The notes beneath the pieces are model-generated. The model made no database searches and had not been told where the DNA came from. It saw only the letters and a program-made list of their open reading frames with translations. From Planctomycetaceae bacterium (GTDB lineage Bacteria; Planctomycetota; Phycisphaerae; Phycisphaerales; SM1A02), in contig JAIXVI010000147.1 in assembly GCA_027483065.1 (NCBI GenBank), forward strand, positions 1 to 33,681: 33,681 nt of DNA, in the 5' to 3' direction. Position 1 is the first letter of the stretch; each line of letters starts with the position of its first letter. This document shows positions 1 through 33,681 of this stretch, piece after piece. A program made the translations under genes and the position numbers.

Positions 1-535
1 AACTCGCCGTGATGGAACGCACCGTGCTTCTCGTCGCCTGAAAGTCGTCTCCCGGTGCTGCGAAACCAATCAGTGTTTGTAGTGGCTTGCCTGTTTTGAA
101 CCGATCGACGATCGCTCGCTGGCCCTTCCCAAAGGTAAAGACAACCTCGGTCTTCATAATGCCATCCCATGCGCGCATGACCTTCAGCGGAGGCGGTTTT
201 TCGGAGGTCGCTTGGAGGTCTTTCAGAAGTTCCTTGTTCCTCCGAACGCGTTCCTCCGGCGTAGCTTTGCGGTAGGCCAACTTATCTGCTTCGGTGGGAA
301 AGTAGACCCTCATGTTTTCAGTGTTCGCCCCTGCCACCGTTGTCGTCCACATGGGATCAAACGGCAGCGTATAGACCTCGATCACCTCAAGCCATCGTTC
401 TTGAGATTCGAGCGATTCAGAAGGTCTCAATCGAAGAGTTGGGTTGGCGGTCAGCGCCCATTTCAACGAAGCACCGCTGTTCCATGGCGCGAGCGGTGTG
501 AGGCCAATCAGTGCGCAGGTTGCAAGTGCGAACAC
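1..535 (-). CDS. Exported protein of unknown function, C-terminus cut by window edge
   Basis: The minus strand is open from 631 to the left edge without a stop. I place the start at GTG 535-533 because GGAGAAG lies five bases upstream and the first residues (FALATCALIGLTPLA) form a hydrophobic segment like a short signal sequence; the upstream in-frame stop is at 634-632. About 178 codons are visible. The rest is a soluble, charged sequence (for example EERVRRNKELLKDLQ) with no motif I recognise. The family is unknown. It lies 177 bp downstream of the B12-binding gene on the same strand. The start has no arginine or lysine n-region, so an upstream non-canonical start (an RRKR stretch is present in frame) is an alternative. 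Confidence 0.6.
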   Translation of the reverse strand, partial: MFALATCALIGLTPLAPWNSGASLKWALTANPTLRLRPSESLESQERWLEVIEVYTLPFDPMWTTTVAGANTENMRVYFPTEADKLAYRKATPEERVRRNKELLKDLQATSEKPPPLKVMRAWDGIMKTEVVFTFGKGQRAIVDRFKTGKPLQTLIGFAAPGDDFQATRSTVRSITAS

Positions 536-712
536 AGAGTCTTCTCCAAACGATTCAATCGTGACGATCGACGCAATGCGTTTACGTCTGGAGAAGATAA
601 TCCATACCCGGTTGCTTGGCGTTTGGAACAGTCACGGTAAGGCGGATCCACCGGTTTCGTTCGCGGCTCAACTACACCGTTTCCTCACGAAAAACCGTTA
701 CACCCCCTCGCC

Positions 713-1816
713 TCACCCGCAGACGCGGGCGGCGGCGCGCACGGCGTCGCTCGCGCTCAACGCGCAGCCGTCGGCGCCGACGACTTTCCAGAGATCTGGA
801 ATCGCGCGGAATGGACCGCCACCAACGAGGATCGCGGGGCAATCGGTGCCGCATTCGCGGCGGATCGCCGCGATGGCATCCGCGATCGAACGGACGACGA
901 GGCCCGTGCTCGCGGAGAGGCAAATGAGATCGAACTTTACGCGGCTTGCCGTGCCATCGCCAGTGTCGGCGACGTCATCGCGGATGTGATCGAGGATGTC
1001 GATCGTCGGCATGTTCGCGCCGAGGCAATCGACCTGCCAACCATCCGACTCAAGCAAGTCAGACACCATGCGAATACCGACGTCGTGGAGGTCGCCACCA
1101 ACACTCGCGGCAAGAGCCCACTTTCCGTTCGAGTTGCCTGCGGGCAGTTTCGCGCGCAACACCGACATCGCTGCTTGCGTCGCAGTCGTCACGTAGTGTT
1201 CATCCGCAACCGTCGCCTCGCGCAGGTGCCACATGCGGCCAACTTCGACCAGTGCCGGCGCGATCACACTTTCGTAGACCTCCGCCACGCTTCGGCCACT
1301 GCGAACAGCTTCAAGCAGCACATCGATCGCTTTCGCTTGTTTCCGCTCAAGCATGTGCATGAGGTAGAGACGCGCACGCGTGCCATCGACATACGGCGCG
1401 TCGAGCAAACTCGCCACCACGCCGTCGTCCTTCGGCGAACGCTCGAGCGCGGCAATTCCTTCCGCAATGAAGCGACCAGCGCGTGAGGCAACCTGCGCGG
1501 GCAACTCCGCACGCACGGTTTCTTCGAGTGCTTTCAAACTCTCGAGAAGATCGTTCGGCTCCATCTCACGCGCGAGGAACGCCGCGCGCGCCCACTCGAC
1601 GCTCTCGAGGAAAATGCCAACACGATCCGCCGCAATCGCCTCCGCGAGATACTGGAGGCGATTCGTCATCTCGCCCTTCCAGAGCGGCCGCGCTTGACTG
1701 CCGTAACGCGCTTCGAGGCCAGGATTCCGTTCGAACAAGAGCCCAAGCGACCACTCTGCGAGCGCGCGGGACACGCCGTCGATCGATTCTGCGAACTGCC
1801 TGTCAAGAGGAAGCAT
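713..1816 (-). CDS. CarH-type B12-binding photosensory protein without DNA-binding domain
   Basis: A 367-residue protein with three parts. Residues about 1-130 are helical and resemble an RsbRD-like N-terminal sensor or regulatory region (weak inference). Residues about 140-225 match the four-helix B12 cap domain, and about 230-367 the Rossmann B12-binding domain. W196-x9-E206-H207 is the Wx9EH motif of CarH/LitR photoreceptors, H197 directly follows W196 as does the light-state cobalt ligand of CarH, and D242-L-H244-D-V-G247 is the DxHxxG motif whose His is the lower ligand. In that family adenosylcobalamin holds a dark state that light breaks. CarH carries a MerR-type helix-turn-helix; none is visible here, so the output is probably protein-protein. 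It could instead be a light-independent B12 sensor. It is a single gene in its own gap-flanked position behind the GH15 gene. Confidence 0.85.
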   Translation of the reverse strand: MLPLDRQFAESIDGVSRALAEWSLGLLFERNPGLEARYGSQARPLWKGEMTNRLQYLAEAIAADRVGIFLESVEWARAAFLAREMEPNDLLESLKALEETVRAELPAQVASRAGRFIAEGIAALERSPKDDGVVASLLDAPYVDGTRARLYLMHMLERKQAKAIDVLLEAVRSGRSVAEVYESVIAPALVEVGRMWHLREATVADEHYVTTATQAAMSVLRAKLPAGNSNGKWALAASVGGDLHDVGIRMVSDLLESDGWQVDCLGANMPTIDILDHIRDDVADTGDGTASRVKFDLICLSASTGLVVRSIADAIAAIRRECGTDCPAILVGGGPFRAIPDLWKVVGADGCALSASDAVRAAARVCG

Positions 1817-1959
1817 GTTGGTTCAGCGCGAAGAAGGGAAACAGCCGAGCGAATCGAGCAAGTAGACCGCGGGCAGCGAAACGGAAACGCGCCCGCAACT
1901 CTTGCGGGTGCGGTGGGTTCGGGCGTTTCCCGCAGCGGATTCGCGGGAAACCTTCCTCA

Positions 1960-3972
1960 TCATCGCGATTTTCCGAATGCGCGCTCGGCGAGGCTGCCCG
2001 ATGGGCGCCCCGTCAGTTGCGCGTGCTTCAACAGGTACTTAATCGTCACCGTCATCACCGTCGCGTGCGACCACGTCAGCGGGCTCACCGACATCGGCGC
2101 GCCCGTGTACGGGTCGAATTGCTCGGCAAGGACACCCGACGGGAACGCGCGATCCGCGGTCCAGTGCAGGTACGGCAGCGCGAGTTCGAGTTGCTCGACG
2201 GTCTCGGCGCAGTCGATCAGCCACTGCGCGACCCACAACGTGCAGATAACCCACGGGTTGCCCGGCACGTCCTTGAGATTTGAGTGTTCGACGCGGTGGT
2301 AGTAGTCGTTCTCGTAACGCGCGAGGCCGCCGATATGGGTCTTCACCCACAGCCGCTCGCGCACTGCTTCCATCATCGAAACGACCTTCGGGTCGCGCGC
2401 GTCCATCGCGCCGAACGCGAACAGTGCGTACGCACTCGAATCGATCGTCATATCGAGGCGATATGTGCCATCTGAGAGCGGCGTCGCCATGCGGGCGAAG
2501 CGGCCGCGTTCCGGTTCCCACATGTGGCGAATCATCGCGCCGCGCATGCGCTCCGCGCCTTCGTTGAACTCACTCGCGCGGTCGTACGCGCCCATGTCTT
2601 GCGCGAAGCTCGCGGCCGCTTTCAACGCGCCGATCGTCGAGGCAACGGTGAAGAGATGTACACCGCGTCGCTCTTCCCAAAGATCCCACGAGGGCAGCGG
2701 CAATCCGTTGTGATCGCGATAGCGAAGAATCCAGTTCGCTGGCTCGACCACGAGTGTGTTGTAGGTCGTCTTGATGAACTCGACGTCGCGGAACACTTGG
2801 AAGTGTCGTCGCAGCGCCCAAATGACGAGCGACGTTTCGTCCTGCTGAATCGGGAGTACGCGCTCGCCGTCGAGCACCGCCGGATGCCAACTCGACGCGA
2901 GTGTTCCGGTCGGGTTGTACTTGTGCAGGAAGTAGCCGTCTTTCGTGATGACCTTCTCGCAGAAACGGAAGAAGTTTCGCGAGAGTTCGCCGTGGCCTGC
3001 GAGCACAAGCGCGTGCGACACAAGCGCGCCGTCGCGTGGCCACATGTACGAGTACGTGTCGCCGGCGAAGTGCGTGATGTCGTAATCGTTCGCGGCGATG
3101 ATCGCGCCGTTGTTGTCGATCTGCGTGCGGCAAATCACTTGGCTTCGCACGAACATGTCGCGCAAACGCTCGGGCAACGGCGACAAATCGAGCGGCTCTT
3201 TCAATGCCCAAAGTCGCCAGTACGCCTCGGTGCGATCCATCATCCGTTGCGGCGATTTGATGCGGATCTTGTCGTTCAGCGCAACGACCTGCTCGTGCGT
3301 ACGTCCCGCAGCGAGCCAGCAGTGCATCGAGCCTGAACCCCACGGCGCGAGCGCGAGGCCAAAGCCGATCGTTGAGTCGACCGAACCTTGCGCGATCGAG
3401 TGCCGCGAAAGCAGGCCATCTTCCGCGTCACGCCATGTGCCCTCTGCGTCGCCGATGCGCTTGGCACCGGTCGCCCAGTGATCGACGCCGAAACGGCCCG
3501 ACGAGCAACCATTCAACAGGAAGTAGACGTTGTCCTTGTAGTGAACGAGGCCGCCCGTTTGCGGGTCGAACATCACCGTGTCACCGACAGGCGACTCGTT
3601 GACGCTGATGTCGTGGTGGAAGAAGACGCGCACATCGCGCGGCTTTCCGAGGATGTCGGTCACAACCACGCGGCGAAAATAGACGGGGCTCCAGTAGTCG
3701 ACGGCGTCATTGCAAATGACTTCGACGCCGAGTCGCTCGTGGCGCAGGCGCACTTCCGTCACCATCGTGTCGGGCTTGTAGCGAAGGTCGCGCATCCAAC
3801 CTGGTGAATCGATCCACGCGAATTGCCCGTCCGCCCAAATGCCGAAGCGTTGCAGATGGCCACCGGTGTGATTCGGCTGTCCGACGTGCGGCCAATAGAG
3901 GTCGCGCATTCGGTACTGATCGTCGAACGCGACGAGCATTTCGCCGTTTCCGACAGGGATGTTGCGTGGCAT
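1960..3972 (-). CDS. Glycoside hydrolase family 15 (glucoamylase/trehalase-like)
   Basis: The 670-residue protein has the GH15 layout: an N-terminal beta-sandwich (about 1-250) and a C-terminal (alpha/alpha)6 barrel (about 270-650). Visible signatures are MWPRDGA at 310-316, the general acid region LWEERRG with E433/E434, and the general base E617 in LAEQFDP followed by SPLTWSHA. GH15 enzymes release glucose from alpha-glucans or split trehalose by inversion; the exact substrate cannot be told from sequence alone. There is no signal peptide (MPRNIPVGNGEML), so it is probably cytoplasmic and may act on glycogen, maltodextrin or trehalose. AAGG about 8 bases upstream of the ATG supports the start. 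It lies between fliN (130 bp upstream) and the B12-binding gene. Confidence 0.93.
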   Translation of the reverse strand: MPRNIPVGNGEMLVAFDDQYRMRDLYWPHVGQPNHTGGHLQRFGIWADGQFAWIDSPGWMRDLRYKPDTMVTEVRLRHERLGVEVICNDAVDYWSPVYFRRVVVTDILGKPRDVRVFFHHDISVNESPVGDTVMFDPQTGGLVHYKDNVYFLLNGCSSGRFGVDHWATGAKRIGDAEGTWRDAEDGLLSRHSIAQGSVDSTIGFGLALAPWGSGSMHCWLAAGRTHEQVVALNDKIRIKSPQRMMDRTEAYWRLWALKEPLDLSPLPERLRDMFVRSQVICRTQIDNNGAIIAANDYDITHFAGDTYSYMWPRDGALVSHALVLAGHGELSRNFFRFCEKVITKDGYFLHKYNPTGTLASSWHPAVLDGERVLPIQQDETSLVIWALRRHFQVFRDVEFIKTTYNTLVVEPANWILRYRDHNGLPLPSWDLWEERRGVHLFTVASTIGALKAAASFAQDMGAYDRASEFNEGAERMRGAMIRHMWEPERGRFARMATPLSDGTYRLDMTIDSSAYALFAFGAMDARDPKVVSMMEAVRERLWVKTHIGGLARYENDYYHRVEHSNLKDVPGNPWVICTLWVAQWLIDCAETVEQLELALPYLHWTADRAFPSGVLAEQFDPYTGAPMSVSPLTWSHATVMTVTIKYLLKHAQLTGRPSGSLAERAFGKSR

Positions 3973-4102
3973 AGAGGGACCTTACTCTCAGCGCTCGCGA
4001 GCGAGCGGGGGACAATGCACGTGTATGGAAACGAGTCTTCGACTTGGACGCGGATCGAGGGGAGTGTGGCGGTTGAGGCATCAACCCCGCATCAGCCCCG
4101 CA

Positions 4103-4369
4103 TCAACCCCCAAGCGCCGCGACGCGATCGGTGACGGCACCAACCTGCGTCATGCGAACGCCAAAGTTCTCACCGACTTTCACCGCGCGACCCGAGCCAA
4201 TGCGACTGTTGTTGACGAGGACATCAAGTTCCTCGTCGATCTGCTTTGGTAACTCGATGATCGAACCGTGCGTGAGCGCGGTCACCTCGGAGAGCGGCAT
4301 ACGGCGTTCCGCGATCTGAACGATCAGCGGCACTTCGAGCCGAAGGATGCGGGCGAGGTCATGGGACAT
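4103..4369 (-). CDS. fliN: FliN-like flagellar switch protein (SpoA domain)
   Basis: The 88 residues from MSHDLARILR form one complete SpoA/FliN domain: LEVPLIVQIAERRMPLSEV, then THGSIIELPKQIDEELDVLVNN, then GSGRAVKVGENFGVRMTQVG, which follows the FliN consensus (GS-x-IeL, vdl-vN, GeaV-v-eNfgVRi). FliN builds the cytoplasmic C-ring of the flagellar motor with FliM and FliG and binds the export apparatus. The frame stays open upstream to 4591, but that part is arginine and proline rich without similarity, and the domain starts at this ATG. At 88 residues it lacks the variable N-terminal tail of longer FliN proteins. No other flagellar gene is in the window, so it is an orphan here, behind the fatty-acid genes. 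A type III secretion homologue is a less likely alternative. Confidence 0.88.
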   Translation of the reverse strand: MSHDLARILRLEVPLIVQIAERRMPLSEVTALTHGSIIELPKQIDEELDVLVNNSRIGSGRAVKVGENFGVRMTQVGAVTDRVAALGG

Positions 4370-4596
4370 GGGGCTCTTATCGGCCAAGGAGCGGCGGCGC
4401 CTTTGGTCGGGCTCGCGGCATTCGGAGAATCCGCGGAAGTGCGGCGGCCGTTCGCCTCGCGGCCGACTTTGTCGCGGTCGGGACGTGAGAAATCGCCCTG
4501 AGAAATCGCCCTGAGATCGCTCCGCGTGGGGGGCTTCGAAGGAGGAGTCCATGGAAAGGGCGACTCGGCGCGGATCGGCCGCGACGAGCAAGGCGC
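4370..4596. other. Non-coding stretch between fabF repeat array and fliN
   Basis: No convincing gene. It holds a two-copy direct repeat of GAGAAATCGCCCT (4487-4512, period 13) and the low-complexity arginine/proline-rich upward extension of the fliN frame. The presumed fliN promoter would lie here, but I see no clear -35/-10 pair. Confidence 0.5.
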
Positions 4597-4698
4597 GTCA
4601 ACCGACGAATTGCCTCAACCGACGAATTGCCTTAGCCGTCAAAGCGCCTCAGCCAACAAAGCGCCTCAGCCAACAAAGCGCCTCAGCCAACAAAACGC
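4597..4698. repeat. 17-bp x 6 tandem array anchored on the fabF stop codon
   Basis: Six head-to-tail 17-bp units occupy 4597-4613, 4614-4630, 4631-4647, 4648-4664, 4665-4681 and 4682-4698. The best conserved form is CTCAGCCAACAAAGCGC. The unit next to fabF (4682-4698) encodes the last fabF codons and its stop (TCA at 4683-4685 is TGA on the minus strand); divergence grows with distance from the gene. Every unit keeps a stop triplet on the fabF strand, at offsets of 17 bases. Confidence 0.97.
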
Positions 4699-5942
4699 TT
4701 GAAGACAAGGCTCACGTTGTGGCCGCCGAAGCCGAACGTGTTGTTCAGCGCGACGTTGACACGGGCTTCCTGCGCAACGTTCGGGACGAAGTTCAGATCG
4801 AAGCCTTCGTCGGCGTTGTCGAGGTTGATCGTCGGGGCAAGGACGCCCTCGTGGATCGCCATGATGGTCGGAATCGTTTCGATTCCGCCCGCGGCGCCAA
4901 GCGCGTGGCCGGTCATGGACTTGGTCGAACTCATCGCGACCTTGTACGCGTGATCGCCAAAGAGCCGCTTCACCGCGCCAACTTCAGCCTTGTCGCCGAG
5001 CGGCGTCGAGGTGCCGTGCGCGTTGATGTAACCAACGTCCGACACGGAGAGTTCAGCGTCGCGCAGCGCGGTTTCCATCGCCTTGTAGGCGCCGGAGCCT
5101 TGCTCATCGGGCGCCGCGATGTGGAACGCGTCACCCGTCGCGCCGTAGCCAGCGAGCTCGGCGTAGATCCGTGCGCCGCGCTTCTTCGCGTGTTCGAGTT
5201 CTTCGAGCACGACGATCGCCGAGCCTTCCGAAAGCACGAAGCCATCGCGATCTTTGTCGAAGGGTCGCGAGGCTCTGGTTGGATCGTCGTTGCGCGTCGA
5301 CAACGCTTTCATCGACGCAAACGCGGAGAGGGTGAGCGGCGTGATGGCCGCTTCCGCGCCGCCTGCAACCATGACGTCACAGTCACCGCGCTGAATCGCT
5401 TGCATCGCGATACCCATCGCGTGACCGCTCGACGCGCAGGCCGAAGCGACAGCGGTGCTCGGCCCGCGGAGATTGAATTGGATCGAAACGTTGCCGGGCG
5501 CAGCGTTCACCATAAGACGCGGCACAACGAACGGACTCACGCGGCGCGGGCCAGTTTGCAGGAGCTTCGTGTGGCCCTCTTCCATCGTGAGAACGCCACC
5601 GATGCCCGAACCGATGATCGTGCCGTTTCGGTACGGATCAGCAGCGTTCTTGAGATCGAGGCCGGAATCTTGCACGGCTTCATGCGCCGCAACCATCGCG
5701 AAGAGCGCGACGCGGTCGATGCGCTTCTGCTCGCGGCCATCCACAACGTGCGATGGATCGAAGTCGTGGATTTCGCCCGCGAAACGGACGGTCCAGTCTT
5801 CGTTCTGAGGGAAACTCCGCAGGGGCGAGATGCCGGACTTGCCGGCCTTCATCGCCGCCCACGTCGCGGTCGCGGTCGGTCCGAGGTTCGAGATGGCGCC
5901 GATACCGGTGACGACGACTCGGCGGAGCGTGATGGTCTTCAT
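4683..5942 (-). CDS. fabF: 3-oxoacyl-[acyl-carrier-protein] synthase II (KASII)
   Basis: The 419-residue protein condenses malonyl-ACP with acyl-ACP in the elongation step of type II fatty-acid synthesis. The thiolase-fold catalytic triad is complete: nucleophile C169 in VASACASSG, H309 in NAHGTSTPLGD and H346 in SMTGHALGAAG; the GFGGHN loop is at 404-409. Length and ends match the family. The ATG has GAGGGA about 8 bases upstream. It follows the second ACP gene by 11 bp and is surely co-transcribed with it. The last four codons and the stop lie inside the first unit of a 17-bp tandem array that runs into the intergenic region. Confidence 0.97.
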   Translation of the reverse strand: MKTITLRRVVVTGIGAISNLGPTATATWAAMKAGKSGISPLRSFPQNEDWTVRFAGEIHDFDPSHVVDGREQKRIDRVALFAMVAAHEAVQDSGLDLKNAADPYRNGTIIGSGIGGVLTMEEGHTKLLQTGPRRVSPFVVPRLMVNAAPGNVSIQFNLRGPSTAVASACASSGHAMGIAMQAIQRGDCDVMVAGGAEAAITPLTLSAFASMKALSTRNDDPTRASRPFDKDRDGFVLSEGSAIVVLEELEHAKKRGARIYAELAGYGATGDAFHIAAPDEQGSGAYKAMETALRDAELSVSDVGYINAHGTSTPLGDKAEVGAVKRLFGDHAYKVAMSSTKSMTGHALGAAGGIETIPTIMAIHEGVLAPTINLDNADEGFDLNFVPNVAQEARVNVALNNTFGFGGHNVSLVFKRFVG

Positions 5943-5953
5943 CGGTACGTCCC

Positions 5954-6211
5954 TCAGCGGCCGCCTGCAAGCGTGCGCTGGATGAACTCGATCGCGTCAG
6001 CGACCGTGGTGAGTTTGCTCGCGGCTTCGTCGGTGATCGAGATTTCGAAGAGGTCTTCGAATTCCATCATCAACTCAGCCTTGTCGAGGCTGTCGCAGAT
6101 CTTGTCGAACTCGCTCGCGCGAGTGACATCCGTCCGGGCAACGCCCAGTTGGTCTGCGATGGCCTCGACGACCTTCGCCTCAATTTCAGATTCAGAAAGT
6201 GAAGCCGACAT
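5954..6211 (-). CDS. Second acyl carrier protein
   Basis: An 85-residue acyl carrier protein. The phosphopantetheine attachment serine is S41 in DSLDKAELMMEFEDLFEI, followed by the usual third helix and TVADAIEFIQRTL at the C-terminus. Apart from DSLD and the acidic helix II it is clearly different from the acpP product encoded 91 bp upstream: the segment before the serine is EFDKICDSLD instead of NDLNADSLD. It has no strong Shine-Dalgarno sequence. Placed between acpP and fabF, it could serve a specialised acyl chain (for example lipid A or a secondary elongation route) or be a second housekeeping ACP; the sequence does not decide this. Confidence 0.9.
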   Translation of the reverse strand: MSASLSESEIEAKVVEAIADQLGVARTDVTRASEFDKICDSLDKAELMMEFEDLFEISITDEAASKLTTVADAIEFIQRTLAGGR

Positions 6212-6302
6212 GGACTTCGTCCACCCGTGGCGGTTTACAGAGCGCGAGCGGCCAATCTCTTGGGGCGCATCGCGGATCTACCGCCACCGGGTGGAGCACC
6301 TT

Positions 6303-6551
6303 TCAGCCCTGCGGGCGGTTCGCCTTGATGAAGTCGATCGCTTGTCCGACGGTGTGGATCTTCTCCGCCTGCTCGTCGGGGATCTTCGTACCGAACTGCG
6401 CCTCAAACTCCATGAGCAACTCGACGATGTCGAGGCTGTCGGCGTTGAGGTCGTTGGTGAAGCTCGTCTCGCGGGTGATCGACTCGGGCTCCGCATCGGT
6501 GTGCTGGGCAACGATGTCGATGACCTTCTTTTCGATCTCGGCGTCGGTCAC
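6303..6551 (-). CDS. acpP: Acyl carrier protein AcpP
   Basis: An 82-residue canonical ACP with the phosphopantetheine site S39 in NDLNADSLDIVELLMEFE and the conserved C-terminus TVGQAIDFIKANR. It carries growing acyl chains as thioesters for all Fab enzymes in the cytoplasm. The start codon is GTG at 6551-6549 with GGAG seven bases upstream. It lies between fabG and a second ACP gene, matching the standard fabG-acpP-fabF order. The 335-bp gap upstream suggests its own promoter and a long leader, which fits the high ACP demand of cells. Confidence 0.96.
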   Translation of the reverse strand: MTDAEIEKKVIDIVAQHTDAEPESITRETSFTNDLNADSLDIVELLMEFEAQFGTKIPDEQAEKIHTVGQAIDFIKANRPQG

Positions 6552-6886
6552 GGTCTGCTCCTTCGTAAGGCCCCTTGGGGGCGATTTGCTGGCTGCTCGT
6601 CTCGGTTTTGTCTCGCGTGATCGGCGATTTGGACCGCACAGAGTGTGGTCCTCAAGCTGTCACGAACTTTCACAATCTGATTCTGTCGCACACTGCGCCT
6701 GGCACCGCGCCTGAACAAACGGCCGGTCTTTCGGCGTCCTCGAAGCGGTCTTGCGACCATCGATGGGTTCTGGAACCCGCCACTGTCGAGGGGGGCGGAA
6801 TATAGCGAAAACGCTTCGCGCTTGCCCTGCCCGCTGCACCCGTGCGCAGGAACTGCGCGTGATGCTTCGCGGGACTCGCTGAACGC
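6552..6886 (-). promoter_or_regulatory. Long fabG-acpP spacer with candidate acpP promoter and leader
   Basis: No gene is visible in these 335 bp. On the minus strand a TATATT hexamer (6799-6804) is the best -10 candidate; the matching -35 (GGGCAA at 17 bp) is poor. It would give a leader of about 240 bases to the acpP GTG. Within that leader GGACC/GGTCC arms with an inner CAC/GTG pair (6634-6654) can form a small hairpin. A leader of this length could hold regulation, but no known riboswitch was recognised. Confidence 0.35.
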
Positions 6887-7648
6887 TTACGCGGCCATGC
6901 CGCCATCGACCACGATCGTCTGCGCGGTGAAGAAACCCGCTTCATCGCTCGTCGCGTACGCAACCGCAGCGGCGATTTCTTCGGGCTTACCAAAGCGGCG
7001 CACCGGGATGTTTGGAAGGACAGCGGTCTTGACCGCGTCGCCGAGGATGTCGGTCATGTCGGTCTCGATGAAGCCAGGGGCGACGACGTTCGCGGTGATG
7101 TTCTTCGCGCCCATTTCCTTCGCGACCGTCTTCGTGAAGCCGACAAGCGCGGCCTTCGCGGCAGCGTAGTTCGCTTGGCCCGCATTGCCGGACAGTCCCG
7201 AGACGCTGCCGATGTTGACGATGCGGCCGAACTTGCCGCGCATCATGGGGCGCAGCGCGGCGCGGCAGGCCACGAAAACCGAGCGAAGGTTGACGTTGAG
7301 CACTTCGTCCCACTGCTCGTCCGTCATGCGGAGAAGCAGCGTGTCGCGGGTGATGCCTGCGTTGTTGACGAGAATGTCGAGGCGACCGTGGGTTTCGGCG
7401 ACGCCGTCCACGAGTTGCTGCACGTCGGCGGAGTTCGCGATGTCGCAGGGGCGAACTTCACAGGATCCACCGGCAGCCTTGATGGCCGCGTCGGTCGCGG
7501 CGAGTCCCTCGGCGCTGCGTGCGACGAGAACGACGTGGCGTCCGTCCTTGGCGAGACGTTCCGCGATGGCTCGACCGATTCCTCGGCTTGCTCCGGTGAC
7601 GATGGCGACGCGCTTCTCGATGACTCTAGCCTCCAGGTGCTGCGGCAT
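6887..7648 (-). CDS. fabG: 3-oxoacyl-[acyl-carrier-protein] reductase
   Basis: A 253-residue short-chain dehydrogenase with the NADPH-binding TGASRGIG motif at 18-25, NNAG at 95-98, and the catalytic S148, Y161 and K165 in NIGSVSGLSGNAGQANYAAAK; the PGFIETDM and VDGGMA motifs complete the FabG signature. It reduces 3-ketoacyl-ACP in the elongation cycle. The start used is ATG 7648; no Shine-Dalgarno precedes it, and TAGACT 15 bases upstream is a -10 candidate, so a very short leader is possible. It is separated from the upstream lipoprotein gene by an intrinsic terminator, so it likely begins a second transcription unit fabG-acpP-ACP-fabF. Confidence 0.96.
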   Translation of the reverse strand: MPQHLEARVIEKRVAIVTGASRGIGRAIAERLAKDGRHVVLVARSAEGLAATDAAIKAAGGSCEVRPCDIANSADVQQLVDGVAETHGRLDILVNNAGITRDTLLLRMTDEQWDEVLNVNLRSVFVACRAALRPMMRGKFGRIVNIGSVSGLSGNAGQANYAAAKAALVGFTKTVAKEMGAKNITANVVAPGFIETDMTDILGDAVKTAVLPNIPVRRFGKPEEIAAAVAYATSDEAGFFTAQTIVVDGGMAA

Positions 7649-7702
7649 GCAGCGAGGGCAACGAGTCTAACGGAAGCGATGCGGCGCGTGGGAAGCAGCA
7701 TG

Positions 7703-7720
7703 CGTGTCGAAAGCGACACG
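7703..7720. other. Small perfect hairpin upstream of fabG
   Basis: CGTGTCG-AAAG-CGACACG, a seven-base-pair stem with a four-base loop, lies 55 bp upstream of the fabG start. It may belong to the upstream transcript end or be a regulatory site; no function can be assigned. Confidence 0.4.
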
Positions 7721-7780
7721 AGGCATGATGATGCGAACAAAGAAGGCACAAGCCAGCAAGACACGCGCTCGACACGCGCC

Positions 7781-7816
7781 AAAAAGACACAAGCCGTCGA
7801 TCGCGACGGCTTGTGT
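7781..7816 (-). terminator. Intrinsic terminator after the lipoprotein gene
   Basis: A perfect 13-bp stem (7787-7799 paired with 7804-7816, loop ATCG) is followed on the minus strand by CTTTTT. It lies 31 bp after the lipoprotein stop codon and ends the rpmF-plsX-fabH-fabD-lipoprotein unit before fabG. Confidence 0.9.
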
Positions 7817-7846
7817 GTATTCATCGTGTTTCTTCGAGCGATCCGC

Positions 7847-8632
7847 TCACTGCTGGCCGAATCCTGGTGGCTTCGGTGGCTTGATCGGTGCGCCCGGTGC
7901 GCGCTTACCAGGAGCGCCGCCCGGTGCCGACGGTCCGGTTGGTCCCGGAGTCTCGCCGCCGCTCTCACCGCTCGACGCGGTTTCGACTTCGGTGAAGTCC
8001 TTCTGCGGGATTTCGAGCACGACGTCGGGCTCGTCAGCCTTCGCGAGTTCCTTCTTCACGATGTCGTACCACACGGCGATGTGATCGTCGCCGCTGAGTT
8101 GATTCATGATGTTCGGTGGCGAGGGAACTGAGTCGAACTCAGCACTCGTCGAACCAGCGCTGTAGGTCCAGAGTTGAGGCTCGAATTCATCGCCGACGTG
8201 GAAGACGGCGAGCGAGCAGCGATCAGAATCTTGGCGACCGCAACGGACGTCGATGCGCGTGACCGCGTCGGTCGATGCCTTGAACGCTCCCGACTCGACG
8301 AGTCGATCGAGTTCGGCTTGGTCGACGCTCGAGAGCATGCCCTTGAGCGACTCGATGTTGCCGCGCGCGAAGGAGTCATAGAACTTGAGGACCGCGATGC
8401 GCTCGACGTCGGTCGCAGGGGCGTCGGCCTCGGGGAGGTTGACGCGCTGATCGATGTCGTGCTTCGCCATGAGTTCCGAAATCGGAGTCACCGGCGGTGG
8501 CGGCGGGGCGGTTGGCTTCGGCGGCGGCGGGGGAGCCGTCACAACCGGCGGCGGTTCTTCACCGCAGGCAACGAGTGCGCTCGACGCGGCGAGCGCGGAG
8601 AGCGTGAGGATGAAGCGATTACGGCGCGTCAT
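7847..8632 (-). CDS. Proline-rich lipoprotein inserted in the fab cluster
   Basis: A 261-residue protein with a type II signal peptide: basic n-region MTRRNR, hydrophobic core and lipobox LVAC with C23 as the lipidated residue. After it comes a proline-rich linker (PPPVVTAPPPPPKP), a globular middle (about 55-200) with two cysteines (VRCGRQDSDRC) and a glycine/proline-rich tail. I do not recognise the middle domain. Its start lies 14 bases inside fabD, so it is translationally coupled to fabD and ends at a terminator. Membrane-anchored and co-expressed with lipid synthesis genes, it may act in the envelope, but no function can be stated. Confidence 0.85.
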   Translation of the reverse strand: MTRRNRFILTLSALAASSALVACGEEPPPVVTAPPPPPKPTAPPPPPVTPISELMAKHDIDQRVNLPEADAPATDVERIAVLKFYDSFARGNIESLKGMLSSVDQAELDRLVESGAFKASTDAVTRIDVRCGRQDSDRCSLAVFHVGDEFEPQLWTYSAGSTSAEFDSVPSPPNIMNQLSGDDHIAVWYDIVKKELAKADEPDVVLEIPQKDFTEVETASSGESGGETPGPTGPSAPGGAPGKRAPGAPIKPPKPPGFGQQ

Positions 8633-9584
8633 GTGGAAATACCTCGCAGGTCTTGTCGATTCGTCGCATCAGGCCCTTCAACACGGAGCCAGGTGCGAGT
8701 TCATGGAAGGCAGTCTCAGCGCGTGTCCCGTCGGCGGTCATCGCCGCGAGCATGTTCGCGCAGGACTGTGCCCATCGTACCGGGGAAACGAGCTGTTCCA
8801 CCAGCAGCTTGCGGAGAAGTTCCGGATTCGAGGCTTGATGGGGTTGCGCGGTGACGTTGGACCAAACCTCGCAGGCGAGCGGTTGGATCGTGACGTTCGC
8901 GAGCGCCTCTGCCAACTTCTCGGCCGCCGGGGCCATGAGCGGGCTGTGGAAGGCACCCGCCACTTGGAGTTTGGTGGCGCGGCAGATGCCGTCGGCCGCG
9001 GTGACCGCCCGATCGCATGCCTCGATCGAGCCCGAGAGCACGATTTGGCCGGGGGCGTTGAAGTTCGCGGGGACGAGGCATTCGCCCGCCGCTGCTCCCA
9101 CAGCTGCTCCCGCGAGGGCCTTCGCGCAAACCTCATTCGCCTGCGCTTCGTCGGCGCCGATGAGGGCGACCATGCCGCCCTTCGAGGCTTCGGCCGCCTG
9201 CTGCATCAGTTGACCGCGGCGCATCACGAGCCGGAGGCCAGTTTCAAAGTCGAACGCGCCCGCGAGATGCAGCGCGGTGTACTCACCGAGCGAGAGGCCG
9301 GCGGTCGCACGGAGCGTGCCTTGGCGCACGTCATCGGGCAGCGCGTGGTAGCACGCGATGGCCGCCGTGTAGAGGGCCGGCTGCGAGATATCCGTGCGGC
9401 TCAAGACTTCGATCGGGCCGTGAAACGCAATGTCACTGAGCGTGCGTCCATCGGGGCCACTGCCGAAGATGCGATCGGCCTCGTTGAGCACGTTGCGCGC
9501 GGCAGGGCTCGCATCGGCCCAAGCCTTGGCCATGCCGATTGCTTGTGCGCCTTGACCAGGACAGAGAAGAACGATCTTGTTCAT
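8619..9584 (-). CDS. fabD: Malonyl-CoA:ACP transacylase
   Basis: The 321-residue enzyme moves malonyl from CoA to ACP. The nucleophile is S98 in GLSLGEYTAL (the usual GHSLGE with His replaced by Leu), the catalytic histidine is H213 in AFHSPLM, and GQGAQ at 10-14 forms the oxyanion loop. R122 or R123 in LVMRRGQLM is the malonate-binding position of the family. No Shine-Dalgarno sequence precedes the ATG, which is preceded by a 180-bp gap holding a 16-bp tandem array after fabH. Its 3' end overlaps the lipoprotein gene by 14 bases. Confidence 0.96.
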   Translation of the reverse strand: MNKIVLLCPGQGAQAIGMAKAWADASPAARNVLNEADRIFGSGPDGRTLSDIAFHGPIEVLSRTDISQPALYTAAIACYHALPDDVRQGTLRATAGLSLGEYTALHLAGAFDFETGLRLVMRRGQLMQQAAEASKGGMVALIGADEAQANEVCAKALAGAAVGAAAGECLVPANFNAPGQIVLSGSIEACDRAVTAADGICRATKLQVAGAFHSPLMAPAAEKLAEALANVTIQPLACEVWSNVTAQPHQASNPELLRKLLVEQLVSPVRWAQSCANMLAAMTADGTRAETAFHELAPGSVLKGLMRRIDKTCEVFPHDAP

Positions 9585-9688
9585 GTGCGTGTTTTTGAAA
9601 TGCGTGCGTGACGCGAGTCAGGATGCAGTCTGGTGTCTGTTCGAAGGGCGGACGCCGCGGGCGGTCACTCAAGCCTCGAACCATTCAT

Positions 9689-9768
9689 GCATGGAGAAAT
9701 TCAAGCATGGAGAAACTCAAGCATGGAGAAACTTAAGCATGGAGAAACTCAGGCATGGAGAAACTCAA
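9689..9768. repeat. 16-bp x 5 tandem array anchored on the fabH stop codon
   Basis: Five 16-bp units (consensus GCATGGAGAAACTCAA) lie at 9689-9704, 9705-9720, 9721-9736, 9737-9752 and 9753-9768. The last unit contains the fabH stop (TCA at 9765-9767, TGA on the minus strand). Each of the other units carries TCA or TTA at the same place (first bases 9751, 9735, 9719 and 9703 on the minus strand), so stop triplets appear in all three frames after fabH. Confidence 0.97.
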
Positions 9769-10775
9769 GTACTCCACACCGATGACGCCCACGTCAGGCC
9801 GCCACCGAAGGCGACCATCATGAAAGGCTTGCCCTTCGTGATCTTTCCGGCGCGCCACAGTTCGTCGAGACAGAGCGGCACGCTTCCGGCGCTTGAATTG
9901 CCGTAGCGATCGATGTTCACATAGATTTTCGCTGGATCGATGCCGAGTTTCTCGCGCGCGGCATCAATGATGCGCACGTTCGACTGATGGCAGATGACCT
10001 GGCTCACGTCGTTCGGCGTGAGACCAGTCTTCGCAAACGCATCTTCCATGACTTCCTTGAACTTCGTCACCGCGAATCGGAAGACTTCCTTGCCGTTCAT
10101 GCGGAGGTAGCCAAGGCGAATCGGGTTGTCGGCGTCGTCGGCCGGAACGTCGGTTTCGCGCTTCGGAATGTACAGCGCGTGTCCACCGATACCGTCGGCA
10201 CCCATGTGTTGATAGATGCAGCCCTTGGTTGGGTCGGCGTCGGCTTGAATGATCGCGCAACCGGCCGCATCGCCGAAGAGAATCGACACCGTGCGATCGG
10301 TGTAATCGAGAATCGAACTCATCGCTTCGCTGCCGATGACGGCAACGGTGCGTGCGCGTCCGACGCGCACCATGGTTTCCGCCATGTTGAGCGCGTAAAC
10401 GAAACCGCTGCACGCCGCGACGAGGTCGAAAGCCGCCGCGTTCTTCGCGCCAACCGCGCCCGCGATGCGACACGCGACCGATGGGCACGTCATCTCCATC
10501 GTGACGGTCGCCACGATGACGAGATCGAGATCTTCAGCCTTGATGCCAGCGTTTTCGATCGCGCGCTCGAGTGCGCCCTGCGCGAGCGTCGAGCAACCTT
10601 GCGTGCGGAGATCAAGGACGCGTCGCTCCTTGATGCCGGTGCGCTGCGTGATCCACTCGTCGCTCGTGTCGAGCATGCGAGAGAAGTCGTCGTTTGTGAG
10701 GCGACGCTCGGGGACCATGGAACCCGTGCCGAGGATACGAACGCCACAAACACCCGCTGGGAGGGGCTGATTCAT
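9765..10775 (-). CDS. fabH: 3-oxoacyl-[acyl-carrier-protein] synthase III
   Basis: The 336-residue protein starts fatty-acid synthesis by condensing acetyl-CoA (or a branched primer) with malonyl-ACP. The Cys-His-Asn triad is visible: C122 in LVAACSGF, H263 in ICHQSN and N293 in YGNSSAGSVP. Residues WITQRTGIKERR at 41-52 form the usual CoA-side motif. The ATG overlaps the plsX stop in ATGA, so translation is coupled to plsX. The stop codon lies inside a 16-bp tandem array. Confidence 0.97.
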   Translation of the reverse strand: MNQPLPAGVCGVRILGTGSMVPERRLTNDDFSRMLDTSDEWITQRTGIKERRVLDLRTQGCSTLAQGALERAIENAGIKAEDLDLVIVATVTMEMTCPSVACRIAGAVGAKNAAAFDLVAACSGFVYALNMAETMVRVGRARTVAVIGSEAMSSILDYTDRTVSILFGDAAGCAIIQADADPTKGCIYQHMGADGIGGHALYIPKRETDVPADDADNPIRLGYLRMNGKEVFRFAVTKFKEVMEDAFAKTGLTPNDVSQVICHQSNVRIIDAAREKLGIDPAKIYVNIDRYGNSSAGSVPLCLDELWRAGKITKGKPFMMVAFGGGLTWASSVWST

Positions 10776-11800
10776 GCGGCGGGCTCTTGGATCGTCTCAA
10801 GGCGTGCGTTGATGACGTCATTGAGGCCAGTCAACACGAACTGGCGGGCGCGGAGGACTGCGTTCATCATCGTGCGCGAGACGCTCGATCCGTGCGAGAT
10901 CAGGCATGTGCCGTTGACGCCGAGGAGCGGTGCGCCGCCGTACTCGTGGTAATCGTGCTTCGCGTAAATCGCCTTCACGACAGGCTCGAGTCGCACCGCG
11001 AGTTCAGGATCGGTTTCAAGCACTTGCTGGGCAATTGCTTGGAACAGGCCTTTCGAAAGACCTTCTGCGAGTTTGATCATCACGTTGCCGACGACGCCGT
11101 CGGTGATGACGACATCTGCTTCGCCGTCAAAGACGCCGCGACCTTCGACGTATCCAATGAAATTGAGCCCTTCGGCGCCACGAAGAAGATCGCGCGCGAC
11201 CTTCATTTCAGCAGTGCCTTTCTGCTCTTCGCCACCGACGTTCATCATTGCGACGCGCGGATTCTTGATGCCGAGCACGCCGCGCGCGTAGGCATCACCC
11301 ATGACGCCGTATTGAGCAAGGTGAACGGGCTTTGGTTCGATGTTCGCACCGACATCGATGAGAACGATCGGGCCTGCAAACGTCGGAATAGTGACCGCAA
11401 TGCCCGGACGAATGACGTTCGGGAGACGACGCATGTACATCTGGCTCGCCGTCACGCAAGCACCAGTGTTTCCTGCGGAAATCCACGCATCGATGCGATT
11501 TGGGTGACGCGGGCTCGCGTACTCCGCCGCGCGCGAAATCGAACTATCGCGCTTCGATCGAACTGCTTCAACAGGCGCGTCATCCATCTCGATGACTTCG
11601 CTGCAGTGAATCACTTCGACCTTGGCGCCGGAACCGCTCTTCGCGATGCCGCGATCCTTGATCGCTTCTTCAATTATGTCGCCCTTGCCAAAGAGAACAA
11701 GGGTGTCCTCAGGCGGGAGCTTCGCCAACGCGGCGAATGATCCCTTGAGGATTTCATCGGGCGCGTTGTCGCCGCCCATCACATCGACACCGATACGCAT
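10772..11800 (-). CDS. plsX: Phosphate acyltransferase PlsX
   Basis: The 342-residue protein from MRIGVDVMGGDNAP to the C-terminus is a full-length PlsX, which makes acyl-phosphate from acyl-ACP for phospholipid synthesis at the membrane. Diagnostic segments are the N-terminal GVDVMGGDNAP, AWISAGNTGACV, NVGGEEQKGT and VVGNVMIKLAEG. The frame is open further upstream to 12076, but that part is low-complexity and crosses repeats; AAGGA 8 bases before this ATG decides the start. It overlaps fabH by four bases. A 330-bp gap with a repeat array and hairpins separates it from rpmF. Confidence 0.96.
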   Translation of the reverse strand: MRIGVDVMGGDNAPDEILKGSFAALAKLPPEDTLVLFGKGDIIEEAIKDRGIAKSGSGAKVEVIHCSEVIEMDDAPVEAVRSKRDSSISRAAEYASPRHPNRIDAWISAGNTGACVTASQMYMRRLPNVIRPGIAVTIPTFAGPIVLIDVGANIEPKPVHLAQYGVMGDAYARGVLGIKNPRVAMMNVGGEEQKGTAEMKVARDLLRGAEGLNFIGYVEGRGVFDGEADVVITDGVVGNVMIKLAEGLSKGLFQAIAQQVLETDPELAVRLEPVVKAIYAKHDYHEYGGAPLLGVNGTCLISHGSSVSRTMMNAVLRARQFVLTGLNDVINARLETIQEPAA

Positions 11801-12051
11801 GGCGTGAATCCTTCGGAGTTGCTCGCGTGCGAATCGCCGAGAAGCGGCGGGGCGCGCGAGGGACGCGTACTTTACGGGATCGAAACGAACACGCGCCGCG
11901 AGGCGGCGCGTGACGAAGAACGTTTTCTTGCGAGAGTCGCAGCGAGCGCGACTCGCCGAGGTCTGCGGTTCACCTCGCCGCGGCTTCGCAGCGACAACGG
12001 GACGACAGAAATCGTCGCATGCCCGAAAGAACCATCGTGTTGCGATGCAGT
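11801..12051. other. rpmF-plsX spacer with stem-loops
   Basis: No gene is seen. A perfect nine-base-pair hairpin ACGCGCCGC-GAG-GCGGCGCGT sits at 11891-11911, followed on the minus strand by a weak T-rich stretch, and GAGTCGC/GCGACTC forms another. They could attenuate or process the rpmF-plsX transcript, letting L32 be made in excess over PlsX; this is inference. Confidence 0.45.
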
Positions 12052-12129
12052 CCGTCGTCGCAAACCGTCGTCGCAAATCGTCGTCGCAAATCGTCGTCGC
12101 GATCCGTCATCACGGATCGCTGTCGCGAA
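12052..12129. repeat. 13-bp x 6 tandem array directly after the rpmF stop
   Basis: Six 13-bp units (best form TCGTCGTCGCAAA) lie at 12052-12064, 12065-12077, 12078-12090, 12091-12103, 12104-12116 and 12117-12129; the rpmF stop codon is the next triplet (12130-12132). The two units nearest the gene are the most diverged, unlike the fabF case. Confidence 0.92.
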
Positions 12130-12315
12130 TCAGGCGGTCGGCTTGCTCGTCTTGATCTGCAGGCCTGGACGGACGTAGCCGCACGAGGAGCATGCAGTGT
12201 GCGAACGCTTGGCAGCGCCGCAGTTTGGGCAAAGCGTCGTGTGCGAAGCCTTGATCGCTTGGTGCGAACGACGACGACGGGTACGACCTGGGGAGCAGCG
12301 GAATGGAGGAACCAT
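12130..12315 (-). CDS. rpmF: 50S ribosomal protein L32
   Basis: The 61 residues from MVPPFRCSPG contain the L32 pattern: an arginine-rich start (GRTRRRRSHQAIKA) and a four-cysteine zinc ribbon C-x2-C (CPNC) and C-x2-C (CSSC). The tail GYVRPGLQIKTSKPTA is a few residues longer than in many L32 proteins. AAGAAGG six bases before the ATG supports the start. rpmF next to plsX is the widely conserved link between ribosome and lipid synthesis. A consensus-like promoter lies 75 bp upstream. Confidence 0.95.
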   Translation of the reverse strand: MVPPFRCSPGRTRRRRSHQAIKASHTTLCPNCGAAKRSHTACSSCGYVRPGLQIKTSKPTA

Positions 12316-12389
12316 GATTGCCTTCTTGCTATCTCGCGGCATTGCCGCGTCGCCGGACCGAGCATCGGTCGGGCGTAGGGGGAAGGGAC

Positions 12390-12417
12390 AGTCTAGAGAA
12401 ACCCGCGCAACTGTCAA
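12390..12417 (-). promoter_or_regulatory. Sigma-70-type promoter of rpmF-plsX-fab
   Basis: On the minus strand TTGACA (12412-12417) and TAGACT (12390-12395) are separated by 16 bp. This is the best match to the housekeeping consensus in the window and points at rpmF, with a leader of about 70 bases. Confidence 0.75.
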
Positions 12418-12589
12418 GGTTCGCGTGTGCGAGGTGTGTTGCGCGGCGCGATGAAACGGCTTGAAAGACCGTCAAATCCTCATTCGCGTTGCCGAACGCG
12501 ATTGTGCGAGCGTGCGAAGGTGCGCGCGTGTGGACAATAACTCGCCATGTGTGTCGCGCACATTGAGTATGCAGAGTACCTTCCGACGC

Positions 12590-13030
12590 ATGGCGACAGG
12601 CTTTGACGTTGAACTCTTCACCGATGGTGCATGCTCAGGAAATCCAGGTCCAGGCGGCTGGGGCTTTGTCTTACGGATTGCGGGCGTTGAAACCGAGGGC
12701 GCTGGCGGCGAGCGCACGACGACAAACAATCGCATGGAACTTCTCGGAGCGATCGAGGGCCTGAAGCGGCTGGAACGACCGTCCACCGTGCGCCTCGTGA
12801 GCGATTCGCAGTATCTCGTGAAGGGCCTCAATGAATGGATGGACGGTTGGAAGCGACGCGGTTGGCGCCGCAAAGAGGGGCCAGTGCTCAACGTTGAACT
12901 GTGGCAAGAGCTCGATCGACTGCGTTCGATCCATCGCATCAAGGCGGAGTGGGTGCGCGGACACGTCGGGCATCCTGAGAATGAGAGATGCGATCGACTT
13001 GCTGTGGCGGTTATCGACCAATATCGCTGA
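12590..13030 (+). CDS. rnhA: Ribonuclease HI
   Basis: The 146-residue enzyme cuts RNA in RNA-DNA hybrids using two metal ions. All catalytic residues are seen: D12 in FTDGACSGNPGPGGWG, E50 in NNRMELLGAI, D72 in SDSQYL, H125 in VRGHVGHPENE and D135 in ERCD. The basic handle region EWMDGWKRRGWRRK at 82-95 is present. I use ATG 12590; an in-frame ATG at 12569 would add seven residues. No Shine-Dalgarno sequence precedes 12590, but TACCTT lies seven bases upstream, which would give a leaderless transcript. It is divergent from rpmF. Confidence 0.95.
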   Translation: MATGFDVELFTDGACSGNPGPGGWGFVLRIAGVETEGAGGERTTTNNRMELLGAIEGLKRLERPSTVRLVSDSQYLVKGLNEWMDGWKRRGWRRKEGPVLNVELWQELDRLRSIHRIKAEWVRGHVGHPENERCDRLAVAVIDQYR

Positions 13031-13103
13031 GCGCGGAACGCCACAAGTTTCGCGGCCTTTTGCGAGCTCTTTGGTTGCTTCTGTCTCATCGCGCACAAAC
13101 ACC

Positions 13104-13132
13104 TTGCGCCGCGCCACGGCTGTCGGTACGCT
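13104..13132 (+). promoter_or_regulatory. Candidate rpsL promoter
   Basis: TTGCGC (13104-13109), 17-bp spacer and TACGCT (13127-13132), 36 bases before the rpsL ATG. The match is fair, and the position suits the start of the str operon. Confidence 0.5.
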
Positions 13133-13168
13133 TGTCGATCCAACTTTCAAGAGTTCACGAGTTACCGC

Positions 13169-13561
13169 ATGCCCACGATTAATCAGCTCGTTCGTAAGCC
13201 ACGCGTTGTGCAGGCCTCCAAGTCCAAGGTCAAGGACCTTGGCGCGTGCCCGCAACGTCGCGGCGTTTGCCTTCAGGTTCGCACCGTCACCCCGAAGAAG
13301 CCGAACTCGGCGCTTCGTAAGGTTTGCCGCGTGCGTCTCACGAACGGCAAGGAAGTCACGGCGTACATCGGTGGCGAAGGCCACAACTTGCAAGAGCACT
13401 CCATCGTGCTCGTGCGCGGTGGTCGTGTGCGCGATCTTCCTGGTGTGCGTTACCACGTTGTGCGTGGCGCGCTTGACTGCCTCGGCGTCGACGGCCGCAA
13501 GAAGGGCCGCTCGCAGTACGGCGTCAAGAAGAAGGCCGCTGCTGCCGCGAAGAAGAAGTGA
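13169..13561 (+). CDS. rpsL: 30S ribosomal protein S12
   Basis: The 130-residue S12 starts [12 protein letters not shown] and has the decoding-centre segment [21 protein letters not shown] (lysines 43/44) and [20 protein letters not shown] with the Asp at position 89. Both loops have the normal residues seen in streptomycin-sensitive S12. The C-terminal tail [11 protein letters not shown] is a common basic extension. It begins the str operon with rpsG 270 bp downstream; fusA and tuf do not follow. Confidence 0.98.
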
Positions 13562-13831
13562 TGCGCGTTCGTCGCGTGACGCGAGGCTGATGATGCGATC
13601 GAAGTTTCGATCGATCCTCACTCCTCCGCACGTGTGATCGTTGCAAACTGCTGAACCAATCTGCGGCACGCGTTGACGCGCGTGCTGCAGCTTTCACGAC
13701 ATAGTTCTAGAGGTGGCTCTAGAACGCTGAGTAATCGCGGATCCGAACGCACGGGAATGTCCATCTCCCATCCGCGGTGAAGAGTGGCAAAGGCCCGCAG
13801 GCCAATGCCGTCAGCCACAGGAGTGTTCTCA
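13562..13831 (+). promoter_or_regulatory. Long rpsL-rpsG spacer with two hairpins
   Basis: No gene is visible. Two clear stem-loops occur: GATCGAA-GT-TTCGATC at 13597-13612 and a perfect nine-base-pair stem GTTCTAGAG-GTGG-CTCTAGAAC at 13704-13725. In other bacteria S7 binds the rpsL-rpsG junction to repress its own synthesis; a similar role for the second hairpin is possible but not shown. AGGAG at 13819-13823 is the rpsG ribosome site. Confidence 0.5.
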
Positions 13832-14347
13832 ATGGCACGTCACTACAAGCGTCCCGACGACTACTGGCTCAAGCCCGATCCGCGCTTCCAGGACAAGATC
13901 CTTTCGAAGTTCATCAACTGCGTCATGATCGGTGGCGAGAAGGCAACCGCGCAGCGCTGCGTGTACGGCGCACTTGAGGCGATTCAAACCCGCCTCGAAA
14001 AGGAGCGCGCTGCGGACAAGGAAAAGGCCGAATCGATGCCGCGTTCGTCGATCGAACTCTTCCACCTCGCGCTCGAGAACGTGCGTCCAGCGGTCGAAGT
14101 CCGCTCGAAGCGCGTCGGTGGTGCGAACTACCAAGTTCCGATGCAACTCAACAAGCGTCGTCAGCAGTCGCTCTCGTTCCGCTGGCTCATCGAAGCCGCG
14201 CGTGAAGAGAAGGGCCGCCCGATGCACCTCCGCTTGGCGAAGGAACTCTGGGACGCTGCGAAGAACGAAGGTAAGGCCGTGACCACGAAGGAAAACACGC
14301 ACCGCATGGCGGATGCGAACAAGGCCTTCGCGCACTTCGCGTGGTAA
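13832..14347 (+). CDS. rpsG: 30S ribosomal protein S7
   Basis: A 171-residue S7, the primary 16S 3'-domain binder. Recognisable parts are ILSKFINCVMIGGEKATAQRCVYGAL, the ENVRPAVEVRSKRVGGANYQVP region and RRQQSLSFRWLIEAAREE. The start ATG has AGGAG eight bases upstream; the ORF is open to 13784, but the added residues are not S7-like. It is slightly longer than the usual 156 residues, by an N-terminal YKRPDDYWLKPDPRF segment. It ends the ribosomal unit, with a strong terminator about 180 bp downstream. Confidence 0.97.
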   Translation: MARHYKRPDDYWLKPDPRFQDKILSKFINCVMIGGEKATAQRCVYGALEAIQTRLEKERAADKEKAESMPRSSIELFHLALENVRPAVEVRSKRVGGANYQVPMQLNKRRQQSLSFRWLIEAAREEKGRPMHLRLAKELWDAAKNEGKAVTTKENTHRMADANKAFAHFAW

Positions 14348-14356
14348 TGCGCGAGA

Positions 14357-14573
14357 TTGAGCGCTCGCGAGGTAGTTTGAGCGCTCGCGACTGGCGGCGG
14401 GGCGGCTTCGCCGCGTCCGCCGCTCTCGCTCGCTTTCTTCGACGCCCCTCGGAGTGAATCCTCGGGGGCCGAGATAGGTGGTCCGGGTTTTCGCGACTCG
14501 CTCGCTCTGGTGCTAGGAACAACAAAGCCCTCGCGGACTCAAAGTCCGCGAGGGCTTTTTTGAGCGCTCGCGA
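14357..14573. repeat. TTGAGCGCTCGCGA repeat, three copies
   Basis: Two copies start 20 bp apart at 14357 and 14377, just after the rpsG stop, and a third starts at 14560 in the T-tract of the terminator. The unit contains TGA and the palindromic core GAGCGCTC. Confidence 0.8.
14526..14561 (+). terminator. Intrinsic terminator of the rpsL-rpsG unit
   Basis: A perfect 14-bp stem (AGCCCTCGCGGACT at 14526-14539, loop CAA, complementary arm 14543-14556) runs into six T residues. It is a textbook rho-independent terminator. Confidence 0.97.
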
Positions 14574-14882
14574 CCTGCTTCGCAACTTGCTCGCTCTGGT
14601 GTTGACTACGCCATAGCGAGCCGCTGCAGCGGCGAGCGCGACCGATACGGGTGCCCGATGTCTGGCGATCGAACGAAGTGAGATCGGCAGCCATCGGAAC
14701 GGATGACTTCCGACTTCGACCGACCGTCAGCGGTGATCTCCGTGTGAAGCTCAGACGTCCACGGTTCCGATGGCTCTCGACGTTCGCTTCGATTCCGTCT
14801 CGAAACATCAGGCACCCGTGCTGTATGTGCCGTCGCCGCGATGAACGTTTCCGCCAATCGAGCACTTCGTTACGCTGTCGAT

Positions 14883-15443
14883 ATGTACGGACTCATCAAC
14901 AAAGCTGTCGAGGGGCTCGTTCGCACCCGCTTCGGAGACGCGGCGTGGTCGCGAATCCTTGCAAAGGCCGGACTTCCCGACGAGCCGTTCATGTCAATGG
15001 AGCAGTACCCCGACAAGACAACCTACGACCTTGTCAGCGCGGCGACCGAAGAACTTGGTGCACCCGCGGAATTGATTCTCGAAGAGTTCGGGCGATTCTG
15101 GACGGTCTATACGGCGGAGGCTGGCTACGGCGAGTTGATGAAGAGCGCTGGAAGCACATTGCCTGAGTTTCTCGGCAATCTCGATCAACTCCACACGCGT
15201 GTGAAACTGTCGTTCCCGCATCTGAAGCCGCCAAGTTTCTCGGTGAGCGAGCAAGGCACTGAAAGTCTTGTGCTCCACTACTACTCCGATCGGCCAGGAC
15301 TTGCGCCGCTTGTCGTTGGACTTTTGAAAGGACTCGGCGATCGATTTGGTCTTGAGGTCGAGACGACGTGGGAGCGGGTCGACGGCGGACGGCCACACGA
15401 TCGATTCCGCGTGCGTTGGCGTACGAAGGGCGCGGCAGCGTGA
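14883..15443 (+). CDS. Stand-alone H-NOX heme nitric-oxide sensor
   Basis: The 186 residues from MYGLINKAVEGLVRTRFGD form a complete H-NOX (HNOB) domain. The proximal heme ligand is H104 in LDQLHTRVKLSFPHLKPPSF, and the heme propionate motif YxSxR is Y133-S135-R137 in HYYSDRPGL. H-NOX proteins bind NO (some also O2) through heme and signal to a partner. Start: ATG 14883 begins the domain exactly; there is no Shine-Dalgarno, and TACGCT ends six bases upstream, suggesting a leaderless mRNA. The stop overlaps the GTG start of the histidine kinase, so the two are a coupled sensor pair. Confidence 0.95.
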   Translation: MYGLINKAVEGLVRTRFGDAAWSRILAKAGLPDEPFMSMEQYPDKTTYDLVSAATEELGAPAELILEEFGRFWTVYTAEAGYGELMKSAGSTLPEFLGNLDQLHTRVKLSFPHLKPPSFSVSEQGTESLVLHYYSDRPGLAPLVVGLLKGLGDRFGLEVETTWERVDGGRPHDRFRVRWRTKGAAA

Positions 15444-17107
15444 GCGATGGTGCCACGAGTGAGGTGCATGGCGCGCGCGACGAATCGTTGATTCGCACGT
15501 TGTTTCCGTTCTTCATCGCGATTGATCGCAGAATGTGCGTGACCGCGGTTGGCCCGCGTTGGCAGACGGCATTGCCTGAGTTAGAACTCGGCGCGTCGTT
15601 TTCTGAACACGTGGTCATCGACCGTCCAACAGACGTGACTGGGTTCGATGCGATCTCTACGCACGACGGCGCAATTTTCATGCTGTCGCTTGCGAAGCGG
15701 CCGCTTTTCAAACTGCGTGGGCAGTTTGTACGCGTTGAAGGCGACGATGGCGGCGATCGGTTGCTTTTCGTCGGTGGGCCTTGGTTTACGAGCATTTTCG
15801 ATCTCTCAGCGTTGGGCCTGACGATGCAGGATTTCCCGCCGCATGATCCGCGCGGCGATTTTCTGGTGCTACTTCAAACGCAGGAGTCGACCAATCGCGA
15901 TTTGCGCGAACTCGCGGCGCGGCTGCGCAGCGAGATGGCGAAGCAGCGACAACTCGAAGAGGAACTGCGACAGATCCAGAAGATGGAGCTTGTAGGTCGA
16001 TTCGCCGGTGGAATCGCGCACAACTTCAACAATATTCTGATGGCGATTCACGGCTACACCGCGCTTGCGCTGTCGCGCGCGCCGGCTGGCGAGCAAGTGC
16101 GCAACAGTCTCGAGCAAATTCGATTGGCGACGGATCACGCGGCCACGCTCACGCGGGCGCTGCTTGCGATGAGTCGCCAGCATCCATTGCGCATCGAATC
16201 GCTCGATTTGCGACGAGAGGTTTCAGAGTTGGAACGTCTCGCAAAACCGCTTCTTGGCGAGCGCGTGGAACTCGTTTGCGAAGTGCATCCCGATGCCGGA
16301 CGCGCGCAAGCCGACAGCGCAGCGCTCAAGCAGATTTTGATGAATCTTGTGCTGAACGCGCGCGACGCGCTGCCGAAAGGCGGGCATGTACGGATCGAAG
16401 CGCGTCCTCCGGAAACAGCGCCGAGCGAGTCGTTGCGTCACGGAGACTTTGTGGAGTTTCTCGTATCCGATGATGGAATCGGTATGGATGAAGCGACAAA
16501 GGCGCGGATTTTCGAGCCGTTTTTCACAACCAAAGAAGTCGGCAAGGGCGTCGGACTTGGGCTTTCTTCGGTGTACGGCTTGGTTGAGCAACTCGGTGGC
16601 AAGATCACCGTTGAAAGCGCACGTGGCGTTGGAACGACGTTTCACGTCTTCCTTCCGCGGATTGTGGGTGTTGCGGAGACGAAGCAGGTCGCGCCGCCGA
16701 TTGCGCACGGCGGTCGCGGCGAACGCGTGTTGCTCGTCGAGGACGAGTCGATGGTGCGTCAACTGCTCGAGCGCGTGCTCTCGCAGGCGGGCTATCAAGT
16801 GTCATCGAGTCTCACGTCGGAGGCAGCGCTCAAGTTCGCGACGACGGGGAGGCCGTTTGATCTGGTTGTGACCGACGTTGTGATGCCTGGCCTCACAGGG
16901 CCGGAACTCGCGGCGAAGATCGAGCAAGCCTGCGGAGCGACACCGACGATTTTCATGTCAGGCTACAGCGAAGATCCTGCTCTGCGCGAGGGACGTCTTG
17001 GATCGCATCAACGATTCATGCCGAAGCCGTTCGCACCGCCAGATCTTCTTGTCGTCATTCGCGAGTTGCTCACGCAGTATCCGAGGCGTGACGGCGCAAT
17101 CGTTTGA
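15440..17107 (+). CDS. HNOBA-domain hybrid histidine kinase, partner of H-NOX
   Basis: A 555-residue cytoplasmic kinase from GTG 15440, overlapping the H-NOX stop (GTGA). Residues about 15-148 match the H-NOX-associated HNOBA domain: FPFFIAIDR, LRGQFVRV, LLFVGGPWFTSI and DFPPHDPRGDFLVLLQT. A coiled linker (150-180) leads to the H-box with H194 in GGIAHNFNNIL, N-box around N303/N307, DDGIGM at 344-349, GVGLGLSSVYG, and a C-terminal receiver (about 428-550) with E435/D436, phospho-acceptor D479 in VVTDVVMPG and K529 in MPKPF. Heme-NO binding to the H-NOX would change kinase activity; the receiver is fused, and the final output gene is not nearby. No transmembrane segment is present. Confidence 0.93.
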   Translation: MSDGATSEVHGARDESLIRTLFPFFIAIDRRMCVTAVGPRWQTALPELELGASFSEHVVIDRPTDVTGFDAISTHDGAIFMLSLAKRPLFKLRGQFVRVEGDDGGDRLLFVGGPWFTSIFDLSALGLTMQDFPPHDPRGDFLVLLQTQESTNRDLRELAARLRSEMAKQRQLEEELRQIQKMELVGRFAGGIAHNFNNILMAIHGYTALALSRAPAGEQVRNSLEQIRLATDHAATLTRALLAMSRQHPLRIESLDLRREVSELERLAKPLLGERVELVCEVHPDAGRAQADSAALKQILMNLVLNARDALPKGGHVRIEARPPETAPSESLRHGDFVEFLVSDDGIGMDEATKARIFEPFFTTKEVGKGVGLGLSSVYGLVEQLGGKITVESARGVGTTFHVFLPRIVGVAETKQVAPPIAHGGRGERVLLVEDESMVRQLLERVLSQAGYQVSSSLTSEAALKFATTGRPFDLVVTDVVMPGLTGPELAAKIEQACGATPTIFMSGYSEDPALREGRLGSHQRFMPKPFAPPDLLVVIRELLTQYPRRDGAIV

Positions 17108-17477
17108 TCGCCTGAGGTTCGCGCGTGTTGTAGCCACCGCACGTGTTCAACGTCGCGCAGATCGCATGCGTCGCGAGGTTCGTGCGTGTCGCGAGACTCG
17201 TGCATGTCGCGAGGCTCATCGACTTTCGAGATTGGATTGCGGGGCGAGTCTTTGCCACGAATTTTGCGTTGATTTTGCTCCGAATTTTTCGCGTGGGATT
17301 TTCTGCCACACTTTTCGAAGGTCGGATGTTGACGCAGTAGATTTGGTGGCAAGAAGTCGCGTTGAACGCGCTTCGGTCGATGTGCGCGCTCGGAGAGGCG
17401 CCGCGCGACGAGTATTGGTGGCATGAGTTCAGAACGTGATCTGTACGCCAGATCAAGAAACGTGATCGGGGGAAAGA
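17108..17477. other. Spacer after the histidine kinase
   Basis: 370 bp without a convincing gene. It has three 18-bp repeat units near its left end (17165-17218), a short A+T-richer stretch (about 17255-17310) and the inverted pair TGATCTG-TACGC-CAGATCA (17437-17455), shortly before the next gene, flanked by two ACGTGATC copies. The inverted repeat could be an operator or leader hairpin. Confidence 0.45.
17165..17218. repeat. 18-bp x 3 tandem repeat downstream of the kinase
   Basis: Units at 17165-17182, 17183-17200 and 17201-17218 share the core TCGCGAG (consensus about TGCGTGTCGCGAGGCTCG). They begin 57 bp after the kinase stop. The units carry no stop triplet and the period is a multiple of three. 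Confidence 0.75.
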
Positions 17478-18998
17478 ATGTCGTCTCACAGCTTGGGGAA
17501 GTGGATTTGGGCCGTAAAGCCCGCGCTATGTGCTGTTCACAGGAATCTCGGTGCCGCGATGCGATGGATTTTCCACGGATCGCTTCGACGCACCGCTTCG
17601 GAGGTCGGCGGTGCGGTCGGCTGTCCTCTGAGTTTCGCGATGACGCGAGAATCAAGGCAGCGCGATGCGCGGAAGCGCACTACGGTAGGTGCGCAAGTTG
17701 ATGCGTGGAACGCGAGTCGTGCTGGTGTACTTTGCGCTCTGACGTCTGTTGGACTTTCGATTGCGGGGTCCGCGAGCGCGACAACGCATGCAACGACACA
17801 TGCAACGCCGCATGCAACGACACAGTTTGGCTCGCACGTGATGCTCTCACACGGTTCGTCTGTGCGCCGGTCAGTGGGAATGGATGCAGCATTACGGGTG
17901 CGCTTGACTGAACTCACTTCGCAAGCAGCCGAGGCACTGCGTATCGCTTCATGGGCGGACGGTGTCGCACCGACGATCGAAGCGCCGCTCGACCTCGAAC
18001 GGAGCGAGTTACTGCTGGCGCTCGTGAGTGATGTTCCACCGCCACCGCGCGGAGCGTGGGCGGTACTGCGTGCAGGACGCGAGCCGATAGGCGGTGTTCC
18101 GCCGAGTTCGAACCGTGGCGACGATGACACGCAAAGCATCGCGCGAACCGGAAAGGCCGCGTCTGCGCTGCGAGGCGCGAGTCTCTCGAGAGATGAAGAT
18201 CTTGATCGCGCATGCGCGCTGCTTGTCAAGCACGCGTTGATGCATGCGCTCGCCCGCACGATCGCCGCGCAAGCGGAGGATGGCCTCGGTCCAGCAGGTC
18301 CGCTTCCGGCAGACATTGTTCGCCGCATCGTCGAGGCGCTGCCGCTGCCACCCGATCATCCTGGATCAGATCCAGCGCGCCACCGTTTGCTCAAGCGGCT
18401 TGAGCGCCAGCGCGCGGGTACACGTCTTCCGAAATCGATCGAAGTCGAGGTGCGCGAGGCTGAAGCTGACTTTCGCGAAGCGCACGCCGTGGCGCGCGCG
18501 TGGCTCGCACGACTCGACGTTGTTCACGGCATGCTCGCGCGAATGGCAGACGTCGAGGGTGTCGCAATCATTCGTGTCTCACGCGCGATCCGGCTTGCCT
18601 CTGCGGGCTGGGATCCTGAAATAGCCTCGACGATGGACGCGCGACCGCTCAGCGACGATGGCGCTACACCGTTGACGGGTACGGAGCGGCCATTCGACCG
18701 CGTGCTCGCCGAGATCCGCGCGGCACGAAACAGGGGCTTCGCGTGTGGCGCGCTTGCGGAAAGTTTGCAAGCTGCACGAGTCGTCGACGTCGAAGTGATG
18801 GAATCCGTTGCTGCCGATGGAGACGGCGTTTTGCAGCTCGGACGTCGCCGCGTGCGTGTCACGGGTGAGCGTCTCGATGATTGGCGCCGCGCGTGTGGAG
18901 TGCGACCGAATCCAACGCAGAGTCCGCCGCCAGCTCGCGGTTCTTCTCCATCGCGTCGAATTCGTGACGCTCCGTTCGGAATCAAACCGCTGGGATAA
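17478..18998 (+). CDS. Exported or membrane-anchored protein of unknown function
   Basis: A 506-residue open frame. GGGGGAAAGA directly before ATG 17478 favours this start; ATG 17640 is an alternative. A hydrophobic stretch (AGVLCALTSVGLSIAGSASA, about residues 78-97) resembles a signal peptide or anchor, preceded by an unusually long basic N-terminus. It is followed by a THATTHATPHATT repeat made by three 12-bp units (17786-17821). The rest (about 130-470) is helix-rich and alanine/arginine-rich, with LPADIVRRIVEALPLPPDHPG as the most structured segment, and ends in a disordered proline/serine tail. I do not recognise the family. Third-base GC choice through the main part supports coding. 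Confidence 0.7.
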   Translation: MSSHSLGKWIWAVKPALCAVHRNLGAAMRWIFHGSLRRTASEVGGAVGCPLSFAMTRESRQRDARKRTTVGAQVDAWNASRAGVLCALTSVGLSIAGSASATTHATTHATPHATTQFGSHVMLSHGSSVRRSVGMDAALRVRLTELTSQAAEALRIASWADGVAPTIEAPLDLERSELLLALVSDVPPPPRGAWAVLRAGREPIGGVPPSSNRGDDDTQSIARTGKAASALRGASLSRDEDLDRACALLVKHALMHALARTIAAQAEDGLGPAGPLPADIVRRIVEALPLPPDHPGSDPARHRLLKRLERQRAGTRLPKSIEVEVREAEADFREAHAVARAWLARLDVVHGMLARMADVEGVAIIRVSRAIRLASAGWDPEIASTMDARPLSDDGATPLTGTERPFDRVLAEIRAARNRGFACGALAESLQAARVVDVEVMESVAADGDGVLQLGRRRVRVTGERLDDWRRACGVRPNPTQSPPPARGSSPSRRIRDAPFGIKPLG

Positions 18999-19137
18999 CG
19001 GTGACGACACGCGCGGAGGGCGCGCACGGACTCAGCGTGCGGCCTCGCCCGGGGCATTGCGCACCGCGAGTGACGGCCATCGAAGGCCGCACTTGCGGAC
19101 AGACGTGCAACCAACGCCTCGGCTACCCTCGCGGGCT

Positions 19138-20223
19138 GTGGAAAAATCCCTCGACCGTTTCGCCCGTCAGATGAGACTCGCCGGATTTGGCGAAGCGGGT
19201 CAGCGTCGCCTCGGTGCGGCGCAGGTGCTGGTTGCGGGATGCGGCGCGCTCGGGACTGTGGTGTGTGAGCAGCTCGTTCGCGCGGGTGTGGGGGCGGTGA
19301 CGATCGTGGATCGGGATGTGGTCGATCGTTCGAATTTGCAACGTCAGACGCTCTTTGCAGAGCGTGATGCAGATCGTGGCACTCCGAAGGCGGAGGCCGC
19401 AAAGGCGCGGTTGATGCAGATTCGGTCGGATGCTCGTGTACGCGCGATCGTCGATGATCTTCGAAGTGACAACGCTCTTCGCATCTGTCGCGAGCATCAC
19501 ATACTCGTCGACTGCCTTGACAACTTTGAAACGCGCTACATCCTCAATGATTGTTCGGTCGCTTTGGGAGTGCCTTTGGTCTACGGTGGAGCAGTCGGAT
19601 TCCGCGGCATGGCGGCACTACTTTCACCGAGCGCGCGTGAAACACCGTGCCTTCGCTGCATTGCTCCGGAGCCGCCTGCCGTCGGCGAGGTCGAAACGTG
19701 CGACACGGTGGGTGTTCTCGCGGCGACGACCGGAATCGTGGGCTCACTTGAGGCAGCCTTTGTGCTGCGATGGATCGCTGATGGCGCGAACGATTCGAGT
19801 TCCGTAGACCCAAGCCTCATCCGCTTTAATCTCGCGACTGGTGCGTTTTCGTCAGCGACGCTCCGTGGCGCGCGCGATCGTGCATGTCGGTGCTGTGGCG
19901 AGAAGCGGTTCGAATTCCTCGACGCCACGCATTCGTTGGCACAGCGGGTACGCGTACTTTGCGGTCGAAATGCGGTCGAGGTACCCGTTGGTGAAGTGCT
20001 TGATGCACAGGGAATTGCTCGCGTGGAGGCACGTCTCGCGGTGCGCGGTTTGGTCGAACGCCTTGCATACGACGGCGTGACGACGTTGGCTGTGCACTGG
20101 AAGGAGGGTCAAGCGGCTTGGAGCCTGCAACTCGTCGCCTCGCAGGATGCGACGCGCCTTGTTGTCGGCGGGACCTCCGATCCAGAAGTTGCTCGGGGGG
20201 TCATCGCGCGGGTGCTGGGATAA
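19138..20223 (+). CDS. ThiF/MoeB/HesA-family E1-like adenylyltransferase
   Basis: A 361-residue E1-like enzyme that would adenylate the C-terminal glycine of a small ubiquitin-like sulfur carrier. Visible: nucleotide-binding GCGALG at 34-39, DRDVVDRSNLQRQ at 58-70, DCLDNFETRYILND at 125-138, the catalytic cysteine position C188 in ETCDTVGVL, and two zinc CxxC pairs (C171/C174 and C250/C253). After residue 260 a roughly 100-residue C-terminal domain follows that I do not recognise; it is not a rhodanese. Start GTG 19138 begins the family; longer starts in the same frame run over the preceding gene. TACCCT eight bases upstream may be a leaderless -10. No ThiS/MoaD partner is in the window, so thiamine, molybdopterin or another pathway cannot be decided. 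Confidence 0.9.
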   Translation: MEKSLDRFARQMRLAGFGEAGQRRLGAAQVLVAGCGALGTVVCEQLVRAGVGAVTIVDRDVVDRSNLQRQTLFAERDADRGTPKAEAAKARLMQIRSDARVRAIVDDLRSDNALRICREHHILVDCLDNFETRYILNDCSVALGVPLVYGGAVGFRGMAALLSPSARETPCLRCIAPEPPAVGEVETCDTVGVLAATTGIVGSLEAAFVLRWIADGANDSSSVDPSLIRFNLATGAFSSATLRGARDRACRCCGEKRFEFLDATHSLAQRVRVLCGRNAVEVPVGEVLDAQGIARVEARLAVRGLVERLAYDGVTTLAVHWKEGQAAWSLQLVASQDATRLVVGGTSDPEVARGVIARVLG

Positions 20224-20621
20224 CGAGGGGAGTGCGGGTCGAACACCGCGACCCAATCGCAGGCCGTAACGAGCGCATGCTTTCCGCAGCTGTCGCGCTC
20301 ATGTGTGCGCTCATGGCGAGGGTAAGAGCTTCGCGGGTTCATCCCTGCAAATCGCGTGACATTTCGCGCGCTGATCGAGGATCCCGCTTGGCGTCGACCG
20401 CGTGAAAGCTACACTCGAAAAGTCGCCCGGAAGTAGGGGAACGAGCGGTTCGTGCGCCTCTCCGAGAGAACATGTGGGTAAGTCGCGGAGTACCGAGATC
20501 GAGCGCGGAGCCACGACAGGCTCGAGATCCGCGCAGTCGTTGGGACCGGAGTGAGTCGGCACTCGAGCTCGCCACGCACGAACGTCTCTCCTGTCGTGAG
20601 ACTTCAAACGGGAACGAACGT
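20224..20621 (+). promoter_or_regulatory. Spacer with promoter and long leader of the YbjN-like gene
   Basis: 398 bp without a gene. TTGGCG (20388-20393), 16-bp spacer and TACACT (20410-20415) form a good promoter candidate about 200 bp before the YbjN-family ATG. The leader ends with GTCTC-TCCTGTCGT-GAGAC (20583-20600), which could form a weak hairpin just upstream of the start. Confidence 0.5.
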
Positions 20622-21227
20622 ATGTCTATGACCTTCGCTGAACTCGTGGGGCGTATCGCTGAGATCGGCTGTGATTTCCGCGCGTCTCGGGAACACTCGG
20701 AGCTCGTTGTCGCGGTGCCGACGCAAAACTACGTCGACCCCCACGACGGCGAGAAGAGCCTGCTTCTACACGTCATGCTCCAAGACAACGGCCAGATGCT
20801 CCGCATCTGCGTCCCTGAGGTCTACGCGATGCAGTCGTTCGAGCACCGCGGGGCGATGTGTGAGGCGATGTTGGCCGTGAACTGGCGCGTCCGCGTCGCG
20901 AGTTACGTGCTCGACGAATCAGATGGCGAGGTGCGCGTGATCTGCGACCTACCGCTCGAGGACGGCGTCGTGACGAGTCCGCAACTCGGTCGGATGCTGA
21001 CGCTCGTCGCGTGGACCGTCGATCAATTTGATCCAGCCATTCGCGAAGCGGGCACTTCGGGCAAAATCGATTTCAAGGAAGTCGACGCGCGCGTCCTCAA
21101 GAAGACCCAAGAGCCGCGTCGTCGGAAGTCGCGTTCGCCGCGGGAGAAGCGCGAACTCGCCGACCTGATCAAGGCGGCCGGCGGCGTTGAGGGGCTGCGG
21201 AAGATCCTCGAGGAGCACGGGCTCTAG
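20622..21227 (+). CDS. YbjN-family protein
   Basis: A 201-residue protein. Residues about 1-145 match the YbjN domain, which has the fold of type III secretion chaperones: FAELVGRIAEIGCDFRAS, LLLHVMLQDNGQMLRICVP, MLAVNWRVRVASYVLDESDGEVRVICDLPLEDGVVT and LGRMLTLVAWTVDQFDPAI. The C-terminal about 50 residues are basic and then helical (KRELADLIKAAGGVEGLRKIL). Molecular function of the family is not well settled. The start MSMTFAE begins the domain. The stop TAG is partly formed by a MITE-like insertion; joining the flanks without the element gives TAA at the same place, so the protein was unchanged. Confidence 0.85.
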   Translation: MSMTFAELVGRIAEIGCDFRASREHSELVVAVPTQNYVDPHDGEKSLLLHVMLQDNGQMLRICVPEVYAMQSFEHRGAMCEAMLAVNWRVRVASYVLDESDGEVRVICDLPLEDGVVTSPQLGRMLTLVAWTVDQFDPAIREAGTSGKIDFKEVDARVLKKTQEPRRRKSRSPREKRELADLIKAAGGVEGLRKILEEHGL

Positions 21228-21389
21228 GCTCTGTCTGACGGATCCCCGGCCGTCGATCCACGCGACATCCCGGCTGGCCGCGTCGACTTCGACTCGCTGT
21301 ATCGCTGCGGATACAGCTTCGTCTCGCCTCCTTGCCATCCGGGCGCCGCGCGGATCTTTGGGCTTCGGTGATCCGTCAGACAGAACCTA
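21225..21389. mobile_element. 161-bp MITE-like element with 18-bp inverted ends and TA duplication
   Basis: Terminal inverted repeats GGCTCTGTCTGACGGATC (21227-21244) and its complement at 21370-21387 match at 17 of 18 positions. Both ends are flanked by TA (21225-21226 and 21388-21389), the target duplication typical of IS630/Tc1-mariner elements. The interior is an imperfect palindrome with a perfect central hairpin GCTGTATC-GCTGCG-GATACAGC (21296-21317) at the exact centre. It has no coding capacity and sits in the stop codon of the YbjN-like gene. Confidence 0.85.
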
Positions 21390-21427
21390 ACGAGTACGAC
21401 AGAACGGAGAACGCTGGGAGAAGATCG

Positions 21428-21613
21428 TTGCTCGACCCGATCATCGATCTTCTTGCAGAGGTTTCGCAGGGCTTCGGCCGCATACATCGCGGCGGACTCG
21501 GCGATTCGCCACGCGGTCGCGCAGATCTGCGAAGAAACCGCTGGATGATGGCCTTTCTCCTTGGGCTGCTCTTAGCGGCGGTCGCATGTACTTGGTGGCT
21601 CGCGCGACGCTGA
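21428..21613 (+). CDS. Small tail-anchored membrane protein
   Basis: A 61-residue frame starting at TTG 21428 with GGGAGAAG four bases upstream. An amphipathic N-terminus (LDPIIDLLAEVSQGFGRI) is followed by a basic loop and a C-terminal membrane helix (MMAFLLGLLLAAVACTWWLA) ending in RR. This is a tail-anchor layout. No family recognised. The frame is open further upstream to 21332, but that would start inside the MITE, so the TTG is preferred. Confidence 0.5.
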   Translation: MLDPIIDLLAEVSQGFGRIHRGGLGDSPRGRADLRRNRWMMAFLLGLLLAAVACTWWLARR

Positions 21614-21645
21614 CCGCGCGGACTCTCGCCTACACTGCGCGCCCT

Positions 21646-22170
21646 ATGACGACTTCCACCGCCACGGCCAACAGCACCGGTTCCATGATCGCCTCGAGCC
21701 TCGCGCTCTCGCTCCGCTACACGGACGATCTCGTGAAGAGCATCCCAGCGGACCGCTTCTGCGAGATGCCAACCAAGGACATGAATCACCCGGCGTTCTG
21801 CGTTGGCCACCTCGCGATTTACGCGAATCGCGTGCTTGAAATGATCGGCCGCGCGGATCTCAAGATTGCGATGCCGTTTGGCGACGAGCACTTCAAGAAC
21901 GGTGCACCCTGTGTCGCGCAAGATGGTCGTTACCCGTCGAAGGACGTCATCTGCGACACCTTCACGAAGGGTTGGACCAACGTGCTCAAGGCGCTCCCGG
22001 AAGTCGATGACGCGGTGTTTGCGCGCGAGAATCCGGCAGAGGGTCGCTTCAAGGAGATGTTCCCGACCGTCGGCGGCGCAGTGAACTTCCTCTGCGGCGG
22101 CCACAACATGATGCACCTCGGGCAGATCTCGACGTGGCGTCGTGCGGCCGGACTTGGCTCCGCGCACTGA
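21646..22170 (+). CDS. DinB-superfamily protein
   Basis: A 174-residue helical-bundle protein of the DinB/YfiT type. The metal-site histidines appear as H48/H55 in NHPAFCVGHLAIYA and H153/H157 in GGHNMMHLGQISTWRRAAGL, the latter being the family's most typical signature. Members include metal-dependent thiol transferases and proteins of unknown function; nothing here narrows the substrate. No Shine-Dalgarno precedes the ATG; TACACT ends nine bases upstream, fitting a leaderless or very short leader transcript. The small membrane protein ends 32 bp upstream. Confidence 0.88.
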   Translation: MTTSTATANSTGSMIASSLALSLRYTDDLVKSIPADRFCEMPTKDMNHPAFCVGHLAIYANRVLEMIGRADLKIAMPFGDEHFKNGAPCVAQDGRYPSKDVICDTFTKGWTNVLKALPEVDDAVFARENPAEGRFKEMFPTVGGAVNFLCGGHNMMHLGQISTWRRAAGLGSAH

Positions 22171-22462
22171 CTCCTGCGCGATCGGCGCCGTCGGATGTTT
22201 CGAGCCATGCTCGATTCGACCCCCGATGCGTGACCTAGAGCGTCCGCGATCGTGCGTGGCGGCCTGATGCTCGGGGCTCATGAGGGTGCCCTTGCGACTT
22301 CGGCCATGACTCCCTTTTCTCGATTTCTCGGGCGCGTGTTGACGCGCTCGATTTCTTCTGTGAAACGGGTATTTTTCGACTCTCTCCGCGATCCGTGCGC
22401 GGGGCGTCGTTGTTCGTCGCATACCTTGATTGCCCTACACGTTGGATCTACTGGAGTCGAAT

Positions 22463-25048
22463 ATGAGCACGCGCCACGTTCAAACGCTCGTCACCTCGCG
22501 CATACTGCCACTCCTCGTCGTCGCCATCGGTTGGCTTGCGGGGCTGGGAGCGCTGGAGTCGTTCAGCGGATCCGCATCCGCACAATCGAGCCGTGACGTG
22601 GTCGGGGGGCCAATCACGACGCAGCGACTCGAGCGTTTCCTCGCGGCGTATGTCATGCCCACCGACGCGGAAGCGGAGGCGATCGACCGCTTGCACGAGT
22701 CGTACCTCGACCGCTATCGCGCAGAGATCGAGCCAGAGGCGTCGACCGTCATGGCGAGCATGAGTGGCGGACAGCCGACGAAGGACCAGTTTGAGAAGTT
22801 CCTTCGCGATCTCGAGCGCATCCAAGCAAAGCTTGCTGATGCGGACAATCAGTTTCTCGCTTCTGCAACCGAACTTGTGGCCGAGTCACGTCGCGGCGGC
22901 ATGCAGCGTGTGCGCGAAGCACGCGAACGCCAGCGACTCTTGGCGGGCATCGTTCGATTTGCGCCGATGATGCTCGGCGGCGGTGCTGGATTCACCGATC
23001 TTCCCGCGCGCGCGATTCGCGAAGAGTACTTCGGTCGCGTTTCCGCGGAGAATCGCGAGGCATTCGATGCGGCGCTCCGCTCGCAAGAGCAGCGCACGCT
23101 CTCACAGGCGCGTGCGTACAACGCCGACGTTCGCAAGGCGCTCGTCGGATTCTTCGACATCATGACGGAGATGCAGCAGGCGATGACTGCAGCGGGTGCA
23201 GACCCGAGCAATCCAGACATGGCCGCGATGGAGCAGCAGCAGCGTGCCATGATGGAAAAACTCACGGCGCTCGGCGCTGACATTCGGAAGTCGGTGAAAT
23301 CGAACTTCGAAGCAAATCGTGCGGGCGCGGCGGCGCTGGCCGCACTACTCCCTGAAGCGGTTGGGCTTGGGCTTCGCCTCGACGTCGCGGACACCACCGT
23401 CAACAGCGTTGGCTTTGCCTCCAACAACATCTCCCGCACGCGCATGCGTTCGCTGGGAGGTCGCATCGAACGCGACCCAGATATCTCGGCGGAGGCCAAG
23501 TCGGAGATTGCGCGCGTTCTGTCGAATTGGATGCGCGAGCAAGCGCAGGCAAACGAGAAACTCGCCGAGGTGATGCTCGATGCACCAGGTCGCGAGGGCA
23601 TGTTCGGGATGTCGGGTGAATCCGAAGCGGTCGCCGCCGCGCGGAAAAGTGCACGCGATGTTGGCGACTCGGCGCTGAAGGCGATCAGCTCGAAACTTGG
23701 TGACAAAGCTGGCACGTACGTCGCGACGTTCACAGGCTATGAAGAAGACGGCACCGAGCGCGAGTATTACCGCGTGGCGAGTGCTCCGAAGCTTGCGGAG
23801 AGCGATGCGAATGCCGACGCGATGGCGCAAGCAGACGCGCAGCGTCGTTCCGCATTCTTGGACGGCAACGCCTACTTTGCGCCCGATGCTTTGACCGCCG
23901 CAGACGTCGTGCGGATCGGGCGCGTGGTTGGGCTCGACAGCACGGCACAAAGCGTGGTCGAGGCGATCGTCGAAGGATGGAAGACGACGCAGTGGGACGC
24001 GCAAATGCAATCGATGGCTGATCGGATGGAAGACCTTGGCCAGAAGCGTGTGTCCACTGATGGCAGTGGGGCGATCATCTACGACGAGGCGGCGACGCGC
24101 GCGTTCGAAGATTTGCGCGTGCAAGTCGCGGCCTTGACGTTCGAACTCGACGAGAAGTTGTACGCAGATCTCGCGAGTGCGCTCGGCCTCGCGAGCGACG
24201 ATGCGCTTCTCACGCTCTTGCGACTCGAGCGCTCGGACTTGGCCATTTCGCGCGCGACGGTCGGATACGGCGGGACTTCCATGGGTATGCCATTGCCGCT
24301 CTCGCGGACACTTGCGGCGGCATCGGTTGATCCAGCCGTCGCACGCGCTGTTCTCGATGGCGCGAAGGCTGAGCTCGGCGCCATCGCGAAGGCACTCCCC
24401 GCGCGCGTCCGTGAGCGCATGGAACTGAACCGCAAAACGCGTCAAGTCGAGCAGGTCTTCTCGACACGCGATCAGGCCGCGGTCGAGCGCGCATCGCGTG
24501 AATACGGCGAACTTCTGCTGAAAGCGCAGCGCGACGATCGCGCGTTTGCCGAGTCGATCGTGAAGGCATATCTCGATGCGTTCCAAGCGCACGCTGGCGA
24601 TGCGGAAACAGTTTCCGCCGTTCGGCGTGAGCTTCTCCGAGGGGCCTATCCCGACATCTACAAGCGCACGGAAACGGCACAGCCGCAACTCGATGCCGCC
24701 GCACGCTTGCCTGCGCTCTCGGAAGATCAGCGCGCGCGTATCGCCGCGCTGTCAGCGGAGTATGAAGCCGTTTACGACAAACTCAGCAGCGAAATGGCCC
24801 AGCCATCGGGCATGCCGATGACGGGTGCCATGGACGAGGCAGGTTGGGCGGAGTACCAGAAGCGCGCCGAAGCGATTGAGAAAGCCCGCTTCAATCGCAA
24901 GGAACGCACGGAGAAGGCGCTTTCCGAACTGCGTCGCGTACTTGGTGCGGAGAACGCGGCGCTTGTGCCAGGGCTCGTCAAAGACGACGCCGCAACCGCC
25001 ACGGACGACGAAGACATGAACCCGTGGATGGGACGCGAAGAAGATTGA
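22463..25048 (+). CDS. Large exported helical protein, paralogue 1
   Basis: An 861-residue protein with a signal peptide (MSTRHVQTLVTSRILPLLVV..., cleavage probably after SASA-40 before Q41). The mature part is almost all helix-forming and highly charged, with stretches such as FEKFLRDLERIQAKLADADNQFLASATELVAESRR; a glutamine/methionine-rich segment (MAAMEQQQRAMMEKL) lies near residue 260. The start ATG has GGAG seven bases upstream. No catalytic motif recognised, so a periplasmic structural or binding role is a guess. From about residue 480 on it aligns by eye with the next gene product: ALTAADVVRIGRVVGLDS with PSASDLRRVGAALRLDG, and ALGLASDDALLTLLRLE with AFGMPLDAAARTALRLE. Confidence 0.85.
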   Translation: MSTRHVQTLVTSRILPLLVVAIGWLAGLGALESFSGSASAQSSRDVVGGPITTQRLERFLAAYVMPTDAEAEAIDRLHESYLDRYRAEIEPEASTVMASMSGGQPTKDQFEKFLRDLERIQAKLADADNQFLASATELVAESRRGGMQRVREARERQRLLAGIVRFAPMMLGGGAGFTDLPARAIREEYFGRVSAENREAFDAALRSQEQRTLSQARAYNADVRKALVGFFDIMTEMQQAMTAAGADPSNPDMAAMEQQQRAMMEKLTALGADIRKSVKSNFEANRAGAAALAALLPEAVGLGLRLDVADTTVNSVGFASNNISRTRMRSLGGRIERDPDISAEAKSEIARVLSNWMREQAQANEKLAEVMLDAPGREGMFGMSGESEAVAAARKSARDVGDSALKAISSKLGDKAGTYVATFTGYEEDGTEREYYRVASAPKLAESDANADAMAQADAQRRSAFLDGNAYFAPDALTAADVVRIGRVVGLDSTAQSVVEAIVEGWKTTQWDAQMQSMADRMEDLGQKRVSTDGSGAIIYDEAATRAFEDLRVQVAALTFELDEKLYADLASALGLASDDALLTLLRLERSDLAISRATVGYGGTSMGMPLPLSRTLAAASVDPAVARAVLDGAKAELGAIAKALPARVRERMELNRKTRQVEQVFSTRDQAAVERASREYGELLLKAQRDDRAFAESIVKAYLDAFQAHAGDAETVSAVRRELLRGAYPDIYKRTETAQPQLDAAARLPALSEDQRARIAALSAEYEAVYDKLSSEMAQPSGMPMTGAMDEAGWAEYQKRAEAIEKARFNRKERTEKALSELRRVLGAENAALVPGLVKDDAATATDDEDMNPWMGREED

Positions 25049-25080
25049 TCGGAAGTCCGCGTGGCGCAAATCGAACTTCT

Positions 25081-25110
25081 CGCGCATGATGCGCGAGGAG
25101 TTTCGCGCGC
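25081..25110. repeat. 30-bp direct repeat, left copy
   Basis: Matches 28144-28173 at 29 of 30 positions. It contains the 15-base odd palindrome CGCGCATGATGCGCG, which in this copy extends to 19 bases from 25079 (CTCGCGCAT-G-ATGCGCGAG), followed by GAGTTTCGCGCGC. It lies 32 bp after the stop of paralogue 1. Confidence 0.9.
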
Positions 25111-25273
25111 GATTTCGGGCCGATCGAGGGGAATCGCGAGATCGTCGAACTCCATCCACATTCCCCGCACCTCACGATGCAGGCGATGCGAACGAGCGGA
25201 ACCGCGATGCGCCCGGCGAACCATCCGTCGTGAGAGTCGCCGCCATGAGCGCCACCGTCGTGGGAGCCCTCCG

Positions 25274-28099
25274 ATGAAACAGATCATCGCGAAACAGATC
25301 ATCGCAAGACCGGCCTTTGCGAAATCCACCTGTGCGAAGCCCGTCGTCCTCGCCGCAATGATCGCTGCGCTGGGCGCGATCGGATCGGCGGGCGCGGCTT
25401 GCGCCATCGATGCGTCCGCAGCCCGCGCCGTCGCGCCAGTCCTTTCCCGCGCTTCCGGTCCTTCGACTGCCGCGGGACATGCGTCGTTTCCGTCCGCGTT
25501 CGGCCGCAGCAACACGCCGCTCGATCAGGCTCCGCGGCCGGTGAGCCTCGTCGAGGTGCTCTACGAGGCGACGCGCGTACTCGATGCCGGCGGCACGGCG
25601 CTCGAGGCGATCGAGAAGGCGTACGCCGAGTTCGGCGCGCAGTGGCGCACGCGGCTTCCGCCCAAGAATGCGCGCCTCGCGGAGTCGGACGCAACCGCGG
25701 ACGCGCGCGACGACGATGCGGTCGAGCGGGCTCGACTTCGCGCGTTCGAGTCGGCCTGGGCCGATGCCGACACGCTGCACGCGGCGCTCGCGGAGCGCGT
25801 GATCGCATCGTGCGTCGAGGAGGGGATCGAACGCGCGCGCGATCCGGTCGCGCAGGCGAATTTCCGCGGCCGTCTCGCGCATCGCGCCGCGTTCTCCGAC
25901 GGCGAGTGCGTCCCGCTCGAACGGCTGCCGATCCTCACGACGCCCTGCGTCGATCTCGCGATCGCGCTCGGTCATCCGCGCGTGATGCAGTGCGTTCCGG
26001 CCGAGCGGCGCGCCACGGTCGAGGCGCTTCTCGCCGCCGAGTGGCCGCGCATCCTGTCCGAGCACCAGATGGTGCGCGGGATCGGATTCGCACTCGCCGA
26101 ACAGGAGCGGCGCGCGCAGAGGGTCGACGGCCACACCGCCGGACCGATCGGAAATGCCGCCGCGATCGAGGCCTGCGCGTCGATCGCGCGACTCGTCCGC
26201 GCGAATCTCGACGCGAACATGCGCTTCACCGCGCGGATCGAGGCCGAGGTCGGCGTCGACGCCGCCGACGCGCTGCGCGTCGAGTTGATCTCGAACGCCT
26301 GTCGAGACGGCGGATTCGCGGAGGGGATCGTCGATCAGTGGGGCTCCGTCGAGCGGCTTCTCCGTCGACTTCGCGACGACCGTGGGCTCGACGAAACGGC
26401 GCGCGCATCGGCGCTGCGCCTCGTGCGGGAGGAGCGACGGCGCTTCATCGCCGAGTGCGTGGCGGCGTATCGCAGCGTCCTCGCCGACGAACGCAGCTTC
26501 TCGCCCGGGATCGAGGTGCCGGGCGGCAGCGGTGTTCCGCTGGACCTCGCGTTCATGACCGGGTCGCCGGGTTCCGAGGAGCTTCGCGCGCGATTCGAGC
26601 GCGCGGCGCAGTCTTCGGCGGCGGAATCGTTCGATGCGCGGCTTGCGCGACTTGCCGGTGTCGCTGCGACCGCGCCGCGCGACCGGGACGATGTCGGCGG
26701 CGCTGGCCCCATCCTGCACTCCGACGTGGATGCGGACCGCGAGCGGCTCTTCCGCACGAACTTCGAGCATCGCTTCCTTGACGAAGGCGGTGGCCACGAC
26801 GAAGGCGGTGGCCACGACGAAGGCGGTGCGTCGGGGATGGGTTCGGCCGACGACGTTGCTGCGGACGATGGCGGCGATGCCGAGGCGCCGCGGCCATCCG
26901 CGTCGGACCTCCGGCGCGTCGGCGCCGCGCTCCGGCTCGACGGGATCGATCGGCCGCGCCAGGAGATCGAGCCCGTGCTCGACGCCTTCCTGCGATCGTG
27001 GATCGCGTCGCGGCCCGACGGTGATTCCTCCGCTTCGGCGATGTTCGCGCGTCGGCGCGTCGAGCATGCCGCGGGCGCGCGTGGACGCGACCTCGAGGCG
27101 TGGCGCGAACTTCCCGACGTCGTACGCTGCGAGGCGGAGTTCGACGACGCGCGCGCGAAGGTGCTGGCGGCTGCGTTCGGCATGCCGCTCGATGCCGCGG
27201 CGCGCACGGCGCTGCGCCTTGAACAGGTCGGCCACTTCCTCGCCGCCCGGGAGCCTGCCTTCGGCGGGTTCCTCCCCGACGGGATCCTCGCGACCGCGAC
27301 CGCGTGCGGTCTCGATCGCGCCGGGCAGCGGGCGTTCCTCGTCGAACTCGCGCCCGCGGTCGACGCGCTCGCCGACGCGCTTCCGGCGCTGGCCGATCGC
27401 GCGCGTGACGCGGCCGCTTCCGATCTCGCCGCCGAGCGGGCGCTGCAGGCGCGCGCGGAACGGGAGTCGGGCGACTCGGAAGGCGTGATGGACCGCGTCG
27501 AGCGTGGGGGACCGGTGCTCGACGCGACGAATGCGTTCGAGGCGGAGATGGAACTGCGCATCTGCCGCATGCTGCTCGATGCCCTGCGCGCGATCGAGAT
27601 CGATCCGCTGGTCCGGCTTCGATGTGGTCTCCGCCTCGTCGAGCGCGTGACGCGGACGGGTTGGAACGGGCCGACGTCGACGATCCGGCTGATCGGCGTC
27701 GTGCGCGAGGCGCTCGGCGACGACCCCGAGCGTCGCGCGCGACTCGATGCGTGCGAAAGGTCGCTCCTCGAGGAGGCGCTCGGCGAACTCCCCCCGCGCG
27801 AGGATCTAGCGCGCCGTGATGCGGTGGTCGCTGGCGCGGATGGAGCCGACCCGCATGCCGCGGCATGGGCCGCATGGCGCGATGATCGATGGCGACGGGA
27901 GGAGACCGCGCTTCGCAGAGGTACGCCAGATTTGGGCCCTCGTGCCAGCGACCTCGAGGGCCACCGGATGCGCCTCGTCCTCGAGTCGATCGACGGTGCC
28001 GCGAACGAGCCGCGGCTCCAGCGGATCGTGGCCATGCGGTACGCGACCGTCCTCGGGCGCCTGCGGCAGACACCGTTCGCGGACCAGTTTCATCCCTGA
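25274..28099 (+). CDS. Large exported helical protein, paralogue 2, high-GC
   Basis: A 941-residue protein from ATG 25274. The N-terminus MKQIIAKQIIARPAF (an in-frame 15-bp duplication) leads into a hydrophobic segment (VVLAAMIAALGAIGSAGAACA), so it is probably exported. The frame is open upstream to GTG 25061, but those 71 residues would precede the signal peptide and look non-coding. The mature part is helical, alanine/arginine/aspartate-rich, and aligns in order with several segments of the neighbouring 861-residue protein. A DEGGGHDEGGGHDEGG repeat (residues about 503-518) is an 18-bp expansion. Base composition stands out: 48 of 60 bases in 27361-27420 are G or C, against 37 of 60 in 23401-23460 of paralogue 1. 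Function unknown. Confidence 0.82.
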   Translation: MKQIIAKQIIARPAFAKSTCAKPVVLAAMIAALGAIGSAGAACAIDASAARAVAPVLSRASGPSTAAGHASFPSAFGRSNTPLDQAPRPVSLVEVLYEATRVLDAGGTALEAIEKAYAEFGAQWRTRLPPKNARLAESDATADARDDDAVERARLRAFESAWADADTLHAALAERVIASCVEEGIERARDPVAQANFRGRLAHRAAFSDGECVPLERLPILTTPCVDLAIALGHPRVMQCVPAERRATVEALLAAEWPRILSEHQMVRGIGFALAEQERRAQRVDGHTAGPIGNAAAIEACASIARLVRANLDANMRFTARIEAEVGVDAADALRVELISNACRDGGFAEGIVDQWGSVERLLRRLRDDRGLDETARASALRLVREERRRFIAECVAAYRSVLADERSFSPGIEVPGGSGVPLDLAFMTGSPGSEELRARFERAAQSSAAESFDARLARLAGVAATAPRDRDDVGGAGPILHSDVDADRERLFRTNFEHRFLDEGGGHDEGGGHDEGGASGMGSADDVAADDGGDAEAPRPSASDLRRVGAALRLDGIDRPRQEIEPVLDAFLRSWIASRPDGDSSASAMFARRRVEHAAGARGRDLEAWRELPDVVRCEAEFDDARAKVLAAAFGMPLDAAARTALRLEQVGHFLAAREPAFGGFLPDGILATATACGLDRAGQRAFLVELAPAVDALADALPALADRARDAAASDLAAERALQARAERESGDSEGVMDRVERGGPVLDATNAFEAEMELRICRMLLDALRAIEIDPLVRLRCGLRLVERVTRTGWNGPTSTIRLIGVVREALGDDPERRARLDACERSLLEEALGELPPREDLARRDAVVAGADGADPHAAAWAAWRDDRWRREETALRRGTPDLGPRASDLEGHRMRLVLESIDGAANEPRLQRIVAMRYATVLGRLRQTPFADQFHP
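26780..26830. repeat. 18-bp in-frame tandem repeat in paralogue 2
   Basis: Two full units GACGAAGGCGGTGGCCAC (26780-26797, 26798-26815) and 13 bases of a third (26816-26828), running on to 26830. They encode repeated DEGGGH in a probable flexible linker and are identical at base level, so the expansion is recent. Confidence 0.95.
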
Positions 28100-28143
28100 T
28101 TCGCGCGCATCCAACGCTGTCGCATGGCGGAAAGGTCCGCGGC

Positions 28144-28173
28144 CGCGCATGATGCGCGCGGAGTTTCGCGCGC
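28144..28173. repeat. 30-bp direct repeat, right copy
   Basis: Second copy of the repeat at 25081-25110 (one mismatch). It ends one base before the glpK ATG, so it would lie in the glpK leader or, if translation starts at 28124, encode HDARGVSRA. Confidence 0.9.
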
Positions 28174-28174
28174 C

Positions 28175-29818
28175 ATGGATCAACGAGCTCAACCACTCAT
28201 TCTCGCACTGGACTGTGGCACCACGAGCGTGCGCGCGATCGTCTTCGCCGGCGACGAAGTTCTCGCGAGTGCGCAGCGGGAGTTCACGCAGTTTTTCCCT
28301 GCGCCCGGCCTCGTCGAGCACGATGCAGAGGAAATCTGGGCCGCGCTCCTCGCGTGCATGAAAGATGCGGTCCACTCGGCGCGCGTCGGGGTACATGTCG
28401 GGGCACATGTCGGGGCACATGTCGGGGCACATGTCGAGGCACCTGCGATTGCCGCGATTGGTATCACGAACCAACGCGAGACGATCGTCGTGTGGGATCG
28501 GGCCACTGGTCAGCCGATCCATCGCGCCATCGTCTGGCAAGATCGACGCACGGCGCCCGTCATGGATGCGCTGCGCGCGGCCGGCCACGAAGAACGCGTG
28601 CGTGAAGCCACGGGCTTGACGCTCGATCCGTACTTCAGCGCCTCGAAGCTCGCGTGGATCCTCGACGCGGTGGACGGTGCCCGCGCGCGTGCAGAACGCG
28701 GAGAACTCGCGGCAGGCACGATCGACTCGTGGGTCTTGTGGAATCTCACGAAGGGTCGCACGCATGCGACGGACGCATCGAACGCCTCGCGCACGATGCT
28801 TGCGCGCGTCGGTGGTCCGAATGGCGCCGCGTGGGATGACGCACTCTGCGAGCTCTTTCAAGTACCCCGCGCGGTCCTGCCCGAAATCGTCGACAGCGCG
28901 GGCGAACTCGGTGTTGTCGATGCTTCGATCCTCGGCGCATCGACCCTCGATACGTCAAATCGAGCCGCGGCGATTCCCGTCACTGGCATCGCTGGCGATC
29001 AGCAATCGGCGCTCTTCGGCCAAGGCGCGCACGCGATGGGCGATGCGAAGTGCACCTTTGGAACAGGTTGCTTTCTCCTCGCCAACGCAGGTGAGACGAA
29101 GCCGACGCCGCCGAAAGGACTACTTGCCACCGTTGCATGGCGTATCGCGGGAAGAACGATGTACGCGGTCGAAGGCAGCGTCTTTGTCGGCGGAAGCGCG
29201 GTGCAGTGGCTGCGCGATGGGTTGCGATTCTTTGAACGTGCGGTCGAAGTGAACGCGCTCGCCGCGAGCGTTGCGGATACGGGCGGCGTGGTCGTTGTTC
29301 CGGCGTTCGCAGGGCTCGGTGCGCCGCATTGGGATGCGTCGGCGCGCGGCGCGATTTTGGGTCTCACGCGTGGTGCGACGAGTGCACACATTGCGCGCGC
29401 GACGCTCGAGGGTGTCGCGCATGAAGTGGTTGATCTCATCGACGCTATTCGTGCTGGCGGCGTTGAACTCCACGCGTTGCGCGTCGATGGCGGCGCTGCT
29501 GCGAGCGACTTCCTCATGCAATCTTGCGCTGATTTCTCACAACTCGCGATGGAGCGGCCGAAGACGTTGGAGACAACGGCACTTGGCGCGGCGAGACTTG
29601 CACGGGTGGGGCTTGCACAGGTTGGACTCGCGCAGACGGCGCTCGCTCACGCGCCGACGCCAGGGCAACCTGGCGAGAATCTGAGCGCGGTCAGCACGAT
29701 TCCGGGCGGCCTCGACCGCCGCTTCGAGCCAGTGCTTGGCGCCGCGGAGCTCGCCCGCGCGCGTGCACGGTGGAACCGCGCAGTCGATACCGTACGGTTC
29801 TTCGGGAGTCCTGTATGA
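28175..29818 (+). CDS. glpK: Glycerol kinase
   Basis: A 547-residue FGGY kinase from ATG 28175 that phosphorylates glycerol with ATP. Motifs: ALDCGTTSVRAIVF (11-24), GITNQRETIVVWDR, IVWQDRRTA, GIAGDQQSALFGQ, KCTFGTGCFLLANAGE and LRVDGGAAASDFLMQ. It exceeds the usual about 500 residues because of two repeat-made insertions: VHVGAHVGAHVGAHVE (residues 73-88, 12-bp units) and LARVGLAQVGLAQTA (475-489, 15-bp units). Both lie between conserved blocks. An upstream ATG at 28124 would add 17 residues. It overlaps glpD (ATGA). No glycerol facilitator gene is present nearby. Confidence 0.95.
   Translation: MDQRAQPLILALDCGTTSVRAIVFAGDEVLASAQREFTQFFPAPGLVEHDAEEIWAALLACMKDAVHSARVGVHVGAHVGAHVGAHVEAPAIAAIGITNQRETIVVWDRATGQPIHRAIVWQDRRTAPVMDALRAAGHEERVREATGLTLDPYFSASKLAWILDAVDGARARAERGELAAGTIDSWVLWNLTKGRTHATDASNASRTMLARVGGPNGAAWDDALCELFQVPRAVLPEIVDSAGELGVVDASILGASTLDTSNRAAAIPVTGIAGDQQSALFGQGAHAMGDAKCTFGTGCFLLANAGETKPTPPKGLLATVAWRIAGRTMYAVEGSVFVGGSAVQWLRDGLRFFERAVEVNALAASVADTGGVVVVPAFAGLGAPHWDASARGAILGLTRGATSAHIARATLEGVAHEVVDLIDAIRAGGVELHALRVDGGAAASDFLMQSCADFSQLAMERPKTLETTALGAARLARVGLAQVGLAQTALAHAPTPGQPGENLSAVSTIPGGLDRRFEPVLGAAELARARARWNRAVDTVRFFGSPV
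28391..28438. repeat. 12-bp x 4 in-frame tandem repeat in glpK
   Basis: Units 28391-28402, 28403-28414, 28415-28426 and 28427-28438 with consensus GCACATGTCGGG; the middle two are identical. They encode the repeated HVGA motif before GITNQRE. Confidence 0.97.
29597..29641. repeat. 15-bp x 3 in-frame tandem repeat in glpK
   Basis: Units 29597-29611, 29612-29626 and 29627-29641 (form CTTGCACAGGTTGGA) encode LARVG, LAQVG and LAQTA near the C-terminal end. More diverged than the 12-bp array in the same gene. Confidence 0.85.
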
Positions 29819-31392
29819 AGCGACCATTTGAACGTGCTGCACAACTCGCCTCATTGAAAGCGCTTGAATTCGAAGTGCTTGTCGTTGGCGGTGGTGCAAC
29901 TGGCCTCGGCATCGCGGTGGATGCCGCGTCGCGTGGCTATCGCACCGCGCTGATTGAAGCGCATGACTTTGCAAAGGCAACGAGTTCGCGCAGCACGAAG
30001 TTGGTCCACGGCGGCGTGCGTTACCTCGCGGAGATGCACTTCTCACTCGTGACCGAGGCACTCGAAGAACGCGCGATTCTCTGCGAAAACGCGCCACATC
30101 TCGTGCATGACCTCGCGTTCATCGTTCCAAAGTACCACTGGTGGGAAGGGCCGTTCTACGGCACAGGTCTCAAGCTCTACGACGCGCTCGCGGGGAAGCG
30201 GAATCTCGGCAAGAGTCGTTCACTCACCCGCGAAGAGACGATTTGCGCGATTCCTGGTGTCCGTGAAGATGGGCTTCTCGGCGGCATCGAATACCACGAT
30301 GCGCAGTTCGATGATGCGCGCATGGCGCTCGCGCTTGCCAAGACGGCGACGGATCGCGGCGCGAGCGTCGCGAATCGTGTGCGTTGCGTTGGGCTCGTCA
30401 AGGAAGACGGACAAGTCGTTGGCGCCGAAGTGCGCGATGAAGAGTCTGGCGAGACGTTCCGTATTCGTGCGTCGATCGTGGTGAACGCGACAGGCGTCTT
30501 CGCAGACAGCCTTCGTCGCATGGATGACCCACAAGCGAAGACAAGTTTGGAGCCTTCGCGCGGCACGCATCTCATTCTGCCGCGGCGTTTCTTGCCCGCC
30601 GATCACGCGATCATGGTGCCGCACACCGATGACGGCCGCGTGCTGTTCGTGATCCCATGGCACGGCCGCACGCTTGTCGGGACGACCGATACCGAAGTCA
30701 AAGAAGCCGAACTCGAACCGCGGGCAACGAGCGAAGACATCGACTTCATTCTGCGTAATGCTGGGCGATATCTCGCCGCGGAACCAACGCACGCCGACAT
30801 TTTGAGCGTGTTTGCAGGGCTTCGTCCGCTGGCGCGTCCGTCGGATGAGACGAGTTCTAAGAAGGTTTCGCGCGAGCATTCGATTGAAGTTGCGCAGTCG
30901 GGTTTGGTGACCGTGACGGGCGGCAAGTGGACGACGTATCGACGCATGGCAGAAGAAGCCGTTGAAGTGGTCGCGGAGACGGCGGGGCTCGAAGTGCGTG
31001 GATGTGCGACGGAAACGCTGCGCTTACACGGCTACGACACCGAGGCGGGGCTCGAAGCGGGGCTTCCAGATCCGCGACGCATGTACGGTTCCGATCGCGC
31101 AGAACTCGAGAAGATCGAGCGTGCGGATCGGTTCCATGCAGCGCCGATGCACGCGTCGCTTCCGGTCACGCAGTCGGAGGTAATCTTCGCCGCGCGCAGT
31201 GAAATGGCGCGCAGCGTCGAAGATGTTCTCGCACGTCGTACGCGCTCGCTTCTCCTTGATGCTCGCGCTGCGATGGAAATCGCCGATGAAACGGCGCGGC
31301 TCCTCGGACGTGAACTCGAATGGTCCGACGCACAGTGCGCGGCGAGTGCGGCGGAGTTCCGCGAAGTTGCGCGCGGATATCTCCCTGCGTGA
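29815..31392 (+). CDS. glpD: Glycerol-3-phosphate dehydrogenase (FAD)
   Basis: A 525-residue flavoprotein that oxidises glycerol-3-phosphate to dihydroxyacetone phosphate and passes electrons to the quinone pool at the inner membrane. The FAD-binding VVGGGATGLGIAVDAASRG is at 23-41, then the GlpD-typical SSRSTKLVHGGVRYLAEM, the RGTHLILPRRF block, LVGTTDTEV, and SGLVTVTGGKWTTYRRMAEE, followed by the C-terminal DAO-C domain. ATG 29815 overlaps the glpK stop by four bases, so the two enzymes are made together as a glycerol-use operon. Confidence 0.97.
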   Translation: MKRPFERAAQLASLKALEFEVLVVGGGATGLGIAVDAASRGYRTALIEAHDFAKATSSRSTKLVHGGVRYLAEMHFSLVTEALEERAILCENAPHLVHDLAFIVPKYHWWEGPFYGTGLKLYDALAGKRNLGKSRSLTREETICAIPGVREDGLLGGIEYHDAQFDDARMALALAKTATDRGASVANRVRCVGLVKEDGQVVGAEVRDEESGETFRIRASIVVNATGVFADSLRRMDDPQAKTSLEPSRGTHLILPRRFLPADHAIMVPHTDDGRVLFVIPWHGRTLVGTTDTEVKEAELEPRATSEDIDFILRNAGRYLAAEPTHADILSVFAGLRPLARPSDETSSKKVSREHSIEVAQSGLVTVTGGKWTTYRRMAEEAVEVVAETAGLEVRGCATETLRLHGYDTEAGLEAGLPDPRRMYGSDRAELEKIERADRFHAAPMHASLPVTQSEVIFAARSEMARSVEDVLARRTRSLLLDARAAMEIADETARLLGRELEWSDAQCAASAAEFREVARGYLPA

Positions 31393-31404
31393 TACGCTCT
31401 GTGC

Positions 31405-33420
31405 ATGGACGCGAAACTCTTCTCGAACGCGCGCAGTGTGTTTTTCGCGCTGATGGCGTTTCCTGTGATGTGCAGCACCAGCGCGGCCTTCGCGCAGGGC
31501 GCGAACGGTGGCGGAGGTTCGGCGCCTGCGACGACGCCTGCGGGGAATTCAGAGACCCCGTGGCCCATCGTGCTCGGTACGCGCGCGGCCGCGCTTGAAC
31601 GAAGTTGGCCGATCGTCGATCAGGTTGTGCTTGTGCCAGACGGTCGGACGTACCTCGACGAACTCTCGCGTTGGACAGAAACGACACGTTGGCCTGTCCT
31701 CTTTGAAGACGACGTGTACGCGCCACTCTTTGTGCGCGGGTTTAAACCTGCGCGCGTGGTGCGGCGTGCGTCGGTTGGCGCGATGCCGGAAGCCCGTGCG
31801 GATCGTGAGAAACTCATCGCAACGTCTGCCGCGGAAGCGATCAAGGATGGCGCGGTCGACATCGTTGCTGCGTGCGGAGCACGTGGATTTGCGCCGCCGA
31901 TGGTCGTGCTCGCGAGCGCGGATGATTCCGCATGGCCCGCGGCTGCGGCGCTCGCGGCCGGACGCGGCGCTCCGATTCATTGGACGAACGATGACTTTGG
32001 CCGCGTCAACGACAAGATGAACTCCGCGACGTTCGTGCAACTCGCAACTGAACTCGAGCGTGCCGCCGATCGCACGGGGCTTCCATGGCAAGGTCTTGGC
32101 GATGCGATCGATGCATTCGTTGTTTGCCGCGAAATCGCTTGGAAATGCGACCCTGATCTTCCCGAGGCGCTCAAAGTCAACATCCCGAGCGGGCCGTTTC
32201 CCACCGCGCCAGGACAACCCGTTGCAACGCTCAACACCCTCGGCCGACATCGCGATGGCATGTGGTGGGCGATGGGTTCCGGCATCGTCGGAAGCGAGGC
32301 GCGCAGCGCGTACGTGGCAATGGCTTCGCTCTTCGCGCCGCGTGAAAGCGCATGGCTCTTCCACACCTACGACGCGGGAAATGGCTGGAACGACTACGAC
32401 ACTGCGAAAGCGGTCGAGCCGCTCGAATCGCAGGGCATGGTGGTGCAATCGTGGGGCCGCGATCAATCGACCCTCGACGGTTGGCGGCGCATTCTCATGG
32501 GTGGCTTCGGTTCCGATGTGCTCTTCGTGAACTCGCACGGAGTCGCCACGCAGTTTGGCTTGGCCGCAGGCGGAACAGCAACTGCGCGCGATGTCCCCGT
32601 CTTCGATCGCCCGTCGATGGTGCACTTCCTGCACTCATTTAGTTTGGAGTTCCCTGCAAACGACGAGTGCATCGGTGGCGCGTTCCTCGACGCGGGCGCG
32701 TACGCGTATTTCGGCTCGGTCTACGAACCACTCTTGATGGCGTTCATTCCGCCCGAACTCCTCGTCCAGCGCGCCGACGCGATGATTCCATTCGCGATCG
32801 CGGCGCGCCAATTTGAAGGACCACTCGCGCGTCCGTGGCGCACGATGAGTTACGGCGATCCGCTCGCGTTGCTCGCGTCGAAGAAAAAGATCGGCGCGAA
32901 ACGCGTTGCTCCAACGGAGGACACGGCGGCGTCGCTGCGCGATGAGGCAGTGTTGTTCCTCAAGGAGTGGAGAGAGTCGAAAGACGCGACGAAACTCGCG
33001 GCCGCAATGAAGTCGCTGGAGCTCGCGGGCGAAGATGAACGCGTTCGACAAGCGTGGAAGATCGCGAGTGCGAGCGAAGGCGCGAAGGATGCGGCGCCTT
33101 ATGCACTCGGAGCGCTCTTTCGCGCGCGAGATCTCGACAACTTCGCAGTGGCCTACGCGATGACGTCGAAGCCGAATCGCGTCGCGCGTCAGATGCTTTG
33201 GCAACTGGCTCTTCCGCGACTTACGACGATCATGGACCCGCGCATCGTGGCGTTGCTCGCGCGCGATCCGCGCGGAACTGATCCTTCCCTCGATTTGCTC
33301 ATGTTGAAGCCTGCGGGGCAACGCCTCTTGGGTGACGACGGTTGGCGCGCCGCGATGGATCGACTTGCCCGCGAAACGCAGAATGAAACCGCGCGCGGGA
33401 AAATCGAAGCGTTGCGCTGA
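31405..33420 (+). CDS. Exported protein with a C25/caspase-fold-like domain
   Basis: A 671-residue protein with a signal peptide (cleavage likely after AFA-30). Residues 55-200 contain two alpha/beta-like segments (VDQVVLVPDGRTYLDELSRW and PPMVVLASADDSAWPAAAALAAG). The middle shows a gingipain-like order: NSHG with H378, then NDECIGGAFLDAGAYAYFGSVYEP with C422, then MSYGDPLALL (481-490), as in C25 peptidases where His, Cys and a final GDP motif follow each other. The C-terminal about 170 residues are helical, possibly repeat-like. Peptidase activity is inference; the His-Cys pair may be degenerate. It starts 12 bp after glpD; TACGCT ends six bases before the ATG and no Shine-Dalgarno is seen. 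Confidence 0.8.
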   Translation: MDAKLFSNARSVFFALMAFPVMCSTSAAFAQGANGGGGSAPATTPAGNSETPWPIVLGTRAAALERSWPIVDQVVLVPDGRTYLDELSRWTETTRWPVLFEDDVYAPLFVRGFKPARVVRRASVGAMPEARADREKLIATSAAEAIKDGAVDIVAACGARGFAPPMVVLASADDSAWPAAAALAAGRGAPIHWTNDDFGRVNDKMNSATFVQLATELERAADRTGLPWQGLGDAIDAFVVCREIAWKCDPDLPEALKVNIPSGPFPTAPGQPVATLNTLGRHRDGMWWAMGSGIVGSEARSAYVAMASLFAPRESAWLFHTYDAGNGWNDYDTAKAVEPLESQGMVVQSWGRDQSTLDGWRRILMGGFGSDVLFVNSHGVATQFGLAAGGTATARDVPVFDRPSMVHFLHSFSLEFPANDECIGGAFLDAGAYAYFGSVYEPLLMAFIPPELLVQRADAMIPFAIAARQFEGPLARPWRTMSYGDPLALLASKKKIGAKRVAPTEDTAASLRDEAVLFLKEWRESKDATKLAAAMKSLELAGEDERVRQAWKIASASEGAKDAAPYALGALFRARDLDNFAVAYAMTSKPNRVARQMLWQLALPRLTTIMDPRIVALLARDPRGTDPSLDLLMLKPAGQRLLGDDGWRAAMDRLARETQNETARGKIEALR

Positions 33421-33423
33421 GCG

Positions 33424-33681
33424 TTACGAGCCCGCAGGAGCTGACGGTGTCGCGGCAGGCGCGGCGGGTGAGGCTGGCTGCGAAGGTGCGCGCGGAGCCG
33501 CGCGTCGCGCGAGTGTTCCACGTGCACGTTGGATCGTGTCTTCTGCGTCGGGTTCGCAATCCTTCGCTTCGTTCAGTTGCGCGTTGGCTCGTGCATCCTC
33601 ACGCGCTGCAAGCGCCGCTTTCACGTCGTCAGCCACCGCGCATGCGAGGCCAGCGAGCCCTTGCGGCGTTGGATGAAGTTC
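33424..33681 (-). CDS. C-terminus of a probable SGNH/GDSL hydrolase, cut by window edge
   Basis: The minus strand is open from the right edge to the TAA at 33426-33424, giving 85 C-terminal residues. The first visible residues, ELHPTPQGLAGLACAVADDVKAAL, look like block V of SGNH hydrolases (DxxHPxxxG with the catalytic His); the Asp would lie just outside the window. After it comes a charged helix and a proline/alanine-rich tail (PSQPASPAAPAATPSAP). The gene is convergent with the preceding one, three bases apart. Assignment rests on one motif. Confidence 0.6.
   Translation of the reverse strand, partial: ELHPTPQGLAGLACAVADDVKAALAAREDARANAQLNEAKDCEPDAEDTIQRARGTLARRAAPRAPSQPASPAAPAATPSAPAGS

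Follow-up and report, generated by a model that had tools for sequence, protein, structure and literature searches.

Photocobilins combine in one chain a B12 photosensor, recognizable by its W, EH, and E/DxH motifs, and a globin-like domain with a biliverdin (BV) pocket. In SasPcob, Asp270 is the main BV-binding residue, and Trp296 contacts both ring D of BV and the corrin; the position of Asp270 is occupied by His in AbPcob, a poor BV binder (PMC10979010). SasPcob has a Gln at the bis-His position and ends with a water or hydroxide ligand (PMC10979010). A group of photocobilins with a C-terminal adenosylcobalamin (AdoCbl) domain was mentioned already in 2024 (PMC10979010), and the globin-B12 arrangement is therefore known. 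The published light signature is composed of GxxW, EH, GxxH, and GxxxP (PMC11796333), and the role of the Wx9EH motif has been described for CarH/LitR, in which Wx9EH and ExHxxG together define the B12 motif (PMC8156234).

Here we describe a gene in a 33,681-nucleotide stretch of DNA from a freshwater planctomycete (contig JAIXVI010000147.1 of assembly GCA_027483065.1; the whole stretch is referred to as the window). Its protein carries the B12 photosensor motifs and the globin-like BV-pocket domain of photocobilins in a single chain. Sequence profiles and a predicted structure support its placement with the photocobilins and photoglobins rather than with CarH proteins that have lost their helix-turn-helix domain.

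The gene and its predicted AdoCbl photosensor

The open reading frame of 367 amino acids lies on the minus strand, with its ATG at 1816 and its stop codon at 713-715, and the gene, together with its CarH-type B12 light signature, is real. Two contigs of freshwater MAGs carry near-identical copies (97-99%); one of them is from Lake Erken, and the other, from a pond, is called Planctomycetaceae. Elsewhere in the genus, orthologs are 65-71% identical, so that the genus and the pond and lake MAGs overall span 65-99%. A 69%-identical copy was found on a contig binned as Limnohabitans (locus L006, JASGCF010000179.1), which is probably a misbinned planctomycete contig. Scanning for promoters and terminators gave no signal exceeding that of shuffled sequences.

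713..1816, minus strand: photocobilin-like gene, globin domain then AdoCbl domain (367-aa open reading frame and orthologs)
716..1390, minus strand: predicted AdoCbl photosensor, four-helix bundle and Rossmann fold, residues 143-367 (PF02607 and PF02310; SasPcob fold match)
1196..1231, minus strand: Wx9EH cap motif, W196-H197...E206-H207, in which H197 corresponds to CarH His132 (W and E invariant, H207 near-invariant)
1076..1093, minus strand: D242-x-H244-x-x-G247, in which H244 is the predicted lower axial ligand (H244 and G247 in 52/52 relatives)

Pfam recognized B12-binding_2 (PF02607) at residues 154-220 (E=1.2e-11) and B12-binding (PF02310) at 234-362 (E=3.1e-15). The protein was modeled with AlphaFold2 (7 sequences, mean pLDDT 82, pTM 0.68; the relative orientation of the domains in this model is not reliable), and the B12 part of the model superposed best on SasPcob 8j2w (Z 24.4, with 208 residues aligned at 2.4 A). 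The CarH/LitR B12 motif is present as a DxHxxG variant, and the remaining elements of the published light signature were also found (G193, G241, G266, and P270). Across 24 relatives, the B12 part was invariant at exactly G193, W196, E206, H207, H244, G247, G266, and P270 and at a few structural residues; in a wider set of 52, W196, E206, G266, and P270 were likewise found in every sequence and H207 in 51. The preliminary description of this DNA, made from the letters alone, had proposed a CarH-type light-sensing module that lacks a DNA-binding domain. Sequence and fold bear this out, since Pfam found no helix-turn-helix and all the residues named there (W196-H197, E206-H207, and DxHxxG) are present, with cap and ligand positions that are essentially invariant in relatives except for H197.

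That exception concerns the bis-His light state that had also been predicted. H197 is kept in 22/24 sequences of the window's class but in only 32/52 of the wider set, where Q, L, E, A, M, or V stands elsewhere, and alignments place Gln (SasPcob) or Tyr (AbPcob) there in the solved photocobilins. Because H197 is present, a bis-His light state is possible in this protein, but the variability of the position and the Gln of SasPcob do not allow a confident prediction.

As a control, we inspected 11 other B12-domain proteins, two from the same genome (MetH and a small paralog) and nine paralogs from the class. All lacked W196, and the axial His was missing from all except MetH, which indicates that the light signature is not general to B12-domain proteins. 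Widespread in the class is a B12-domain-like paralog (L002 on contig C189 of the window's genome, and L031-L039) from which both the cap Trp and the axial His have been lost; it has probably ceased to bind AdoCbl in the manner of a photosensor. The window's genome encodes a PduO-type adenosyltransferase (PF01923, E=7.3e-59), and AdoCbl can therefore be made from corrinoids.

An N-terminal bilin-pocket globin

The preliminary description had seen a helical N-terminal region in place of the usual DNA-binding domain and had suggested a profile search and a structure prediction. There is indeed no helix-turn-helix, but the region is more than helical: by profile and predicted fold it is recognizable as a bilin-pocket globin (photoglobin). 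A profile built from 19 relatives for residues 1-145 and compared with all PDB sequences matched the BV-binding globin domain of SasPcob first (8j2x/8j2w, E=1e-7), followed by AbPcob (0.014) and allophycocyanin-beta (0.3), with designed helical proteins as the matches in between. A single-sequence search had already given a weak second match to photocobilin globins. In the AlphaFold2 model, residues 1-124 superposed on allophycocyanin 8uhe (Z 17.6, all 124 aligned at 2.1 A), and the N-terminus matched BV-bound smURFP 6fzn (Z 16.6). The SasPcob globin profile match, taken with the allophycocyanin fold, suggests that the protein is a photocobilin in globin-B12 order.

1439..1816, minus strand: predicted photoglobin (bilin-pocket globin) domain, residues 1-126 (SasPcob profile match and allophycocyanin fold)
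1670..1672, minus strand: E49, aligned with SasPcob Asp270 (in this protein, SasPcob, and AbPcob alike, the invariant Trp follows 26 residues later)
1568..1594, minus strand: W75...R83, aligned with SasPcob Trp296 and AbPcob Arg297 (W75 in 52/52 and R83 in 45/52 relatives)

Other identities for the N-terminus were considered and rejected. No catalytic family was found that would make it an enzyme; Pfam returned only a subthreshold match to FliG_C (E=0.05-0.16), which conflicts with the globin fold. A MerR or other helix-turn-helix domain hidden in this region was likewise not found by Pfam. RsbR-type globins were not among the matches of the N-terminal profile to the PDB, which is no proof of their absence.

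Genomic neighborhood and sigma factor linkage in relatives

The photocobilin-like gene of the window is preceded on the same strand, across a gap of 143 nt, by a gene for a glucoamylase-like protein.

1960..3972, minus strand: upstream GH15 glucoamylase-like gene (PF00723, E=1.6e-25)

Leaving the window aside, 6 of the 8 genomes of its family that carry the full-length gene have the same two genes adjacent. We know of no reason for a sugar hydrolase to adjoin a light sensor. Beyond the GH15 gene are a FliN-like gene and a fatty acid synthesis cluster. Farther along the window (22430-28099, plus strand), two long open reading frames of 872 and 1012 aa adjoin glpK/glpD-like genes.

A different neighborhood was found outside the window's family. 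In 22 of 40 phylum-wide loci there, an ECF sigma factor family gene lay near the photocobilin gene, and an RskA-type anti-sigma gene (PF10099) was found in 18 of the 40; neither gene occurred in any of 20 random 15-kb stretches from genomes of the same phylum (p=8e-6 for sigma, 1e-4 for RskA). These counts cover about 7 kb on either side. Common descent makes the loci non-independent, although the linked ones span ten families. In three families (f18, f7, and f21), genes for an ECF sigma factor (PF04542/PF08281) and an RskA-type membrane anti-sigma factor precede the photocobilin gene on the same strand at all 7 loci with a complete upstream region, and genes for fasciclin, DUF4397, PQQ-propeller, lipocalin, NmrA-DUF2867, SRPBCC, and photolyase proteins surround them. 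The ECF sigma-RskA-photocobilin operon was observed in other planctomycete families at loci L060-L065, L069, L146, L149, and L150. One linked set (locus L063) is arranged as follows.

5463-6119: ECF sigma factor
6116-6910: RskA-type anti-sigma factor
6986-8047: photocobilin

Three further relatives, all in family f50, are fused to a histidine kinase (HisKA-HATPase-REC); the B12, kinase, and receiver domains are Pfam confirmed for L156 only.

L156, 6935-9400, plus strand: fused photocobilin
L160, 5669-8095, minus strand: fused photocobilin
L171, 1024-3417, minus strand: fused photocobilin

The linkage to sigma factors and the kinase fusions in relatives suggest a sensor that communicates with signaling proteins. 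The preliminary description had suggested signaling through protein contacts, for example by a stress-type partner switch. By analogy with the relatives, contact signaling that includes a stress sigma circuit is plausible, but the gene's own surroundings lend it no weight: sigma linkage was found at 0/9 of the relatives examined in the window's own family (f1), and the partner-switch components are missing, as the protein has no STAS domain and its neighbors are the GH15, FliN-like, and fatty acid synthesis genes, with no SpoIIE or RsbT gene among them.

Elsewhere in the window's genome, contig C212 carries an ECF sigma factor 53% identical and an RskA relative 36% identical to the linked pair. 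Similar RskA genes also occur in a family member that lacks a photocobilin, and several members that have a photocobilin lack such RskA genes; since their distribution does not track that of the photocobilin, we regard the C212 pair as a lead only. The pair is followed by a protein of ~1300 aa (L099, C212:20631-28386); the genus has conserved this arrangement, which is not linked to the photocobilin gene. A literature search returned no report of a photocobilin-ECF sigma linkage. That search did not include the 2022 photoglobin paper (PMC8717448), which may cover gene neighborhoods, and we therefore do not claim that the linkage is unreported.

Proposed mechanism and alternative explanations

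The protein is very probably a stand-alone, globin-first photocobilin that would act as an AdoCbl light switch with output by protein contact, since it has no DNA-binding or enzymatic output domain. We infer AdoCbl binding, the light response, a change of oligomer, and any partner. In the dark, H244 would hold AdoCbl base-off/His-on; W196, E206, and H207 would form a cap over the adenosyl group, and two B12 domains would pack head to tail. Green light would cleave the Co-C bond and so release the adenosyl group; H197 (or water) would then enter the upper site, the cap helix would move, and the dimer (or higher oligomer) would dissociate. The N-terminal globin, seated on the B12 module, would relay this change to a partner protein and, if BV is available, may bind it and thereby extend sensing to red light.

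Two readings give the B12 domain another role. That the protein is the corrinoid protein of a methyltransferase or of some other B12 enzyme, and not a sensor, is extremely unlikely: NCBIfam does rank MtbC/MtgC first, but weakly and far below the cutoffs (about 50 bits versus 350-370), whereas the residues of the light signature are all present and invariant, the N-terminus is a predicted globin, no methyltransferase was found in the window neighborhood, and relatives are tied to sigma and anti-sigma genes or fused to kinases. Scarcely more credible is a regulator like AerR or AppA (SCHIC), linked to redox or heme. The B12 domains of AerR and AppA have the same fold (Z 19.5-20), but in the full-length profile the photocobilins were the top matches (E=1.4e-45), with AerR (2.1e-05) and AppA (0.006) far weaker in sequence similarity, and the Wx9EH cap is complete in the window protein.

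Assuming instead a photocobilin, the remaining question is whether its globin holds a chromophore. In SasPcob the globin binds BV, and both green and red light are sensed; the pocket residues kept here (the invariant W75, R83, and the acidic E49 at the Asp270 position) and the fold match to BV-bound smURFP would allow the same. Against this, a search of 298 genomes of the class for heme oxygenase (PF01126) found none in the window's genome, in 3 genomes of the same genus, or in 5 further genomes of the main family clade that carry the full-length gene, and no HugZ-like protein (PF10615) was found in the window's genome. Carriers in other families of the class often have heme oxygenase, but the association across the class is not significant (8/20 carriers versus 60/278 others, p=0.09). 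BV use by this protein is thus doubtful, and a dual-chromophore photocobilin in vivo seems unlikely to us. Because no heme oxygenase or HugZ-like protein was found, a B12-only green-light sensor is more likely here, and we lean toward a globin that serves as a chromophore-free structural and output domain, as has been proposed for the weakly BV-binding AbDPcob. The Asp270 position, which is highly variable among the 52 family sequences (H in 16, D in 10, E in 9, N in 4, and others), fits this preference; the conservation of W75 and R83 speaks against it, and BV might be taken up or made by an unrecognized enzyme.

For the relatives, the partner is most likely the adjacent RskA-type anti-sigma factor, with light freeing the ECF sigma factor. 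A tentative extension, which may well prove wrong, is that planctomycete photocobilins form the light input of ECF sigma circuits via RskA, through which green light would induce a set of photoprotection genes (fasciclin, lipocalin, NmrA-DUF2867, SRPBCC, and photolyase), and that the window protein left this operon and may act on the unlinked C212 pair or on another partner. The phylum-wide linkage would give photocobilins without an output domain a concrete route from light to gene expression; if true, a B12 photoreceptor would control a sigma factor by protein contact and not by DNA binding. Of these findings, the sigma factor linkage in relatives most deserves further work. Unlike the two solved photocobilins, the window's class has also retained the bis-His residue of CarH, and so it could show whether a large CarH-like rearrangement can coexist with a bilin globin.

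Comparison with known systems

The best profile and fold matches were the photocobilins SasPcob (8J2W/8J2X) and AbDPcob (8J2Y), which share the AdoCbl photosensor and the bilin-pocket globin; SasPcob, like the window protein, stands alone without an output domain. The window protein differs from both in its reversed domain order, with the globin first, in having His197 rather than Gln or Tyr, in the Glu at the Asp270 position, and in the lack of a detected heme oxygenase in its genome. CarH/LitR of Thermus and Myxococcus share the Wx9EH cap, the adjacent bis-His residue, the lower axial His, and the Rossmann fold with a four-helix bundle, but they carry a MerR-type DNA-binding domain where the window protein has its N-terminal globin; the protein scored 40.9 bits against the NCBIfam CarH equivalog, below the cutoff of 400. 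With the photoglobins and BBAG-2 bilin-binding globins (PMC10151467), it shares the phycobiliprotein-branch globin fold and an association with B12-binding proteins, but their CXQD or RGMC Cys motifs were not seen in it, and it has W75...R83-E-M instead. The loci of the relatives resemble the CarQ-CarR system in their ECF sigma factor, membrane anti-sigma factor, and light response gene set (PMC8156234). They differ in that CarR is a DUF1109-type anti-sigma factor driven by singlet oxygen (PMC8156234), whereas the relatives have an RskA-type anti-sigma factor beside a B12 photosensor.
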